Shown: positions 1-64,000 of the stretch, in pieces
How positions within the stretch are numbered: position 1 is the stretch's first letter
Layout of the letters: each line of letters starts with the position of its first letter
Assembly (NCBI RefSeq): GCF_002270055.1
Contig: NZ_NIBG01000002.1
Coordinates: forward strand, 186,001-250,000
Source: Anaeromicrobium sediminis
Lineage (GTDB): Bacteria; Bacillota; Clostridia; Peptostreptococcales; Thermotaleaceae
Direction: 5' to 3'
Length of the DNA stretch: 64,000 bases
Notes under the pieces: model-generated
What the model was told of the DNA's origin: nothing
The model's input: only the letters and a program-made list of their open reading frames with translations
Databases searched by the model: none
Position numbers and translations under genes: made by a program

Positions 1-14
1 ATAGAATATATTTT

Positions 15-31
15 ACACCCCTGGGGGTATA
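15..31. promoter_or_regulatory. CsoR-like G-tract palindrome
   Basis: The sequence ACACCCCTGGGGGTATA is an A/T-flanked C-tract/G-tract pseudo-palindrome. This is the form of operators bound by CsoR-family (copper or persulfide sensing) repressors. No gene starts just after it in this window, so it may be chance or belong to a gene beyond the left edge. Confidence 0.25.
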
Positions 32-73
32 TAAATATGCAGAATTAAATAAATAGATATTAATAATATATAA

Positions 74-107
74 AAAACATCTATCCGTTGAGGGTAGATG
101 TTTTTTT
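74..107. terminator. Rho-independent terminator
   Basis: ACATCTATCC and GGGTAGATGT pair (one G-T wobble) around a short GTTGA loop. A run of seven T follows on the + strand. It probably ends a gene lying left of the window. Confidence 0.75.
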
Positions 108-375
108 ATTTATTATAAAATTAATGTGAATAATTGTATAATATTAGATAAAATGTTATCTTTTATGAAAATGAAGATCTAATATTGAAGATTGAAAAAT
201 TAAATTCACAAGCATACCTTTTAGACTTACTAAATATAATAACTAGTGTTCGGATTTTTATGTTTATATTATTATACTAATATCAAAAAGATTAGAATAT
301 GAAAAACTGATTGTTTATAGTCATTTGATTAGGGTATTATTATATCCGAAAGGTTATTAATAGGGGGTGTTTTTT

Positions 376-1095
376 TTGGATGAAGTAATTAAGGCAGGTT
401 GTACAAGACCTGAATTGATGAAAAAACCTGTAGAAGAAATTCAGGAAACATTAAATGACATTAAAGGGGAGGAGAAACAGAAAATGATAAGAGTAGGTAA
501 ACCAGCACCATTATTTACAGCACCAGCTTTTCATGAGGGAAAATTCATAAATGTAAATTTAGAAGATTATAAGGGGAAATGGGTACTACTATGCTTTTAC
601 CCAGGAGACTTTACTTTTGTCTGAGCTACAGAAGTTTCAGCGGTTGCTGAAAAGTATGCAGATTTACAAGCATTAGATATACAAGTTTTATCAATTAGTG
701 TAGATTCTGTATTTGTTCATAAAATGTGGAATGATAACGAATTGTCAAAGATGGTTGGTAAAAACATACCATTTCCAATGTTATCAGATCAAGATGGTAG
801 TATTGGAAAGATGTATGGAATATATGATGAAGATAGTGGAGTAGAAACGAGAGGGAGATTTATAATAGATCCAGATGGTATAGTTCAGGCCTTTGAAGTA
901 CTTACACCACCAGTTGGTAGAAATGTAGAAGAGTCTATAAGACAAGTAAAAGCTTTTCAACTAGTAAGATCTACAAAAGGTGGAGAGGTTACTCCTTCAG
1001 GGTGGAAGCCAGGAAAAACGACTTTAAAACCAGGACCAGAGCTTGTAGGAAATGTATGGAAAGAATGGAAAGTTAATGAGGCTTTTGAAGACTAA
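376..1095 (+). CDS. prxU: Selenocysteine-containing peroxiredoxin (PrxU type)
   Basis: Reduces peroxides with a catalytic selenocysteine in the cytoplasm. One frame runs through an in-frame TGA at 622-624, exactly where peroxiredoxins have their peroxidatic Cys (FTFV-U-ATE instead of FTFVCPTE). The frame is conserved on both sides, with [13 protein letters not shown] before it and GRFIIDPDG and GWKPG after it. A perfect 7-bp hairpin 10 nt after the TGA is a bacterial SECIS candidate. The resolving-Cys site reads GEVTPSGW instead of GEVCP, so no second Cys is available in the core, which suggests an external reductant. The start is uncertain. TTG 376 sits 8 nt after AGGGGGTG and adds about 36 residues with one Cys. 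ATG 484, behind GGGGAGGAG, gives the usual 203-residue enzyme. Conventional gene calling would split this gene in two. Confidence 0.92.
635..652 (+). promoter_or_regulatory. Bacterial SECIS hairpin of prxU
   Basis: TTTCAGC (635-641) and GCTGAAA (646-652) pair perfectly around the loop GGTT. The stem starts 10 nt after the TGA at 622-624. A short stem at this distance with G residues in the apical loop is what SelB recognises in bacterial selenoprotein mRNAs. Confidence 0.85.
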
Positions 1096-1142
1096 TAATA
1101 TAGAAACAATGAATATAAGTGTTAAATATGAATGTTTATAAA

Positions 1143-1182
1143 AGTTTATTGCCCCCTTTAGTATGAGGGGGTTTAACTTTTA
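1143..1182 (+). terminator. Terminator after prxU
   Basis: CCCCCT (1152-1157) pairs with AGGGGG (1166-1171). The hairpin is flanked by AAAGTTTA and TTTAACTTTT, which extend the stem and give a T-rich tail. Confidence 0.7.
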
Positions 1183-1380
1183 TACTAGATTACAAAATTA
1201 CATTCTGTATAAGTCATATCTAAATAAAAACTTTTTATCACATCTTGTGCTAGTTTAAATCCCCAATCATGTGGGGACTTTTTCTTGCAGATTTTTTACT
1301 TTTTATTGGCTTCCATCGTAACACTGCCTTTTTAATTTTATCTTCAGGTAATGTGCTTCATGTGTAATGTTCCATGACTA

Positions 1381-2055
1381 TTAAGATAGGTCATCATAAA
1401 GTCCTTCTAAGTTAGTAATCTTTATTTCACGTTTGTTAACTTCAATGAACCCTTTTTTCTCTAATTCACTTAAGGAACGTGAAATGGAAGGGGGTTGAGC
1501 ATTAAGATAATCGGCCCACTTCTTTTTGGTATAAGGAATATGTATGGTTTTACTATTGGTACGTCTGTATTCTGCTAACAAATAAGAGATTATTTTTTTG
1601 TTCAGTGTACTGTGAGAAATGAGTTCCAGTCGGTTATTCATAAAGATAACTTGATTAGAAATGAACTCTAAGAACAAACTCATGACCTTTCTATCCATCA
1701 TGAGAACCTTAGTAAATTCTTCTTTATCAATAAGCATAAGTTTGCAGGGACTTGTTGCTATTACTGTTCCTGCATAAGAGTGTTTCTTAGAGAAAACAGA
1801 CGGAGCAGCAATAATATCATAAGCTTTTTTTGTAGCTACGATAATGGATTCTCCTGACATACGAATTTTTTGAATCTCTAAGGTACCATCTAAGAGAATG
1901 GACAAGGTATTGGATTTGTCATTGGGGCTAAAAATGATAATATCTTTATCAAATGTTTTAATTGTAAAGGTCATGGACCTCACTAATCGATAAATCTCTT
2001 CTTTTGTGGAATTTTTAAATATATAACAATTTTCTAATCCAAAAGTTTCAAGCAA
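1381..2055 (-). CDS. Crp/Fnr-family transcriptional regulator
   Basis: A 224-residue protein of standard Crp/Fnr length. It has an N-terminal cyclic-nucleotide-binding-like beta-roll (about residues 20-140), a dimer helix, and a C-terminal winged helix with the recognition segment AQPPSISRSLSELEKKGF. There is no N-terminal Cys cluster typical of E. coli Fnr, so the signal it senses is unknown. The TTG start is preceded by GGGGAGGCAGG. It is divergent from the activase operon at 2237, whose promoter has a 5-4-5 palindrome of Fnr type, so it most likely regulates that operon. Assignment to the family is firm; the target is inferred. Confidence 0.88.
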   Translation of the reverse strand: MLETFGLENCYIFKNSTKEEIYRLVRSMTFTIKTFDKDIIIFSPNDKSNTLSILLDGTLEIQKIRMSGESIIVATKKAYDIIAAPSVFSKKHSYAGTVIATSPCKLMLIDKEEFTKVLMMDRKVMSLFLEFISNQVIFMNNRLELISHSTLNKKIISYLLAEYRRTNSKTIHIPYTKKKWADYLNAQPPSISRSLSELEKKGFIEVNKREIKITNLEGLYDDLS

Positions 2056-2138
2056 TTTACCTGCCTCCCCATATGTATTACCTCAAATCGTATTTGTTAA
2101 ACATTACCTTTCCTAGAAGAAGAAAATAAGGTGAAAAA

Positions 2139-2152
2139 TTAACGAAAGTTAA
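2139..2152. promoter_or_regulatory. FNR-like operator
   Basis: TTAAC-GAAA-GTTAA is a perfect inverted repeat with the 5-4-5 geometry of Crp/Fnr-family sites. Its centre (2145.5) lies about 41.5 bp upstream of the start predicted from the -10 box TATAAT at 2175-2180. That is the class II activator position. The likely ligand is the adjacent divergent Crp/Fnr protein. Confidence 0.55.
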
Positions 2153-2174
2153 GGTTTTAGTATTTTTATTATAG

Positions 2175-2180
2175 TATAAT
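2175..2180 (+). promoter_or_regulatory. -10 box of the activase operon
   Basis: A consensus TATAAT lacks a good TTGACA-like -35 box at 17 bp. This fits an activator-dependent promoter driven from the palindrome at 2139-2152. Confidence 0.5.
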
Positions 2181-2196
2181 TAATCCAAGATGTAAA

Positions 2197-2211
2197 TGAG
2201 AATAATTATCA
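2197..2211. promoter_or_regulatory. Fur-like box, activase operon
   Basis: TGAGAAT-A-ATTATCA matches the 7-1-7 Fur-family consensus TGATAATNATTATCA at all but one position. It lies just downstream of the predicted transcription start, a good repressor position. PerR boxes look similar, so Fur versus PerR cannot be settled from sequence. Confidence 0.65.
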
Positions 2212-2236
2212 TTATTAAAACCAGGGGAGGTATAAG

Positions 2237-5200
2237 ATGAACTATTTAGGCATTGATATCGGATATTCTACCGTTAAACTTGCTTTAATTGATGAAGAAC
2301 AACAAGTGAAGTATTCAGATTATAGATTTCATAAGGGTAAACTTAAAGAAATAACCTCTCATATGATTGATGAAGTATGTAAGCAATATGACAAAGCATC
2401 CATAGGTGGAGGAGCAATAACAGGTAGTGGAAAGACTTTATTAACTCAATATGAAGGAATAGAATCTGTTAATGAAGTTACAGCTTTAGTTGAAGGTGCT
2501 CTTTTAATCAACCCTCAGGTAGGTTCCATTGTGGAGTTAGGCGGTCAAAGCGCTAAGTATATTACAAATATAGAAAAAGAACAAAAAAGTGGTATGTCCA
2601 TATCTATTAACTCCAATTGTTCGGCAGGTACAGGTTCCTTTCTAGAGGAGCAGATTCACCGTCTTGAACTAAACATCGATGATTACTCTAAGCATGCATT
2701 ACGTGCCAAAAGTATACCAAGGATAGCAGGGCGTTGCAGTGTGTTTGCCAAGACAGATATAATTCATCATCAACAAGAAGGTGTTCCTGTGGAAGATGTC
2801 TTATTAGGTCTAGCTTATGCAGTGGCTAAGAATTATCGCTCAACCATAATTAGAAAAAGTCCTCTTATTAAACCGGTACTTTTTCTAGGTGGTGTTGCCC
2901 ATAACGAAGGCATGGTTCAAGCCTTAAGTGATGTTTTGAAACTGGATAAAGAGGAGCTTATTATTCCACAGTATTTTGATGTAACCACTGCAATAGGATC
3001 AGCAGTTTTAGCAGCTAAAGAAGGTCATGTTATCAAATGGGATAATATCTTTAAGAGCATGGAAGACAGTAAAGAGGGCTTAATCCTTGATTCAGGTCTT
3101 AACATTCTAGATGGTTTAGGTAGACAAGAAAGTGAAAACAAACATGTGATTAAGTCTCAAGCCAATTCCCAAAAGGAAAAATCTTTCCTAGGCATTGATA
3201 TTGGTTCCACATCAACTAATCTTGTCATCATGAATGAGAACAATGATGTGATAGCCTATCGTTATGTTAAAACATTAGGAGACCCTATTAATACAGTAAA
3301 AGGTGCACTTACTCAGCTGATGGATGAATTGAGTGATGACTATATTATTCATGGCATTGGTACTACAGGGTCAGGACGTTATTTAATTGGAAAAAAGCTA
3401 GGAGCAACTGTTATTAAAGATGAGATTACGGCACAGGCTACAGCCACACTGACTATTGACCCAGAAATAGATACTATTATAGAGATAGGTGGACAGGATT
3501 CTAAGTTTATTGTCATTGAGAATGGTGCTGTTAAGGACTTTCAGATGAACAAAATCTGTGCAGCAGGTACAGGTGCTTTTATTGAAGAACAAGCAAAAAA
3601 ATTAGCTATACCTATTAATGAATTTGGTAATAAAGCATTAAGTAGTAAAAACCTCCTTAATTTAGGTGAGCGTTGTACTGTTTTTATTGAATCAAGCATT
3701 ATGGAATATTTATCTAAGGGAGCACAGGAAGAAGATATAGCTGCGGGCTTATGTTATTCCGTTGCAAAGAATTATCTTCACAAAGTTGTAGGCCAGAAGA
3801 AGATAGGTAGCAAAATATCGTTTCAAGGTGGTGTTGCCTATAACCAAGGGGTTGTTAATGCATTTAAAGAATTAACAGGCAAGCCTATCCATATACTACC
3901 TTTTTTCAGTGTTACAGGGGCGTTTGGTGTAGGACGATTAGCTGCCAATGCTAGTGAAATGGGTAACGAAAAAGTGGATAGCCTTAATGATATTCTTCAA
4001 CATCTCATGGAAGATGAGCATATAGAAAATGATAGAAATAATGAGTTAGCAGTTGGTAAGGAACTTAAAGACAATCGGCTAAATGATATGTTCCTTAAGG
4101 GTTATACAGGTAAGAGAGATCCTCTTAAAAAGACAGTAGGCATTCCTAGGGTTCTGTTTCTATACAAGCTCTTTCCAGCTTTTAATATTTTCTTCAAAGA
4201 GTTAGGTTTTAATACGGTCTTAACAGATATGTCCAATGAAGAAACTGTTGCTTTGAGCCAAGAATATGCGGCAGAAGATACCTGTTATCCCATTAAATTA
4301 GTTCATGGACATGTGGCTCAACTAATACAAGAGAAAGTTGATTATATATTCCTACCTAGCCTTCTTACTATGAAGCACGAAATATCCAAGTCAAGACGGG
4401 ATTATGGATGTGTATATATGCAAAGTGTATCTAAAATAATTCAGCAGACCATGAATCTTGATGACTTAGGTATTGGTTTATTAGCACCTGTTTTATCTTT
4501 CGAGTTTGGTAAGGCGTACATGATGAAAACCATGTTGGAGTTAGGTAAGCAACTGGGTAAAAGTAAAGTAGCAACTATGATGGCTCTTCAAAAGGGTATG
4601 AGACATCTAGGTAATTATATGAAGGCCATTGAGGAAATCGGTCAAGAAAAGGTAAACAGTTTGAAACCAGATGAAAGAGCTTTTGTAATCATTACCAGAG
4701 CTTATGGTATTATTGATCCTATTTTAAATATGGGAATACCAGAGAAACTATCTAAGATGGGTCATAAGGTACTTACTTTATCACATTTACCTGCTCATGA
4801 TGTAGATTTATCTGAGGAGTATCCAAATATGTATTGGCCCTTTGGTCAGCATATGATATCTGGTGCACAGATTATTAAAAATCACCCTAATCTATATGCT
4901 GTGTACTTAACAAATCATGGCTGTGGGCCCGATACAATCATATCCAAGTACTTTGAGGAAGAGATGGGAGATAAACCTTACCTTCATATTGAAGTGGATG
5001 AACACGCTTCAGCAGTAGGTGTAGTCACTCGAATAGAAGCATTTATTAATAGTTTAGATCAACATAAAAAAATCCATGAACAACCAAAGGACTTAATGGA
5101 ATATCCTAAGCTATTAACCCATGAAAAAGTTAATATTAAATATGATTTTAGAGACCTGGACTTTGAAAAAGTACTTTATATACCTCATATTTTCCCATAC

Positions 5201-6229
5201 TCAAAGCTATTTGAGAAAGATTTAAACAGGAGAGGCATTAGAGTAAAAACCATTAAACCTACAGACAAACAGGCACTTAAACGTGGTTTGGCTTATATAA
5301 CAACTAAAGAGACCTTCTCTTTAACCACATTAATTGGTGATGTATTGGAACAAGTGGATAGGTGTGAAAAGGAACAAAACAGAGGTACTTTCCTAATTCC
5401 TAAAACTCTCGGTTCAGAAGTGCAAGGTCAATATAATCGTGTTATCCGTAATATTTTGGATAAAGAAGATAAGAAGGATACGCATATATACGCCCCATTT
5501 ATTGAGGACATTATTTATGATGAAAAGAAGGCTAAGGATACTATACTCTTATTACTTGCTGGAGATTTAATCAATCTAGCCCCTGTACAGGTAAGGGATG
5601 ACTATCTTCATAAAGTTCTTAATGTATTATCTAAAGAGGCATTGTCCTTTGAAAGAATAATAGAGTTAAGTAAAGAGGTGGGGAAAGAACTTGCTACAAT
5701 TGGGCAAGATAAACCTCTTTTAGCCCTTGGGGAACCCCTGGTACTCTTTAATGATTTTCTTAATCAAAATACCCTGTATGATTTAGAAAAGAAGGGGCAC
5801 TTGGTCCGTCGAGCACCACTTAGTGAGTATGTATTAGTCCTATGGTCACAATACCTTGAACAACCCCAAGTAGAGAAGTTGAAAGTAGGGCTTAAGAACT
5901 GCTTAGTAATAAAGAAAATGGTTATGACAGTCCATAAAATATTAGGGGACCATAGTCCATTCCTAGGGGAAAAGCATGTATCAGAGGAACCTCTAAGTAA
6001 GCACTATGTAGGCTCTGGCGGCAGATATAGAATGATGAAATCTCAGGATACAGAATGTTATAGGGGAATCATTACTCTATCTTCTATGTATGAGAATACA
6101 GGAACTATTATTCAGATTCTTCAAAGTAGACAGAAGAGTAAATTGCCAATCCTTAACTTAAGTTTTGATGGTACAGTCAACGAAACCTTAAATACCAAAA
6201 TAGAGTCCTTCATGTATTATCTCAAATAG
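2237..6229 (+). CDS. Double BadF/BadG/HgdC ATPase fused to HgdB/DUF2229-like region (acyl-CoA dehydratase activase-related)
   Basis: A 1330-residue ATP-driven electron-transfer protein of the large CoA-activase group. Residues 1-265 and 316-580 are two ASKHA ATPase domains of the HgdC type, with phosphate loops GIDIGYS and GIDIGST. Each carries the cluster Cys pair: C128 in NCSAGTGSF with C167 in GRCSVF, and C441 in CAAGTGAF with C480 in ERCTVF. Residues about 633-1000 (starting KKTVGIPRVLFLYKLF, with a Cys in EDTCYPIK) resemble DUF2229 and HgdB-type cluster proteins, and the tail to 1330 is less clear. In homodimeric HgdC one [4Fe-4S] cluster bridges two subunits, so this protein could hold it within one chain. 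The start follows AGGGGAGG. It leads an operon with an ABC importer, and no dehydratase gene is nearby. The substrate or electron acceptor is unknown. Confidence 0.88.
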   Translation: MNYLGIDIGYSTVKLALIDEEQQVKYSDYRFHKGKLKEITSHMIDEVCKQYDKASIGGGAITGSGKTLLTQYEGIESVNEVTALVEGALLINPQVGSIVELGGQSAKYITNIEKEQKSGMSISINSNCSAGTGSFLEEQIHRLELNIDDYSKHALRAKSIPRIAGRCSVFAKTDIIHHQQEGVPVEDVLLGLAYAVAKNYRSTIIRKSPLIKPVLFLGGVAHNEGMVQALSDVLKLDKEELIIPQYFDVTTAIGSAVLAAKEGHVIKWDNIFKSMEDSKEGLILDSGLNILDGLGRQESENKHVIKSQANSQKEKSFLGIDIGSTSTNLVIMNENNDVIAYRYVKTLGDPINTVKGALTQLMDELSDDYIIHGIGTTGSGRYLIGKKLGATVIKDEITAQATATLTIDPEIDTIIEIGGQDSKFIVIENGAVKDFQMNKICAAGTGAFIEEQAKKLAIPINEFGNKALSSKNLLNLGERCTVFIESSIMEYLSKGAQEEDIAAGLCYSVAKNYLHKVVGQKKIGSKISFQGGVAYNQGVVNAFKELTGKPIHILPFFSVTGAFGVGRLAANASEMGNEKVDSLNDILQHLMEDEHIENDRNNELAVGKELKDNRLNDMFLKGYTGKRDPLKKTVGIPRVLFLYKLFPAFNIFFKELGFNTVLTDMSNEETVALSQEYAAEDTCYPIKLVHGHVAQLIQEKVDYIFLPSLLTMKHEISKSRRDYGCVYMQSVSKIIQQTMNLDDLGIGLLAPVLSFEFGKAYMMKTMLELGKQLGKSKVATMMALQKGMRHLGNYMKAIEEIGQEKVNSLKPDERAFVIITRAYGIIDPILNMGIPEKLSKMGHKVLTLSHLPAHDVDLSEEYPNMYWPFGQHMISGAQIIKNHPNLYAVYLTNHGCGPDTIISKYFEEEMGDKPYLHIEVDEHASAVGVVTRIEAFINSLDQHKKIHEQPKDLMEYPKLLTHEKVNIKYDFRDLDFEKVLYIPHIFPYSKLFEKDLNRRGIRVKTIKPTDKQALKRGLAYITTKETFSLTTLIGDVLEQVDRCEKEQNRGTFLIPKTLGSEVQGQYNRVIRNILDKEDKKDTHIYAPFIEDIIYDEKKAKDTILLLLAGDLINLAPVQVRDDYLHKVLNVLSKEALSFERIIELSKEVGKELATIGQDKPLLALGEPLVLFNDFLNQNTLYDLEKKGHLVRRAPLSEYVLVLWSQYLEQPQVEKLKVGLKNCLVIKKMVMTVHKILGDHSPFLGEKHVSEEPLSKHYVGSGGRYRMMKSQDTECYRGIITLSSMYENTGTIIQILQSRQKSKLPILNLSFDGTVNETLNTKIESFMYYLK

Positions 6230-6244
6230 TTGGGAGGTGGCCAT

Positions 6245-6973
6245 ATGTTAACTATGTTGGATAGAGTCAGTAAGAATTATGATAAATTGAAAGTGGTGGA
6301 GGACTTAACCTTAACCCTTGAAGAAGGGAAAATCCATTGTATTGTGGGACCTTCAGGTTGTGGCAAATCTACAATACTAAATCTATTAGCAAATGTTATA
6401 GAACCAGATTGTGGTACTGTTAATACAAAGGGTGAGAAAGTAGGTTATATCTTTCAAGAGGACCGTCTTCTGCCTTGGGAAACCGTATTTGAAAATATAG
6501 CTATTGTGAGAAAAAATAAGGACACAAGGGCCATACAGAACATTATAAAAAATGTGGGATTACAAGGGTTTGAAAACTGTTACCCAGAAGAGCTAAGTGG
6601 TGGTATGAAACAAAGGTGTTCCATTGCTAGGGGCTTTTACTATGAAGCCAGTATTCTTTTAATGGATGAACCTTTTAAATCACTTGATCATGACTTACGT
6701 ATAAGTATGATTAAGTACTTATTGAAGCTATGGGAGCAGACGAAAAACACCATTATTTTTGTCACCCATAATATAGATGAAGCTTTGTTATTAGGCCATC
6801 AAGTTATGGTATTATCAAAAGGGCCTACAAGGCCTATCAAACAATATAATATCAATACGCATCACAATGAACGTGATCTAACGGATACTTCATTAAACCA
6901 TATGCGTAATGAGATAATTAATTTAATATCAAAGATAAACAGGGAGGATGTTGTGAATGAAAAAATTATTTAG
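6245..6973 (+). CDS. ABC transporter ATP-binding protein, NitT/TauT type
   Basis: This 242-residue protein energises the importer encoded by the next two genes. It has Walker A GPSGCGKST, Q-loop FQEDRLLPW, signature LSGGMKQR, Walker B ILLMDEPF and the switch His in VTHN. The pattern FQEDRLLPW is typical of the SsuB/TauB/nitrate branch. The ATG at 6245 is chosen because GGGAGGTGG lies 5-7 nt upstream. An earlier in-frame TTG at 6230 sits directly after the activase stop and would include the ribosome-binding site in the coding region. Its 3' end overlaps the binding-protein gene by 17 nt, which implies translational coupling. Confidence 0.9.
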   Translation: MLTMLDRVSKNYDKLKVVEDLTLTLEEGKIHCIVGPSGCGKSTILNLLANVIEPDCGTVNTKGEKVGYIFQEDRLLPWETVFENIAIVRKNKDTRAIQNIIKNVGLQGFENCYPEELSGGMKQRCSIARGFYYEASILLMDEPFKSLDHDLRISMIKYLLKLWEQTKNTIIFVTHNIDEALLLGHQVMVLSKGPTRPIKQYNINTHHNERDLTDTSLNHMRNEIINLISKINREDVVNEKII

Positions 6974-7946
6974 CACCATATTCATTGCTTTAGCATTAAT
7001 GATTTTATTCGTAGGTTGCGGTAGTAAAGAAGTAGATAAGGAAGAAGTTAAGGTTGAACCTGTTAATATTCATGTAATAGCTCCTAACGGAACACCAACA
7101 TTGAGTATGGTGAAATTGTTTGAGGAAAATCCAAGCATGGGTGATGGTGTGACCGTTACCTATGAAAGTATTGCTGCAACAGATGTATTAGCTTCAAAAT
7201 TGACTCAGCAAGAAGCAGATATTGCTATTGTACCAACAAATCTAGCGGCTAATATGTATAACAAAGAAGTACCTTATAAGTTAGCAGGTTCCAGTGTATG
7301 GGGAATACTTTATCTTGTTAGTACGGAAGAAGTTAATGGCTGGGAAGACTTAAAGGGTAAAGAAATAAGCATGATCGGTAGAGGTTTAACACCAGACGCT
7401 ACTTTTCGTTATTTATTAACTAAGAACAATGTTGAGCCAGACAAAGATGTATCTCTTAAGTATTTCTCAGGAGGATCAGAGTTAGCTGCAAGTTTTATAT
7501 CTGGTAAAGGTGAATATGCTTTAATTCCTGAGCCTCTTTTAACAAAAGTTCTTATGAAGCGTAAAGATGCAAAAGTAGTTCTTGATATGCAAAGAGAGTG
7601 GTCAACAGCCACTGGGTTAGAGAGCTATCCACAAGCTTCAATTATTGTAAGTGATGACCTAATCAACAATCACCCTGAAGTTGTAGATAAGTTTTTAAAT
7701 GCCTATGAAGAAGGTATTAAATGGGCAAATGATAATCCTTTAGAAGCTGGTAAATACTATGAGAATTTAGGTATTGGTCTGAAAGCTCCTTTGATTAATA
7801 AAGCCATGGCAGGTTGCAACATTCGTTATGTGGGAGCAACTGATGCTAAAGAGTCTTTAGAGGCGTACCTTAATGTACTCTTTGAATTCAATCCTAAATT
7901 ATTAGGAGGAAAACTTCCTGATGAAGGATTATACCTTGAAAGATAG
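6957..7946 (+). CDS. ABC transporter substrate-binding lipoprotein (NMT1/SsuA-like)
   Basis: A 329-residue extracytoplasmic receptor. The signal peptide ends in the lipobox FVGC, with the lipidated Cys at residue 21. The remainder looks like a type II periplasmic binding protein of the NMT1/nitrate-taurine class (ADIAIVPTNLAANMY, then IPEPLLTKV). The start overlaps the ATPase gene and is served by GGGAGG at 6942-6947. The 3' end overlaps the permease by 26 nt. The ligand cannot be read from sequence. A sulfonate, thiamine-precursor-like or small organic substrate are all possible, and co-transcription with the activase suggests a compound that ends up as, or supports, a CoA-linked reduction. 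Confidence 0.88.
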   Translation: MKKLFSTIFIALALMILFVGCGSKEVDKEEVKVEPVNIHVIAPNGTPTLSMVKLFEENPSMGDGVTVTYESIAATDVLASKLTQQEADIAIVPTNLAANMYNKEVPYKLAGSSVWGILYLVSTEEVNGWEDLKGKEISMIGRGLTPDATFRYLLTKNNVEPDKDVSLKYFSGGSELAASFISGKGEYALIPEPLLTKVLMKRKDAKVVLDMQREWSTATGLESYPQASIIVSDDLINNHPEVVDKFLNAYEEGIKWANDNPLEAGKYYENLGIGLKAPLINKAMAGCNIRYVGATDAKESLEAYLNVLFEFNPKLLGGKLPDEGLYLER

Positions 7947-8670
7947 GTCCTATATAATAATTTCCACAGTAGTCTTGATACTACTGTGGAAAATTACATC
8001 TATAATGGTAGGTCGCTCTATTATTATTCCGTCACCAGAGGAAACATTAGAAAATCTGGTGACCATTCTTATGTCTACGGATTTCTTAAGGGCTGTAATG
8101 AGCACTTTAACTAGAGTTTTAATAGGTTTTAGTTTATCTTTTCTATTGGCCCTTATTTTGGGGATTATATCAGCTTTTGTGACACCATTTTATTATTTAC
8201 TAAAACCTATTGTACTACTACAAAAATCTGTGCCTACCATGGCTATCATTCTACTGGCAATTATATGGTTAGATTCAGAGATGGCCCCTATTCTAGTGGG
8301 ATTTCTCGTTATATTTCCCATTATATATAGTGCTGTAGTGCAAGGGGTTAGGGATATGGATCCTAAGCTAATTGAGATGGCAAATGTCTATGAATTAAGC
8401 GTATATACCAAAGTAATGCGCATATATATACCAGCCATTCGCTCATCTCTTTTTTCAGTTATTTCAACTGCTTTAGGATTAAACTTAAAGATTACTATTG
8501 CTGCAGAGGTATTGAGTCAACCTAATATATCCATCGGTACCAGTTTCCAGATTGAGAAATCTACCTTAAACACTGCAGGGGTTTTTGCTTGGTCCCTAAT
8601 TGCCATTTTTATTGCAGCACTTTTTGATATGATTATTAAGTACTTCAAGAAGAAATATGTACATCACTGA
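7921..8670 (+). CDS. ABC transporter permease, SsuC/TauC type
   Basis: A 249-residue inner-membrane channel subunit with about six hydrophobic segments. The cytoplasmic coupling loop is around residues 145-175 (EMANVYELSVYTKVMRIYIP), the form seen in BPD_transp_1 permeases. It starts inside the binding-protein gene, with AGGAGG 7904-7909 as its ribosome-binding site. It is the last gene of the activase-ABC operon and is followed by a strong terminator. Confidence 0.9.
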   Translation: MKDYTLKDRSYIIISTVVLILLWKITSIMVGRSIIIPSPEETLENLVTILMSTDFLRAVMSTLTRVLIGFSLSFLLALILGIISAFVTPFYYLLKPIVLLQKSVPTMAIILLAIIWLDSEMAPILVGFLVIFPIIYSAVVQGVRDMDPKLIEMANVYELSVYTKVMRIYIPAIRSSLFSVISTALGLNLKITIAAEVLSQPNISIGTSFQIEKSTLNTAGVFAWSLIAIFIAALFDMIIKYFKKKYVHH

Positions 8671-8678
8671 TAGAGAAT

Positions 8679-8723
8679 AAGGGCAATGTTTAAACTGAAG
8701 TTAAGTTTACATTGCCCTTTTAC
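8679..8723 (+). terminator. Terminator of the activase-ABC operon
   Basis: AAGGGCAATGT (8679-8689) and ACATTGCCCTT (8709-8719) form an 11-bp stem with a 19-nt loop, followed by TT. Confidence 0.8.
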
Positions 8724-8841
8724 TTGTCCATGCTACTAGTAAAATGATTAGAAAATGTATATGTTCATGTGGACGAAGAACTATAGAAGTTATAAATTCG
8801 ATTATAGGTCCATATTGTGTGATTAAATAAGATTATATCTA

Positions 8842-8871
8842 TTGACAGATAAAGGAAAAAAAGAATATAAT
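8842..8871 (+). promoter_or_regulatory. Sigma-A promoter for the MATE gene
   Basis: TTGACA (8842-8847), an 18-bp spacer and TATAAT (8866-8871). The Fur-like box lies immediately downstream. Confidence 0.7.
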
Positions 8872-8876
8872 AAAAA

Positions 8877-8891
8877 TGAGAATCATTATCA
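8877..8891. promoter_or_regulatory. Fur-like box upstream of the MATE gene
   Basis: TGAGAAT-C-ATTATCA fits the 7-1-7 Fur consensus with one mismatch. It overlaps the expected transcription start of the promoter at 8842-8871. Confidence 0.65.
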
Positions 8892-8912
8892 TGAAGCTGA
8901 GTAATTTATTAA

Positions 8913-9041
8913 GTGAAAGGCCTTTTTTATTACAATATAATCGACGGTGACGTCGGTAGCGAAAAACTAAAGAAATTTTTCAGAGGCAGTTAAAGAATTA
9001 TTAAAAAATATATTGAAGAGAAAAGAGGCGGTATGAAGTGA
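8913..9041 (+). pseudogene. Remnant of a TetR-like C-terminus
   Basis: The frame from 8913 reads VKGLFYYNIIDGDVGSEKL, then KKFFRGS, an in-frame TAA, and RIIKKYIEEKRGG. This resembles the last two helices of TetR-family regulators. No start or DNA-binding domain remains upstream, where the promoter and Fur-like box now lie. A TetR gene next to a drug/metabolite pump is a common arrangement. The segment also contains a CGACG/CGTCG hairpin with a GTGA loop. Assignment rests on weak similarity judged by eye. Confidence 0.35.
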
Positions 9042-10417
9042 AAAATAGTAATGAAAAAGAGATGATTTTAAATGAAAACCTATGGAAAGTAATGTTTAAG
9101 TTATCGTGGCCAGCAGTAATTGCAATGATTTTATATGGGTTAAATACTGTAGCAGATGTAATTTTTGTAGGAAGATTTGTAGGGGAAACTGCTCTTGCAG
9201 GAGTATCTTTGGCATATCCTTTGACTCAGATAACATTGGGTTTAGGATCTTTAGTAGGTGTTGGAGCTGGCTCCGCTCTTAGCATTGCCATTGGTGCTAA
9301 TGATTATGATACCCAGAAAAAATTATTAGGCAATGCAAATTACTTGAATATATTATTTGCTTTGATATTTACACTTATTGGAACTGTTTTTGCTACAGGG
9401 TTAGTGAAAATGATGGGTGGTTCTGGTGAAGAACTTATTTTTGGAGTGAATTATTTCAGAGTTACAGTCTATGGTGCATTTTTTTGGATAGCAGGCCTTG
9501 CTGGAAATATGATTGTTAGAGCAGAAGGGAAGATGAAGTCAGCTGCCGTTATGATGGGGATAGGCCTTATAGTTAATATTATTGCAAATTATATATTAAT
9601 CGTTATTTTGGATTTAGGAGTTGAAGGTGCTGCCATTGGTACCAATATAGGTATGATTGTATACACTATAACTTCTTTAGTTTATTTTAGTAGAAAAAAA
9701 GCAAGTTTTGAGGCAAGACCTTTTTCAATTAACAGGGACAAAAAAATCATAAAGGCTATTATATCTATGGGAATACCTTCATTTATTATGACAATTATGT
9801 GCTTAATTCAGGCTATTGTTGTATTAAATGCCATAACTAATTTTGGAACAACATCTGATATAGCTTTTTATGGATTAACATATAGGGTATTTACATTTAT
9901 GCTTACACCTATTTTTGGATTGATGCGTGCATTGCAACCAGTGATTGGAATAAATTTTGGAGCAACTAAGTATAATCGGGTAATTAGGAGTTTTAAGGTT
10001 TTTGCCATAGGAGGAGCATTGATTATGCTGCCCCTTTGGTTAGTCATGATGTTATCGCCTAAAATGATTTTGAACTTAATGTTACCAGGCAATAACTTTG
10101 TTTTTAGAGAGATTATGAACTTTAGAATTTATATGGCGTTACTTCCAATATTACCTATAATATTTATGGCAATGACTTTCTTCCCTGCTATTAATAAGGG
10201 AAAACAAGCATCTATCATGGGTATAGCCAGACAATTGTTATTTTATGTACCAGTTATGATGATAATGCCAAGGTTCTTTGGGATTAAATGGGTATATATT
10301 GGCTCCTTTCTAATAGATTTAATTATTACCTTATGGGCCGCTATCATCGTAGGTATGGAATTTAAGGTTTTAAAAGGTAGCAACGAAAAGTTGAATTTTG
10401 ATATGGGCGAGAATTAA
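9038..10417 (+). CDS. MATE family efflux transporter
   Basis: A 459-residue cation-coupled exporter with about 12 membrane segments in two halves (residues about 15-220 and 235-440), as in NorM/DinF proteins. The start is GTG 9038 behind GAGGCGG. An alternative ATG five bases upstream opens only a three-codon frame. The Fur-like box and promoter at 8842-8891 suggest expression under iron limitation, so its cargo could be a metal-binding metabolite rather than a drug. That is inference. It stands alone with a terminator behind it. Confidence 0.92.
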   Translation: MKNSNEKEMILNENLWKVMFKLSWPAVIAMILYGLNTVADVIFVGRFVGETALAGVSLAYPLTQITLGLGSLVGVGAGSALSIAIGANDYDTQKKLLGNANYLNILFALIFTLIGTVFATGLVKMMGGSGEELIFGVNYFRVTVYGAFFWIAGLAGNMIVRAEGKMKSAAVMMGIGLIVNIIANYILIVILDLGVEGAAIGTNIGMIVYTITSLVYFSRKKASFEARPFSINRDKKIIKAIISMGIPSFIMTIMCLIQAIVVLNAITNFGTTSDIAFYGLTYRVFTFMLTPIFGLMRALQPVIGINFGATKYNRVIRSFKVFAIGGALIMLPLWLVMMLSPKMILNLMLPGNNFVFREIMNFRIYMALLPILPIIFMAMTFFPAINKGKQASIMGIARQLLFYVPVMMIMPRFFGIKWVYIGSFLIDLIITLWAAIIVGMEFKVLKGSNEKLNFDMGEN

Positions 10418-10540
10418 TGAAGAATGTTGGCTTAATGGATTTAAAATAGAGAGAAAATATGTAGAATCTGTCTAAATACATGTTGAGACGGTAAGTTTCT
10501 TGAAAATAAGATTAAATTAGTATGCATTTTTGTATGAGTG

Positions 10541-10566
10541 AGTAGGGCTTAAGGCCCTACTTTTTA
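10541..10566 (+). terminator. Terminator after the MATE gene
   Basis: AGTAGGGC (10541-10548) pairs with GCCCTACT (10554-10561), loop TTAAG, followed by TTTT. Confidence 0.8.
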
Positions 10567-10678
10567 TATTCAACAAAATTAGCGAGATAACGACAATAAT
10601 AGGCAAAGGGATTTTGCAAAAATTGTATAAATAGTAATAATTACCAGTTAATTTGTAATGGGAGAAAGTTAAAAGTAT

Positions 10679-10707
10679 GTACAATTCCTTTCACTTCATA
10701 ATTGTAC
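10679..10707. repeat. Inverted repeat upstream of the KAS III-like gene
   Basis: GTACAATT (10679-10686) and AATTGTAC (10700-10707) are perfect 8-bp arms separated by 13 nt. It sits in the otherwise featureless 10567-10762 stretch, about 55 nt before the start codon. It could be an operator. Confidence 0.35.
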
Positions 10708-10762
10708 TAAACAATAAATCAAAAAATTCAAAAGTTAAAAAAATATTAGGAGGTGCTTTTTT

Positions 10763-11773
10763 TTGAAGATGTACAGAAATATTGTAATAAAAGGTGAAGA
10801 AATATACACACCAAAAAAGAAAGTAGATAACAATTATTTTGAAAGACATTTTAAAAAGTTCAGACAAGATAAAGAGGCTGGAGAGTTAATGAACTATTTT
10901 GGAAGGAATGAAAGATATTTCGTCTCCGAAGGAGAAAATACTTTGACTATGGCCATAGATGCTTCTAAAAAGGTTATAGAAAAGACAAAAACAAATCCAA
11001 AAGATATAGATATGATATTATTTACGTCTGATAATCCTGAATATGCATTACCAACAAATGCAGTTAAAATACATCAGGCTATAGGAGCTACAAATGCCCA
11101 TATAGTTTTAGATATAAATGCTAATTGTATAGGAATGCTAACTTCATTGGATTTTGCTTGTAGATATGCAAAGAACAATGAAAAAATAAGAACTATTCTC
11201 CTAGTTGGTTCAGCATGTTTTAGTAAGATAACTAGAAAAGATGATGTTGTGTCATATCCTAATTTTTCTGATGGTAGTAGTGCTGTAATTTTAGAAGCAA
11301 AAGAAGAAAATAGAATAAGAGGATTTATAGATTCAAATTATACTACTTGTTCAGATATTTGTGATAAAGTAGAATATCCTAAATGTGGTTATTCTAATAT
11401 AAACAAACCTGAGATATTAAAAGAAGATAAAAAAATGAATTTTATACGCCATGACGTTAGTTATTTCTCAGATGAATGGAAAAAAATTATGACAGATATG
11501 TTAGATGAAAATAGTCTAAGAATAGATGATATAGATCATTTTTTGTTTTCACAATTTAATAAAGAAGAAGTGAAAGAAACATTAGAGAAAATGGAGGTAG
11601 ATCTTAATAGGCATACTTTTGTTGGAGAAAAATATGGGTATACAGGAGTAGCCTCCCCCATGTTTGCATTAAATGAAGCTATTAAGGAAGAGAAAATTAA
11701 AGAAGGTTCAAAACTAATGTTTTGTTCAGTAGGTGTAGGATATACAATGTCTACCATAATATATGTTTGCTAA
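10763..11773 (+). CDS. Beta-ketoacyl-ACP synthase III (FabH)-like protein
   Basis: A 336-residue thiolase-fold protein. The nucleophile region is present (C122 in INANCIGM), as are the typical DNPEYALPTNA-type surface loop and the C-terminal GYTGVASPMFAL segment. The other two residues of the FabH triad are missing. The His of HQAN is Ser (FSQFN, 263-266), and the Asn of GNTSAAS is Tyr (GYTGVAS, Y293). It may still acylate its Cys or perform a different condensation, as in specialised KAS III relatives. The start is TTG 10763, 9 nt after AGGAGGTG; ATG 10769 is possible but farther from that site. It is monocistronic, so it is not part of the main fatty-acid operon. Confidence 0.8.
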   Translation: MKMYRNIVIKGEEIYTPKKKVDNNYFERHFKKFRQDKEAGELMNYFGRNERYFVSEGENTLTMAIDASKKVIEKTKTNPKDIDMILFTSDNPEYALPTNAVKIHQAIGATNAHIVLDINANCIGMLTSLDFACRYAKNNEKIRTILLVGSACFSKITRKDDVVSYPNFSDGSSAVILEAKEENRIRGFIDSNYTTCSDICDKVEYPKCGYSNINKPEILKEDKKMNFIRHDVSYFSDEWKKIMTDMLDENSLRIDDIDHFLFSQFNKEEVKETLEKMEVDLNRHTFVGEKYGYTGVASPMFALNEAIKEEKIKEGSKLMFCSVGVGYTMSTIIYVC

Positions 11774-11781
11774 AGATAAAA

Positions 11782-11819
11782 AAGACTGACTCATAAAAGA
11801 ATCTTTTGAGTTCAGTCTT
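11782..11819. terminator. Hairpin, end of the KAS III-like gene
   Basis: AAGACTGACTCA pairs with TGAGTTCAGTCTT with one bulge. It lies 9 nt after the stop codon and is backed by A-rich and T-rich flanks. Confidence 0.55.
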
Positions 11820-11823
11820 AGGG

Positions 11824-11869
11824 TGTCTCTAAAGAGTGAAGAACGTCATTCTTTAGAGATACATTTTTT
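11824..11869. terminator. Terminator between convergent genes
   Basis: TGTCTCTAAAGAGTGA pairs imperfectly with TCATTCTTTAGAGATACA, followed by TTTTTTA on the + strand. It can serve both flanking genes. Confidence 0.65.
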
Positions 11870-11880
11870 ATTTACCATGT

Positions 11881-12249
11881 TTACTTATAAGGATTAGTTT
11901 TAGCAAATTCCATTTTTACTCCTGTATCCTTTTGAACATTTTTAAGCTGCATTGCAGAAGTAGCAGAAGTAGGTGTAATCATTAATATTTTTTTAAATCC
12001 ACTAGATCCATACAATTCAAAGCATCCTTTTAAAACTGGTAGCATATCTTTTGCAGAAGTTTTTAAATTTTCTGGATCTACAACCAAGGTATATTCAGAA
12101 GGTTTTACTTTAGATACCATACTGTTATAATCCTTTAAGAAAGATTCTCCATCTTCTGGTCTGAAAAATCCCCTTACCTCCATTAATATAACTTTTTTTC
12201 CATTGTCCCAAGAAATGTCATACTTAGCATGTGAAGCTTGCTTAATCAT
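11881..12249 (-). CDS. Small SpoIIAA/STAS-like protein, function unknown
   Basis: A 122-residue soluble protein. Alternating strands and helices (KVILMEVRGFFRPEDGESFL, YTLVVDPENL, KILMITPTSATS) look like a single SpoIIAA-like/STAS alpha-beta domain, with no added domain. The ATG is preceded by GGGGGGGAG. It faces the KAS III-like gene and shares its terminator. Its role is not recognised. The fold assignment is by eye and moderate. Confidence 0.6.
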   Translation of the reverse strand: MIKQASHAKYDISWDNGKKVILMEVRGFFRPEDGESFLKDYNSMVSKVKPSEYTLVVDPENLKTSAKDMLPVLKGCFELYGSSGFKKILMITPTSATSAMQLKNVQKDTGVKMEFAKTNPYK

Positions 12250-13010
12250 AACATTACTCCCCCCCTTTTTGTTTAGTATTGTGAGAAATTTTAAAGAAAG
12301 GATGTTTATCCTACGTGTGAATATTTAGTAATAATTTAATAGTACATAATTACCAAATTATTACTTAATTTCTATATTATTACATAAATTTATTTTTACT
12401 TCAATAAAAAAACAACTTCTTATGGAAATAGAGCATAAAACATTCTTGTGTTGTAGTTTCTTGAGAAATGAGTTTAAACACAAGGAAATTTTTTATATTA
12501 TTAAATTTTTTCAAAATTTATATTCATCAAAACTATTAATAAAAGTGTATATTTTCATATTTTTTATATATTTTACAATATATTCAAAACAACTTGAATT
12601 ATTATACTGTCCCTTACATTTTGCGTGTAGGGGTAAATACCTATGTTAGATTGTGAATGAATAAAAAAATAAAAGTTTGGAAAACTAAAAAAGTAGATTT
12701 ATAGTACGAATAAAACCTTCGTACTATAAATCTAGATGAAATCTCAGGTAGTATAGAAAACGAACTTTATTAAGGGTATAGACATGCTGATTTTACGACA
12801 ATTTCTTTGATATACCAACAATAGGCAATTAACAACCCTTGTAATTAAACGAAAGTTATGGTAAACTTTCAGTGTTGTCTGAATTTTAGAAGTTTTCAAT
12901 TTGACGAAAGTGAAGGGTTTAAGCTATTCGTCCTTTGTTTTTTTGCAAGTTGATTACATTTGGATTTAGGCAAAAGTCATCTTAATATAGTCATGGAGGG
13001 GAAAGAGAAA
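12250..13010. other. Long non-coding gap with structured segments
   Basis: 760 bases without a convincing gene. A 75-codon frame at 12422-12649 is rich in Phe, Ile and Lys with no good ribosome-binding site, so it is rejected. The gap contains a 17-bp perfect inverted repeat (12694-12734) and, from 12770, segments able to pair in two exclusive ways: AAGGGTATA can pair with TATACC near 12811 or with ACCCTT near 12833. It also has the small dyad GAAAGTT/AACTTTC near 12850 and two ACGAAAGT copies. This may be a leader of the symporter gene. Confidence 0.5.
12694..12734. repeat. 17-bp perfect inverted repeat
   Basis: TAGATTTATAGTACGAA (12694-12710) and its exact complement (12718-12734) flank a 7-nt loop TAAAACC. 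There is no T-run on either side, so it is not a classic terminator. An RNA hairpin, operator or recombination scar are possible. Confidence 0.7.
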
Positions 13011-14258
13011 ATGACAGGTTTATTAAAACAATGGAATCAATTAAGTTTGGTTAAGCGAATTATTGTAGGTTTGACTATCGGAATTATTTTAGCTATTGTA
13101 GCTCCAAATGTAGCAAAGCCAATTGCTATTTTGGGTTCATTATTCGTAGGTGCTTTAAAAGCAGTTGCACCTATATTAGTATTCTTCCTAGTAATGTCTG
13201 CTATATCTCAACATAAAAGTGGACAAAAAACTAACATGAAATCAATCATCGTTCTTTATCTTTTAGGAACATTTTTAGCAGGTCTTGTTGCCGTTGTGGC
13301 AAGTTTCATGTTCCCAGTATCATTAACACTTGGTGCAGGGGTTGAGAATGTGGCGCCTCCAGAAGGAGTTACTGAGGTATTAAAAACATTATTAATGAAT
13401 ATAGTTGACAACCCTGTGAAAGCGCTTTCAAACGCTAACTACATCGGAATTTTAGGTTGGGCATTACTTCTTGGTCTTGCTTTAAAGAAAGCACCTGAAA
13501 CTACGAAGACAATGGTTAGCAATTTCTCAGACGCTTTAGCTCAAATCGTAAGATGGGTAATCAACTTTGCACCACTTGGTATTATGGGTCTAGTAGCTGG
13601 TACAATCGCTACAAGTGGTATTGGAGCTTTACTAGACTATGGAAAATTACTTGCAGTATTAGTTGGTTGTATGGCTTTCGTGGCACTTGTTGTAAATCCA
13701 ATTATTACGTTTGTTATGATTCGTCAAAATCCTTATCCACTTGTATTAAAGTGTTTAAGAGAGAGTGGTATTACAGCATTCTTCACACGTAGTTCAGCTG
13801 CGAATATTCCAGTGAATATGAACTTATGTGAAAGATTAGGTTTAGATAAGGATACTTACTCAGTATCAATTCCACTGGGTGCTACTATAAACATGGCTGG
13901 TGCAGCTATTACAATTTCTGTATTAACACTTGCAGCAGTTAATACACTAGGTATTCAAGTAGATATGGGTACAGCATTAATCCTGAGCATACTTTCAGCT
14001 GTAAGTGCTTGTGGAGCTTCTGGAGTAGCTGGTGGTTCATTACTACTGATTCCTCTTGCATGTAGTTTATTTGGTATTCCAAATGACGTAGCAATGCAAG
14101 TAGTTGGTGTAGGTTTTATCGTAGGGGTTATTCAAGACTCTTGTGAAACTGCACTTAACTCTTCAACAGATGCACTTTTCACTGCTGTTTCTGAATTTGC
14201 AGAGTGGAGAAAAGAAGGAAAAGAAATCGTTATTAGAAAAAATGATAAGGTTGCTTAA
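13011..14258 (+). CDS. sstT: Sodium:serine/threonine symporter
   Basis: A 415-residue dicarboxylate/amino-acid:cation symporter (SDF/glutamate-transporter fold). Typical SstT signatures are present: [13 protein letters not shown] in hairpin 1 and [13 protein letters not shown] in segment 7, followed by [12 protein letters not shown]. It imports serine and threonine with sodium across the membrane. The ATG 13011 follows GGAGGGG with 9-nt spacing. An in-frame TTG at 12960 would add 17 unlikely residues. The long 5' gap may carry regulation. Serine is a major fermentable amino acid for clostridia. Confidence 0.92.
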
Positions 14259-14267
14259 TATGTAATG

Positions 14268-14310
14268 AAGCCCTCTATTGTAGTTATTAAACTAGGATAG
14301 AGGGCTTGTT
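14268..14310 (+). terminator. Terminator after sstT
   Basis: AAGCCCTCTAT (14268-14278) and ATAGAGGGCTT (14297-14307) form an 11-bp stem. The following tail GTTATTT is only moderately T-rich. Confidence 0.65.
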
Positions 14311-14501
14311 ATTTGGTTATATATATTAAGAATGGTTAGAAACTGTTGGAGCAAAGGACACATTATCTGATTTAGGATTTAAAGAAGATTATTATAAGTA
14401 ATAAATTTTAGATCAGCATATGTAAGATATTAAATAAATGAGTAAAAATCACCTTGTATTTAAGAAAGAATTGAGTAAAAAATATAAATGAGGTGATTTT
14501 A

Positions 14502-14666
14502 GTGAAAAAGAAAAAAACTATAGAAAATAATATGAACAATTTTTTTAATGAAATGGCATATGAGCTTGCAGGTGACATTGGAGCTATTGACAACGAAGAA
14601 ATGTTGAATAACAGTAATCTTATTACAGAAAAAAATACTCAAAAGAAAAGTAAGTTAAAAAAATAG
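14502..14666 (+). CDS. Small protein, possibly SASP-like
   Basis: A 54-residue Lys/Asn-rich protein starting at GTG 14502 behind GAGGTGA (14490-14496). The centre NFFNEMAYELAGDIGAIDNEE resembles the helix of alpha/beta-type small acid-soluble spore proteins, where a YEIA-E-G pattern is followed by a Lys-rich tail. The second SASP helix is missing, so the family call is tentative. It is monocistronic, with a hairpin right after the stop. If correct it would be made in the forespore and bind DNA. Confidence 0.65.
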   Translation: MKKKKTIENNMNNFFNEMAYELAGDIGAIDNEEMLNNSNLITEKNTQKKSKLKK

Positions 14667-14698
14667 AACTAATAAAAGGAAATATTAAATTACTAAAG

Positions 14699-14724
14699 AG
14701 GATTCCTAAAAATTTGGGAATCCT
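14699..14724 (+). terminator. Hairpin after the small protein gene
   Basis: AGGATTCC (14699-14706) pairs with GGAATCCT (14717-14724). The tail is AATTATTTC, so termination may be weak. Confidence 0.5.
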
Positions 14725-14768
14725 AATTATTTCATGAATCTATAAGAAAAGAATAGCAAACTAAACAT

Positions 14769-14786
14769 AGCAGGGGAAACCCTGCT
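14769..14786. other. GNRA-capped hairpin
   Basis: AGCAGGG and CCCTGCT form a 7-bp stem closed by a GAAA tetraloop, 150 nt before the 3' end of the minus-strand XRE-cupin gene. A TTATTATATTTAATAATTTG tract follows. It may be an RNA end or a weak terminator. Confidence 0.35.
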
Positions 14787-14936
14787 TATTATATTTAATA
14801 ATTTGATTAGTCTAGTTATATTTTTTAAAAATATAACTAATTGGAAAAAGGGTGCTGTTTATAAGCTACTCCTTTTGCCAATGATATACTTTAAAAGACA
14901 TTTTTAAATAAAAAAGTCATTCCTACTAGAATCATG

Positions 14937-15482
14937 TTAGAAAATTCTATTTGAAGTTGTAGAAAGAATACGAGCTTCTTGTTTTAGTGGGTTTTTCCAT
15001 ACATGAGAAATGGTAGATGGATAATGAATAGAATCTCCAGCCTTTAATAGATAATCAGTGTCACCTATAGTAACTATGAGAACCCCCTCAAAGACATACA
15101 CAAACTCTTCACCCGCATGGGTCATACTTTGGCCGTGTTCAGTCTCTGGTGCTATGGTAACGATAAGAGTTTCCATTGTCCTACTTGGGAAATCACCACT
15201 AATTCGTATGAATTTTGATGGTGTTCCTTCGAGTTCAAATGTTTTATGATCTTCTGATTTAACAAGATATTTATTATCTTCATATTCTTGAAAAAAATAA
15301 ATAATTGGAACATTTAAAGCATCAGCAATTTTCTTTAACGACATAATTGCTAAAGAAGAAGTACCATTTTCCACTTGAGATAAAAAGCTAACTGAAAATC
15401 CAGATTTTTCGCTTAAATCTTTTAAAGTAAGATTTTGTTGTTTACGCAGTGTCTTAATTTTTTGTGAAATTTCATTAATCAT
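14937..15482 (-). CDS. XRE-family regulator with cupin domain
   Basis: A 181-residue PuuR/YdcN-type repressor. It has an N-terminal HTH_3 (IKTLRKQQNLTLKDLSEKSG, then FSVSFLSQVENG) and a C-terminal cupin_2 sensor (about residues 105-175, with EHGQSMTHAGEEFVYVFEG). The start is ATG 15482, behind AGTAGGGAT; an upstream in-frame TTG adds six residues. It is divergent from the peptide transporter gene and probably controls it or the following aminopeptidase. A paralogue lies at 47448-48020. Confidence 0.87.
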   Translation of the reverse strand: MINEISQKIKTLRKQQNLTLKDLSEKSGFSVSFLSQVENGTSSLAIMSLKKIADALNVPIIYFFQEYEDNKYLVKSEDHKTFELEGTPSKFIRISGDFPSRTMETLIVTIAPETEHGQSMTHAGEEFVYVFEGVLIVTIGDTDYLLKAGDSIHYPSTISHVWKNPLKQEARILSTTSNRIF

Positions 15483-15738
15483 AATATCCCTACTTTTCAA
15501 AAATCTTTAAATATTGCATTTGACAAAAATTCTCTTTACACCATTCTAGTGTAAAAGGAAAATAAATTCAACCATAATAGAATTAATTTTCAAAAAACTA
15601 GCTGATAGAATAGGAAATTTACATAGTAAACAAAGGTTAAAAAATATGAATAATTTTTTACATACATTAAAAAAAATGGGGTTAAAATGAAATAATTATT
15701 AATTTTCTGAAATAATTTAAGTTTTACTATAAAAATTA

Positions 15739-15767
15739 TTGCAATAGTGAAAATGAGATGATATACT
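15739..15767 (+). promoter_or_regulatory. Promoter of the peptide transporter gene
   Basis: TTGCAA (15739-15744), a 17-bp spacer and TATACT (15762-15767). This gives a leader of about 85 nt containing an inverted repeat. Confidence 0.55.
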
Positions 15768-15817
15768 TAACCCGTAAACCGGAGAATTGTCTAAAGATTC
15801 TAAAGGTTATTTAATTT

Positions 15818-15840
15818 GCATACTAGAGGAAAACGTATGC
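15818..15840 (+). promoter_or_regulatory. Leader inverted repeat before the POT gene
   Basis: GCATAC (15818-15823) and GTATGC (15835-15840) enclose 11 nt and end six bases before the ribosome-binding site AGGGGGAG. The rest of the 15483-15859 gap shows only AT-rich promoter-like sequence. Confidence 0.4.
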
Positions 15841-15859
15841 TAAAAAAGGGGGAGTTACT

Positions 15860-17266
15860 TTGGCTACATCAACAGTAAAGTTAAAGGGGCATCCAGCCGG
15901 ATTTTGGTTTGTTTCGGTGCTTCAAACATGTGAAAGATTTAGTTATTATGGAATGAGGGCATTATTAATTTTATTTCTTACAACTGAAGCAATTAAAGGT
16001 GGCCTTGGAATGGATAAGGTTACAGCTTCAACAATTTATGCAAACTTTACGATGCTTGTGTATTTTGCACCTTTACTTGGTGGTTATATTGCTGATAATT
16101 ATTTAGGAAAAAGAAAAAGTTTCTTTATTGGTTCCTTATTAATTATTGCTGGTATGGTAACACTATTTTTAGCCCCATCGAAAGCAGTTGTCCTTGCTGG
16201 CCTTGCTTTAATTATCGCAGGTAATGGAATGTGGAAACCGAATATTACGGCTATCGTTGGAGATTTTTACTCAAACACAGATCCAAGAAAAGATGGTGCA
16301 TATTCAATCCATTATACCTTTGTTAATATAGGCGCATTCTTTGCACCACTTGTGTGTGGTACAATTGCAGAAAAAACTTTTGCTGTTAAGCAAGGAGCTG
16401 AAGTAATTAGCTATGGTTATAAATATGGATTTTTAACAGCTGGATTTGGTATGTTAATAGGTTCAGTTTTATATTTAATATTTGCTGACAAATTATGTGG
16501 TGAAATTGGTAAATTAACTAAAAAGTCAATTAAAAATGAAGTTGTAGAAAAAGTTGAAAAGAAACCTTTAACAAAAGAAGAGAAAAAGAGAGTAATGGCA
16601 ATTTTAGGATTATCAGTATTTGTTATCATCTTCTGGGCAGGATTTGAGCAAGCAGGTTCAAGTTTAACCCTATATACAAATGATTTTATAGATAGAGATA
16701 TTAATGGATTCATAGTTCCTACAAGCTGGTTCCAATCAATCAATCCATTTTTATGTGTAGTTTTAGGTCCGATTTTCGCAGCATGGTTCTTAAAGCTTTC
16801 CAAACGTCCTAAAGGTGATATTCCAACACCTAGAAAGATGGGTTACGGATTAATTATTCTTGGTCTTGGATTTGGTCTAATGGCTGCAGCTGCAATTCAA
16901 AGAGGTAATTCAACAGATGTTGCAGTAAAAGCACATATTATTTGGTTAGTAGGCGCATATACACTTCATACAGTAGGTGAAATGTTCTTATCTCCAGTAG
17001 GATTGTCAATGGTAAGTAAACTTGCTCCAAAACAAATCGGTGCTTTAATGATGGGAGTTTGGTTATTTGCAACTGGATTTGGTAACTATATTGCAGGTAT
17101 GTCAGCTGCTTTTGTTGAGTCATGGGGTGGACTGCAAGTGTTTGGTTTCGTAGCTGCCGTATCAGCAGGTGCAGGAGTACTACTTGTTGTAATTACTCCA
17201 GTATTCCAAAAGCTAATGGTTGTGACTGAAGAGAAAGATGAAAATTTACAACAAGTTAATGCATAA
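15860..17266 (+). CDS. Proton-dependent oligopeptide transporter (POT/PTR family)
   Basis: A 468-residue di-/tripeptide symporter with about 14 membrane segments. The family signature ERFSYYGMRALL lies in the first membrane segment, and the GGYIADNYLGKRK loop follows. The conserved ExxER motif reads Q22-T-C-E25-R26, so the first Glu is Gln; this motif is tied to proton coupling in other POTs. The start is TTG 15860 behind AGGGGGAG. An M24 aminopeptidase follows within 140 bp after a terminator, and an XRE-cupin regulator is divergent. Together they suggest import and cleavage of peptides. Confidence 0.92.
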   Translation: MATSTVKLKGHPAGFWFVSVLQTCERFSYYGMRALLILFLTTEAIKGGLGMDKVTASTIYANFTMLVYFAPLLGGYIADNYLGKRKSFFIGSLLIIAGMVTLFLAPSKAVVLAGLALIIAGNGMWKPNITAIVGDFYSNTDPRKDGAYSIHYTFVNIGAFFAPLVCGTIAEKTFAVKQGAEVISYGYKYGFLTAGFGMLIGSVLYLIFADKLCGEIGKLTKKSIKNEVVEKVEKKPLTKEEKKRVMAILGLSVFVIIFWAGFEQAGSSLTLYTNDFIDRDINGFIVPTSWFQSINPFLCVVLGPIFAAWFLKLSKRPKGDIPTPRKMGYGLIILGLGFGLMAAAAIQRGNSTDVAVKAHIIWLVGAYTLHTVGEMFLSPVGLSMVSKLAPKQIGALMMGVWLFATGFGNYIAGMSAAFVESWGGLQVFGFVAAVSAGAGVLLVVITPVFQKLMVVTEEKDENLQQVNA

Positions 17267-17283
17267 TTGAATTTGATTAAAAT

Positions 17284-17356
17284 AAAGCTATTTTGCATGA
17301 CTTGAGGTACGAATAGGTTAATAAGTACTCGTACATGTAAAATAGCTTTTTATTTT
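17284..17356 (+). terminator. Terminator after the POT gene
   Basis: AAAGCTATTTT (17284-17294) pairs with AAAATAGCTTT (17339-17349), with an inner stem GCATG/CATG, then TTATTTT. Confidence 0.75.
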
Positions 17357-17402
17357 ATGTAAATTACATATAGTAAGAGATAATCGTCAAGGGGTGAAGA
17401 GA

Positions 17403-18482
17403 ATGAAAAAAGAGAGATTAAATCGCATATTAGGAAACATGGATAAACATAATATTGAGCAATTAATTATTACTTGTCCTGATTCAATTTTTTACTTATT
17501 AGAAGAATGGATTCATCCAGGTGAAAGAATGTTGGCACTGTTTTTAAATAAGACAGAAAAGCCAAAGCTAATTATAAACGAATTATTCCCAATGCAAAGG
17601 GATTTAGGGGTAGATTTAGTAATTTATAATGATACTGAAAATCCTGTAGATTACCTTGGAGAGCTTATAAATGAAGAAACTGTAATGGGAATTGATAAAG
17701 AATGGCCATCTCGCTTTTTAATTGAGCTGTTAAGTCAAAAAGAAGGATTAAGGGTTATAAATAGTTCTATTGTTGTAGATGAAGTGAGAATGATTAAAGA
17801 TAAAGAAGAATTGGATTTAATGAGAAAGGCTTCAGAAATAAATGATAAAGCCATGGGCGAGTTGTTAGAATATGTTAAAGAGGGAAAACATACAGAATCC
17901 CAGTTAGGAAAAATTTTAGAAACAATCTATGCTAAATACGATACTCATGGTTTTTCATTTAGTCCATTAATTTGTTATGGAGAAAATGCTGCTGAACCTC
18001 ATCATAGTTCGGATGATACCGCATTAGAAGAGAATAGCTCTATAATTATTGACATAGGTTGCTTTAGCAAAAACTATGCATCTGATATGACAAGAAGCTT
18101 TTTCTATGGAGAGCCAAGTGAAGAATATAAAAAGATATATGAACTTGTTAGAGAAGCCAATAAAGCTGGTATAGAAGCAGTAAAGCCAGGAGTGAAATTT
18201 AGTCATATTGATAAAGCTGCAAGAAAGGTCATAGAAGATGGGGGTTACGGAAAGTACTTCACCCATAGAACAGGGCACAATATTGGGATTAATGTACATG
18301 AGTTTCCTGATGTAAGTTCAGTAAATGACATGGTAGTGGAAGAAGGAATGGTTTTCTCCATAGAACCAGGTATATATTTAACAGGCAAGTATGGCGTAAG
18401 AATTGAAGATTTAGTTGTAGTTACAAAAGATGGTTGCGAAGTATTAAACAACTATTCTAAGGAGTTATCTATCATAAAATAG
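17403..18482 (+). CDS. M24B aminopeptidase (Xaa-Pro aminopeptidase/prolidase-like)
   Basis: A 359-residue two-domain metalloenzyme. It has a creatinase-like N-terminal domain (1-125) and a pita-bread catalytic domain. The five metal ligands are visible: Asp in IIIDIGCF, Asp in NYASDMTRSFF, His in GHNIGINVHEFP, Glu in FSIEPGIY and Glu in RIEDLVV. It cleaves the N-terminal residue before Pro in small peptides and releases Pro, a Stickland acceptor. ATG 17403 is chosen over GTG 17394 because GGGGTG of the latter is the ribosome-binding site. Confidence 0.9.
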   Translation: MKKERLNRILGNMDKHNIEQLIITCPDSIFYLLEEWIHPGERMLALFLNKTEKPKLIINELFPMQRDLGVDLVIYNDTENPVDYLGELINEETVMGIDKEWPSRFLIELLSQKEGLRVINSSIVVDEVRMIKDKEELDLMRKASEINDKAMGELLEYVKEGKHTESQLGKILETIYAKYDTHGFSFSPLICYGENAAEPHHSSDDTALEENSSIIIDIGCFSKNYASDMTRSFFYGEPSEEYKKIYELVREANKAGIEAVKPGVKFSHIDKAARKVIEDGGYGKYFTHRTGHNIGINVHEFPDVSSVNDMVVEEGMVFSIEPGIYLTGKYGVRIEDLVVVTKDGCEVLNNYSKELSIIK

Positions 18483-18509
18483 TAATTTAGATTAGTTATC
18501 TATATAATG

Positions 18510-18545
18510 AAAAGGGGTTAAAGATTATAATCTTTAACCCCTTTT
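18510..18545. terminator. Bidirectional terminator
   Basis: An 18-bp perfect palindrome: the arm AAAAGGGGTTAAAGATTA at 18510-18527 and its complement at 18528-18545. It lies between convergent genes and provides T-runs on both strands. Confidence 0.9.
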
Positions 18546-18562
18546 AAATTCATATAAGTAGT

Positions 18563-19726
18563 TTATTTAGCTAACTTATAAATATTAACTATGTCATCCT
18601 TCTCAAGCTTAATAAAATTACCTTGAGGTCCAAACTCTGTAGCCTTTTTAGCCATTTCCTCATATCTATCTTCTGTTATACCTGCATCTTTCAATGTTGT
18701 AGGCATTCCAAGGGATTTGAAGAAGGATTCCATTCTGTTAATACCTTCTAATGCTGTCCACTGTGGGTCATCAAAGCTCATAGGAACGTCCCAAACTCTA
18801 GTTGCAAATTGTATGAATCTGCTTAAATCATGTTTATATACATACTTCATCCATGCAGGGAATATAATAGCTAAACCTGCTCCGTGGGTCATGTCATAGA
18901 TTCCGCTAAGTTCATGCTCAATATTATGAGATGCCCAATCGCCCATCCTTCCAGTACTTAATAAATCATTGTGAGCAATAGTAGATGCCCACATGATCTC
19001 TGCCCTAGCGTCATAATCATCTGGAGTTTCTAAAACAGTAGATGCATTATCAATTATTGCCTTTAGGGTTCCTTCACAAAGTCTATCAGTTAAATCAACA
19101 TTCTGTTCATTTGTAAAATATCTCTCCATTATATGAGCCATCATATCAACAATACCTGCAGCCGTCTGATATTTAGGTAAAGTAAATGTGATCTCTGGAT
19201 TTAAAATAGCAAACTTAGGTCTGATAAGGGGACTACCAAAGGCCTTTTTATAAAGCCCCTCTTCTTTAGTTATAACACTTCCACTACTAGATTCACTTCC
19301 CGCTGCTGGTATGGTAAGAATAACTCCTACTGGTAGAGTATCCTTAACTTCTGCCTTACCTAAGCAAAAGTCCCATACATCACCATCGTATTTAGCTCCT
19401 ACTCCTATGGCCTTTGCAGAGTCAATAACACTGCCACCTCCAACTGCCAATATGGAGTCTATATTTTCACTTTTGCATATTTCTATACCCTTGTTAACTA
19501 AACTTAGTTTAGGGTTAGGCTCTACTCCTCCTAATTCAACTACCACTATTCCTGCTTCTTGTAAACTATGTAGGACTTTATCATATAAACCATATTTCTT
19601 TATGCTTCCTCCACCGAAATGCAGAAGAACCTTTTTTCCGTATATTTTTAATTCTTGTCCAACCCTGTTTTCAGTATCTTTACCGAAAATTATCTTTGTT
19701 TTGTTTTGAAAATCAAAATTTAACAT
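18563..19726 (-). CDS. Iron-containing alcohol dehydrogenase (BdhA/YqhD-like)
   Basis: A 387-residue NAD(P)H-dependent alcohol/butanol dehydrogenase. The N-terminal nucleotide domain has SILAVGGGSVIDSAKAIG. The metal site is seen in AAGIVDMMAHIMERYF (Asp, His) and IYDMTHGAGLAIIFPAWM (His). It reduces aldehydes to alcohols at the end of fermentation. The ATG follows TAGGAGGTAACT. It is monocistronic, convergent with the aminopeptidase, and divergent from the AraC regulator across about 350 bp. Confidence 0.93.
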   Translation of the reverse strand: MLNFDFQNKTKIIFGKDTENRVGQELKIYGKKVLLHFGGGSIKKYGLYDKVLHSLQEAGIVVVELGGVEPNPKLSLVNKGIEICKSENIDSILAVGGGSVIDSAKAIGVGAKYDGDVWDFCLGKAEVKDTLPVGVILTIPAAGSESSSGSVITKEEGLYKKAFGSPLIRPKFAILNPEITFTLPKYQTAAGIVDMMAHIMERYFTNEQNVDLTDRLCEGTLKAIIDNASTVLETPDDYDARAEIMWASTIAHNDLLSTGRMGDWASHNIEHELSGIYDMTHGAGLAIIFPAWMKYVYKHDLSRFIQFATRVWDVPMSFDDPQWTALEGINRMESFFKSLGMPTTLKDAGITEDRYEEMAKKATEFGPQGNFIKLEKDDIVNIYKLAK

Positions 19727-19925
19727 AGTTACCTCCTAGTACGTCTAATACATATTGTATACATGTGTAAATTAAATATCATATTTATATAAATTATATC
19801 CTTTAGTTAAGAGAAAGGTCAATGGCATGAATCATATTTTCATATAAGAGCTGAAAAAAACGTTTAGTTAGTATACGATTTATTTTTCCTGAAGCAATTT
19901 AATACTGTGTAAAAATATAAATTAA

Positions 19926-19954
19926 TTGACAATATATGGGGGTAATAATATAAT
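19926..19954 (+). promoter_or_regulatory. Consensus sigma-A promoter of the AraC gene
   Basis: TTGACA (19926-19931), exactly 17 bp, then TATAAT (19949-19954). Such a perfect promoter would need repression, supplied by the Fur-like box right behind it. Confidence 0.8.
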
Positions 19955-19963
19955 TACCTAAAA

Positions 19964-19982
19964 GAAAATGATATTCATTATT
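19964..19982. promoter_or_regulatory. Fur box of the AraC gene
   Basis: GAAAATGATATTCATTATT matches the 19-bp Fur consensus GATAATGATAATCATTATC at 16 positions. It begins about 3 nt after the expected transcription start. Confidence 0.7.
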
Positions 19983-20074
19983 AAAGTTATATTCTATATT
20001 TATCTAAATAAAATTAATAATATAATAGAATGAAATTAGATTCTACCTACCTATGGAGGAGGATTAAATTTAGA

Positions 20075-21058
20075 ATGAAAATAAAAAAAAGTATAGTAGA
20101 TGGATATTATAAACATGTGGAAGAGACATATTGCTGTAAAACATTAGATGAATTGTTAGGCAAAAAATATATTATAGGAGAAGAATTTGGGTCTGGGAAT
20201 TTTTCAAGGATGAAAATAGAAGAAGGGTTAGAAATTTCAAAACTCAAGATTAATTCTCCAATAGAGATTGATTTTGATAATAGATATTTTCAAGATGAGA
20301 TACTAGAAGTGGGATATTGTTATGGGGGCCATATAAAAATTTTTTCATTCCCTGACAATAGGGAGTATGAGCTCAAAGGTGGAGATATTTTCATCTATAA
20401 AACATTAAATAATATAGATTATTTTAAATTTAAATATGAGAAATGTAAAACCGTATCTATTACCATGAATTTTAATACTGCGAAAAATACTATAAACCCA
20501 ATTTGGGAAGATAGATTTATAGTAGACTGGCAAGAAAATATTAATAATATGTTTAAAGGGAATATATTATTGGTTGAAAAAAATAGCTATAATTTAAAGC
20601 AAATAGCAGAGCAGATAGATTCAATTTCCATAGATAATGTAATGGGATATATGAAACTTAAATTAAAAGCAATAGAGTTTATAACCACCCTTTTTGAAGA
20701 AAAATTTGCTGAAAATTCATGTCAAAATTCAAAAGAAGAAGTAGTGCAAGAGGTAATAAGAGCCAAAGACATAATAGGTAAGAATCTTGAAAATCCACCA
20801 TCTGTTAAAGAATTAGCTAGTGATTTGAATATAAGTGTATATAAACTTCAAAAGGGATTTAAAAATATTACAGGAAATACAGTTTATGAATACATAAAAA
20901 AAGCAAGGATACACAAGGCAGAAGATTTATTAAAAAATACAAATATGACAATTATGGAAATTACAAATGAATTAGGATACGAAAATCCAAGTAAATTTGC
21001 AAATTTATTTAAGCGATATAATAATATAACCCCATTAAAGTATAGAAAATTACAATGA
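20075..21058 (+). CDS. AraC-family regulator (YbtA-like role)
   Basis: A 327-residue activator. It has a ligand-binding N-terminal region (1-225) and the AraC/XylS double helix-turn-helix at the C-terminus, seen in NPPSVKELASDLNISVYKLQ and in MTIMEITNELGYENPSKFAN with LFKRYNNITPLKYR. The start ATG 20075 lies 12 nt after GGAGGAGG; an upstream ATG at 20030 lacks such a site. It sits under a Fur box and precedes two ABC half-transporters, the order found in siderophore uptake loci such as ybtA-ybtP-ybtQ. The inducer is probably a ferric siderophore, which is inference. Confidence 0.88.
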   Translation: MKIKKSIVDGYYKHVEETYCCKTLDELLGKKYIIGEEFGSGNFSRMKIEEGLEISKLKINSPIEIDFDNRYFQDEILEVGYCYGGHIKIFSFPDNREYELKGGDIFIYKTLNNIDYFKFKYEKCKTVSITMNFNTAKNTINPIWEDRFIVDWQENINNMFKGNILLVEKNSYNLKQIAEQIDSISIDNVMGYMKLKLKAIEFITTLFEEKFAENSCQNSKEEVVQEVIRAKDIIGKNLENPPSVKELASDLNISVYKLQKGFKNITGNTVYEYIKKARIHKAEDLLKNTNMTIMEITNELGYENPSKFANLFKRYNNITPLKYRKLQ

Positions 21059-21096
21059 AAAGTAAAATGAATAAAACTTTATTAAATAATAATATG

Positions 21097-21155
21097 AAAA
21101 TGCTTCAGAGGAATAAAAATCGAGTATATGATTTTTGTTTTTTGGAGCATTTTTC
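21097..21155 (+). terminator. Terminator after the AraC gene
   Basis: The outer stem AAAATGCT/AGCATTTT and inner stem AAAAATC/GATTTTT are followed by TTTCATTTG. It separates the regulator from the ABC genes, which have their own Fur box. Confidence 0.65.
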
Positions 21156-21177
21156 ATTTGTTTTGTGGAGTGGAAAA

Positions 21178-21192
21178 TGATAATGATTATCA
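21178..21192. promoter_or_regulatory. Perfect 7-1-7 Fur box of the ABC pair
   Basis: TGATAAT-G-ATTATCA is an exact match to the Bacillus-type Fur consensus. It lies 60 nt upstream of the first ABC gene. Confidence 0.85.
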
Positions 21193-21252
21193 ATTATAAT
21201 TATAGAGAATAAATAGTACAAAAATTAAAGAATTGTTTGAAGGAGGGAAACT

Positions 21253-22998
21253 ATGGAAAGAAAATCAAATTTTAAATTTCTGCTAGAAGTATCTGGCAGA
21301 GAAAAAAATAAATTATATTTAGCTGCCATATTTAGTGTAATAAGTTCAGTGTTTGCCATAGGACCATATATTTTAATGTACAACATAATATTAGAGCTTT
21401 TTAAAGAATCAGTGAGTTATGAAAAAATAAAATCTATGGCTATAATCGTAAGTGTTATTGTAGTTATGAGAATGATAATATTCTTAGCATCAGGAATATT
21501 TTCTCATGTGGCAGCCTTTACAATACTGTATGAACTTAGAATGAAGGCTGTAGAACATATTTCAAAATTCAATATGGGATTTTTCACAGGTCATACAATT
21601 GGAGAAGTTAAGAAAACTATAAATGAAGACATAGAGAAATTAGAAAATTTTATAGCACATCAAATTCCAGATTTAGCTTCAGCAGTGGTAACACCTATTA
21701 TAGTCATATCCTATCTTTTATATTTAAATTGGAAGTTGGCATTAGTTTTGTTTATTCCAATTATTTTAGCATTTCTAAGTCAAATGGCCATGTTTAAGGG
21801 TATGAAAAAACGTATGGAACATTATCATGAATTGCTTGAAAAGCTTAATTCTACCATCATCCAATACATAAATGGAATGAATGTAATGAAAGCATTTAAT
21901 TTATCTGCAAAATCTTTTAAAAACTATAAGGATACAACGGAGGAATATGCAGAATATTGGATTGACATAACCATGGAATCAGCTCCACTTTATGGCGTGT
22001 TCTTAGTTCTTATAGATTCGGGACTTTTATTTATAATCCCTATTGGAGGAATAATGTTTTTAAATGGAAGTATAAATTCCTCTACCTATATATTATTTTT
22101 AATTCTAAGTGCAAACTTTCTTACTTCTTTTAAACAATTACTGGAATTTGGATCAAAGTTTTCAATGCTTCTAGAAGGAGCAGGAAAAGTAAGGAACATT
22201 ATTGAACAAGAGGGACAAGTGTCAGGAAATAGAACTTTAAATGAAGTGATTGAGGGAAAAATAGAGTTCAATAATATTACATTTAAATACGACAAAAAAG
22301 AAGTGATAAAAGATCTATCTCTAACCATAGAGCCTAAGAATATAGTTGCACTTGTGGGGCCTTCAGGTTCAGGAAAAACCACATTAGGTCAATTAGTAGG
22401 AAGATTTTGGGATGTTCAGGAAGGTAATATTACAATAGATGGGATAGATATAAAGCATATTAAAATGGAAGAATTGATGGATAAGATATCCTTTGTGTTT
22501 CAAAATATTTTTATGTTACAAGATACCATATTAGAAAATATAAGAATGGGGTCAAATAAAAGTGAAGAAGAGGTTATTAAAGCTAGTAAAAAAGCACAAA
22601 TTCATGACTTTATAATGGCCTTACCTGATGGCTATAATACATTACTTGGAGAGCATGGAATCAAACTTAGTGGAGGAGAAAAACAAAGAATATCTATTGC
22701 CAGAGCCATATTAAAAGATAGCCCTATTCTAATTCTTGATGAAGTAACTTCTTATTCAGATATAGAGAATGAAAGTAAAATACAAGAGGCCCTTAGAACC
22801 CTATTAAAAGATAAAACGGCTATAATTATAGCTCATAGGCTATATACAATAAAGAATGTGGATAAGATTGTGGTTTTAGAAGAAGGAAAAATTGTAGAGC
22901 AGGGAGATCATAATTACCTTATGAACAAAAATGGACTATATAGGCATTTGTGGGATATGTATGATTATGAAGTTGCAGAAGTGAAAGGAGGGGCTTAA
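21253..22998 (+). CDS. ABC half-transporter, YbtP/IrtA-like (siderophore-linked)
   Basis: A 581-residue protein with six membrane segments (about 18-310) fused to an ATPase. It has Walker A GPSGSGKTT, signature LSGGEKQR, Walker B LILDEV and switch His in IIAHRL. The fold is that of an exporter, but in iron loci such heterodimers import siderophores. The D-loop reads SYSD instead of SALD, a deviation not shared by its partner, so one ATP site may be degenerate. It starts behind AAGGAGGGAAACT and is followed after one base by the second half. Fur box control supports iron acquisition. Confidence 0.88.
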   Translation: MERKSNFKFLLEVSGREKNKLYLAAIFSVISSVFAIGPYILMYNIILELFKESVSYEKIKSMAIIVSVIVVMRMIIFLASGIFSHVAAFTILYELRMKAVEHISKFNMGFFTGHTIGEVKKTINEDIEKLENFIAHQIPDLASAVVTPIIVISYLLYLNWKLALVLFIPIILAFLSQMAMFKGMKKRMEHYHELLEKLNSTIIQYINGMNVMKAFNLSAKSFKNYKDTTEEYAEYWIDITMESAPLYGVFLVLIDSGLLFIIPIGGIMFLNGSINSSTYILFLILSANFLTSFKQLLEFGSKFSMLLEGAGKVRNIIEQEGQVSGNRTLNEVIEGKIEFNNITFKYDKKEVIKDLSLTIEPKNIVALVGPSGSGKTTLGQLVGRFWDVQEGNITIDGIDIKHIKMEELMDKISFVFQNIFMLQDTILENIRMGSNKSEEEVIKASKKAQIHDFIMALPDGYNTLLGEHGIKLSGGEKQRISIARAILKDSPILILDEVTSYSDIENESKIQEALRTLLKDKTAIIIAHRLYTIKNVDKIVVLEEGKIVEQGDHNYLMNKNGLYRHLWDMYDYEVAEVKGGA

Positions 22999-22999
22999 T

Positions 23000-24724
23000 A
23001 TGTTGGGAGATATAAAAAAATTATTAGGTGAAGAGAGTAAAAAGCTTAAGAAGCCTATACTTTTATTGACTGTGGATACTTTCTTTAATATGTTTTTTTA
23101 TTCAATGTTATACTTTGTATTGCTAGATTTGATTAAAGAAGAATTGAGTTTTTCAAAAATTAAGACCTATTCAATGATCATGATACCTGCATTAGTAGGA
23201 AGAATGTTAATAAATTCAAAGGGGTATACAGAAATACAGGCTGAAGGAGCACGAGCTATTGAAAGTATGCGTATATCGTTGGGAGATCATATTAGGAATA
23301 TAAACCTTGGATTTTTTAATAAAAATAGCATAGGGAATCTATCAAACATAATGACTAATGATTTGCAAGATTTTGAAATGGTAATAACCCATAGTACTGG
23401 TGATTTGATAAAAACAGTGTTTCTTACTATATATCTTCTCATAATAACATTTTTTATTGACTATAAGCTAGGTTTAATTCAGCTGATGGTAATATGTGTG
23501 GCCATGCCTGTTATTTATATAGGAGGTCAGAGGGTTACAACTATAGGAAAGCAAAAGAAAGAAGTTATGAACGAAGTTATATCAAGGTTAGTTGAATACC
23601 TTAATGGAATACAGGTATTTAAAGCGTATAACCTGGTAGGAGAAAAGTTTGAAAGACTAGAAAAAGCATTTAGGGATTTTAAGAAAGAAAGTATAAGAAC
23701 AGAGGTGGCCATTGTACCCTTTGTGTTGATATTTCAAATAATAGTTGATATAAGCTTTCCCCTATTACTTATTATAGCTACAATGAGATTTGGAGAAGGA
23801 AGTATTGACAAGAGAGAATTTCTAACATTTATCATAATAAATTTAGCCCTTACAAATATATTAAGAGCATTTGCTGCTCAGTATGGAGTCTTTAGATATC
23901 TCAAACTGGCGTCTAAAAAACTAATACAAACATATAATCATCCAGAAATGACCTATACATATGAAGAAGGGAATTTTCAAAATTATGATATTGAATTTGA
24001 AAATGTAAACTTTGAATATGAAGAAGGAGAAAATATTATAAATAATTTAAGCTTTCAATCGAAGGAAGGTACAATGACAGCCCTAATTGGGCCTTCGGGT
24101 TCAGGAAAAACTACAATTACAAGCTTAATAGCTAGATTTTGGGATGTTAAGGATGGGACTATAAAAATAGGGGGAAAAGATATAAAAGACATAAAACCAG
24201 ATTCCCTACTAAAACATGTAAGTATGGTATTTCAAGATGTATATCTCTTAAATGACACAATATACAATAATATAAAATTAGGGAATCAAAGGGCAACTAA
24301 AGAAGATGTAGTAAGAGCGGCTAAAATTGCGAATTGTCATGAGTTCATAGAGAAGCTAGAAAACAAGTATGATACCATAGTAGGTGAAGGTGGATCTACT
24401 TTATCAGGAGGAGAAAAACAAAGAATATCAATAGCTAGGGCAATACTCAAAGATGCACCTATAATATTACTAGATGAAGCTACAGCGTCCCTTGATACAG
24501 ATAATGAGATAGAAATTAGAAAATCTATAAAAAAACTTACGGCAGATAAAACAGTAATAGTAATAGCACATAGATTAAACACCATTAAAGATGCAGACCA
24601 AATCATAGTGTTAAATGAAGGAACTATAGAAGAACAAGGAAGTCATGAGGAATTAATGGAGAATAAAAAGAGATATTGGAACATGTATAATGAAATGGAA
24701 AAGGCTAAAAAATGGTCAATTTAA
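23000..24724 (+). CDS. ABC half-transporter, YbtQ/IrtB-like (siderophore-linked)
   Basis: The 574-residue partner of the preceding protein, with the same layout (membrane part about 15-310, ATPase 330-574). It has canonical Walker A GPSGSGKTT, signature LSGGEKQR, Walker B and D-loop LLDEATASLD, and IAHRL. The start ATG lies 1 nt after the previous stop, with AAAGGAGGGG inside the end of that gene, so the two are translationally coupled. Together they probably form a heterodimer. The substrate could be a ferric siderophore, or alternatively a peptide or drug. Confidence 0.88.
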   Translation: MLGDIKKLLGEESKKLKKPILLLTVDTFFNMFFYSMLYFVLLDLIKEELSFSKIKTYSMIMIPALVGRMLINSKGYTEIQAEGARAIESMRISLGDHIRNINLGFFNKNSIGNLSNIMTNDLQDFEMVITHSTGDLIKTVFLTIYLLIITFFIDYKLGLIQLMVICVAMPVIYIGGQRVTTIGKQKKEVMNEVISRLVEYLNGIQVFKAYNLVGEKFERLEKAFRDFKKESIRTEVAIVPFVLIFQIIVDISFPLLLIIATMRFGEGSIDKREFLTFIIINLALTNILRAFAAQYGVFRYLKLASKKLIQTYNHPEMTYTYEEGNFQNYDIEFENVNFEYEEGENIINNLSFQSKEGTMTALIGPSGSGKTTITSLIARFWDVKDGTIKIGGKDIKDIKPDSLLKHVSMVFQDVYLLNDTIYNNIKLGNQRATKEDVVRAAKIANCHEFIEKLENKYDTIVGEGGSTLSGGEKQRISIARAILKDAPIILLDEATASLDTDNEIEIRKSIKKLTADKTVIVIAHRLNTIKDADQIIVLNEGTIEEQGSHEELMENKKRYWNMYNEMEKAKKWSI

Positions 24725-24741
24725 TAATGTGGTTGAAAAAT

Positions 24742-24779
24742 AAGAATGATACAGAAGAATCTGTATCATTCTTATTTTT
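24742..24779 (+). terminator. Terminator of the ABC pair
   Basis: AAGAATGATACAG (24742-24754) pairs perfectly with 24761-24773, loop AAGAAT, then TATTTTT. Confidence 0.9.
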
Positions 24780-24877
24780 GTAAGAAATTTGAAAGTTTCA
24801 ACTTACTATAGCAATTTTTCTTCAGAAACTATTTGGCTAATTTCTAAATAAAATAGGAATCTATCATGAGTAGTAAG

Positions 24878-26068
24878 TTAAATCTTTGATAGAGCATTTG
24901 CTAAATCATCTATTAGATCTTTAGAATCCTCAAGTCCTACAGAGATTCTAATAACTCCTAAGGACAGACCCGTTTCTTTAAATGCTTCTGAAGTCATCTC
25001 TCGTAAATAGGATATGGCAGGAGCATAGATAAGACTTTCATGGCCTCCCCAACTAACTCCTATTTTAAAGTAGTTAAGAACATTTACAAATCCTTTTATC
25101 TTATCTAAATCCTCCGTATGTAGCTCAAAACTCATTAGACCGGTAAAACCTTTCATCTGACTTTTAGCTAACTTATGTTGAGGATGAGATTCTAGGCCTG
25201 GATATCTTACTGTTTTAACCTTTGGATGGGATTCTAAAAATTTAGCTACCATCATACCGTTAGACTGGTGCCTATCCATTCTCATAGATAGAGTCCTAAG
25301 AGACCTTGTAAGGAGCCATCCTTCAAAGGGAGCTAACTTTCCTCCAAATAAAAGGTATTCATTTAAAGCTATACTTTCAATGTGATCTTTTTTCCCTATA
25401 ACAACTCCAGCTACCACATCAGAGTGACCTCCAATATATTTAGAACAAGAATGGACCTCCATATCTATACCCATTAAAAGGGTTTTTTGAAAGAGGGGAG
25501 TGGCCCAAGAATTATCTACTATTGTTTTTATTCCATTAGCCCTTGCTATTTCAGATATTTTACTTAAGTCTTGAATGGTAAATACTGCTGATGAAGGAGA
25601 CTCCAGATAAATAAGAGTTGTATTAGGGCGAATTGCCTTTTCAATTTCTTCCACATCTTCACCGTTTATAAGGGTCACACCTACATTCCATTTATTCTTT
25701 AAGTATTCATTTATGAAATTTAAAGAGGGTCCATAAAGGTTTTTAAGGGTGATTATGTGATCACCACTTTTAACGCAATACATTATGGCAGCGGAGATGG
25801 CTGCCATTCCAGAAGAAAATAACTTAGCCCTTTCACCGCCAGCCAGTTTAGCCAATTTTTTTTCAGCTATTGTTACAGATGGATTATTCCCCCTGGTGTA
25901 AATGTTATTGTTTATGGGATCGGAAAATGCTTTATCTATATGATCCCAATTTTCAAAGGTAAAGAGAGTATTTTGGTATATGGGAGGTACAACTGCACCT
26001 CCATGTTCAAACCTTTCTTCTCCAAAATGATTTATCATGGTATTTACACCTATCATATTATTTTTCAT
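24878..26068 (-). CDS. Cys/Met-metabolism PLP enzyme (cystathionine gamma-synthase/lyase family)
   Basis: A 396-residue fold type I PLP enzyme with the PLP lysine in HSCSKYIGGHSDVVAG and the phosphate-binding SSGMAAISAA loop. Members act as O-acetylhomoserine sulfhydrylase, cystathionine gamma-synthase/lyase or methionine gamma-lyase; which one cannot be read here. The start at 26068 is preceded by AAAGGAAGGGA. An ATG 33 nt upstream falls at the predicted transcription start of a TTGACA-N18-TACAAT promoter and is rejected. It is monocistronic. Confidence 0.87.
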   Translation of the reverse strand: MKNNMIGVNTMINHFGEERFEHGGAVVPPIYQNTLFTFENWDHIDKAFSDPINNNIYTRGNNPSVTIAEKKLAKLAGGERAKLFSSGMAAISAAIMYCVKSGDHIITLKNLYGPSLNFINEYLKNKWNVGVTLINGEDVEEIEKAIRPNTTLIYLESPSSAVFTIQDLSKISEIARANGIKTIVDNSWATPLFQKTLLMGIDMEVHSCSKYIGGHSDVVAGVVIGKKDHIESIALNEYLLFGGKLAPFEGWLLTRSLRTLSMRMDRHQSNGMMVAKFLESHPKVKTVRYPGLESHPQHKLAKSQMKGFTGLMSFELHTEDLDKIKGFVNVLNYFKIGVSWGGHESLIYAPAISYLREMTSEAFKETGLSLGVIRISVGLEDSKDLIDDLANALSKI

Positions 26069-26094
26069 GTAAAATCCCTTCCTTTCTATTCCCA

Positions 26095-26125
26095 TGCCCA
26101 TTGTATTTTGTAAATTACATGTATG
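26095..26125 (-). promoter_or_regulatory. Promoter of the PLP enzyme gene
   Basis: On the minus strand TTGACA is followed by 18 bp and TACAAT. The spacer holds the small palindrome TACATGTA. The position of the -10 box rules out the upstream ATG as start. Confidence 0.55.
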
Positions 26126-26273
26126 TCAACATGAAGAGTAGGATTACTTTTATGTTTATTAAAGTTAATTAAAGGGTATAGGTGAGTGTGAACTATAGTA
26201 ATATTAATTGAGAAGGTTATAATATAAGAATATAATTATAATATGAGCTATACTAATTTAGGGAGGAATCACA

Positions 26274-26846
26274 ATGCATAAATTTCAACCAAAGAATAAG
26301 AGTAAACTTGATAATGAGTGGAGAAGAGAAAACCTACCTCCACAAGGGACCCTTGAAAAATTAGGGTTAGTAGCAGATGATACGGTGGCAGATGTGGGGT
26401 GCGGTATAGGATATTTTACTGTTCCTGCTGCACAAATTGTAAATGAAGAGAATAGTGTTTATGCTCTAGATATTTCAGAAGAAATGCTGGCTGAAGTTAT
26501 TAAAAGAGGAGAAGATGCTAAAATTACAAATATTCATACCATACAGACTAGTGAATATGATCTAAAAATTCCTGATGAATCTGTTAGTTTTGCACTTCTT
26601 GCAAATATAGTTCATGAGGTGGAGGATAAAGAAAAATTTTTAAGGGAAGTATCTCGAATATTAAAACCTAAAGGAAAAGTTGCAGTAATAGAATGGGAGA
26701 AGAAAGAAACAAAAATAGGACCTCCAATTGATCATAGAATTAGTAAAGAAGAAGTAGGTCAGTTGTGTAATGATTTAGGATTACATATGAAGGAAGAACT
26801 TGAGTTTGCACAATGTTTCTATGGTCTTGTAGTAGTAAAGAAATAG
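26274..26846 (+). CDS. Class I SAM-dependent methyltransferase
   Basis: A 190-residue enzyme. Motif I is VADVGCGIGYFTVPAA (about residues 38-53), the acidic residue after strand 2 is in VYALDISEEM, and the motif near strand 4 is FALLANIVHEV. It looks like the Methyltransf_11/UbiE-like group. The substrate is unknown. The ATG follows GGGAGGAATCACA. Single gene with its own terminator. Confidence 0.88.
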   Translation: MHKFQPKNKSKLDNEWRRENLPPQGTLEKLGLVADDTVADVGCGIGYFTVPAAQIVNEENSVYALDISEEMLAEVIKRGEDAKITNIHTIQTSEYDLKIPDESVSFALLANIVHEVEDKEKFLREVSRILKPKGKVAVIEWEKKETKIGPPIDHRISKEEVGQLCNDLGLHMKEELEFAQCFYGLVVVKK

Positions 26847-26864
26847 AATATGTCTATGAATGAT

Positions 26865-26902
26865 GGGAGATGATTGAATTAATCAATTATCTCCCTATTT
26901 TT
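26865..26902 (+). terminator. Terminator after the methyltransferase gene
   Basis: GGGAGATGATTGA (26865-26877) pairs with TCAATTATCTCCC (26883-26895), one wobble, followed by TATTTTTA. Confidence 0.85.
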
Positions 26903-27068
26903 ACTTACAAGGAAATTATAAATTTTAAAAACTGTGGATAAGTAAAAAAATAAGGGGTTGTAGGGGAAGAATTCACCTACCTCTTTAAAGGAGGGTGCTC
27001 AGCAACTTTAGTTGCGTCGAAGGGAACCATAGGGTTCCATAGCGAAGCATACGGGGTATGCCTTTTTT
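26898..27068 (+). ncRNA. Repeated structured RNA-like element, copy A
   Basis: A 171-nt segment homologous to 35219-35386. In order: TTTTACTTA pairing with TAAGTAAAA about 45 nt later, the box GGAAATTATAAATTT, a G-rich/C-rich hairpin, the box CTCTTTAAAGGAGGGTG, the hairpin GCAAC/GTTGC, the conserved hairpin GGAACC-ATA-GGGTTCC, and a final GCATAC/GTATGC hairpin before CCTTTTTT. The hairpins are kept while their bases differ between copies, which points to selection on RNA structure. The final hairpin plus T-run would terminate transcription. No known RNA family was recognised. Confidence 0.65.
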
Positions 27069-27239
27069 ATATTTAAATTTTTTAAAATGTATAATTTATA
27101 AGAGACATAAAATGGAATTCTAAATAGATGTAAAAAGGGAAAATTAAATATATAGATAATTTAGACTTAAGTTGAAAAATGTGAAAACCTAGATTTGAAA
27201 AAGCTATTATAGAAATTGAAGAAGGAATGGGAGTTGCAC

Positions 27240-27482
27240 ATGGGAGAAAAAGAAAAGGGTTGTTTAAAAGACATAACAGGCAAATCAAATATTGTGAATT
27301 TAAATTGGAGAAGAATTCCTAAAGAGATAAGATGTGAACTCATTAATGAGGTGTATTGTGGTCATTGTGACGATTGTGTAAAAATAATAATATATTATAT
27401 AGAAGAAAACAAATATGAGTTAATTTTGCAGGGGAAATGTTCAATTTGTGGAAAATATTTAGAAAAGACTATAGAAAAATAA
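27240..27482 (+). CDS. Small zinc-ribbon protein, function unknown
   Basis: An 80-residue protein with two Cys pairs, CGHCDDC and CSICGKY, that can bind zinc. A strand-rich stretch (KIIIYYIEENKYELILQ) lies between them. The basic N-terminal half (NWRRIPKEIR) might contact nucleic acid. ATG 27240 follows GGGAG at 27229-27233; an in-frame TTG lies 24 nt earlier. No partner gene is close. Confidence 0.65.
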   Translation: MGEKEKGCLKDITGKSNIVNLNWRRIPKEIRCELINEVYCGHCDDCVKIIIYYIEENKYELILQGKCSICGKYLEKTIEK

Positions 27483-27648
27483 GGACTCTAGATTATAAAA
27501 ATCAGTGTCCTTATTTTGTGATTATTAGGGAATTATAAGCTAATTAAAAGCGTGTGTATTTATAACTTTTGTATACAAATTTTATAAAAGGTTTTAGGAG
27601 TGTTATAATTGTTGATTTTCTGTATATGAAAAATTTTTCATATTTAAT

Positions 27649-27747
27649 CTAGCAACCACATCTTGGCTCAGGATTACAACACGTACAGAATATAACAACT
27701 AACAATAGGAAAAAGAATAATAAACTGCTGTCACAGCAACCGCCCAT
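27649..27747 (-). CDS. LLFFFLLL-family small membrane protein 1
   Basis: 32 residues, starting at ATG 27747 behind a strong GGAGGTG. It has a Cys-rich N-terminus (MGGCCDSS), one hydrophobic segment LLFFFLLLVVIFC and a Cys-rich tail ending in CGC, seven Cys in all. Three paralogues lie at 27983, 31114 and 31534, all on the minus strand with the same core and ribosome-binding site. Too short for most gene callers. One membrane span with both ends exposed is expected. Function unknown; a spore-membrane or toxin-like role is conceivable. Confidence 0.75.
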   Translation of the reverse strand: MGGCCDSSLLFFFLLLVVIFCTCCNPEPRCGC

Positions 27748-27910
27748 GTACTCACACCTCCTTTACCGAGGAAGTAAATTTAGTAATTGTTAGCTAATAT
27801 ACATTATGTGTTAACATAAGAGTTCGTTACACTAAATTAGTTAAATAAAAAACGCATTATTAGGTGATTTCCCAAAGAAGTTAGGTTAGGGCATTATTAT
27901 ATAAATAATT

Positions 27911-27960
27911 TAATCAGATAAAAAATCATTACCCCTCAGTAATGATTTTCTATCTGATTA
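27911..27960 (-). terminator. Terminator of small protein 2
   Basis: TAATCAGATA and TATCTGATTA form the outer stem, AAATCATTAC and GTAATGATTT the inner stem, loop CCCTCA. It lies just beyond the 3' end of the gene at 27983-28084. Confidence 0.8.
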
Positions 27961-27982
27961 AGTATGTTCGTTGAGCTATGTT

Positions 27983-28084
27983 CTAATACTCATAAGAGCC
28001 ACAGAAATAAGGCATGCAGAATAAAACAACTAATAGTAAGAAGAAGAACAATAAAGTACTATTGTCGTTGAATATTTCAGCCAT
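27983..28084 (-). CDS. LLFFFLLL-family small membrane protein 2
   Basis: 33 residues, from ATG 28084 behind AAAGGAGGTG. The N-terminus MAEIFNDNST is followed by the span LLFFFLLLVVLFCMPYF and a short tail with a second Cys. It shares the LLFFFLLL core and the following Met-Pro with paralogues 3 and 4. It has its own perfect terminator at 27911-27960, so it is transcribed alone. Not recognised. Confidence 0.78.
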   Translation of the reverse strand: MAEIFNDNSTLLFFFLLLVVLFCMPYFCGSYEY

Positions 28085-28295
28085 ATATTGCACCTCCTTT
28101 GTTGAGGTTATAAGTTTCTCTGATAATATAGGTTATGAGTGAGGGCTTAACCCTGTTACTTTAAATTAGATTTACATTTGATTTTGCAAGTATAAGAAGA
28201 ATAATAGAAACTTTCTTGCAAATAATATGGTTAATAATGTTTAACTTGTTAACAATATTCAAAATTAAATTATATTTTAAAGGGATGTTTTAAAA

Positions 28296-29180
28296 ATGAA
28301 TGTTATTGAAACGAACAATTTAACTAAAAGTTACGGGAAATCAAGGGGGATTGTGGATATTAATTTTAGTGTTAAGGAAGGTGAAGTCTTTGGGTTTATT
28401 GGGCCAAATGGTGCTGGTAAATCAACCACTATTAGGACACTTTTATCTCTAATATATCCAACTAGTGGAAGTGCTAAGATATTTGGAAAGGACGTTGTAG
28501 AACATGGTCCTGAAATAAAAAAAGAAATTGGTTATTTACCCTCTGAAGTTTTTTATTATGACAATATGAAGGTTATTGACCTTCTAAAGTATTCAGCCAG
28601 CTTTTATAAAAAAGATTGTACAGAAAAAATCAAATATTTAGCAGAGGTAATGAATCTTGACCTAAATAAAAAAATTGATGATTTGTCCTTTGGAAACAAG
28701 AAGAAGGTTGGTATAGTTCAGGGGCTACTTCATGAACCAAAATTAATTATTCTTGATGAGCCTACTAGTGGCCTAGATCCTCTTATGCAGCAGAAATTCT
28801 TCGATTTATTAGAAGAAGAAAATAAGAAAGGTGCAACAATCTTTTTTTCCTCTCATATATTAAGTGAAGTTCAAAGATTGTGTGATCGTGTGGCAATTAT
28901 TAAAGAGGGTAGAATAATAAAACTAGAGAAAATTAGTACTTTAAAAGAAAATAATTATAAAAAGTTCAAGATTGAAACTATATCAAAACTAGATAAAAAT
29001 TACTTTAATATTGCAGGTGTAAATAAATTAGAATCCAAGGGAAATGTGGTTAATTTCATGTTTAAAGGGAATATCAATACAATTATGCAAAAGATTGCAA
29101 CTGTTGACATAAGTAATATTTGGATAGATGAGCCTGATCTTGAAGAAATTTTTATGCACTATTATTCAAAGGAGGAATAG
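28296..29180 (+). CDS. ABC-2 type transporter ATP-binding protein
   Basis: A 294-residue ATPase with Walker A GPNGAGKST, Walker B LIILDEPTSGLDP, and switch His in SSHIL. The signature motif is divergent (LSFGNKKKVGIVQG rather than LSGGQ). A C-terminal extension of about 75 residues follows the ATPase core, as in CcmA/BcrA-like subunits. It works with the two permeases that follow. The start follows AAAGGGATG. The operon is flanked on both sides by minus-strand LLFFFLLL small-protein genes. Confidence 0.9.
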   Translation: MNVIETNNLTKSYGKSRGIVDINFSVKEGEVFGFIGPNGAGKSTTIRTLLSLIYPTSGSAKIFGKDVVEHGPEIKKEIGYLPSEVFYYDNMKVIDLLKYSASFYKKDCTEKIKYLAEVMNLDLNKKIDDLSFGNKKKVGIVQGLLHEPKLIILDEPTSGLDPLMQQKFFDLLEEENKKGATIFFSSHILSEVQRLCDRVAIIKEGRIIKLEKISTLKENNYKKFKIETISKLDKNYFNIAGVNKLESKGNVVNFMFKGNINTIMQKIATVDISNIWIDEPDLEEIFMHYYSKEE

Positions 29181-29185
29181 ATAGA

Positions 29186-29983
29186 ATGAATATATTCCTA
29201 CATGAATTAAAAGCTTATAGGAAATCCACTATTTTATGGACCATATCATTGGTTTTGGTGAATATTGTGTTTTTTTCATTATATCCGTCCTTTTCAAAGG
29301 ATGTTGAAAAGATAAAAAGTTTAATGGAAGGCTTTCCTGAGGCCATAAGAATTGGTATGGGCATTTCTTTAGATAGTTTTGCTAGCATATTAGGATATTA
29401 TTCCTTTCCCTTCACATTTGTACTTTTGATTGGGTCAATTCAAGCTATGAATTTTGGTACTTCCGTTGTATCGAAGGAAGTAAGGCAAAAGACAGCAGAT
29501 TTTCTGTTAACAAAACCTATTAGACGGACACAAATTTTAACTTCTAAGATAATGGCAGTAATTACAGCATTAGTAATTACAAATGTAATTTACATAGGAG
29601 CTACAATCATGACTATCTCTGCTGTAAAGAATAATGACTATGATTCTAAAATATTATTTATGATTTCTATAACATTGTTATTTGTACAATTAATATTTAT
29701 GTCTTTAGGCGTTATTATTTCAGTAATACTGCCTAGAATTAAATCTGTTCTACCTATTTCTCTAGCTACTGTGTTTGTTTTTTATTTTATAAGTTTTTTA
29801 AGTTCACAGGATCCAGATGATATGATTCGATATATAACTCCCTTTAAGTACTTTGATCCTACTTATATTATAGAGAATAGTGCATATGAGACACCCTTTC
29901 TTATTATAACTTTGGTGTTTATTGTAGCCTCTATTACAGCAAGTTATGTGATTTATTCTAAAAGAGATATTCATGCTGTTTAG
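29186..29983 (+). CDS. ABC-2 type permease A
   Basis: A 265-residue membrane protein with about six spans and the ABC-2 coupling segment KEVRQKTADFLLTKPIRRTQIL near residues 93-114. It begins 5 nt after the ATPase stop, with AAGGAGG inside the ATPase gene. It is paralogous to the next gene (both begin MNIF and share the KTADFLL/KTAEFLF segment), so the two probably form a heterodimeric channel. The exported substrate is unknown. Confidence 0.88.
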   Translation: MNIFLHELKAYRKSTILWTISLVLVNIVFFSLYPSFSKDVEKIKSLMEGFPEAIRIGMGISLDSFASILGYYSFPFTFVLLIGSIQAMNFGTSVVSKEVRQKTADFLLTKPIRRTQILTSKIMAVITALVITNVIYIGATIMTISAVKNNDYDSKILFMISITLLFVQLIFMSLGVIISVILPRIKSVLPISLATVFVFYFISFLSSQDPDDMIRYITPFKYFDPTYIIENSAYETPFLIITLVFIVASITASYVIYSKRDIHAV

Positions 29984-30016
29984 TGGATTCGTTTTAAAAA
30001 CTAGGAGGTTTAATGG

Positions 30017-30814
30017 ATGAATATATTTACTAGAGAAATGAAGGCACATAGAAGATCATTAATTATATGGTGTATAGGTATGGTAGGAATGATTGGGTCA
30101 GGCATGGGGAAATATGCAGGCTATGCTAGTTCAGGAGAGTCTATAAATGATATATTGGCTATATTTCCTAAATCATTATTAAACATAATGGGTATAAGTA
30201 GTTTTGATTTATCAACTGCCATGGGGTTTTATGGAGTTACCTTTTTATATCTTGTATTAATTTCTAGTACCCATGCTGCAATGTTAGGAGCAAATATTAT
30301 AGCAAAGGAAGAAAGGGATAAAACAGCAGAGTTTTTATTTGTAAAACCTGTTTCAAGAAATAAGGTTATAACGTCAAAGTTATTAGCTGTACTTTTAAAC
30401 AGTATAATTTTAAATACAGTTACATTGATTGCATCATTAGTTATTGTAAGTTATTTTAATGAAAGTGATGGAATATTGAGGGATATAATAATGTTGATGG
30501 TGGGTATGTTTGGTCTACAGCTTATATTTATATGTATAGGCTCATTGATTGCATCTGTCAGTAAAAAATCTAAGACGGCCGCTTCTACTGCCACTGGAGT
30601 ATTACTCATTACTTTCGTTTTATATATGGTCATAAATATGTATGATAAGCTTGAAAATCTAAAGTACCTCACTCCCTTTAAATACTTTGAAGCTGAATCC
30701 ATAATTTTAGGTAATGGTATTGATTTTATTTTTATAATACTATCCGTTGTAATTATTGCAGTATCACTGGTAGGAACTTATGTATTTTATAATAAGAGAG
30801 ATTTAATGGTATAG
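30017..30814 (+). CDS. ABC-2 type permease B
   Basis: 265 residues, same length as its neighbour, about six spans, with KEERDKTAEFLFVKPVSRNKVI as the coupling segment. Both permeases end in a similar way (TASYVIYSKRDIHAV and GTYVFYNKRDLMV), showing tandem duplication. The start ATG 30017 lies 8 nt after AGGAGG; an ATG 4 nt upstream opens only a six-codon frame. It is the last gene of the operon. Confidence 0.88.
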   Translation: MNIFTREMKAHRRSLIIWCIGMVGMIGSGMGKYAGYASSGESINDILAIFPKSLLNIMGISSFDLSTAMGFYGVTFLYLVLISSTHAAMLGANIIAKEERDKTAEFLFVKPVSRNKVITSKLLAVLLNSIILNTVTLIASLVIVSYFNESDGILRDIIMLMVGMFGLQLIFICIGSLIASVSKKSKTAASTATGVLLITFVLYMVINMYDKLENLKYLTPFKYFEAESIILGNGIDFIFIILSVVIIAVSLVGTYVFYNKRDLMV

Positions 30815-30892
30815 TATACAATTGAGTCGTGATTAACATATTTTCCTGTTTGCAGTATTCTAGCAATACAAATAAATAGAAAGAATTGAGAT

Positions 30893-30943
30893 AATAAATA
30901 GAGATATTTTCTATAATATAATAGAAAGTATCTTTATTTATTT
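30893..30943 (+). terminator. Terminator of the ABC-2 operon
   Basis: AATAAATAGAGATA pairs with TATCTTTATTTATT and an inner stem TTTCTAT/ATAGAAA. The remaining gap up to 31049 holds nothing else recognisable. Confidence 0.65.
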
Positions 30944-31048
30944 GCAAACATACAGTTATGACAACTAAGCTATATAAACCTATATATCTATTCTGAGAAG
31001 TAAAATAACTTAGTCATAAACTTAACGAAAACTCATAAAAAAACAAAA

Positions 31049-31089
31049 CAATAGAAAACCATTACTAGAAAGTAATGGGCTCTATTTTG
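31049..31089 (-). terminator. Terminator of small protein 3
   Basis: AATAGA...CCATTACT pairs with AGTAATGG...TCTATT, loop AGA, with A-rich sequence giving a T-run on the minus strand. Confidence 0.7.
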
Positions 31090-31113
31090 CATATATATTA
31101 ATTAAGGGATTGT

Positions 31114-31236
31114 CTAATATCCACAATATGGCTCGTAGCCACAAAATGGCATTTTATATAAAATAACTAGTAATAGGAAGAAGAATAATAAATCAGTTGG
31201 ACACATAAAAGAATCTATACAATTCTTGTCAGCCAT
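31114..31236 (-). CDS. LLFFFLLL-family small membrane protein 3
   Basis: 40 residues from ATG 31236 behind GGGGGGTG, the longest member. The N-terminus MADKNCIDSFMCPTD is followed by the span LLFFFLLLVILY and KMPFCGYEPYCGY, with four Cys. It keeps the shared Met-Pro after the span. A terminator lies downstream. The gene sits directly after the ABC-2 operon on the opposite strand. Confidence 0.78.
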   Translation of the reverse strand: MADKNCIDSFMCPTDLLFFFLLLVILYKMPFCGYEPYCGY

Positions 31237-31386
31237 GTATATTGCACCCCCCTTATCTTTTATGTAAATTACACCTGATAGTATAAAATATGATGTTTAG
31301 AGCTAGTATGTTACATTGAATTTACAGTTTGGTCCATTTAATAGAAAGTTTATAAAAGTATCTCTCATATAGAACAAAAATAATTT

Positions 31387-31421
31387 AAAGCTCAGTACTA
31401 GGTATAGTAGTGAGCTCTTTG
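31387..31421 (-). terminator. Terminator of small protein 4
   Basis: AAAGCTCAGTACTA pairs with TAGTAGTGAGCTCTTT around GGTA (one mismatch). It lies downstream of 31534-31641 on the minus strand. Confidence 0.65.
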
Positions 31422-31533
31422 GCAGATGTTTTAAATTAAATACTACAAGGATAGCCTTCCTAGTGTGGCGATATTCTTTGAAGGTTATATTGTCTAATTT
31501 ATTCCTTTGTATGTTAGGTAAGTTTGGTGCCTA

Positions 31534-31641
31534 TTAGAAAAAGTCAAAATAAGGCATGAAGAATAATACAATTAGCAATAAGAAGAAAAATAATAAAATA
31601 GTATTATCTTCAAAGAGATTTGATAAAGCTTCAACAGTCAT
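31534..31641 (-). CDS. LLFFFLLL-family small membrane protein 4
   Basis: 35 residues from ATG 31641 behind AAAGGAGGTG. The N-terminus MTVEALSNLFEDNTI is followed by LLFFFLLLIVLFFMPYFDFF. Unlike the other three it has no Cys, so the family core is the hydrophobic span and Met-Pro rather than the cysteines. It is the last of four paralogues spread over 4 kb. Confidence 0.78.
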   Translation of the reverse strand: MTVEALSNLFEDNTILLFFFLLLIVLFFMPYFDFF

Positions 31642-31794
31642 GAATGTGCACCTCCTTTGTTAAAACGCAAATTTAGCTGTTAATATAAAATATGAAAGGG
31701 ATATAAAGTTGGTTACAGTATTTTTAGTTTGGAGAAGAAGGAATAAGATATATATGTATAGAAATATATAAAGTCCTGTTAGGGAGGGGTATAA

Positions 31795-32871
31795 GTGGAG
31801 GCGAAGAATATTAGGGATTATAAAAGAGACATTTTGTGGGGATCTGTAGGTATGGTGGCTTTTATGGTTATCCATCTGTTTGTTACGGACATGTTTATAA
31901 ATGGTGCCAGCCCTGCTGTATGGATAGGGCTTTTAATAGGTGTTACCATAAGAAACTGCAATAAAGGATTTACTGAGAAAGAAGGATTTGTAGTTCCTAT
32001 AGTTATGATAATAAATTATCTTTTATTTAAGGTAGGTGTGTATATACCAACAGAGTTTGTATTGTTTGGAAGTTTATCAGGTCTATTAATTTATTATGTT
32101 CATAAGGGATATGAACGTAGTAAAAGGATTATTATTCCATTGATTCTTATTTTATTAAGCGTATTTTTATTTTTAAATTATTATATGTTTAAAGATAATA
32201 TCATAAAAGATAGAGCGTTTTATAAATTTGTTAAGAAAGAATACAATATAACAGGAGATATAACTGAAGAAGATTTAGGAAAAATAGAAAAGTTAAGCTT
32301 AAAGGATAACATAAATAGATTAGATGGAATAGAAAAATTCAAGAACTTAAAGGTATTAAGGTTTTGGTACGGAAGAAAAATAGAGAGTTTAAAACCTATT
32401 GATAAATTAAAAAATGTGGAAGAGTTATGGTTTTGGTATATTAACTTAGATAAAATACAAGAGCTAGATACTATGGAATCTGTTACGTGGTTAGAGATTA
32501 CATACCCTAAGGGGGGAAGCTTAGAATCTCTTAAGAATATGCCTAATTTAAAAAAATTAGCAATACAGGGAATGGATATGGATAATCTAAATATGTTAAA
32601 GGGCCTTAAACATTTAGAAGAATTACATGTTTCAGATGGATACGTTAAAAGCCTTTATGGGCTAGAGGCATTGCAATCCATCAAAACATTGAGTTTTTAT
32701 AAAATACATAATTTAGATATAGACAAAATATTTGAACTTAAAAACCTTGAAAAGATAAAATTAAATGGAGCTACAGTAAATGACAGAGAAAAATTTGATA
32801 AAATAGTAAAAGAAAGAAATATACAGGTAGAAGAAAGGACCCCTGTTAATTTGGGTAAAATCATAAATTGA
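31795..32871 (+). CDS. Membrane-anchored leucine-rich-repeat protein
   Basis: 358 residues. The N-terminal 130 contain about four membrane segments (15-35, 40-52, 64-80, 106-130). The rest is a soluble domain of about seven LRR units of the LxxLxxLxxLxxL type (FKNLKVLRF, LKNVEELWF, MPNLKKLAI, LKHLEELHV, LQSIKTLSF, LKNLEKIKL). Several repeats carry an unusual Trp/Tyr-rich RFWYG or WFWYI insertion. The GTG start follows AGGGAGGGG. LRRs bind other proteins; the partner is unknown. The next gene is 15 nt away and likely co-transcribed. Confidence 0.8.
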   Translation: MEAKNIRDYKRDILWGSVGMVAFMVIHLFVTDMFINGASPAVWIGLLIGVTIRNCNKGFTEKEGFVVPIVMIINYLLFKVGVYIPTEFVLFGSLSGLLIYYVHKGYERSKRIIIPLILILLSVFLFLNYYMFKDNIIKDRAFYKFVKKEYNITGDITEEDLGKIEKLSLKDNINRLDGIEKFKNLKVLRFWYGRKIESLKPIDKLKNVEELWFWYINLDKIQELDTMESVTWLEITYPKGGSLESLKNMPNLKKLAIQGMDMDNLNMLKGLKHLEELHVSDGYVKSLYGLEALQSIKTLSFYKIHNLDIDKIFELKNLEKIKLNGATVNDREKFDKIVKERNIQVEERTPVNLGKIIN

Positions 32872-32886
32872 AGGGAGAGAGTATAG

Positions 32887-33474
32887 ATGGAGCAATTAAA
32901 ATGTTTAATTTGTGGGATGAATATAAACTTAAAAAACTATAGACTAAATGAAAATACCTTTTTAGAAAAAAATGAGGAAGAGCATATAATAAATTGCCCC
33001 TTTTGTGGAGTGGGAAAAGTTTATCTAGATAATAATAAGGCCCTATTTAAAGTGGAAAGTAAAGAGTTAGACGAAGAAACTTTAAAAGTATTAGATAAGG
33101 CCATGAAATTAGAAGTATTTAATGGTGAATTTTACAAGGAAGCCAGTGAATTAGCTAAAAATAATGAAATAAAGGAATTGTTTAAGGAACTAAGCTCTGT
33201 AGAATTTATGCATGCTAGAGTGCATAAAATGTTAGGTGGTTTTAAGGAAATGCCTAAGCTTCATAAGCCAGACTATACTAAATATGATAGTGATGACCTA
33301 TTATTAGAAGAGGCTAGAAAGAGAGAAAAGCATGCCATAGAGTTTTATAATAAAAATAGCAAAGTAGTCTGTAGCAATGTGGTAAAAGAAGTATTAAAGG
33401 CCCTATCCCATGTGGAAAAACAACATGAAATAATAGCAGAAAGTAGAAAAGAAAAAACATTAGAAGTTACATAA
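32887..33474 (+). CDS. Rubrerythrin/ferritin-like protein with N-terminal metal ribbon
   Basis: 195 residues. The N-terminal ribbon has CLICG and CPFCG (residues 5-42) and should bind zinc or iron. Residues about 65-190 form a four-helix ferritin-like domain with diiron-type ligands Glu and ExxH (LEVFNGEFYKEASELA, SSVEFMHARVHKML, EKHAIEFYNK, SHVEKQHE). The order ribbon-then-ferritin is the reverse of classical rubrerythrin. It probably scavenges peroxide or oxygen. It lies just behind the LRR gene. Confidence 0.8.
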   Translation: MEQLKCLICGMNINLKNYRLNENTFLEKNEEEHIINCPFCGVGKVYLDNNKALFKVESKELDEETLKVLDKAMKLEVFNGEFYKEASELAKNNEIKELFKELSSVEFMHARVHKMLGGFKEMPKLHKPDYTKYDSDDLLLEEARKREKHAIEFYNKNSKVVCSNVVKEVLKALSHVEKQHEIIAESRKEKTLEVT

Positions 33475-33550
33475 AAGTAGCTTCTTTTTTTTGTCAAAAA
33501 GTCATTTGTACGGATAATATGGTATATGTTTAGTATAAGGGGTGATTATA

Positions 33551-34255
33551 TTGACAAATACTTTTAATATAATATTAGGTAAAGATAAATATATTCTTTT
33601 AATGAGTGAGGACAGAAATAACAATAAAACCAATATTCAATTAAAAAAGAATCATGATGATAGACCTGTTACCTTATACTATACTAGTTTAAATTATGTG
33701 GGAGTTAAAATATACAATAAGGTGTGGAATGTGACCAATGATCATGTTGTAGTATTTTATTCTGAACCAGAAGGAAATGGAGAGTTTATATCCTATGATG
33801 TATTAGGAATTAAGGAGAAGGTGCCAAGAATCCTCATAGGAGAAAAGGCTTTATTTCAAGGAACTGTATTTTTTTATGATACTAGACTCATAAGGGGTGT
33901 AGGAAATAAATTTAAAGTATGGTCAATGGATCACAATAAATTTGCATTTAAACCATTTATTATACCTCCATATCCAAATGCCCATATTATAAGATATGGA
34001 ATAGATTCAAAGGGAAATGTATATGTACATCCCTATAATGAAAGTATAAAGATTGGAAGTATAGTTCAACTATTAAAGAAAGACTTAAATAATTACACGG
34101 ATAGAACGTTAATATCTAGTATACCTCCTAATTGTGTCAAGTATATGAGAGCAGGACTATTTAAAGTTAATAGTAAGGGGAGTGCTAAAATAACCATAAT
34201 CCCACAAGGATATGACTTGGATAGGAGTAAAGATATTAACCTAAATATATATTGA
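33551..34255 (+). CDS. Conserved-looking protein of unknown function
   Basis: 234 residues, beta-rich, without signal peptide or membrane span. Notable stretches are PVTLYYTSLNYVGVKIYNKVW and PNAHIIRYGIDSKGNVYVHPYN. TTG 33551 is chosen because AAGGGGTGATT lies just upstream; a GTG nine bases earlier would consume that site. No family was recognised. It stands alone, with a hairpin at 34262-34295 behind it. Confidence 0.65.
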   Translation: MTNTFNIILGKDKYILLMSEDRNNNKTNIQLKKNHDDRPVTLYYTSLNYVGVKIYNKVWNVTNDHVVVFYSEPEGNGEFISYDVLGIKEKVPRILIGEKALFQGTVFFYDTRLIRGVGNKFKVWSMDHNKFAFKPFIIPPYPNAHIIRYGIDSKGNVYVHPYNESIKIGSIVQLLKKDLNNYTDRTLISSIPPNCVKYMRAGLFKVNSKGSAKITIIPQGYDLDRSKDINLNIY

Positions 34256-34261
34256 TGTTAT

Positions 34262-34295
34262 TAAAGGCTATTATAAAAAATATAATAGTCCTTTG
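34262..34295 (+). terminator. Hairpin after the unknown gene
   Basis: AAAGGCTATTATA pairs with TATAATAGTCCTTT around AAAAAA (one mismatch), followed by a T-containing tail. Confidence 0.5.
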
Positions 34296-34362
34296 TATAT
34301 AAATGTATTTTATAGGAATACTCATTATTAGGATTATTTAAAAAGGTTGAGGTGATTCTAAT

Positions 34363-34887
34363 ATGAACTTACAACATTCAGCCCTTATAATAATAGATGT
34401 ACAAAAGGGGTTTATAAATGAAAACACAAAACATATACCTGGTAAAATTACAGACTTAATAGAAAAAGTAAAGTTTGAACATATTATCCAAACTAGATTT
34501 ATAAATAAGCCAGATAGTCCCTATGTGAATATTTTAAATTGGACGGGTCTTTTAACTCGTGAGGAGATTAGTTTTCCTAATGGACTTAAATTAAACAATA
34601 GTTTGATAATAGATAAATATTATTATAGTGCATGTACTAAAGAGTTTTTAGATTATATAGCAAAGAAAAAGATAAAGCAATTCTTCTTAGTCGGTATAAA
34701 TACAGATATATGTGTTTTAAAAACAGCAGTAGATTTATTTGAATTAAACTATAGATCTTATGTTTTAACGGAATATTGTGGTAGTACTAGTGGACAAAAA
34801 AGTCATGAGGCAGGTCTCTTTATTTTACGGAGGTTTATTGGTGATAAGCAGATTATTACCAATAGTGAAAAGTACTTTAATATCTAG
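34363..34887 (+). CDS. Isochorismatase-family cysteine hydrolase
   Basis: 174 residues with the family layout: Asp in LIIIDVQKGF (D13), and the nucleophile Cys in GINTDICVLKTAVDLF preceded by the cis-peptide region. The catalytic Lys region is DKYYYSACTKEF. Members hydrolyse nicotinamide, isochorismate, ureido or biuret-like compounds. The substrate here is open. It starts behind GAGGTGATT. Single gene. Confidence 0.88.
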   Translation: MNLQHSALIIIDVQKGFINENTKHIPGKITDLIEKVKFEHIIQTRFINKPDSPYVNILNWTGLLTREEISFPNGLKLNNSLIIDKYYYSACTKEFLDYIAKKKIKQFFLVGINTDICVLKTAVDLFELNYRSYVLTEYCGSTSGQKSHEAGLFILRRFIGDKQIITNSEKYFNI

Positions 34888-34962
34888 AATATGGTATAAT
34901 TATTATGGTTTAAACTTAAATAGAGTTTTACAATGACTAATAGTACATAAGAGGTGAATAAA

Positions 34963-35184
34963 ATGGCTGGAATAAAATACGAAATAATTAAAACAGAAGG
35001 AGTAATATCAGAATCTTCTAGGGGATGGACTAAGGAACTAAATTTAATAAGTTGGAATGATAGACCACCTAAATATGATTTGAGAGATTGGGCAGCAGGG
35101 CATGAAAAAATGGGGAAGGGTATTACCCTATCTAAAGAAGATTTAAAAAACTTAAGGGATATATTAAATGAAATGGATTTATAA
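34963..35184 (+). CDS. PC4/YdbC-family ssDNA-binding protein
   Basis: 73 residues. The sequence KGWTKELNLISWNDRPPKYDLRDW is replaced here by RGWTKELNLISWNDRPPKYD, then LRDWAAGHEKMGKGITLSKED, which is diagnostic of YdbC, the bacterial PC4-like coactivator fold that binds single-stranded DNA as a dimer. ATG 34963 follows GAGGTGA; an upstream ATG at 34954 overlaps that site. It ends in a strong terminator. Confidence 0.88.
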   Translation: MAGIKYEIIKTEGVISESSRGWTKELNLISWNDRPPKYDLRDWAAGHEKMGKGITLSKEDLKNLRDILNEMDL

Positions 35185-35189
35185 ATTTA

Positions 35190-35223
35190 AAAAGTTCTTT
35201 AACTTATGTTAAGGAACTTTTTT
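35190..35223 (+). terminator. Terminator after the YdbC gene
   Basis: AAAAGTTCTTTAAC pairs with GTTAAGGAACTTTT (one wobble), loop TTAT, then TTT. It abuts the repeated element copy B. Confidence 0.85.
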
Positions 35224-35386
35224 ACTTACTAGGAAATTATAAATTTCTAAAACTGTGGGTAAGTAAAAAAGGAAGGGGGTGTGGGGGAACATCCCCTGCC
35301 TCTTTAAAGGAGGGTGTTCAGATTGCGAGAGCAGACGCCTGCGGGAACCATAGGGTTCCATAACGAATCATGCGAAGTATGACTTT
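35219..35386 (+). ncRNA. Repeated structured RNA-like element, copy B
   Basis: The second copy of the element at 26898-27068, same orientation, also placed directly behind a terminator. Conserved blocks are TTTACTTAC, AGGAAATTATAAATTT, AAAACTGTGG with TAAGTAAAAAA, CTCTTTAAAGGAGGGTG, and GGGAACCATAGGGTTCCATA. The last hairpin is TCATGC/GTATGA here versus GCATAC/GTATGC in copy A, and the G/C-rich hairpin is GGGG/CCCC here versus TAGG/CCTA. This is consistent with compensatory change. A short T-run follows. Confidence 0.65.
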
Positions 35387-35458
35387 TTGTTTATAGACTC
35401 TTTTATAGACGTTTTTATGTTAAAATTTCCATGACGATATAATATAAGGAGTGGCGAT

Positions 35459-36049
35459 ATGAATTATAATATAGAATTAATTAAAGGCTCAGATTTAATA
35501 ACAAGGCAGTGGTCTGGTGGAACTACAACTGAAATTGCCATTAGGCCAAAGGATTCCATATACAAAGACAAAAATTTTAAGTGGAGAATTAGTTCGGCTA
35601 AGGTGGAGGTGGACGAGTCCACATTTACTTCACTACCTAATGTGGATAGAATATTAATGGTTCTTAAGGGAGAACTTAAACTTGAACATGAAGGACATCA
35701 TAGTTGTGAATTAAGGGAATTTGACCAGGATTCCTTTAGTGGAGATTGGACTACTAAAAGTTTTGGGAAGGTTACAGATTTTAATTTAATGACCATAGGC
35801 TGTAGTGGGAGAGTAGAGCCTATAAAGCTTGATGAAAATAATGTGGTAAGTTTTTCTGAAGAAGAAAACCAAGATGTGGCCCTTTATTGTGTTAATGGAG
35901 AAACACATGTGGAAATAGATGAAGAGGAATCTATAATTTTAAAAGAGGGAGATACTTGTTTAATAAGTTCTATTAAAGAAAAAGTAGCTATTAGCATATT
36001 AAATAAAGAATCAAAGGCAAATGTAGTAAAAGTTAATGTAATGTATTAA
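35459..36049 (+). CDS. HutD/Ves family protein
   Basis: A 196-residue bicupin. The family signature is TRQWSGGTTTEIAIRP, with RISSAKVEVDESTFTSLPNVDR following. HutD proteins are linked to histidine utilisation, possibly as a brake on histidine or formiminoglutamate; no hut enzyme genes are near. The ATG follows AAGGAGTGGCGAT. It lies just after the copy B element and could be expressed by read-through from it. Confidence 0.9.
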   Translation: MNYNIELIKGSDLITRQWSGGTTTEIAIRPKDSIYKDKNFKWRISSAKVEVDESTFTSLPNVDRILMVLKGELKLEHEGHHSCELREFDQDSFSGDWTTKSFGKVTDFNLMTIGCSGRVEPIKLDENNVVSFSEEENQDVALYCVNGETHVEIDEEESIILKEGDTCLISSIKEKVAISILNKESKANVVKVNVMY

Positions 36050-36112
36050 ATTCACGGTTATATTATGTGATATAATGATTGGAGGTTCTTCGTGTAATAA
36101 GGAGGAAAAAAG

Positions 36113-36460
36113 ATGATCATATATACAGCTACTTTAAAGGAATGGGAAGAAATAAAAGATAAAGAGTATTTTCAAAGTTCTAGCTTGGAACAAGAAGGAT
36201 TTATCCATTGTTGCTATCCAAAGCAAACACTGTGGGTCCTTAATAAGCACTATAAAGGTGAAGAAAGTACATGGCTTCTTTGTATAGATGAAGAAAAATT
36301 AACATCAGAACTTAGAGTTGAAGATTTAAAGAATATGGGAGAGAAGTTTCCGCATGTATATGGAAAAATCAATGTAAGTTCCATAATTAACAGGGTTAAA
36401 ATACATAGAGACAATAATGGAGAATATTCTATTACTAAGGAATTAAAAGAATTATATTAA
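36113..36460 (+). CDS. DUF952 domain protein
   Basis: 115 residues matching the DUF952 pattern: IIYTATLKEWEE at the start, QEGFIHCCYPKQTLWVLNKHY in the middle, and FPHVYGKINVSSI near the end. Its fold resembles ADP-ribosyl-binding or transferase-like small domains, but the function is undetermined. It starts behind AAGGAGG. Confidence 0.88.
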   Translation: MIIYTATLKEWEEIKDKEYFQSSSLEQEGFIHCCYPKQTLWVLNKHYKGEESTWLLCIDEEKLTSELRVEDLKNMGEKFPHVYGKINVSSIINRVKIHRDNNGEYSITKELKELY

Positions 36461-36462
36461 TT

Positions 36463-36667
36463 AAAGGACAGTTATTTAATAACTGTCTTTAGGCTTTTGG
36501 CAAATCTGAATTTCTTCTTTGTTGCTGAAACCAAGACCCCTTACGTATGGCCATATACGCTGCGGTCTCTTACTTTCATCACGCCTCGAACTTGAAATTT
36601 GTCAAAGGTCTATAACCTTGTAGACTTTGTCTACAATCTGAGGACAGTTATCTAATAACTGTCCTTT
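36463..36667. repeat. MITE-like palindromic element between duplicated terminators
   Basis: The hairpin AGGACAGTTATTTAATAACTGTC occurs at 36464-36487 and again at 36642-36665 with one or two changes, as if one terminator was duplicated. Between them is a 113-nt nested inverted repeat (36495-36607). Its ends are TTTTGGCAAAT and ATTTGTCAAA, with inner GACC/GGTC and a central TATGGCCATA palindrome. A second hairpin TTGTAGAC/GTCTACAA follows at 36614-36632. No transposase is encoded. Confidence 0.6.
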
Positions 36668-37169
36668 TTAAGTACAATATTAAAACTAATATACCTAGGG
36701 GATAAAAGCTATTTAATGTAAATAAGGTCCCTTCAAATATGCCGCTTCTCACTTCTTCATAGGTTATAAATAGGGTGCCTATTATACCAAAGATAAGGCA
36801 TATGTTCATTAAGGATGATTTACGTTTTTTCATAATTATTATTAAAGTGAAGTAAAATAATACATATCCGATTAACCAACTCATATTTTTAAAGGTTAAG
36901 TAATCATTATATATATCTAATATTAAATTAGTAAATGCTCCTATAAAGGCCACATATATACTTACCAAAAATATTTTTTTGTATTTAAAATTAAATATTA
37001 TATAGAATAATAAACCTATTAAAAATATCATTTGTGAAAACTGAAATAAAACTTCACCTAGTTGGAAAATAGATTTAAATTTCAAATACAATTTTAATTT
37101 AGGGATAAAATCTAAATAAAGTCCAATTATGGATAATAAATTTATAAAAATAATTATAATTTTACTCAA
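36648..37169 (-). CDS. Small integral membrane protein, unknown
   Basis: 173 residues with about six hydrophobic spans (residues 3-18, 40-58, 63-80, 98-112, 120-136, 150-168) and very short loops. No conserved polar motif was recognised. Its 3' end overlaps the duplicated terminator at 36642-36665. Convergent with DUF952. Confidence 0.65.
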   Translation of the reverse strand: MSKIIIIFINLLSIIGLYLDFIPKLKLYLKFKSIFQLGEVLFQFSQMIFLIGLLFYIIFNFKYKKIFLVSIYVAFIGAFTNLILDIYNDYLTFKNMSWLIGYVLFYFTLIIIMKKRKSSLMNICLIFGIIGTLFITYEEVRSGIFEGTLFTLNSFYPLGILVLILYLKRTVIR

Positions 37170-37205
37170 TACATCATCTCCTTATAAAAAGAATAAAACA
37201 GAAAC

Positions 37206-37225
37206 AAGGAGCTGTAAAGCTCCTT
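37206..37225 (-). terminator. Terminator of the rhodanese gene
   Basis: AAGGAGC (37206-37212) pairs with GCTCCTT (37219-37225). On the minus strand it is followed by GTTTCTGTTTT. Confidence 0.7.
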
Positions 37226-37232
37226 AATTCTG

Positions 37233-38600
37233 TTAGTTTTGAGGATTTCCAATTTCAATAGGATTATTATCTGGATCAAGGCTCCATTGGAACCAGCCAT
37301 CATCAAATACACTTATGTTCTTCCAACCTAGTACATGGGCATCTATGAATGTTAAAGATGCTCTCCAACCTGTACCGCAATAGAAGGACGTTTTATCATT
37401 TTTATTTAAACCAATTTCCTTGTAGTAGTTTTCAACTTCTGCAATACTTCTATGAGTACCATCTATATCTTCAAAGTTAGCCATATCTTGAGATGTATTT
37501 CCAGAGTTAGCCCATATAGCTCCCTTTATTCTGCCTTTTCTATCAAAGTAGCTGTAACCACTAGTTTTACCTATATATTCATCCCAAGTTCTAACACTTA
37601 CTAATTTACCATCCTTTAGAACTTCCTTAGCTTCTGGAATATTTATTATTAAATCTGGATTTTGAGGGATTTTAGCTCCAAAATCTGCAATAGCCTTAGG
37701 TTCATTCATAGTAGTTTCAAGTTCTAAACCAGCATCTAACCAAGCTTGTTTTCCACCGTTTAATACACGAACATCTTCAACTCCTAAGTACATCATCACA
37801 AGGGCAACTCTCTCAGCTCCCATGGAAGGAGTACCGTATACAATTACTGTAGTATCCTTTGTTATACCAAACTTTTTAACTACTTCTTCAAGTTCAGCAT
37901 CAGTTTTTACATTCCACTCAGGACCCTTTTCTATTTCATTAGTATCAAATTGAAGGGCTGTTGGTATATGACCTTCTTTGTATATGTCTAATCCATTATA
38001 GTTAGACTCAAGTAGTGCGTAACCGCCTCCTGGATAAGTCTCAGGGTTTTTACCATCAATTAGATCCTTAACCCATTTGGGAGAAACTAAAACTTGGTAG
38101 TTTTCATATTGAATTACTTCATTAGATTCATCCTTAGACCAATCTAAGAACTTATAGTTTGAAACTTTTTCATAACCTAAACTAACTAATTTATTATATA
38201 GGCTTTCACTAACTTTTCCATAATCAGAATAAACTATAATTTCTTTTTCCTTTGTGATTCCCTTTTCTTCTAATAAATTATTTAACTCACTATCATCCTT
38301 AACCTTATTTAACCAAGTTGCAGGAAATTGAATAGCACCAGGAATATGTCCTCCTCGTACATCTTCATTTTCTTTAAAACCGTTAAAAGCTTCATCTGAA
38401 CGAGTATCTACTAATACTGTGGCCTCACTTTGTAACTTTTCCTTTAAAGCAGATGTATCTATGTAAACCATTTCCTTTGATTCTGTGTTAGTAGTCTCTG
38501 TTACTTCACTTTTATCAGAACATCCTATGAAAATAGAACTTACTATTAAAAGTAAAGTAGCTAATACTATAAATTTGTTTTTGAATTTTGTCTGAAACAC
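37233..38600 (-). CDS. Three-domain rhodanese lipoprotein (YnjE-like sulfurtransferase)
   Basis: 455 residues, exported and lipid-anchored (signal peptide with lipobox FIGC, Cys about 27). Three rhodanese domains lie at about 45-150, 165-295 and 315-445. Only the third has the catalytic Cys, in FYCGTGWRAS, the loop type of E. coli YnjE. The first two have DYGKVSE and GTPSMGAE at the active loop and must be structural. It transfers sulfane sulfur, for example from thiosulfate or 3-mercaptopyruvate, outside the membrane. The GTG start follows AGGGGGTAG. Confidence 0.9.
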   Translation of the reverse strand: MFQTKFKNKFIVLATLLLIVSSIFIGCSDKSEVTETTNTESKEMVYIDTSALKEKLQSEATVLVDTRSDEAFNGFKENEDVRGGHIPGAIQFPATWLNKVKDDSELNNLLEEKGITKEKEIIVYSDYGKVSESLYNKLVSLGYEKVSNYKFLDWSKDESNEVIQYENYQVLVSPKWVKDLIDGKNPETYPGGGYALLESNYNGLDIYKEGHIPTALQFDTNEIEKGPEWNVKTDAELEEVVKKFGITKDTTVIVYGTPSMGAERVALVMMYLGVEDVRVLNGGKQAWLDAGLELETTMNEPKAIADFGAKIPQNPDLIINIPEAKEVLKDGKLVSVRTWDEYIGKTSGYSYFDRKGRIKGAIWANSGNTSQDMANFEDIDGTHRSIAEVENYYKEIGLNKNDKTSFYCGTGWRASLTFIDAHVLGWKNISVFDDGWFQWSLDPDNNPIEIGNPQN

Positions 38601-38777
38601 TTTTATCTACCCCCTGAAGTTTGTCGAAAATCATTGTATTCTAGATATAGTCTATAAAAATTTTAGTTATTTTACAAATAGAAAAAGTTTATAGAACTTT
38701 ATTTGATATAAAGATTTCATATAGTATACTTTAGTATGATAGTACTTTGACTTATTTACATAGAAAAGGGTGGTTAA

Positions 38778-39035
38778 ATGCACTTTGCATATATGGTAAG
38801 ATGTAGTGATAATTCCTTGTATAGTGGATATACAAAGGGGAATGGTCCAGAAAAAAGGATTGAAATGCATAACAGAGGAATCGGTAGTAAATATACTAGA
38901 GCTAGGTTACCCGTTAAATTAGTATATTTCGAAAAGTTTCAGAGTAAAAGTGAAGCCATGAAAAGGGAATATGCATTTAAAAAACTTAATAAAAAACAAA
39001 AGGAAAAGCTAGTTAAGGAATTTGGAATGGAATAA
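38778..39035 (+). CDS. GIY-YIG nuclease domain protein (UPF0213/YhbQ-like)
   Basis: 85 residues. The GIY-YIG core is seen as FAYMVRCSDNSLYSGYT, followed by the Arg and His of RIEMHNRG and the Glu region of KFQSKSEAMKREYAFK. Stand-alone members are structure-specific nucleases of poorly known role. It starts behind AAAGGGTGG. The MATE gene follows after a regulated promoter. Confidence 0.9.
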   Translation: MHFAYMVRCSDNSLYSGYTKGNGPEKRIEMHNRGIGSKYTRARLPVKLVYFEKFQSKSEAMKREYAFKKLNKKQKEKLVKEFGME

Positions 39036-39056
39036 TTAAAAAACTTTAAAAAAGTG

Positions 39057-39087
39057 TTGACTCTATACTTGGTATAGACTTTATAAT
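39057..39087 (+). promoter_or_regulatory. MerR-type promoter with 19-bp spacer
   Basis: TTGACT (39057-39062) and TATAAT (39082-39087) are separated by 19 bp, too far for RNA polymerase alone. The spacer holds the dyad CTATAC-TTG-GTATAG (39063-39077). This is the classic architecture of MerR/BmrR/SoxR-controlled promoters. No merR gene is in the window. Confidence 0.8.
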
Positions 39088-39108
39088 CTCCCTTAGGAGG
39101 GATGAGAT

Positions 39109-40437
39109 ATGAAGTCATTATGGAAAGAATTTATTAAATATGCTGTACCATCTGTAATAGGTATGATGGTTTCAGCACTTTATATAGTTGTTGATGGAAT
39201 ATTTGTAGGTAGGGGAGTAGGTGTAAGCGCTTTAGGTTCAATAAATGTAGCTTTACCTGTTACAACTCTTATGATAGCTATAAGTATGATGATAACTATG
39301 GGAGGGGCAGCAATAATGTCCATAAAGTTTGGAGAGAATAAGCATGAGGAAGGTAATAATATATTTTTAGAAAGCTTATTCTTAATAGTAGCTATAACAG
39401 GTGTATTGTCAATCGTTAGTGTTATATTTCCACAGGAAATAGCTAGAATGCTAGGTGCTAGTGATGAATTAGTTGTAGGAACAGCAGAATATCTTCGTTA
39501 TTATATGATGTTTGGTATTGGATTTTCAGGTAGCTTAGCTTTAAGTGCCTTTGTTAGAAATGATGGTAATCCAAATTTAGCCATGATTTCTCTTATTTTA
39601 GGTGCAATAACTAATATAGTTTTAGATTATATTTTCATATTTGTTTTTAATCTTGGAATAAAAGGAGCAGCAATAGCATCAGGATTAGGACAATTATCTA
39701 GTGTATTTCTTCTGTTAACTCATTTTAGTAGAAAAAAGGGAAAACTTAAGTTATATGTTCCAAAGTTAAATAAGAATGATCTTATAAGAATTTTAAAAGT
39801 TGGAACACCAGAGTTTATCGTTCAAGTATCACCAGCAGTTAGTGTATTTGCTTTTAACATAGTGATTATGAGTAGAATTGGAGAAATTGGCGTTGCAGGT
39901 TTTAGTATTATTGGATATATAAGTACTGTGCTAATTGCTTTATTCATTGGTATTTCCCAGGGAATACAGCCATTGCTAAGCTATAATCATGGAAAGGGAG
40001 ATAGTGATAAGGTAGATAAAGTATTTAAAATGGGAGTAAAGACAAATTTTACTGCATCATTAATAATATATGGTATAATATTCTTCTTTGGAAAGGAAAT
40101 AATCAGCATTTTCAATGGAGACCAGGGATTAATAAAGTTAACTTATGATGCTATTATAATCTATGCATTCTCATTTGTTATTGCTTCAATAAATATAGTT
40201 AATGTAACTTATCATCAAGCTACAGAAAACTCAAAAACAGCAAATATTATATCTACAAGCAGAGGAATGGTATTTACAATAGTTTCTTTAATGGTACTTC
40301 CTATGATAATGGGAGATATAGGAATTTGGGTATCTATTGTTATAGGTGAGATCTGTACTTTACTTTTAATTATGTATTTGGCCTACGTAAAGAAAGTAGA
40401 TATACAACTTAAAAATAAAGAAATATTAGAATCATAG
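39109..40437 (+). CDS. MATE family efflux transporter (MepA-like)
   Basis: 442 residues, about 12 membrane segments, typical N-terminus VPSVIGMMVSALYIVVDGIFVGRGVG. It exports drugs or metabolites against a sodium or proton gradient. It begins behind TTAGGAGGG. The MerR-type promoter at 39057-39087 implies induction by a small compound. Its last codons belong to a segment duplicated at 42534. It is a distant paralogue of the MATE gene at 9038. Confidence 0.93.
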   Translation: MKSLWKEFIKYAVPSVIGMMVSALYIVVDGIFVGRGVGVSALGSINVALPVTTLMIAISMMITMGGAAIMSIKFGENKHEEGNNIFLESLFLIVAITGVLSIVSVIFPQEIARMLGASDELVVGTAEYLRYYMMFGIGFSGSLALSAFVRNDGNPNLAMISLILGAITNIVLDYIFIFVFNLGIKGAAIASGLGQLSSVFLLLTHFSRKKGKLKLYVPKLNKNDLIRILKVGTPEFIVQVSPAVSVFAFNIVIMSRIGEIGVAGFSIIGYISTVLIALFIGISQGIQPLLSYNHGKGDSDKVDKVFKMGVKTNFTASLIIYGIIFFFGKEIISIFNGDQGLIKLTYDAIIIYAFSFVIASINIVNVTYHQATENSKTANIISTSRGMVFTIVSLMVLPMIMGDIGIWVSIVIGEICTLLLIMYLAYVKKVDIQLKNKEILES

Positions 40438-40554
40438 AGCTAAATGACTAGGAATGTGAAATAATCACATCACTAGTCATTTTTTAATAGCTTTTTATAG
40501 AAGTAGTAAAATATATATGTGCTTATGCCAAAAGAAAGGATTGAAATTAAGAGG
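40423..40554. repeat. Duplicated intergenic segment, copy 1
   Basis: About 130 nt closely similar to 42534-42680. It covers the last codons of the upstream gene, the terminator AATGACTAG...CTAGTCATTTTTT with inner TGTGA/TCACA, GTAAAATATATATGTG, and AAAGAAAGGATTGAAATTAAGAGG. The two copies frame the genes at 40555 and 42098. Confidence 0.75.
40443..40485 (+). terminator. Terminator of the second MATE gene
   Basis: AATGACTAG pairs with CTAGTCATT, with inner stem TGTGA/TCACA, followed by TTTTTA. The same hairpin recurs at 42550-42592. Confidence 0.85.
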
Positions 40555-41949
40555 CTATTCCTTATTACCTGCATTAAAATTTTCCACATACAATTTCTTT
40601 ACTTCCTTATTTCTATCTAAGTGTAACTGACAGGGTAATAGATACGGTTTTGGGTTTCTTTCTGTACGAGTATCTAAATCTATATAAAAATATTCTTTAG
40701 CATTAAAATGGACATAGCTTTTTATTGGGAATTTCAAAGAAAACTCATCTATAATATCCTTTGTTAGATAGAATGATAGTAGGTTTTTCTTATCCCTTTC
40801 AATGAGACATCCTTGGGCCAGTCGTAAAATAAAGAGTTCATCGTATTCTTCATTTATTTTTACAGGGTCTAACATATATATTACAAACATATCATCTTGT
40901 TTGCTGTAGCGATAGTAATACTCACCAAATTTTTTCCACAAGAGTTTCTTTTTAACTTTTTTTATGAACTTAAAAGAATATCCGTGGGTTAATCCTATGA
41001 ACAAGGGGATAGGGAGGTTAAGAATGAGATAGAAGTGTAAGTCTCCTAAATGCCTACTAATCAGTGGGCTTCTTCTAAAATTGTCTCTTGTAGGGAATTC
41101 TCCTACTGTCAAAGAAAACTCTGTTACAATACCTAATCCCACCATTAGTAAAATAGAAAGACAAATAACCATCCTATTAAAAAGGTTATATTTTTTTTCT
41201 TTATACCTATTGTGAAAAACATCTATAATAAATAGAGTGCCTACTATTGGTAAAAGTATTTCTAGACTAAAAAGAGTAGTTGATGAACTATATGGGAATA
41301 GAGAAAGTAAAAATCCTTGCAACAATCCAATTAATATAGAAATACTAAAAATATAGGTGAAAGCTCTAAATGGAGTTTCATCATAAATTTTCTTATCAGA
41401 TAATTCATCTAAAACATTATCAATATGAAAATCTTCATCCACTTCTGGATTAACTGCATTATATATGGTGTTAATTAATTTGTTCTTGTCTATTGATTCT
41501 AATCCAATTAGGGGGATTTTCAAAGTGTATTGAGATTTAAACAAAATAATAATAAATTTAACTATTGAATGTAAATCTTTGTTGATTTCATTTTTTTTAG
41601 TAGTTATTCCAAGAATGTAATTATTATTCATGGATAGAAAAAATTCTGCGTTTATTATTTCGTTTAAAAATACGATTTTTTCACCTCTTTTAGAAGATAG
41701 TTTTATTAATTTGTGATTTATCTCTAGATATATAGGTGATAGGAAAATATGAGACCATACACGGTAAATGATATATATAATTAATGAAAAGGTTAATATT
41801 TTAGTAATAGTATCTTGCTTGAATAGAAATAATAATATGATAAAAAATATGGCTGATAAAATTTCCTTAAATAGATCTTTCTTTGTGGGAGTATATTTTT
41901 TTATAAGAGGCAATTCATACAATTCATTATTATTAAAGTTATTTTCCAT
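40555..41949 (-). CDS. Polytopic membrane protein, unknown
   Basis: 464 residues. Two spans (about 30-45, 48-68) are followed by a soluble part (70-190), four to five spans (about 198-350) and a soluble tail of about 110 residues. The first soluble part, with YLEINHKLIKLSSKRGEKIVF, is similar in style to bacterial PH-like domains. The ATG is preceded by TTAGGAGGATCAAAGCTA. It is divergent from the next gene and both lie between the duplicated segments. Not recognised. Confidence 0.65.
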   Translation of the reverse strand: MENNFNNNELYELPLIKKYTPTKKDLFKEILSAIFFIILLFLFKQDTITKILTFSLIIYIIYRVWSHIFLSPIYLEINHKLIKLSSKRGEKIVFLNEIINAEFFLSMNNNYILGITTKKNEINKDLHSIVKFIIILFKSQYTLKIPLIGLESIDKNKLINTIYNAVNPEVDEDFHIDNVLDELSDKKIYDETPFRAFTYIFSISILIGLLQGFLLSLFPYSSSTTLFSLEILLPIVGTLFIIDVFHNRYKEKKYNLFNRMVICLSILLMVGLGIVTEFSLTVGEFPTRDNFRRSPLISRHLGDLHFYLILNLPIPLFIGLTHGYSFKFIKKVKKKLLWKKFGEYYYRYSKQDDMFVIYMLDPVKINEEYDELFILRLAQGCLIERDKKNLLSFYLTKDIIDEFSLKFPIKSYVHFNAKEYFYIDLDTRTERNPKPYLLPCQLHLDRNKEVKKLYVENFNAGNKE

Positions 41950-42097
41950 TAGCTTTGATCCTCCTAAGATTCTTAATATATAGGCATAGTGTTTCCAAAA
42001 GCATTTTTTAATATTTTATGGGCATTTTTTTTACATAGGCACATAAATATTAGAAGGAGCTTTTGTTATTTGTGAAATAGGTATGGGGGTGGAGGCC

Positions 42098-42562
42098 ATG
42101 GACAGATTATATATTTCAAATGACAATAAATACAATAGTGCTGTTAATCTTATAATAATATTAATGATATTAGGATTGTTAATAGCAAATTCAAATCTTG
42201 TAGGTTTAATTAGAGGCATATGCTTAGGAGTTGCATTTGCTCTATTTATTAAAATCTCTAATAAAAAGAAAATAACAGTAAATGATGATTATATAGGATT
42301 TAAAATATTAGGAGATAGGCAATTTATAAAAATATATTGGGATGATGTAGAAATAGTAGAAGTGGGAAATATAATTGGTGATGGCATAGGATATATAGAT
42401 GATGGTCTTAAATTAGTTCATGTGGGGAAATTTGGAGATGATAGTGATTATTTTTCAGAAGCTCACTCTTTAGATAATGTGGCAGATAAAGATAGATTGG
42501 TAAGTCATGTGAAAGATATATGCAAAAAAAGAAATATTGGAATCATAGAACTAAATGACTAG
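42098..42562 (+). CDS. Small membrane protein with PH-like tail, unknown
   Basis: 154 residues with two adjacent membrane spans (about 18-32 and 34-50) and a soluble tail (KKITVNDDYIGFKILGDRQ, then FIKIYWDDVEIVEVG) that looks like a bacterial PH-like beta domain. ATG 42098 follows GGGGGTGGAGG. The end of the gene (IIELND) lies inside the duplicated segment, so its C-terminus may be a fusion to duplicated intergenic DNA. It may form a pair with the divergent membrane protein. Confidence 0.6.
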   Translation: MDRLYISNDNKYNSAVNLIIILMILGLLIANSNLVGLIRGICLGVAFALFIKISNKKKITVNDDYIGFKILGDRQFIKIYWDDVEIVEVGNIIGDGIGYIDDGLKLVHVGKFGDDSDYFSEAHSLDNVADKDRLVSHVKDICKKRNIGIIELND

Positions 42563-42680
42563 AAATGTGAAATAAACACATTTCTAGTCATTTTTATTTA
42601 AAAAAGAAGGCTTTTTTTCTATAGAATTGGTAAAATATATATGTGGTGATTTTGAAAGAAAATGATTGAAATTGAAGAGA
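42534..42680. repeat. Duplicated intergenic segment, copy 2
   Basis: Matches 40423-40554. It contains the end of the gene at 42098, the hairpin AATGACTAG...CTAGTCATT, GTAAAATATATATGTG, and the first 24-nt fruR operator-like repeat. A small T-rich insertion distinguishes it from copy 1. Confidence 0.75.
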
Positions 42681-42739
42681 AAACTTTCGTATTCTTTCAA
42701 AAACATGAAAGAAAATGAAAGAAAATGATTGAAATTGAA
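42653..42739. promoter_or_regulatory. FruR operator repeats
   Basis: An identical 24-nt sequence beginning TGAAAGAAAATGATTGAAAT occurs at 42653-42676 and 42716-42739. A third partial copy TGAAAGAAAATGA lies at 42706-42718. The last repeat overlaps the -35 box of the fru promoter. DeoR-family repressors such as FruR bind tandem repeats of this AT-rich kind. Confidence 0.7.
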
Positions 42740-42757
42740 AGGGAAATGTTTTATAAT
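42729..42757 (+). promoter_or_regulatory. Promoter of the fru operon
   Basis: TTGAAA (42729-42734), 17 bp, TATAAT (42752-42757). The predicted start is near 42764, which leaves a leader of about a dozen bases and excludes the upstream ATG at 42725. Confidence 0.65.
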
Positions 42758-42775
42758 AAATTTAAGGAAGGCGTG

Positions 42776-43531
42776 ATGGATTTGTTAACAGAGGAAAGAC
42801 AAAGGATAATTTTAGAGGTTTTTAAGGAAAAGGAAATAGTTAAGATAAACGAACTTGTAAAAGTTACAAATACATCAGAATCTACCATAAGAAGAGATTT
42901 AACTCAGCTAGAAAATGAAGGAATTTTAAAAAGGGTTCATGGTGGAGCTAAGTTGTTAAAGGGAAGGTCTATTGAACCTAGTTATAATGAAAAACAGGAT
43001 AAGTATATAGATGAAAAAGAGAGAATAGCCAAATATGCAGCATCCCTTATAGAAGAGGGAGATTGTATATACCTAGATGCTGGAACTACTGTATTTAACA
43101 TGATTAAGTATATAGATAAAAAAGACGTAATAGTGGTAACTAATGGTCTTAAGCATATAGACATTCTTTTAGAAAAAAATATGAACGCTTATATTATTGG
43201 TGGAAAGGCCAAGGCTAGAACTAAGGCCATAATAGGAGTAGATGCCCTTAAGAATTTGGAGAGGTTTAGATTTGACAAATGTTTTATGGGGATGAATGGT
43301 ATTGACTTGAAGTATGGATTTACTACACCTGATTCAGAAGAATCCATATTAAAGGAAGCTGCCATAAGTTTATCTAAAAAGGCATATGTACTAGCAGATG
43401 AAAGCAAATTTGGAGAAGTAGCCTTTGTTAAGGTAGCTCAGTTAGATAAGGCAATAATTCTAACAAATGCAGAAGTAGAAAATTATAGATTATATGAAGA
43501 AAAAACTAAAATAAAGGTTGTGACTAAATAA
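42776..43531 (+). CDS. fruR: DeoR-family repressor of the fructose operon
   Basis: 251 residues. The N-terminal DeoR helix-turn-helix is RQRIILEVFKEKEIVKINEL and TSESTIRRDLTQLENEGIL. The C-terminal sugar-phosphate-binding domain has YLDAGTTVFNMI and ADESKFGEVAFV. It senses a fructose phosphate, probably fructose-1-phosphate. ATG 42776 follows AAGGAAGG. Its stop overlaps the fruK start by one base. The operator repeats lie directly upstream, so it is autoregulated. Confidence 0.9.
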   Translation: MDLLTEERQRIILEVFKEKEIVKINELVKVTNTSESTIRRDLTQLENEGILKRVHGGAKLLKGRSIEPSYNEKQDKYIDEKERIAKYAASLIEEGDCIYLDAGTTVFNMIKYIDKKDVIVVTNGLKHIDILLEKNMNAYIIGGKAKARTKAIIGVDALKNLERFRFDKCFMGMNGIDLKYGFTTPDSEESILKEAAISLSKKAYVLADESKFGEVAFVKVAQLDKAIILTNAEVENYRLYEEKTKIKVVTK

Positions 43532-44442
43532 TGATATATACAGTAACTTTTAATCCTTCTATAGATTATATAGTTTCCCTAGAGGATTTTGGATTGGGCA
43601 CTGTAAATAGAGTTACGAAAGATGCTAAATACCCTGGAGGAAAAGGGATAAACGTATCTAGAGTGCTTAATAATCTAGGGAAAAAGAGTAAGGCCCTAGG
43701 GTTTATAGGTGGATTTACAGGTGATTTTATAGAAGAATTTTTAAAAAAAGAGAATATAGACACCCATTTCATAAAAATATATGAAGACACAAGAATAAAC
43801 GTAAAAGTAAAATCTAATGAGGAAACTGAAATAAATGGAAATGGTCCTCATATAGATGATGAAAGCTTAGAAAGATTATTTAATAAAATAAAAAAAATAA
43901 AGGAAGATGATTACTTAGTTCTATCAGGAAATATACAAAATAGTCTTCCTAGAAATATGTATTCTAAGATTCAAAGTCTTCTTAAAGACAAAAGGGTAAA
44001 AGTAATAGTAGATACTACTAAGGAAGCTCTTATTAGCACCCTTGAAAATAAGCCTTTTTTAATAAAGCCAAATATTAAGGAACTAGAAGAAATATTTGAA
44101 ACAAATATAGAAACAAGAGAAGATGTAATTTCCTATGGAAAGAAGCTAGTAGCCATGGGTGCTCAAAATGTAATTATATCCATGGGAAAAGATGGAGCAT
44201 TATTAGTAAATAAGGACGTAATCCTTTATGGAGAGGCACCAAAGGGAGAAAGTAAAAATTCTGTAGGAGCAGGAGATTCATTGGTGGCAGGATTCATATA
44301 TGGATATGGCAAAAATAAAAATCTATTAGATGGTTTTAAATGGGGCATTGCCTGTGGGAGTGCTACAGCATTTTCTATGGATTTATGTGAAAGACCCCTT
44401 GTTGAGAAGTTATTAAAGGAAATTAAAATTTTAACCCTGTAG
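43531..44442 (+). CDS. fruK: 1-phosphofructokinase
   Basis: A 303-residue PfkB-family kinase that phosphorylates fructose-1-phosphate to fructose-1,6-bisphosphate. It has the N-terminal signature PGGKGINVSRVL, the C-terminal catalytic motif KNSVGAGDSLVAGF with the base Asp, and MIYTVTFNPSIDY at the start. It is translationally coupled to fruR (TAATG overlap), and fruA follows after 44 bp. Confidence 0.95.
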   Translation: MIYTVTFNPSIDYIVSLEDFGLGTVNRVTKDAKYPGGKGINVSRVLNNLGKKSKALGFIGGFTGDFIEEFLKKENIDTHFIKIYEDTRINVKVKSNEETEINGNGPHIDDESLERLFNKIKKIKEDDYLVLSGNIQNSLPRNMYSKIQSLLKDKRVKVIVDTTKEALISTLENKPFLIKPNIKELEEIFETNIETREDVISYGKKLVAMGAQNVIISMGKDGALLVNKDVILYGEAPKGESKNSVGAGDSLVAGFIYGYGKNKNLLDGFKWGIACGSATAFSMDLCERPLVEKLLKEIKILTL

Positions 44443-44486
44443 TTTTGCAAAGCTAATATAAATAAATCTATTAAAGGAGGGAAAGT

Positions 44487-46349
44487 ATGAAAATAACAGA
44501 TCTTTTAAAGAAAGATACCATAATACTTAATTTAAAAGGTACAACAAAAGAAGAAGTATTAAATGAACTTATTAAGAAATTAGACACAGCAGATAAATTA
44601 AATGACAAAGAAGAATTTAGAGAGGCAATCTTTAAAAGAGAAAAGGAATTTTCAACAGGGGTAGGTGATGGGGTAGCTATTCCACATGCTAAAACAGGAG
44701 CAGTGAAAAAACCGGCACTAGCCTTTGGATATTCTAAAGAGGGTATAGACTACGATTCATTAGATGGGAAAAAAGCACATATATTCTTTATGATAGCAGG
44801 AAAAGATGATTCAAATAATGAACATCTAGATACTTTATCTAAATTATCCGTACTTCTTATGAGAGAAGAGTTTAGAAGCAAAATATCAAAGATAAAGAAT
44901 AAAGAGGAATTATTAAATATTATAGATAAAGAACAAAATATAGAGTTAGAAGATTCTAATGAAGTGAATAATAGTGATGAACTGATTTTAGCTGTAACGG
45001 CTTGTCCTACAGGTATAGCTCATACTTATATGGCAGCTGATGCCCTTAAAAATGAGGGGAGCAAAAAGGCAGTTTCCATAAAGGTAGAGACTAACGGTTC
45101 TACTGGTGTAAAAAATAGGTTGACAGATGATGAGATAAAAAGAGCCAAGGCAATTATAATTGCAGCAGATAAGCAAGTGGAAATGTCCCGTTTTGAAGGT
45201 AAAAAGATTATACAAGTACCCGTTGCCCAGGGCATAAAAAAGGCAGGAGAATTAATAGATGCTGCCATAAAGGGAGATGGTACTACTTATCATCATAATA
45301 AAAAAGATGGTGATTTTAACAAGAAGGTAGAAAGAAAAGGTTTTTATAAACACTTAATGAATGGTGTTTCTAACATGTTACCTTTTGTAGTAGGTGGAGG
45401 TATATTAATAGCCATATCATTCATATTCGGTATTAAGGCCTTTGACCCAAGTGATCCAGCATTCCATCCCTTTGCTAAATTACTTATGGATATAGGTGGA
45501 GGTAGTGCCTTTGCCCTTATGATTCCCGTATTAGCAGGATTTATAGGAATGAGTATAGCAGATAGACCAGGATTTGCACCAGCCATGGTAGGTGGATTTA
45601 TAGCAGCTAATAATGGCGCAGGATTTTTAGGCGGACTAATAGCAGGTTTCTTAGGTGGTTATATTATTTTATTCCTAAGAAAAACGTTCTCAAAGTTACC
45701 AGATTCTTTAGAAGGAATAAAGCCCGTATTGTTATATCCTCTGTTTGGAATATTTTTAACGGGAGCTATCATGTTACTTGTAGTAGTAAATCCAGTTAAG
45801 GGAGCAAACTTAGCCCTTCAAAGCTGGTTAGATGGCATGGGAACAGCAAACAAGGTATTATTAGGATTAATACTTGGTGCAATGATGGCTGTGGACATGG
45901 GAGGTCCTATTAACAAAGCTGCTTTTACTTTTGGTATAGCTATGATAGATGGAGGTAACTTTGCACCTCATGCAGCAGTTATGGCAGGTGGAATGGTTCC
46001 ACCCCTTGGTATTGCGTTAGCTACTACTATATTTAAAAATAGATTTACTAAGAGTGAGCAGGATGCAGGAAAAACGTGTTATATTATGGGGGCTTCATTT
46101 ATTACAGAGGGAGCTATACCATTTGCAGCAGCAGACCCAGGTAGAGTTATTCCTTCTATAATAGTAGGATCTGCCATAGCAGGAGCATTAACTATGGTAT
46201 TTAATATAGGTTTACCAGCACCCCATGGTGGACTGTTTGTAATTCCTATTGTGGAAGGAAGTCCACTATTATATTCAGTAGCCATCCTAATAGGTTCTGG
46301 AATTACAGCTTTAATGTTAGGTTTTCTTAAAAAACCAATAAAAGAATAG
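44487..46349 (+). CDS. fruA: PTS fructose transporter subunit IIABC
   Basis: A 620-residue single-chain permease. The IIA domain is at 1-150 with the phospho-His H67 in GVAIPHAKT, the IIB domain at about 165-265 with the phospho-Cys C173 in TACPTGIAHTYMAADAL, and the IIC membrane domain at about 285-620. It imports fructose and phosphorylates it at C1 for FruK. It starts behind AAAGGAGGG. It is the last gene of the operon. Confidence 0.95.
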   Translation: MKITDLLKKDTIILNLKGTTKEEVLNELIKKLDTADKLNDKEEFREAIFKREKEFSTGVGDGVAIPHAKTGAVKKPALAFGYSKEGIDYDSLDGKKAHIFFMIAGKDDSNNEHLDTLSKLSVLLMREEFRSKISKIKNKEELLNIIDKEQNIELEDSNEVNNSDELILAVTACPTGIAHTYMAADALKNEGSKKAVSIKVETNGSTGVKNRLTDDEIKRAKAIIIAADKQVEMSRFEGKKIIQVPVAQGIKKAGELIDAAIKGDGTTYHHNKKDGDFNKKVERKGFYKHLMNGVSNMLPFVVGGGILIAISFIFGIKAFDPSDPAFHPFAKLLMDIGGGSAFALMIPVLAGFIGMSIADRPGFAPAMVGGFIAANNGAGFLGGLIAGFLGGYIILFLRKTFSKLPDSLEGIKPVLLYPLFGIFLTGAIMLLVVVNPVKGANLALQSWLDGMGTANKVLLGLILGAMMAVDMGGPINKAAFTFGIAMIDGGNFAPHAAVMAGGMVPPLGIALATTIFKNRFTKSEQDAGKTCYIMGASFITEGAIPFAAADPGRVIPSIIVGSAIAGALTMVFNIGLPAPHGGLFVIPIVEGSPLLYSVAILIGSGITALMLGFLKKPIKE

Positions 46350-46389
46350 TTAATTAAAAAAGTTTAGGCCCACACGTTTATCGTAGGGG

Positions 46390-46418
46390 TCTTTTCTTTT
46401 TAAAGAAAAGGATTTTTA
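46390..46418 (+). terminator. Weak terminator after fruA
   Basis: CTTTTCTTT pairs with AAAGAAAAG around TT, followed by GATTTTTATG. Confidence 0.45.
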
Positions 46419-46469
46419 TGACAAAAAGTGATACAATTATATTGGAATTTAAGTTGAGGGGGAATTTAT

Positions 46470-47426
46470 ATGTTATATCTTAATGAAAGGGATATAAAAA
46501 GGTCTGTATCACTTAAGGATGTTATGGAAGGTGTAGAAAAGGCCTTTCATATATATAAGGACAAGAACTTCTTTATGCCAGATAGAATTCACATAGATAA
46601 GGAACCAAACACTTTGTTATATATGCCTTGTTTTACTAAAGATATATTTGGTACTAAGATAATTAGTTTATTTCCAGAAAACACACATAAGAATCTACCG
46701 GTGATAGATGGATTAGTATTACTTAATAATATAGAAACGGGCAAACCAGTGGGTATGCTAAATGGTGCCTACCTTACAGCCTATAGAACAGGAGCTGTAG
46801 GCGGAGTTGGAGTAAAATATGTTACACCTGAAGATGTGACTAGTCTAGGCCTTATAGGAACTGGAGTGCAGGGATTTTATCAAGTATTATTTGCATGTGA
46901 AGCCAGGGATTTTAAAAAGGTTACTGTGTATAACAGAACAAAGGAAAAGGTAGAAGGATTTATTGCGAGATTAAAAAAGGAACTACCTAATATGGAAATT
47001 GTAAGTGCAGATACTACAGAAGAGTTGGTAAAAAACTCAGAGGTTATTATTACGGCCACATCATCTAATGAGCCAGTTCTTCCAGATGATGAAGAACTAT
47101 TAAAGGGTAAGCATATTGTGGGTATTGGGTCTTATAAACCTGATATGCATGAGTTTCCAAAGAGTTTATATGGCCTAATTGACAATATATATATTGATAA
47201 TGATTTTGCCTGTGAAGAATCGGGAGATTTAATAACTCCATTAAATGAAGGATGGATAGAAAAAGAGCAGGTAAAATTATTTACAGAGTTAATGGATAGA
47301 AAAGTTGAAAAGGGAGAGACTACTTTGTTTAAATCAGTAGGAATGGCTTTATTTGATATGGTAGTATCTCAAATAATCTATGAAAAGGCTAAGGAAAAAA
47401 ATATTGGTCAGAAGATAGAGTTATAA
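46470..47426 (+). CDS. Ornithine cyclodeaminase/mu-crystallin family protein 1
   Basis: A 318-residue NAD(P)-binding enzyme. Residues 60-110 have the substrate Arg and Lys region, ending LNGAYLTAYRTGAVGGVGVKY. The Rossmann motif is LGLIGTGVQGFYQV, followed by TVYNRTKEKVEGF. Family members are ornithine cyclodeaminase, alanine dehydrogenase, ketimine reductase or amino-acid synthases. The exact reaction is open. It starts behind GAGGGGGAA. An XRE-cupin regulator is convergent, and a second member of the family lies at 50532. Confidence 0.85.
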   Translation: MLYLNERDIKRSVSLKDVMEGVEKAFHIYKDKNFFMPDRIHIDKEPNTLLYMPCFTKDIFGTKIISLFPENTHKNLPVIDGLVLLNNIETGKPVGMLNGAYLTAYRTGAVGGVGVKYVTPEDVTSLGLIGTGVQGFYQVLFACEARDFKKVTVYNRTKEKVEGFIARLKKELPNMEIVSADTTEELVKNSEVIITATSSNEPVLPDDEELLKGKHIVGIGSYKPDMHEFPKSLYGLIDNIYIDNDFACEESGDLITPLNEGWIEKEQVKLFTELMDRKVEKGETTLFKSVGMALFDMVVSQIIYEKAKEKNIGQKIEL

Positions 47427-47428
47427 AT

Positions 47429-47462
47429 AAAAAGTGATTAGGCTATCCTAATCACTTTTTTT
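47429..47462. terminator. Terminator between convergent genes
   Basis: AAAAAGTGATTAGG (47429-47442) pairs perfectly with 47447-47460, loop CTAT, then TT. It overlaps the last codons of the minus-strand regulator. Confidence 0.9.
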
Positions 47463-48020
47463 AGACTTAAAAAAGTTTGGTGTATTTACTACTAATAATT
47501 TCACATTCTTATTAGTGTGATTTGTCCAATTATGATCTAATGAAGAATTGAAATGGGCTGAATCACCAGGATGAAGAATGTGCTTCTCCTTGTCTATATA
47601 AAGGGTCAATATACCTTCTAATATGTATATAAACTCTTCTCCCTCATGGGGATACTTTTGGATTTCTTCACTATCTTCATTTGGTAATACTGTTACTAAT
47701 TTTGGAACCATTGTACTTTCAGATAAGTTATTAGAAAGACTATAATAAATTATTTTAGAGTTCATTATTTGAGAAACTTCTTGTTCATAACTCTTCATTA
47801 TAAGGCCACTGTTCTTCTTAGGAGAAGAAAAGAAATAAGTTAACTCTATATTTAATGCAGAGGCTATTTTGTCTAAAGAATCAATTGCAATAGTAGTTAG
47901 GCCCCTTTCTAGCTGTGATAAAAAACCAGAAGAAAGACCTGTTTTTTCACTTAAATCCTTTAGAGTCATTTCGTTAGTTTGTCTTAGAAATTTAATTTTT
48001 TTACCTATATCCTTTGTCAT
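47448..48020 (-). CDS. XRE-family regulator with cupin domain (paralogue)
   Basis: 190 residues, with the HTH IKFLRQTNEMTLKDLSEKTG and LSSGFLSQLERG and a C-terminal cupin with YPHEGEEFIYILEG and HPGDSAHFNSSLDHNW. It has the same layout as the regulator at 14937-15482 (HTH segments nearly identical in TLKDLSEK and FLSQ.E.G). It lies between the ornithine-cyclodeaminase-like gene and a two-component pair, and probably responds to an amino acid or polyamine. Confidence 0.87.
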   Translation of the reverse strand: MTKDIGKKIKFLRQTNEMTLKDLSEKTGLSSGFLSQLERGLTTIAIDSLDKIASALNIELTYFFSSPKKNSGLIMKSYEQEVSQIMNSKIIYYSLSNNLSESTMVPKLVTVLPNEDSEEIQKYPHEGEEFIYILEGILTLYIDKEKHILHPGDSAHFNSSLDHNWTNHTNKNVKLLVVNTPNFFKSKKSD

Positions 48021-48201
48021 TGCATACCTCTTCCTTAAAACTATACTAACCTATATTATATCATTTTTATGAGAAAATTAAAAATCATAATAAGGTGAGA
48101 AAAAAATCATCTTTACATATGGTCCTCAATAAGGAGGAATTATGAAAGGAATATAGAAAAATATATAAAATTAAAAATTATATAAAAAGGAGAAGGAGAC
48201 T

Positions 48202-49461
48202 ATGAATAGGAAAGTAGTAGAAACTATAGGCGCCATTTGTGTACTGGTAGTATTTACAGGTCAAATATATATAACTCCTTTTTTTGAATGGACCCTTAGA
48301 TTTTCATTTAGTGTCACAACATTATCTCTTTTATTTATATATTTTAAAGAAATTTCAATAATAACAACCTCTATAATGGTTAGTATGTCAGTTCTTATTT
48401 TTAGAGTATCTGTACAACTAATAACTAATCCTAATATTCCATTATATGAATCAATTGTAGGGTATTATAGGGGAGCCCTCTTTTATATATTTTTTGGAGT
48501 GCTATTTTATGTATTTAAAATAAGAGAAAAAATAGACAAAATAGGATTAAACTTTATATTTTTATTTATATGTGAAGTACTGGCTAATTTCATAGAAATA
48601 TTCTTAAGTAAAGGAAATATTAATTATTCCTTTGATGAAATGTTAAAGATAATAATCCTAGTTGGGACCATAAGAACTTGTATAACTTTAGCCTTGTATT
48701 ATGGAATATGTAATTATTTGAAAAGAAGAAAAATTAAGGAGGAGGAAAATAAATATAGACAATTAGTTTCATTCATTGCAAATTTAAAATCAGAATTATT
48801 TTTATTAAAAAAATCTAGTAGGGATATTGAGAATGCCATGGACAAATGCTTCCATATGTATAAACGATTAGAGATAGAAGATTTGAAAGAGGATGCCTTA
48901 TCCATATCAAAGGATATACACGAAATAAAAAAGGATTATATAAGAGTAATATTGGGTATGGAGAAAAATTTAGATGGAGAAAGTATTATCTCTGTAATGT
49001 CCTTTGAAGAAATAAAAAACATAATAAAGGGGAATACACAAAAAATTATAGAATTATCTCATAAGAAAATAAGGTTGGAGATTAATGTGGAAGATGACTT
49101 TCATACAAATGAATTTTATCCTATCATATCCATACTAAATAATTTGATTGTAAATTCCATAGAATCAATTAATGAAAGTGGATATATATGTATAGAAGAA
49201 AAAATACATGGAGACTACATTGTATTTACTATAGAAGACAATGGAGAAGGTATTCATAAAGATGAAATTAAATTAATTTTTAATCCTGGATATTCAACTA
49301 AATTTAATAAGGACACAGGAGCAATATCAACGGGCATAGGATTGACCCATGTGCATAATATAGTTGGAGATTATTTTAAAGGTAGAATAAAAGTTGAATC
49401 TAAAGAAGGGGTTGGAACTGTATTTAAAATAGAAATACCGAAGATGTACATGATTAATTAG
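48202..49461 (+). CDS. Sensor histidine kinase (GlnK/YcbA-like)
   Basis: 419 residues. The N-terminal half has about six spans (10-170) without a large extracellular sensor. The likely phospho-His is H240 in SKDIHEIKKDYIRVI, as in Spo0B-alpha-type kinases of the GlnK/CitA group. The ATPase boxes are N in NNLIVNSIESI, G1 DNGEGI and G2 GIGLTHVHNI. It starts behind AAGGAGAAGGAG. The response regulator with a YcbB-like tail follows at 33 nt, matching the B. subtilis glnK-glnL pair that responds to glutamine. Confidence 0.87.
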   Translation: MNRKVVETIGAICVLVVFTGQIYITPFFEWTLRFSFSVTTLSLLFIYFKEISIITTSIMVSMSVLIFRVSVQLITNPNIPLYESIVGYYRGALFYIFFGVLFYVFKIREKIDKIGLNFIFLFICEVLANFIEIFLSKGNINYSFDEMLKIIILVGTIRTCITLALYYGICNYLKRRKIKEEENKYRQLVSFIANLKSELFLLKKSSRDIENAMDKCFHMYKRLEIEDLKEDALSISKDIHEIKKDYIRVILGMEKNLDGESIISVMSFEEIKNIIKGNTQKIIELSHKKIRLEINVEDDFHTNEFYPIISILNNLIVNSIESINESGYICIEEKIHGDYIVFTIEDNGEGIHKDEIKLIFNPGYSTKFNKDTGAISTGIGLTHVHNIVGDYFKGRIKVESKEGVGTVFKIEIPKMYMIN

Positions 49462-49493
49462 GAATAAAAGGCTTTGTGGATAGGAGGGGGAAA

Positions 49494-50393
49494 ATGGAAT
49501 TTAGCATATATATAGTAGATGATGATGAGAATATAAGGGCCATATTAAAAAAGGTCATAAGGGATAACAAATTAGGATATGTAATAGGAGAGTCTAGTGA
49601 TGGCATACATGGAATTGAAAACATAATAGACTTAAAACCTAATATTGTATTAGTAGATTTATTGCTACCAAAGTGTGATGGGATTACCATAGTAGATAAG
49701 GTGACCTCAATGAATAGGGATATATCCTTTATTATGATATCTCAAGTGGATTCACCTAATATGGTGGGAGAAGCTTACAAGAAAAATATTGAATTTTTTA
49801 TTCATAAACCAATAAATCAAATAGAAGTAATATCCATTATAAACAAAGTTAAAGGGAACATAAAAATGAAAAAAATTGTGAATTCATTAGAAAAAACCTT
49901 ACATAGTATAATGGATCTAAAAGGTAATGATGAATTTGGAAGTCATAAGAAAAATAAAAAGCATAAAGGGGAGAAAATATTATTAGAATTAGGCATAATA
50001 GGTGAAGCGGGAAGTAATGACATTATAGAAATCATTAACATGCTAATGGAAAAAAATGAAATGAATATAAATACAATTAGTAATAAGAAAGTATATGAAA
50101 TTTACGATATGTTAAAAAATAGATATAAAAATTTGTATGAAAAAGAGTTAAGTATAGGTGCTTTTGAGCAGAGAATAAGAAGGGCAGTTGGTAAGGGGTT
50201 AAAGAATATAGCTAACTTAGGATTAGAAGATTATGCTAATGATATATACATGAAATACTCTAATTCATTATTTGATTTTAGTGAAGTGAGAAGAGAGATG
50301 AACTATATAAAAGGCAAAAGTACACACCCAGGAAAAATAAACATAAAAAAGTTCATAGATGGAATAGTAATAGAAGTTTTAAATGAATTATAA
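49494..50393 (+). CDS. Response regulator with YcbB-type DNA-binding domain (GlnL-like)
   Basis: 299 residues. The receiver domain (1-118) has acidic pocket D9/D10, phospho-Asp D55 in VLVDLLLP and the Lys of FFIHKPI. The C-terminal half (about 155-299, with AFEQRIRRAVGKGLKNIANLG) is the YcbB domain found in GlnL. ATG 49494 follows AGGAGGGGG. It probably activates neighbouring transporter or amino-acid genes such as 50532-53118. The analogy to GlnK/GlnL control of glutamine uptake is an inference. Confidence 0.88.
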   Translation: MEFSIYIVDDDENIRAILKKVIRDNKLGYVIGESSDGIHGIENIIDLKPNIVLVDLLLPKCDGITIVDKVTSMNRDISFIMISQVDSPNMVGEAYKKNIEFFIHKPINQIEVISIINKVKGNIKMKKIVNSLEKTLHSIMDLKGNDEFGSHKKNKKHKGEKILLELGIIGEAGSNDIIEIINMLMEKNEMNINTISNKKVYEIYDMLKNRYKNLYEKELSIGAFEQRIRRAVGKGLKNIANLGLEDYANDIYMKYSNSLFDFSEVRREMNYIKGKSTHPGKINIKKFIDGIVIEVLNEL

Positions 50394-50427
50394 AATAAGA
50401 ATAAAATCAAAATTCGAAAAACTTAGA

Positions 50428-50459
50428 AAAAACTATATAGGAATCTATATAGTTTTTAT
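50428..50459 (+). terminator. Terminator of the two-component operon
   Basis: AAAAACTATATAG pairs perfectly with CTATATAGTTTTT around GAAT. Confidence 0.85.
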
Positions 50460-50531
50460 AGTTTTTTGTAGTCCTTAAATTATTTTATTAATAGATCTTA
50501 TTATTAATAAAATTGTTTGGAGGGATTATAA

Positions 50532-51611
50532 GTGAGTAGAAAAGTAGAATTTTTATATTTACAACAAGAGGACTGTGTAAAAGCTGGCGGATATGACATG
50601 AAAGGCTGTATGAAAGCTACTGAAAGATCATTCTTCTTACATGGTAAAGGTGATTTCATACTACCAGGAAAACCTGTTATTAGATGGGGTGGCCCAGAGA
50701 CAGAAGAAAAAACTGGTAGAATTATGTCTATGCCTGCATTTTTAGGGGGACAAAAATATGCAAAAGAATTAGAAGATATGGACTTGATTGGACCTATAAA
50801 TACTTCAGGAATCAAATACATACCTAGTAAGCCTCACAATCCAAAGAAATATGGTTTGCCTAGAGCAAATGCAGTAATTATCATTAATGACCCTGATACA
50901 TTGATGCCTTCTTGTATTATGGATGGCACGTTAGTAAGTGCAATGAGAACAGGTGCAGCATCAGGTGTAGCAGCAAAATATCTTGCAAATCCAGATTCAA
51001 AGGTAATGGGACTTGTTGGTGCAAGTGTACAAGGGATAACCCAAACATTAGCTCTTAAAGAAGGTGTTCCATCATTAGAAGTATGTAAGGTGTTTGATAT
51101 AAATCCAGAAACAAGTAAAAAATTTGTAGAAGAAATGAAAGATAAAGTGGATATGGAATTTGTAATTGTTGATAGTGCTGAGAAAGCATTTAGAGATTCT
51201 GATGTTATTAGTACTGCTACTATGGCTAAAGAGGCTTATGTAAATGGAGAGTGGTATAAAGAAGGAGCTTTTCATTGTGAAATTTCATTTTGGGATACAC
51301 CACCAGAAGCTCTAAAAGCTATGGATTTTGTAGTTGTAGATAGCTGGTATCAAGTAAAACACCATGGAGTAGACGTAAGTTGTAGAGCTGTGAGAGATGG
51401 GGTCATACCAGAAGATAAAATAAGAGGTGATCTTGGAGAAATTATCGTTGGAACAAAACCTGGAAGACAAGGTAGAAAAGAAAAAATATTCTTTAATCCA
51501 ATAGGAATGGGAATTCATGACTTATCAGAAGCTCATAGGGTATATGAAAATGCCATGAAAATGGGAATCGGAAAGAGATTACCTTTATGGGAAAATCCAA
51601 TATTAGGTTAG
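50532..51611 (+). CDS. Ornithine cyclodeaminase/mu-crystallin family protein 2 (tyramine oxidase subunit B/SbnB-like group)
   Basis: 359 residues, about 40 longer than the member at 46470. The Rossmann motif is MGLVGASVQGITQTLAL, and the substrate region is SCIMDGTLVSAMRTGAASGVAAKYL. The N-terminal insert with FILPGKPVIRWGGPETEEK is typical of the longer subgroup annotated as tyramine oxidase subunit B, whose real reaction is unclear. GTG 50532 follows TTTGGAGGG. It probably uses an amino acid linked to the following GltS-like symporter. Confidence 0.82.
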   Translation: MSRKVEFLYLQQEDCVKAGGYDMKGCMKATERSFFLHGKGDFILPGKPVIRWGGPETEEKTGRIMSMPAFLGGQKYAKELEDMDLIGPINTSGIKYIPSKPHNPKKYGLPRANAVIIINDPDTLMPSCIMDGTLVSAMRTGAASGVAAKYLANPDSKVMGLVGASVQGITQTLALKEGVPSLEVCKVFDINPETSKKFVEEMKDKVDMEFVIVDSAEKAFRDSDVISTATMAKEAYVNGEWYKEGAFHCEISFWDTPPEALKAMDFVVVDSWYQVKHHGVDVSCRAVRDGVIPEDKIRGDLGEIIVGTKPGRQGRKEKIFFNPIGMGIHDLSEAHRVYENAMKMGIGKRLPLWENPILG

Positions 51612-51720
51612 GTTCGTTACTATATAGGGGCATGGGGTAAATTATCCCATGCTACTAAATTAATTACATCTATAGGAAATCAGACTTTAAATACTATTAA
51701 ATTTGAAAGGTGGTTTTTCT

Positions 51721-53118
51721 ATGAACTTTGGACCCTACAATATGTTGATGGATTTTGCCTTAATGTCCATATTACTTTTCATGGCCCAATTAATGAGGGC
51801 TAAAATAAAATTAATACAAAACTTATATTTGCCATCATCCCTAGTGGCGGGATTTATAGGTCTATTCTTAGGGAAGCAGTTTATAAATATCATACCATTT
51901 TCAGATAAAATAAGTACTTATCCATATATGTTAGTTGTAGTTTTATTTGCGTCTCTTTTTATAGGGAGAACAGAAAAAAGTTCCTTTAAAGAGGTTATAG
52001 ATAAAGTAGGAGATACTTTCACTATTAATTCGGCTGTATATTTTGGACAATATGGAGTAGCAATTTTAATAGGTGGATTTATCCTAAGTAAATTTTATCC
52101 GAATATAAACCAAGGGTTTTCCATATTAATGCCAGGTGGATTCATAGGTGGACATGGAGCAGCAGCAGCCTTTGGAGGAGCATTTAAGGAACTTATTGGA
52201 TGGGAAGAAGCACTTCCTATTGGACAGACTTTTGCTACTGTAGGATTACTATTTGGAGTATTAGGAGGACTTGTCATAATTAATATAGGAACTAGGAAAA
52301 AGGCAACTAGATTTATTAAAACCATGAGTCAATTGCCAGAAAGTATGCAAACAGGGTTAGTTCCTTTAAATGAAAGAGGTCCTATGGGGTATGAAACAGT
52401 TAACCCCATGTCTATAGATCCCCTTACTTGGCATGTACTATTAGTATTAATGGCTACGGCTGGAGGGTATTATTTCACTAACTGGTTTAAAATTATACTT
52501 CCTAAAATAAGCTTACCTATGTTTTCTGTGACAATGATTATGGGAGTGCTGTTACAATTAATATTAAACCTAATTGGATTAGGGGAATACGTGGATAAGA
52601 AGATTATGACAAGGATAGGTAGCTCAGCCACAGACTATTTAGTAGCATTTGGAGTAGCATCAATAAAACTTGCTATAGTTGTTAAATATGCTGCTCCTAT
52701 ATTTATATTATTTTTAGTTGGAGCCATATTCTGTGTAACTTATTTATTTTTAGTGGGAAGAAGATTATTTAATAACTTTTGGTTTGAAAGGTCCATATTT
52801 ATATTTGGTTGGTCAACAGGTGTTATAGCCATAGGAGTAACTCTTTTGAGAATAGTTGATCCAGAATTTAAGAGCAAAACCCTAGAGGATTATGGTATGG
52901 CTTATGTATTCATGTCATTTATTGAAATACTATTAATATCCCTATTACCTATTTTAATGGTTAATGGATATGGACTAATTACAGGTTTAGTATGTTTCGT
53001 TATTTTTGGAACTTTAATTTGGATTACTGCCCATAAATATGGAATTAAAGGTGGTTCTATGAGTGAACTTCGACAGGGAGAAGAAGAAATTATATATAAA
53101 TATGATACAAATAGTTAA
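51721..53118 (+). CDS. Sodium/glutamate symporter family (GltS-like) transporter
   Basis: 465 residues with 11-12 membrane segments. The GltS features are YLPSSLVAGFIGLFLG, the re-entrant Gly-rich MPGGFIGGHGAAAAFGGAF, and the second-half counterpart. It should import glutamate or a related amino acid with sodium. The gene is longer than E. coli GltS (401 residues) owing to the C-terminal part. ATG 51721 follows AAAGGTGG. Located between an ornithine-cyclodeaminase-like enzyme and an amidohydrolase. Confidence 0.87.
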   Translation: MNFGPYNMLMDFALMSILLFMAQLMRAKIKLIQNLYLPSSLVAGFIGLFLGKQFINIIPFSDKISTYPYMLVVVLFASLFIGRTEKSSFKEVIDKVGDTFTINSAVYFGQYGVAILIGGFILSKFYPNINQGFSILMPGGFIGGHGAAAAFGGAFKELIGWEEALPIGQTFATVGLLFGVLGGLVIINIGTRKKATRFIKTMSQLPESMQTGLVPLNERGPMGYETVNPMSIDPLTWHVLLVLMATAGGYYFTNWFKIILPKISLPMFSVTMIMGVLLQLILNLIGLGEYVDKKIMTRIGSSATDYLVAFGVASIKLAIVVKYAAPIFILFLVGAIFCVTYLFLVGRRLFNNFWFERSIFIFGWSTGVIAIGVTLLRIVDPEFKSKTLEDYGMAYVFMSFIEILLISLLPILMVNGYGLITGLVCFVIFGTLIWITAHKYGIKGGSMSELRQGEEEIIYKYDTNS

Positions 53119-53130
53119 TTTATAAGATTG

Positions 53131-53171
53131 AAAGAACTAAGGGAAATTTTTACCCTTAGTTCTTTTATTTG
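53131..53171 (+). terminator. Terminator after the GltS-like gene
   Basis: AAAGAACTAAGGG (53131-53143) pairs with CCCTTAGTTCTTT (53153-53165), followed by TATTTG. Confidence 0.85.
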
Positions 53172-53233
53172 TACACAGAGAGGATAAAAAGTGATAAAAT
53201 CTAAGATGGATTATAATGGTGGGAGGGCTAAAA

Positions 53234-54076
53234 ATGGAAGGCAGAATATGGATACCTAAGAATGTTGAGAAGAAGGAAGCTTGTCCTTGTGGAAGTGAAA
53301 AGACCTATGAAAAATGTTGTCTTAAAAAAGGATTAAAATATAGAAATTACGGAAAAAATCATGAGGATAAAAATATTTTAATAGAAGAAAGTGAATGTGA
53401 TAGGGAATACAGAAAAATCACAGGAGTAGTATTAGATACTATTAATAAGGCAGATATGGAAAATGGGTTAAGTGTGTCTTATGGGGTGGAATCATTAAAG
53501 CAATTATATGGATTATATGAAGACTCCATATCTATCTTTAGTAAATATTCTTCTTGTACTAAAGGATGTAGTCAATGTTGCCATATGTACGTGGACTTAA
53601 CAGCTATGGAAGCAGAAGTTATAAGAAAGTTTGTAATTGAAAATTTTACTAATGAAGAAATTGAAAAAATAATGTGTAGATTAGAAGAAAATAAAGACCT
53701 TGTTCCAGACTATAGAGAATTAGTAGGATTAGAAAAGATGAGTGATCAGTTAGATTCCTATTGGAGTAAACAAATACCCTGTCCTTTTTTAAATGAGGAG
53801 AAGGAATGTGGTATCTATCAAGTAAGACCTGTTAAATGCAGAACTTTCATGGCCTTTTCTAAGGAAGAGAATTGTACATACGAAGATAATAAGTCCTTTA
53901 GAATAGAAACTCCTATGGGTAATGGCCTATTAATAGGAGCAGATGCTATATCTACTAATGTGAAAAGATTTAAAGACTTAAAGGCAGAAGATAAAAAGAC
54001 TAATTTATTAGCTTTAAAAAAATCTATCTATCATTGGTTTAAAGATGGATTTAATAATATAGACAGAAGTATTTAG
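53234..54076 (+). CDS. SEC-C plus YkgJ-type cysteine-cluster protein
   Basis: 280 residues. The N-terminal SEC-C zinc motif is ACPCGSEKTYEKCC (residues about 17-30). The C-terminal YkgJ-type metal cluster (about 105-235) has CTKGCSQCCHMYVDL, PCPFLNEEKECGIYQVRPVKC and RTF. YkgJ proteins are thought to bind an iron-sulfur or zinc centre. Function unknown. ATG 53234 follows GGTGGGAGGGC. Single gene with a strong terminator. Confidence 0.87.
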   Translation: MEGRIWIPKNVEKKEACPCGSEKTYEKCCLKKGLKYRNYGKNHEDKNILIEESECDREYRKITGVVLDTINKADMENGLSVSYGVESLKQLYGLYEDSISIFSKYSSCTKGCSQCCHMYVDLTAMEAEVIRKFVIENFTNEEIEKIMCRLEENKDLVPDYRELVGLEKMSDQLDSYWSKQIPCPFLNEEKECGIYQVRPVKCRTFMAFSKEENCTYEDNKSFRIETPMGNGLLIGADAISTNVKRFKDLKAEDKKTNLLALKKSIYHWFKDGFNNIDRSI

Positions 54077-54080
54077 GGTT

Positions 54081-54122
54081 AAAAGCTTTATTCTAAAATT
54101 TTAGAATAAAGCTTTTTATTTT
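54081..54122. terminator. Terminator after the SEC-C/YkgJ gene
   Basis: AAAAGCTTTATTCTAAAA (54081-54098) and its exact complement (54099-54116) form an 18-bp palindrome with T-runs on both strands. Confidence 0.9.
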
Positions 54123-54197
54123 TGAAAATTTTGGTTGAAAGTGCACATTTAAATAAGTAAAATGTATATATATACAAAAAGTAGAGGGGGAAGCATT

Positions 54198-55352
54198 GTG
54201 AAAAATATTATTGTAAGTGAGATTAAAGAGATAAAAGACGAACTTATAGAGATAAATGATTTTATGTATAATTATCCGGAACTTGGGAATGAAGAGTTTA
54301 AAAGCTCTAAATTGCTGAAGGACATTCTAATAAAATATGGTTTTACAGTGGAAAGTAATCTAGCTAATCAAAAAACTTCATTTAAGGCAGTTTATGATAG
54401 TAAAAAAGATGGTCCTACCATTGGATTTTTATGCGAATATGATGCGCTACCAGATATAGGACATGGATGTGGACATAACATGATAGGTACTATGGGAGTA
54501 GGAGCTGGTATTGCTCTTAGTAAGGTGATAGATGAAATAGGAGGGAAGATAGTCGTACTAGGAACTCCAGCTGAAGAAACAGATGGAGGAAAGGTACATA
54601 TGGTAAATGCAGGAGTATTTGAAGACATAGATGTGGCTATGATTGTTCATCCAGCAGAAAAGAGTTTTAATAGTGGAACTTCATTAGCTATGGATGCCAT
54701 AGAGTTTGAATTTATAGGGAAACCTAGTCATGCTGCAGCAGAACCAGAGGCAGGAATAAATGCATTAGATGGAGTTATTATGACCTTCAATGGTATAAAT
54801 GCTTTAAGGGAACATTTAAAATCAGATGTTAGAATCCATGGAATCATAAAAGAAGGTGGTGTGGCAGCTAATATAGTTCCAGAAAGGGCTGTAGCACAAT
54901 TTTATGTGAGATCAAAGAAAAGAAATTATTTAAATGAAGTGGTAGATAAGGTGAACGATATAGCTAAGGGTGCTTCTTTGATGACTGGTGCCACATTAAA
55001 TATTAGAAATTATGAGATTAGTTATGACGATATGAGAACTAATGAGGTCTTATCGAAGGTTTTTAAAGATAATATGAAATATATGGATGTAGATGATTTA
55101 GAAGAGAATAGATCAGGCCTTGGGTCTATAGATATGGGCAATGTAAGTTATGTAGTACCATCCATACACCCATATATAGGCATAAAGGAGGGTGTAGTAG
55201 CACACACTAAAGAATTTGCAGATAATACTATTACACCTAAGGCCCACGAAAGAATAATTCAAGGTGCATGTGCCATGGCTTTAAGTGGATATGATGTAAT
55301 AATGGATAAAGAATTATTAAAAGCAATTAAAGATGCGTTTGAAAATAAGTAG
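54198..55352 (+). CDS. M20-family amidohydrolase/peptidase
   Basis: 384 residues of the M20D/ACY1L2 group (p-aminobenzoyl-glutamate or dipeptide hydrolases). Metal and catalytic elements are DIGHGCGHNMIGTMGVGAG, GTPAEETDGGKVHM, and KPSHAAAEPEAGINALDG of the lid domain. It cleaves N-acyl or aminoacyl amino acids in the cytoplasm. GTG 54198 follows AGAGGGGGAAG; an ATG 36 nt upstream has no such site. It closes the amino-acid module. Confidence 0.88.
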   Translation: MKNIIVSEIKEIKDELIEINDFMYNYPELGNEEFKSSKLLKDILIKYGFTVESNLANQKTSFKAVYDSKKDGPTIGFLCEYDALPDIGHGCGHNMIGTMGVGAGIALSKVIDEIGGKIVVLGTPAEETDGGKVHMVNAGVFEDIDVAMIVHPAEKSFNSGTSLAMDAIEFEFIGKPSHAAAEPEAGINALDGVIMTFNGINALREHLKSDVRIHGIIKEGGVAANIVPERAVAQFYVRSKKRNYLNEVVDKVNDIAKGASLMTGATLNIRNYEISYDDMRTNEVLSKVFKDNMKYMDVDDLEENRSGLGSIDMGNVSYVVPSIHPYIGIKEGVVAHTKEFADNTITPKAHERIIQGACAMALSGYDVIMDKELLKAIKDAFENK

Positions 55353-55672
55353 GGACCTCTTAAATATAGTATTATAGATATAGGATGAATAGTTTAATAT
55401 TTATCAATACCTAATTTTAAAAAGTGCTTGAAAAATCTAAATAATTATATATTATACATATATAATATATTGAAAAGGAGATAGGATTTCTTATCAAGAC
55501 TAAACTTTAAAAAAGTCATAAAAAACAATGATTATAGAATCAATTTCTAAATAAAAAAACCGCAAACTTATTTTTAATCTAAATAAGTTTGCGGTTTTTG
55601 CAACTAGCTTATAATTACTTCCGAAAGTTCTATTTCTCTTGACGGCCCTTTTAATTAATTTATATAGTATAA
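55353..55672. other. Intergenic region with terminator
   Basis: No gene. The main feature is a 19-bp hairpin at 55555-55599, AAAAACCGCAAACTTATTT with its complement, which ends in TTTTT and can terminate the M20 transcript. The AT-rich stretch before it (55390-55540) shows no structure. A TATAAT at about 55665 may be a promoter relic of the broken genes downstream. Confidence 0.6.
55555..55600. terminator. Strong bidirectional terminator
   Basis: AAAAACCGCAAACTTATTT (55555-55573) pairs perfectly with 55581-55599, loop TTAATCT. Confidence 0.9.
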
Positions 55673-55855
55673 TTCACCTATGAAATTGAAATTGATACTT
55701 TTGAGTTCAGAGGAGTAGATGATGATGAAGTTAGGAGTATTCAGAATTATGAAGATCTAGAAATTGAATCCTTAGCTAGTGAGTTATATTCTATGTTCAC
55801 CCAAATGTTGTTGGCTCCAGTTGTAGATGATGAATCAAGTAACAGACATAATTAA
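55673..55855 (+). pseudogene. Gene remnant of unknown family
   Basis: A 60-codon open stretch reading IDTFEFRGVDDDEVRSIQNY, then EDLEIESLASELYSMF, without a plausible start codon. It ends in the middle of the Fic remnant in another frame. Composition is protein-like, so it looks like the decayed tail of a gene. The family was not recognised. Confidence 0.35.
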
Positions 55856-56153
55856 TGGAAAGAGAGTTTTGGGACCACCGAAAGAAATCCAAGAAGTAGA
55901 AAACGCTTTGGATGTGTATGAACGATTACTTGATATGAATCAATAATCTCTAAATGATTTCTTACTTGCTCACAGAATATTGATGGAAGGATTGACAAAT
56001 GAAGCTGGTGTATTTAGGTAAGGTGGTGTCGGCATATTTGCAGAAGACCATCTTGTACATATGACACCTCCAGCTGAATTTATTCATGAGTACATGACTT
56101 CTTTGATAAACTGGTTTACTCAAGCTAAGGATGTTCATCCTCGTTTGGAGTAG
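55830..56153 (+). pseudogene. Broken Fic-family gene
   Basis: A frame of 107 codons interrupted by two TAA codons reads VTDIINGKRVLGPPKEIQEV, then SLNDFLLAHRILMEGLTNEAG, then LVHMTPPAEFIHEYMTSL and DVHPRLE. This is the alpha-helical part of Fic/Fido proteins up to just before the active site. The catalytic HPFxDGNGR motif is absent, and both ends are lost. It is therefore a pseudogene of an AMP-transferase-type toxin or regulator, and marks a site of past gene loss. Confidence 0.8.
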
Positions 56154-56475
56154 TGATATGATTTTTGTGGTATTTAGTAGACAAAGGGAAGATTGAGGGA
56201 AGCTTGCTTGTAGCCAAAAATTCTATAATAAAGCTATAAATATCACTCTTTTATTTGAGTGATATTTGTATTTGTTTAAAGCAATCAGCTTAAAGTTCAT
56301 TGATGTATCATCTAGCTTCTCCGGTTCATTATATTCTCCATTATATTCGTCAGATTCAACTGTCTTCTCTGATACTTGGCAATGGAGAGAAAAGTTGATT
56401 GTAATGTTAGAACATTAAAAATGGCATGAATTTTGCATTATATAAATGACGAATATTGTATTGGAGGAGAATATT
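56154..56475 (+). other. Regulatory gap before the isoaspartyl module
   Basis: It holds a hairpin AAATATCACTC/GAGTGATATTT near 56235-56268 that can terminate incoming transcription, then about 150 nt without recognised features that may contain activator sites. The sigma-54 promoter at 56422-56437 and the leader of the iadA-like gene end the gap. Confidence 0.55.
56422..56437 (+). promoter_or_regulatory. Sigma-54 promoter 1 (-24/-12)
   Basis: TGGCATGAATTTTGCA matches the consensus TGGCACN5TTGCW, with GG and GC exactly 12 bp apart. The predicted start is about 56448, 28 nt before the ATG of the dipeptidase gene. The activator is most likely the protein encoded at 57673. Confidence 0.85.
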
Positions 56476-57645
56476 ATGCTTTTATTGAAGAATTGTGAAA
56501 TCTATTCACCTGAGTATTTAGGGAAGAAAGACATTTTAATGAGTGGAGGGAAGATCCTAGTAGTCTCTGAGGATTTAAATAAATATGCTCAGCTATCAGA
56601 AGTGACGGTTTTGGAATGTGACAAGCAAATGGCATTCCCAGGCTTCGTTGACTCCCATGTGCATATTTGTGGAGGTGGCGGAGAAGGGGGATTCAAAACA
56701 AGAACTCCCGAGATTAAAATGACGGACTTAACGGCTGCAGGTGTAACAACAGTTGTTGGGTGTTTAGGGACAGATGGTATGGGAAGGAATATGGCCAACC
56801 TTATTTCGAAAGCAAAAGGACTCAAAGAAGAGGGCTTATCTGCCTATGTTTATACTGGATCTTACCAAGTGCCTGTTAGAACATTGACAGGTGATGTAGT
56901 GAAAGATATCATGTTTATAGATGAGGTCATTGGTGTTGGTGAGATAGCAATTTCGGATCACCGATCATCTCAGCCTTCGAAGGAAATCCTTACCAAATTG
57001 GTTGCAGATGCAAGAATGGGTGGTTTGCTGGCTGGAAAAGCCGGTGTGGCTCATATGCATCTTGGTAGTGGTAAAGCCATGCTGGATATAATTAATGAGA
57101 TTATAAGAGAAACGGAACTGCCGCGTACTCAGTTTCATCCAACACATGTGAATCAGAATCCAGAGCTTTTCTCTTGTGCAGTTGAATATGCAAAAGAGGG
57201 TGGTTATGTTGATTTTACAACAAGTACTACCCCGCAATACATTGCAGAAGGGGAGGTGAAAGCAGCTGAAGCACTGAAGATCTGTTTGGAAAAAGGGGTG
57301 TCCAAGAGACATATAACTTTTTCATCAGACGCTCAAGGAAGCTTGCCTTGTTTTGATGAAAACGGGGAATTTGAAGGTTTAAAAATTGGAAGGGTATCTT
57401 CTTTATATGAGTCAGTTAGAGAAGCCATTATGGAGTTGAATGTGGAGATAGAAGATGCTATTAGAGTAATTACTGAGAATCCGGCAAATATATTACAATT
57501 GAAGAATAAAGGTCGAATTGAAAAAGGAATGGATGCCGACATCGTTCTTGTCGATGATCGAAACTACGAAATTCAAACAGTTATATCAAAGGGTATTATC
57601 ATGTGCAGAGATGGAGCACCTGTGATTGGAGATATGTTTGAATAA
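56476..57645 (+). CDS. iadA: Isoaspartyl dipeptidase (beta-aspartyl peptidase)
   Basis: A 389-residue amidohydrolase-fold (M38) zinc enzyme that cleaves beta-aspartyl dipeptides from damaged proteins into free Asp. Metal-binding motif FVDSHVHICGGGGEGG, specificity region RTPEIKMTDLTAAGVTTVVG, later His in RTQFHPTHVNQNPELF and catalytic Asp in FSSDAQGSLP. ATG 56476 follows TTGGAGGAG; an ATG 30 nt upstream lies before the predicted transcription start and is rejected. It is first in the sigma-54 module. Confidence 0.92.
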   Translation: MLLLKNCEIYSPEYLGKKDILMSGGKILVVSEDLNKYAQLSEVTVLECDKQMAFPGFVDSHVHICGGGGEGGFKTRTPEIKMTDLTAAGVTTVVGCLGTDGMGRNMANLISKAKGLKEEGLSAYVYTGSYQVPVRTLTGDVVKDIMFIDEVIGVGEIAISDHRSSQPSKEILTKLVADARMGGLLAGKAGVAHMHLGSGKAMLDIINEIIRETELPRTQFHPTHVNQNPELFSCAVEYAKEGGYVDFTTSTTPQYIAEGEVKAAEALKICLEKGVSKRHITFSSDAQGSLPCFDENGEFEGLKIGRVSSLYESVREAIMELNVEIEDAIRVITENPANILQLKNKGRIEKGMDADIVLVDDRNYEIQTVISKGIIMCRDGAPVIGDMFE

Positions 57646-57672
57646 GCCGTAGTATTTGTTTAGGGAGGGATT

Positions 57673-59703
57673 ATGAATAAAAAACGTGCAGTGCTGCTTA
57701 CAACGTCTGATGTGACTCGGGATGCTTTGGTTAACCAACTTAATGAATACCTCGATAATGATATTGAAGTTATTGGGTACACTGTGGAGCACGGCCTTGA
57801 GGACATGGTTGACGCGGATATATATATCGTATCAAGTGACCTTCAATACCGTGAACTAGTGGAAGCAGGCTATCCATTTGAAGGCAAAAATGTCATTATT
57901 GGAAAGCGAACTGTTAATATGGAGAATTTGGATCAGATTGTTGAAATACCTGATAAAACAGAAGTGTTATTTGTTAATGATTCAGAAGAATCAACCTACG
58001 ACAGTATTAAAATATTGAATGAATTAGGTGTGAATCATATCAAATACATTCCCTATTATCCGGGTGTGGAATTGACTGATATAAAAGCGACCATTGGAAT
58101 AACTCCGGGAGAGTCGGGGCTAATTCCTGATGGAATTGAAACAGTTATTGATATTGGAACCAGGATTTTTGACTTCACAACCATTGCGAAAATACTGGGT
58201 GCATTTGGAGTAATTAATGACAAAGGTGGTATGTTTTCCAAGAATTACCTCCAAAAAATCATTAGGGTAGCCCAAAAGCTTTCAATGTCAAAAAATCGAA
58301 TTTCTGAGCTGCGTGAGAACCTCAAGAATGTAATTGAAGGTTTGGAAGAAGGTCTCATTGCTTATGATCAAAATGGAAAAATTACAGTGTTTAATGAAAA
58401 TCTGAAACGGATTTTAAAACCACGATTTGATGAAATGATAGGCATGAAGCTGAATCAAGTGATTTTTAATAAGAAGTTGCTTGAATACTTAATGGATGAG
58501 AAGAGGCATGAGAATATGATCATGACTTTGGAAGGTGAAGAGGTCATCATTCATAAAACGCAAGTCATGTGGAAGGGTGTTACGATTGCAACCTTTAAAG
58601 CAAGGCGTCCTGATGCTTTTGCGATTGGTATCAATAGGAAGAAAGTTATAAATAAAGGCTATATTGCTAAATATTCGATGGATGACATTGTTGGGGCAAG
58701 CCGTTCAATCATAGAGGCGAAAAGCATTGCCGAAAAACTTGGCCAAAGGGATATGACCATTTTAATTGAGGGGGAAAGCGGCACTGGAAAAGAAATGTTT
58801 GCTAGTGCAATTCATAACATTTCAGATCGCAAAAATGGGCCGTTTCTTGCAATCAATTTCAGTGCTTTGACTGACGATCTCATTGAAAGTGAACTTTTTG
58901 GTTATGAGGAAGGCGCATTTACAGGAGCCAAGAAAGGTGGAAAAGAAGGCTTTTTCGAACAGGCAGATGGGGGAACTATTTTCTTAGATGAAATTGGAGA
59001 TGTTTCTTTGAAGGTTCAAGCTAGGTTGCTAAGGGTCCTTGAGGAGAAAGAAATAATGCGGGTAGGAGGGAATAAGATCCGTCCTGTAAAAGTTCGTGTT
59101 ATTGCTGCAACAAACAAGAATCTATCTGAACTGGTTGAAGAAAAACAATTTCGAGAAGACCTCTATTTCAGGCTAAAGATGGGCTATATCCAGTTGCCTA
59201 CTTTAAGACAGAGAAGAGAGGATATTCCATTGTTGTTGAATCAGCTTTTAAGCACCTCAACAATAGAGAACGTTGAGATTTCTGACGAAGTGTATGATAA
59301 ATTGAAAGAATATGAGTGGTTGGGTAATGTACGGGAATTAAAGAACACGATCACCTATATGTTGGCTGTTAAATCTGGTAATGTAGTGACAGTTAATGAC
59401 TTACCTCAAAAGTCTTTTTTCAAAGAAAGAAAACCGGTGGAAAGCAAGGATGAGAGGATTGGAAATGAAGAAAAGTATAGACTCGACCGTTTTGAAAGCT
59501 TTCTACTGAATACGATTTATGAGAATCCAGGAATAGGCAGAAAATTGTTGTCTGAATTGAGCTATGCAGCTGAAGTTGGACTGACAGAAAATCAGATTCG
59601 AAGCAGATTGAATAAACTGGAAAGGGAAGGATTTATTCAGAAGAGGAAAGGACGCTTTGGAACTTCACTGACAGATGCAGGAGCGAACCTAATCAACAAA
59701 TAA
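57673..59703 (+). CDS. Sigma-54-dependent activator with winged-helix-like C-terminus
   Basis: 676 residues. N-terminal sensor region (1-205, no recognised fold), PAS-like domain (about 212-310), AAA+ domain (about 340-570) with Walker A GESGTGKE (367-374), GAFTGA (414-419, sigma-54 contact) and Walker B IFLDE. The C-terminal 70 residues (LLSELSYAAEVGLTENQIRS, then RLNKLEREGFIQKRKGRFGT) look like a winged helix instead of the usual Fis-type helix-turn-helix. It lies between two sigma-54 promoters, which it should activate in response to isoaspartyl peptides or D-amino acids. Confidence 0.9.
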   Translation: MNKKRAVLLTTSDVTRDALVNQLNEYLDNDIEVIGYTVEHGLEDMVDADIYIVSSDLQYRELVEAGYPFEGKNVIIGKRTVNMENLDQIVEIPDKTEVLFVNDSEESTYDSIKILNELGVNHIKYIPYYPGVELTDIKATIGITPGESGLIPDGIETVIDIGTRIFDFTTIAKILGAFGVINDKGGMFSKNYLQKIIRVAQKLSMSKNRISELRENLKNVIEGLEEGLIAYDQNGKITVFNENLKRILKPRFDEMIGMKLNQVIFNKKLLEYLMDEKRHENMIMTLEGEEVIIHKTQVMWKGVTIATFKARRPDAFAIGINRKKVINKGYIAKYSMDDIVGASRSIIEAKSIAEKLGQRDMTILIEGESGTGKEMFASAIHNISDRKNGPFLAINFSALTDDLIESELFGYEEGAFTGAKKGGKEGFFEQADGGTIFLDEIGDVSLKVQARLLRVLEEKEIMRVGGNKIRPVKVRVIAATNKNLSELVEEKQFREDLYFRLKMGYIQLPTLRQRREDIPLLLNQLLSTSTIENVEISDEVYDKLKEYEWLGNVRELKNTITYMLAVKSGNVVTVNDLPQKSFFKERKPVESKDERIGNEEKYRLDRFESFLLNTIYENPGIGRKLLSELSYAAEVGLTENQIRSRLNKLEREGFIQKRKGRFGTSLTDAGANLINK

Positions 59704-59714
59704 AATATGTGGTT

Positions 59715-59764
59715 AAAAGTGGTGGTATATGGTGATGTCGATTCACCACATATCACCATTTTTT
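59715..59764 (+). terminator. Terminator after the activator gene
   Basis: GGTGGTATATGGTGAT pairs imperfectly with ATTCACCACATATCACC around GTCG, followed by ATTTTTTA. Confidence 0.7.
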
Positions 59765-59774
59765 ATGAATATGG

Positions 59775-59798
59775 TGACCATAAATTGTGATTTGGTCA
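59775..59798. promoter_or_regulatory. Candidate activator site (UAS)
   Basis: TGACCA (59775-59780) and TGGTCA (59793-59798) are inverted arms separated by 12 bp, placed about 45-70 bp upstream of the sigma-54 promoter 2. This is a reasonable place for the module's activator, but spacing from a sigma-54 promoter is usually somewhat larger. Confidence 0.4.
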
Positions 59799-59829
59799 AA
59801 TTTTATTGGACTGAGTATTGTTTTAAAGT

Positions 59830-59845
59830 TGGCATGGAATTTGCT
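59830..59845 (+). promoter_or_regulatory. Sigma-54 promoter 2 (-24/-12)
   Basis: TGGCATGGAATTTGCT keeps GG and GC 12 bp apart and matches promoter 1 in TGGCATG. It drives the YfcC-like carrier at 59882 and probably the racemases behind it. Confidence 0.85.
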
Positions 59846-59881
59846 CTATATTATAGTAACAAATTTAAAGGGGTGATATAA

Positions 59882-61420
59882 ATGTCTATCAAAGGGAAGC
59901 ATCAGATTGAAGGGGATAAGAAACCACGAGCGTGGGAAATGCCAGACACATACTTAATAATATTTTTTGTTATTCTATTTGCAGCTCTATTGACCTATCT
60001 GGTTCCCATCGGATCATTCGAGATGGAAGAGGTAACTTATCTGTATAAAGGGGTGGAAAAAACAAAAACAGTACCAGTCGCAGACAGTTTTCATTTTGAA
60101 ACAGATGATTCTGGAACGCCTATAAGAAATGGCATTAGAATCTTCGAACCTTATGGCGGTGTAGGAATTACGAATTACATGTTCGAAGGTTTGGTTAGCG
60201 GTAGTAAGTGGGGTACGGCAGTAGGTGTAATTGCCTTTATTTTGATAATTGGTGGTGCATTCGGTATTGTCATTAAAACAAGTGCTGTTGATGCCGGAAT
60301 GTTTGAACTCATTAAGAAGACCAAAGGTAATGAAAATTATTTCATTCCAATTATATTTGTCCTGTTCTCACTTGGTGGTGCGATTTTCGGGATGGCAGAA
60401 GAAACAATAGCGTTTGCAATGATTTTAATCCCTATTATTGTTGCCCTAGGCTATGACTCAATAACAGGACTGTTTGTGACCTATATTGGTGCACAAATCG
60501 GATTTGCAACTTCATGGATGAATCCTTTTACTGTGGCAATCGCACAAGGTGTATCAGATGTACCTATTCTATCTGGTGCCGGTTTCAGACTGGTCATGTG
60601 GAGTTTTTTCACTCTGTTTGGGATAGTATACTCATACAGATATGCAAAGAAAGTTAAGAAAAATCCTGAAAGCTCTATAGCTTATCAAACAGATGCATAT
60701 TTCCGAAATGATCTTCAGGCTAAAAAGGATATTAAGATCCAATTTACCACTGGACATAAATTGGTTCTACTGACTATCTTTCTGGGGATATGTTGGATAA
60801 TATATGGTGTTGTAAGATACGAATACTATTTGCCTGAGATAGCTACTCAATTTTTCATTATGGGTGTAGTTTCAGGTATTATTGGCGTCATATTTAAGCT
60901 AAATAATATGAAATTAAATGATATTGCTACAAGCTTTAGAGATGGTGCGAAAGACCTTTTAGGTGCAGCTTTAGTCGTTGGTATGGCCAATGGGATTGTA
61001 TTAGTACTTGGAGGGACTGATGCAGGTACACCTTCTGTTTTAAATACGGTTCTTAACTGGATGTCATCTGGTCTAGCTGGCATGCCTGCAGCTGTATCGG
61101 CATGGTTCATGTATATATTCCAATCTATTTTCAACTTTTTCGTTGTGTCAGGTTCAGGGCAGGCTGCATTAACAATGCCGATTATGGCGCCGCTTGCCGA
61201 TTTAGTAGGCGTTAATAGACAGGTTGCAGTGTTGGCATTCCAGTTAGGTGATGGGTTCACGAATATGATTGTTCCAACTTCAGGTGTACTGATGGGAGTG
61301 CTTGGAATAGCAAGATTGGAATGGAGTACCTGGGCGAAATTTATGATTAAGATTCAAGCAATCCTGATGCTTTTTGCATCAATTTTCATAATCGCAGCAG
61401 TTCTGCTGGGATTTAGTTAA
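59882..61420 (+). CDS. YfcC-family (DcuC/ArcD-like) carrier
   Basis: 512 residues with 12-13 membrane segments. Signatures are LPVIVPIG-like TYLVPIGSFEM at the first span, FGMAEETIAFAMILIPI, and GSGQAALTMPIMAPLADLVGV near residue 420. YfcC proteins belong to the superfamily of C4-dicarboxylate and arginine/ornithine carriers. In this context it may take up aspartate, aspartyl peptides or a D-amino acid. It starts behind AAAGGGGTG and sigma-54 promoter 2. Confidence 0.88.
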   Translation: MSIKGKHQIEGDKKPRAWEMPDTYLIIFFVILFAALLTYLVPIGSFEMEEVTYLYKGVEKTKTVPVADSFHFETDDSGTPIRNGIRIFEPYGGVGITNYMFEGLVSGSKWGTAVGVIAFILIIGGAFGIVIKTSAVDAGMFELIKKTKGNENYFIPIIFVLFSLGGAIFGMAEETIAFAMILIPIIVALGYDSITGLFVTYIGAQIGFATSWMNPFTVAIAQGVSDVPILSGAGFRLVMWSFFTLFGIVYSYRYAKKVKKNPESSIAYQTDAYFRNDLQAKKDIKIQFTTGHKLVLLTIFLGICWIIYGVVRYEYYLPEIATQFFIMGVVSGIIGVIFKLNNMKLNDIATSFRDGAKDLLGAALVVGMANGIVLVLGGTDAGTPSVLNTVLNWMSSGLAGMPAAVSAWFMYIFQSIFNFFVVSGSGQAALTMPIMAPLADLVGVNRQVAVLAFQLGDGFTNMIVPTSGVLMGVLGIARLEWSTWAKFMIKIQAILMLFASIFIIAAVLLGFS

Positions 61421-61525
61421 GGGGTATTGCCTATAGCTACCCTTTATACCAATAAACACAGACGTTTTAGTGCATTATTCCATGTATGAGCGAGACGCAA
61501 ATTGAATGTGTTTTAGGGACTGATT

Positions 61526-61562
61526 ATGAGATAGCGTAATTTTACACTATCTCATTCTTTTA
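61526..61562 (+). terminator. Terminator after the YfcC-like gene
   Basis: ATGAGATAG (61526-61534) pairs with CTATCTCAT (61547-61555), followed by TCTTTTAC. The racemase genes may thus have partly separate expression. Confidence 0.7.
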
Positions 61563-61640
61563 CTGCAATGCTATTTTGCAATTGATGAAATCATGAAACT
61601 TTTATTAGTAATGAGTTTACTGAGGTAAAGGAGCGATTGT

Positions 61641-62780
61641 ATGAAGTTTTTTCAATGTAATGAGCCTTTAAAACCAGCATCAGACAATTCAGTTGTTATT
61701 GATGAGTACAATTATCCAAGAATTGAGATGAATCTCAAATTAATAAAGGAAAATGTCAACAAGGTCGTTGAACTTTGTGAATATCTGGATATTAAGATTG
61801 CAGCTGTTACAAAACTTATCTGCGGCAATCCACAGATTGTCGAGGTTTTAGTGGAATCGGGAATCGAAATGCTCTCTGATGCGAGAATTGAAAACATAAA
61901 AAAATATAAGCACATCAATATACCTAAAATGATGATTCGACTTCCAATGCGAAGTCAAGTTGATCAAGTGGTTGAATTTTGTAATGTATCTTTAGTATCT
62001 GACCTTGAAATGATGCGTCTTCTTAGTGAATCTGCATTGAAAAGGCATACAATCCATGATGTGATCGTGATGATTGATATGGGCGACTTAAGGGAAGGGA
62101 TTTTCTACGAGGATAATATTCATACCACAATCAATAGAGCCCGTGATTTGTCAGGAATTCGGATTATCGGAATTGGAACCAACTTATCATGTTATGGTGG
62201 CGTGATGCCCACGCAGGAAGTATTGGAAAACCTTGTTGCATTAAAAGAGACATTGAATAATAATTATGGTTTAGACATGAAGATTGTATCAGGAGGGAAT
62301 TCTGGAACCCTGAGTTTACTGATGAATGAAGGGAAATTGCCCAAAGGGATTAATCAGTTGAGATTGGGAGCATCACTCTTCATGGGAATTGGTCTCAATG
62401 ATGAACCAATAGAGGGCTTGAACCATAATGCATTTCGATTGGTATGTGAAGTGATTGAGGTGAAGAAAAAACCTTCTGTACCGGTTGGAAAAATTGGTTT
62501 AGATGCATTCGGCAATAAACCTGTATTTGAAGATAAAGGTGATATTGTTCGATGTATCTGTGGGATTGGAAAGCAAGATGTTAGTCCGTCGAATCTGATT
62601 CCAATCGATAAGGATATTGTGATCCTTGGAGGCAGCAGTGACCATTTAATATTAGATGTAACTCAAAGCAAGACCGACTATCAAATAGGTGATGATATGG
62701 TGTTTGAGTTGACATATGGCGGGTGTTTAAGTCTCATGACATCTGACTATGTGCAAAAACGACTATTGTATGCTGAATAA
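61641..62780 (+). CDS. Alanine/ornithine racemase-family PLP enzyme
   Basis: 379 residues. It is an N-terminal alanine-racemase-type TIM barrel with the PLP lysine in IKIAAVTKLICGNP, phosphate-binding SGGNSGTL and RLGASLFMG. It follows the YhfX/ornithine racemase subgroup rather than Alr, which has a different C-terminal domain. It interconverts L- and D-forms of an amino acid. The start follows AAAGGAGCG. An Asp/Glu racemase gene is 83 bp downstream, so the pair may process D-amino acids for fermentation. Confidence 0.85.
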   Translation: MKFFQCNEPLKPASDNSVVIDEYNYPRIEMNLKLIKENVNKVVELCEYLDIKIAAVTKLICGNPQIVEVLVESGIEMLSDARIENIKKYKHINIPKMMIRLPMRSQVDQVVEFCNVSLVSDLEMMRLLSESALKRHTIHDVIVMIDMGDLREGIFYEDNIHTTINRARDLSGIRIIGIGTNLSCYGGVMPTQEVLENLVALKETLNNNYGLDMKIVSGGNSGTLSLLMNEGKLPKGINQLRLGASLFMGIGLNDEPIEGLNHNAFRLVCEVIEVKKKPSVPVGKIGLDAFGNKPVFEDKGDIVRCICGIGKQDVSPSNLIPIDKDIVILGGSSDHLILDVTQSKTDYQIGDDMVFELTYGGCLSLMTSDYVQKRLLYAE

Positions 62781-62863
62781 ACGCTTAATTGATTTTATGT
62801 AAGGCAAAAGATGCTGGTGGAAAGAAGACAATGTCATGGATTAAGTAAAGGGAGGCGATTATA

Positions 62864-63568
62864 ATGGGAACCATAGGAATATTAGGTGGAATGGGACCAC
62901 TTGCAACAGTAGATATATTCAACAAAATAATTACCTTAACCGAAGCAAATAGTGATAATGAGCATATTGAAATAATTGTAGATAACAATACAAGAATTCC
63001 TGATAGAACAAACCATATAATCAATAATGGAGAAAACCCAACAAACTATTTAATTAAATCTGCAATACGCTTGGAAATGATGGGAGCAGATGTAATCATC
63101 ATGCCTTGTAATACTGCCCACTATTTTTATGATGAAGTTGTTAAGTATATAGATATTCCTTTTTTGAATATGATAGTAGAAACAGCAAAGGAGACAGAAA
63201 AACTGTATTCTGGTAAAAAAGTAGGTCTCCTGGCAACAGCAGGTACTTATAACTCTGGGATATACGATAAAGTGTTCAGTGAATATGGCTTGGAATTAAT
63301 AAAGCCTGATTCTGATAAAATGAAATATATTATGGATTTAATATATGGGATAAAAAGCGGTAGGAGTGACATAGACATTACGAATTTCCATACTGTATTA
63401 CAGGATTTGAAAGAGCAAGAGGTAGAAGCTTTTATTCTGGGATGCACAGAGCTTCCTATAGCTTTTGAAATGTTTGACATCAATGAAAAATACATAGATC
63501 CTACAAAGATATTGGCTCGCAGTTCAATAAAATACGTAGGGAGAAAAATAAGAAATGAATCTATCTAG
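62864..63568 (+). CDS. Aspartate/glutamate racemase family protein
   Basis: A 234-residue cofactor-independent racemase. The two catalytic cysteines are in MPCNTAHYF (about residue 84) and LGCTELPIAF (about residue 193), and it starts with GILGGMGPLATVDIF as in aspartate racemases. It would convert D-Asp to L-Asp. This is the natural partner of isoaspartyl dipeptidase, since isoaspartyl damage and D-Asp arise from the same succinimide. It starts behind AAGGGAGGCG. Confidence 0.9.
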   Translation: MGTIGILGGMGPLATVDIFNKIITLTEANSDNEHIEIIVDNNTRIPDRTNHIINNGENPTNYLIKSAIRLEMMGADVIIMPCNTAHYFYDEVVKYIDIPFLNMIVETAKETEKLYSGKKVGLLATAGTYNSGIYDKVFSEYGLELIKPDSDKMKYIMDLIYGIKSGRSDIDITNFHTVLQDLKEQEVEAFILGCTELPIAFEMFDINEKYIDPTKILARSSIKYVGRKIRNESI

Positions 63569-63638
63569 AATTATCTGCAATGAAAAAATAAAGAAATGCT
63601 AGGTTGCATTATAACAACCCAGCGCTTCCAATATCCTG

Positions 63639-63673
63639 GCCACCCTAAAGGGTTCAAATCCCTTAGGCACGCT
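63639..63673 (+). other. tRNA 3'-end-like fragment
   Basis: AAGGG-TTCAAAT-CCCTT is a perfect T-arm with a seven-base loop, followed by AGGCACGC like the 3' half of an acceptor stem. No D-arm, anticodon arm or 5' acceptor strand can be built from the preceding 60 nt. It is thus a partial copy, as left by integration of an element into a tRNA gene. Confidence 0.5.
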
Positions 63674-63688
63674 ACAAATATTAGAAAT

Positions 63689-63722
63689 ACTCACTTTTCA
63701 ATTAGAGAGGTGAGTGTTTTTT
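63689..63722 (+). terminator. Terminator at the right end
   Basis: ACTCAC (63689-63694) pairs with GTGAGT (63710-63715), followed by GTTTTTTA. Confidence 0.7.
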
Positions 63723-64000
63723 ATTCCCAACTTTTTTCTGATGGTGTCGCAATAGGAATGATTCAAGTATAGTTGAGCAACTCCTATAGTTCTAATGATG
63801 CAATTCTAAAAGGATAAATCCTTTAGAATGTTGTGAGGTGAACCGTATCATAAGTAATTTTTCTTATATTAAAAAAATATTAACTAATATTAAGAATTTA
63901 ATAAATTCATCTCAAAAATAAATATTATAGTTATAATAAGATAAACAAAAAAAGTCAAACCTAATAATATATGGAAATATATAATGAATTAAAGAAAGTG

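Follow-up and report, generated by a model that had tools for sequence, protein, structure and literature searches.

Two copies of a structured element in the A. sediminis window

The window is a 64,000-nt stretch of the Anaeromicrobium sediminis genome (G000), in which a position equals the coordinate on contig C2 minus 186000. It contains two copies (A and B) of an intergenic unit of about 170 nt, each preceded by a host ORF and a stem-loop and each closed by a hairpin with a T-run (Table 1). No frame in the ORF list (at least 80 aa) overlaps copy A or copy B. A promoter scan of the + strand found nothing promoter-like within copy A or copy B; one such site begins at 27066, in the T-run that closes copy A, and extends downstream from there.

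An earlier note on this DNA had described two same-strand copies, both behind terminators and both ending in a hairpin with a T-run. A profile search started from copy A recovers both copies on the + strand, and the description holds apart from the extent of copy B, which starts at 35219 as proposed and ends at 35388 rather than 35386. The 13-bp stem before copy A is found by the terminator scan, whereas the 10-bp stem before copy B comes from our own stem search. The scan of 35050–35550 lists no terminator, so neither this host stem nor the end hairpin of copy B, which is weak, is flagged there.

Table 1. Features of copies A and B and of the DNA directly upstream of them
Feature	Position	Strand	Basis
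Methyltransferase-like host gene upstream of copy A (context)	26274..26846	+	ORF list; Pfam Methyltransf_11, E 3.3e-19
Host intrinsic terminator stem-loop before copy A, 13 pairs	26865..26895	+	Own stem search and terminator scan
Copy A, whole element, T-run to T-run	26898..27068	+	nhmmer, 168.7 bits
Copy A left-end hairpin; perfect 10-nt outer arms 26898-26907 / 26939-26948	26898..26950	+	Inverted-repeat search
Copy A RF02937 (Clostridiales-2) core	26946..27027	+	73.5 bits, cut-off 58.6
Copy A core hairpin P1, GTAGGGG...CCTAC	26960..26980	+	Model and consensus fold
Copy A conserved box GGAGGGTGCTCAG	26990..27002	+	Copy alignments
Copy A hairpin 3, CAAC TTTA GTTG; sequence differs in other copies, pairing kept	27003..27014	+	Alignment, fold
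Copy A hairpin 4, GGAACC / GGTTCC	27023..27038	+	Consensus fold, shuffle test
Copy A terminal hairpin 27047-27061 and T-run 27063-27068, intrinsic-terminator-like	27047..27068	+	Terminator scan
73-aa PC4-like host ORF upstream of copy B (context)	34963..35184	+	Pfam PF02229, E 3.6e-12
Host stem-loop before copy B, 10 pairs; T-run 35218-35223	35194..35217	+	Own stem search only, not terminator scan
Copy B, whole element	35219..35388	+	nhmmer, 170.1 bits
Copy B RF02937-like core, under Rfam cut-off (contig position G000:C2:221267-221348)	35267..35348	+	42.5 bits, E 1.7e-8
Copy B hairpin 4, GGAACC / GGTTCC	35344..35359	+	Sequence, alignment
Copy B terminal hairpin 35368-35382 and T-run 35384-35388, weak	35368..35388	+	Sequence, fold

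Architecture and folding of the element

Read 5′ to 3′, the unit is composed of the host-terminator T-run, a left hairpin, the G-rich hairpin P1, the box GGAGGGTGCTCAG, hairpin 3, the box CGTCGAAGG, hairpin 4 (the GGGAACC hairpin), a terminal hairpin and a second T-run. In copy A the 5′ side of the left hairpin takes in the host T-run, and the outer arms of this hairpin read TTTTTACTTA and TAAGTAAAAA. The subtype represented by copy B carries CGCCTGCGG in place of CGTCGAAGG. Both cores fold better than dinucleotide shuffles, with z-scores of -2.98 for copy A and -2.94 for copy B.

Conservation of the fold was assessed in an alignment (A1) of 31 copies chosen from 33 candidates, L117 and one L098 copy being omitted. 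Its consensus fold has 17 pairs, nine of them with compensatory changes. Measured on a structure derived from the same 31-copy alignment, 97.1% of paired cells can pair against 87.5% in shuffles, changes occur on both sides of 9/17 pairs against a shuffled mean of 4.9, and the covariation score lies far above the shuffles. The number of further standard pair types is not above the shuffles (16 against 14.8; 139 of 500). The chosen copies come from several genera and confirm that the boxes are shared and that pairing is kept despite sequence change, as had been proposed from copies A and B. The seven pairs of the left hairpin above its T:A foot are likewise paired more often within a copy (0.627) than when arms are exchanged among copies (mean 0.557 over 500 trials, with sd 0.012 and a highest value of 0.593).

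The wobble pairs carry information on the strand. An alignment of own A. sediminis copies, comprising 88 of 99 nhmmer matches, shows 57 T·G and 38 G·T cells and no C·A or A·C at two P1 pairs (65 of the 88 copies being caught by the pattern); over the whole A1 structure the counts are 9 against 3. This bias points to the + strand as the folding strand. It fits RNA better than DNA, and single-stranded DNA is still compatible with it.

Single-sequence folds suggested that the purine box pairs over a long distance with the terminal T-run; this pairing is missing from the consensus fold and from the f31-type fold and was dropped. An inverted-repeat search in three copies returned hairpins or flank palindromes only, none of which joins the two ends of the element. 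For L186, a divergent copy, the fold is no improvement on that of shuffled sequences (z -1.25).

Most examined copies keep both ends. A few are without the 5′ part (L153, L159 and L165), and L153, of which only the right end is present, is a fragment beside ordinary genes. Eight Geosporobacter copies (L154, L155, L158, L160, L161, L163, L165 and L166) are without hairpin 4 and the terminal hairpin and still end in a short C/T-rich stretch followed by a T-run; they may be either a shortened subfamily that remained mobile or the product of repeated deletions. Length also varies in the other direction: in L139 (G122) the hairpin 3 loop is longer by about 40 bases, and stretched matches of about 126 instead of 82 nt occur at several other places in G122 and at G169:C11:158640-158765.

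Relation to RF02937 and distribution

The core corresponds to the Rfam family RF02937 (Clostridiales-2 RNA); copy A scores above the family cut-off and copy B below it. The family model covers the central 82 nt, or approximately half of the unit, and consists of two hairpins, without the left hairpin, hairpin 4 or the terminator end. The name and type line of the family are silent on mobility and terminator insertion, and the entry, in the part available to us, gives no function. A 2017 survey is a likely source of the family. A search of the accessible papers by Rfam name and accession found none that names it; a description elsewhere is possible.

Covariance search with RF02937 yielded 97 matches in the A. 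sediminis genome at E <= 0.001 (150 of 247 candidates scored), of which 71, counted from the rows, exceed the Rfam cut-off and 26, copy B included, fall under it. An iterated profile run over the surroundings of all 97 gave 99 matches, 88 of them near full length. The earlier note had anticipated such a search and had named a match to a known RNA or MITE family, or the lack of both further copies and a transcript, as findings that would count against it. There are some 97 copies and not two, and the copy A core is formally a known RNA. Its description of the class as unrecognised is thus superseded for the core and stands to the extent that half of the unit is uncovered and that the family lacks an assigned function and a paper found to name it.

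Among 40 relatives, 12 genomes contain matches, with up to 77 in a single genome other than A. sediminis and 32 in Geosporobacter ferrireducens (G012). Across the class, 29/391 genomes match, G000 included, and 20 do so over the cut-off; at most 11 candidates were scored per genome, so counts in this survey are lower bounds. The element occurs in several families of Clostridia. In a sample of the phylum 22/398 genomes match, and only G000 passes the cut-off. The weaker matches in G649, G625, G695 and G529 are multi-copy, show the same order of parts and often lie behind host stems with T-runs, all judged by eye. One G695 locus (L200) may be an array: two tandem copies stand there together with the beginning of the terminal portion of a third. 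No plasmid or phage sequence was matched in blastn searches with copy A and with one Geosporobacter copy, and an exact pattern had no match in viral contigs.

Insertion at intrinsic terminators

A stem scoring at least 10 lies directly before the left T-run in 68/92 own copies. The same rule is satisfied at 5.1% of 2647 T-runs in the same loci away from the copies, and in 2.2% of 460 shuffles. Several of the 24/92 copies without a stem at this threshold have stems that end a few bases too early. In other genomes a stem precedes the T-run in 39/57 copies (54 had a T-run), against 1.9% of shuffles. One copy, L123 (G175:C34), lies directly behind an apparent tRNA gene 3′ end and a T-run.

The orientation of the copies follows that of the neighbouring genes. 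With simple ORF calls for 97 of the 99 matches, five of which overlap a mechanical ORF, the upstream ORF is on the same strand in 79/97 own copies, at a median distance of 43.5 nt, and the downstream ORF in 75 of 97. On the element strand the flanking DNA has a positive GC skew in 86/97, as expected if the element follows gene direction. The genes beside the copies are unrelated to each other, and the host stems differ at nearly every site. Insertion is directional and takes place at the T-run of intrinsic terminators behind genes.

T-runs are present at both ends of the element. In own copies (n=87) the dinucleotides that follow the T-runs at the two ends are identical in 27/87, against 18.4 by permutation (p 0.0005); no significant match is seen for the bases before the T-runs or for T-run length. 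Copies from other genomes match slightly, at three bases before the T-runs in 6/47 (2.5 expected, p 0.014) and at three after them in 16/47 (11.7 expected, p 0.04). All these p values are single-test values that ignore kinship. In L126, a copy of the f31 type, an 11-nt direct repeat, GCGGTTTTTTT, occurs at both ends. Insertion may duplicate a short stretch made up of the T-run and one or two bases. A long target duplication was considered and rejected: most copies have no long repeat, and the three own copies in which a longer left-end repeat follows the right end (prefix scores 17, 16 and 11), with second left-end fragments at G000:C5:66052, C8:120843 and C4:32336, are read as carrying left-end remnants. 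These three copies account for the mean prefix score of 2.32 against 1.88 for cross pairs (0 of 200 shuffles as high).

Empty sites and mobility

Comparison of G. ferrireducens with its congener G007 identifies three syntenic sites that are occupied in the former and empty in the latter. Locus L115 contains two elements absent from G007, with flanks about 81% identical on both sides. At the clearest site the host hairpin AACAGGC-GAATA-GCCTG and its T-run (GCCTGTTTTTT) are kept in both genomes, and only the element is missing in G007. The second L115 site is less tidy, its flank differing further downstream. At the third, L108, G007 has the gene and terminator without the element, and the downstream flank has diverged. 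A query with a fourth site (L103) gave no syntenic match, only matches to elements.

Copies at different sites in G. ferrireducens are up to 98% identical, which suggests recent activity in that genome. We do not claim the same for A. sediminis, where nearest-neighbour identity is 83.0–96.5% with a median of 90.7%, values that make its copies appear rather old. Empty sites, copy number and patchy occurrence together demonstrate that the element is mobile. Of the two natures offered in the earlier note, functional RNA and RNA-bearing mobile element, it is the second that is upheld.

Candidate enzymes

Neither of two domains sought in the 40 relatives tracks the element significantly. RVT_1 is present in 8/12 element-bearing and 14/28 element-free genomes (p 0.49); G. 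ferrireducens, despite its 32 matches, has none at E <= 0.001, and A. sediminis has one weak match in an 860-aa frame. The Y1 domain is found in 12/12 element-bearing and 21/28 element-free genomes (Fisher p 0.08). Among the Y1 matches listed for G. ferrireducens, none lies near a copy when coordinates are compared by eye.

The A. sediminis genome has two RAYT-like Y1 transposase genes (L009, G000:C28:22186; L010, C4:15811), whose own palindromic surroundings are, by eye, unrelated to the element; inspection of the two 3.3-kb loci revealed no element copy and other palindromes instead. A single TnpB-like gene, a 473-aa frame at L011 (G000:C2:30941), is the only PF07282 match of the genome. ORF families recurring beside copies (frames of at least 70 aa in at least three groups, with the TnpA/TnpB loci L009–L011 left out) include no recognisable transposase, as judged by eye from the first 150 residues.

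Proposed mechanism and alternatives

We assign a probability of about 0.7 to the reading that the ~170-nt unit is a non-autonomous mobile element without a protein of its own, mobilised in trans, most likely by a single-strand DNA transposase. The element lands behind a working terminator and closes with a second one. Such an insertion would hardly disturb either neighbouring gene, which would explain why many copies are tolerated. Because no promoter-like site lies on the + strand inside copy A or B, read-through from the host terminator is the only transcription expected, and it would produce a structured RNA ending at the element's own terminator. The weakest step is mobilisation, in which a putative HUH/Y1-like transposase would recognise the end hairpins and target the T-run on exposed single-stranded DNA. 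That HUH/Y1-type transposition moves the element is a guess, since Y1 genes are also found in element-free genomes and none of those listed is near a G. ferrireducens copy.

The strand-specific wobbles in P1 would also suit a retroelement whose read-through RNA is copied by a reverse transcriptase, either as group IIC introns do it or through IIC enzymes acting in trans. The target is the same, a terminator-type DNA hairpin (PMC3898094, in the part available), and the few copies without a 5′ part are in line with such copying. The absence of RVT_1 from G. ferrireducens, which has near-identical copies, speaks against an RNA intermediate; across the relatives RVT_1 does not track the element, most copies examined keep both ends, and Rfam gives no group II intron match in the window at its cut-offs or for one element at E <= 5. 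We consider an RNA intermediate copied by a group II-type enzyme unlikely, and the retroelement reading as a whole is one we would not expect to hold. A regulatory or 3′-UTR RNA useful to the host and spread as a repeat, serving in 3′-end protection, as a back-up terminator or as a trans-acting RNA, would explain the conserved unpaired boxes GGTGCTCAG and CGTCGAAGG, the helices covarying over several genera, the sense-direction position behind genes and the filing of the core by Rfam as an sRNA gene. The unrelated host genes, the sites empty between congeners and the patchy presence among relatives speak against it, and degenerate or truncated copies resemble a parasite, not a fixed regulator. 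A cellular role is possible for some copies; as an account of the whole family it is quite improbable.

Movement of the unit as a REP-type palindrome by a resident REP-associated transposase receives some backing from the hairpins at both ends, the two RAYT-like genes of A. sediminis and the Y1 genes of all element-bearing relatives. REPs, however, are 20–40 bp long and GTAG/CGTC-tagged according to the accessible part of PMC3733652, whereas the element has 170 nt, and the base of P1, which reads GTAG in copy A, has GTGG or GCAG elsewhere in the family. Together with the lack of copies around the A. sediminis Y1 genes and the frequency of Y1 in element-free genomes, this leaves little room for the idea. 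Less probable still is the view that the repeat is old and static and owes its spread to homologous recombination at terminators, not to transposition. Insertion points within T-runs, and the three own copies followed by a second left-end fragment, could be taken in its favour, but the flanks outside the T-run are unrelated, insertion is precise, the host stems are almost all different and copies at unrelated sites reach 98% identity. A more far-reaching proposal is that the copies represent a widespread, unnamed class of protein-less terminator-homing elements, not confined to Clostridia but present with the same architecture in further classes of the phylum; their folded core, as RNA or single-stranded DNA, would direct insertion and their enzyme would be of a kind new to such elements. 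This we put forward tentatively, as a minority view.

Comparison with known elements

Group IIC introns insert behind the hairpins of intrinsic terminators (PMC3898094, citing Robart 2007, in the part available to us), and terminator targeting is common to them and the element. The element differs in its length of about 170 nt, the lack of an intron-encoded protein and its occurrence in a genome without RVT_1. The pneumococcal BOX, RUP and SPRITE repeats are, in the accessible text of PMC3049150, short, high-copy, intergenic and structured if transcribed, and SPRITE resembles a terminator near gene 3′ ends. As described there, terminal inverted repeats and duplicated targets characterise BOX and RUP, whereas no inverted repeat connects the ends of the element, which inserts behind a pre-existing terminator. 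The bcr1–bcr18 repeats of the Bacillus cereus group are MITE-like and interspersed, with about half of the copies found in mRNAs (PMC3446304); the likeness is one of description, and the excerpt available does not mention terminator insertion.

Hairpins near both ends and orientation-specific insertion are likewise features of miniature elements derived from IS200/IS605 and of REP/RAYT systems, the diversity of which is treated in PMC6006769 (consulted in part). Compared with these, the element has a larger structured core and no adjacent transposase or constant REP tag; it is not a 20–40-bp sequence, and by eye neither of the two A. sediminis Y1 genes nor any of those listed for G. ferrireducens is flanked by its repeats. 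It resembles MITEs in being short, present in about 97 copies and devoid of its own ORF, but lacks terminal inverted repeats in the three copies searched for them. It belongs with the interspersed mobile elements, has a structured core and is unusual in that terminators direct its choice of site; by Rfam, size and enzyme it is not a group II intron, and it is not a REP as PMC3733652 defines them.

For an orphan Rfam RNA this provides a probable identity, that of the middle section of a mobile element. The case carries a warning that covariation across many copies can reflect selection on mobility and not a cellular RNA function. For a parasite, landing behind one terminator and bringing another is a neat form of harmlessness. 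If the enzyme is found, terminator-directed insertion would be known to have evolved a second route, independent of the one taken by group IIC introns, and the system would have an obvious use as a tool for insertion at safe sites.
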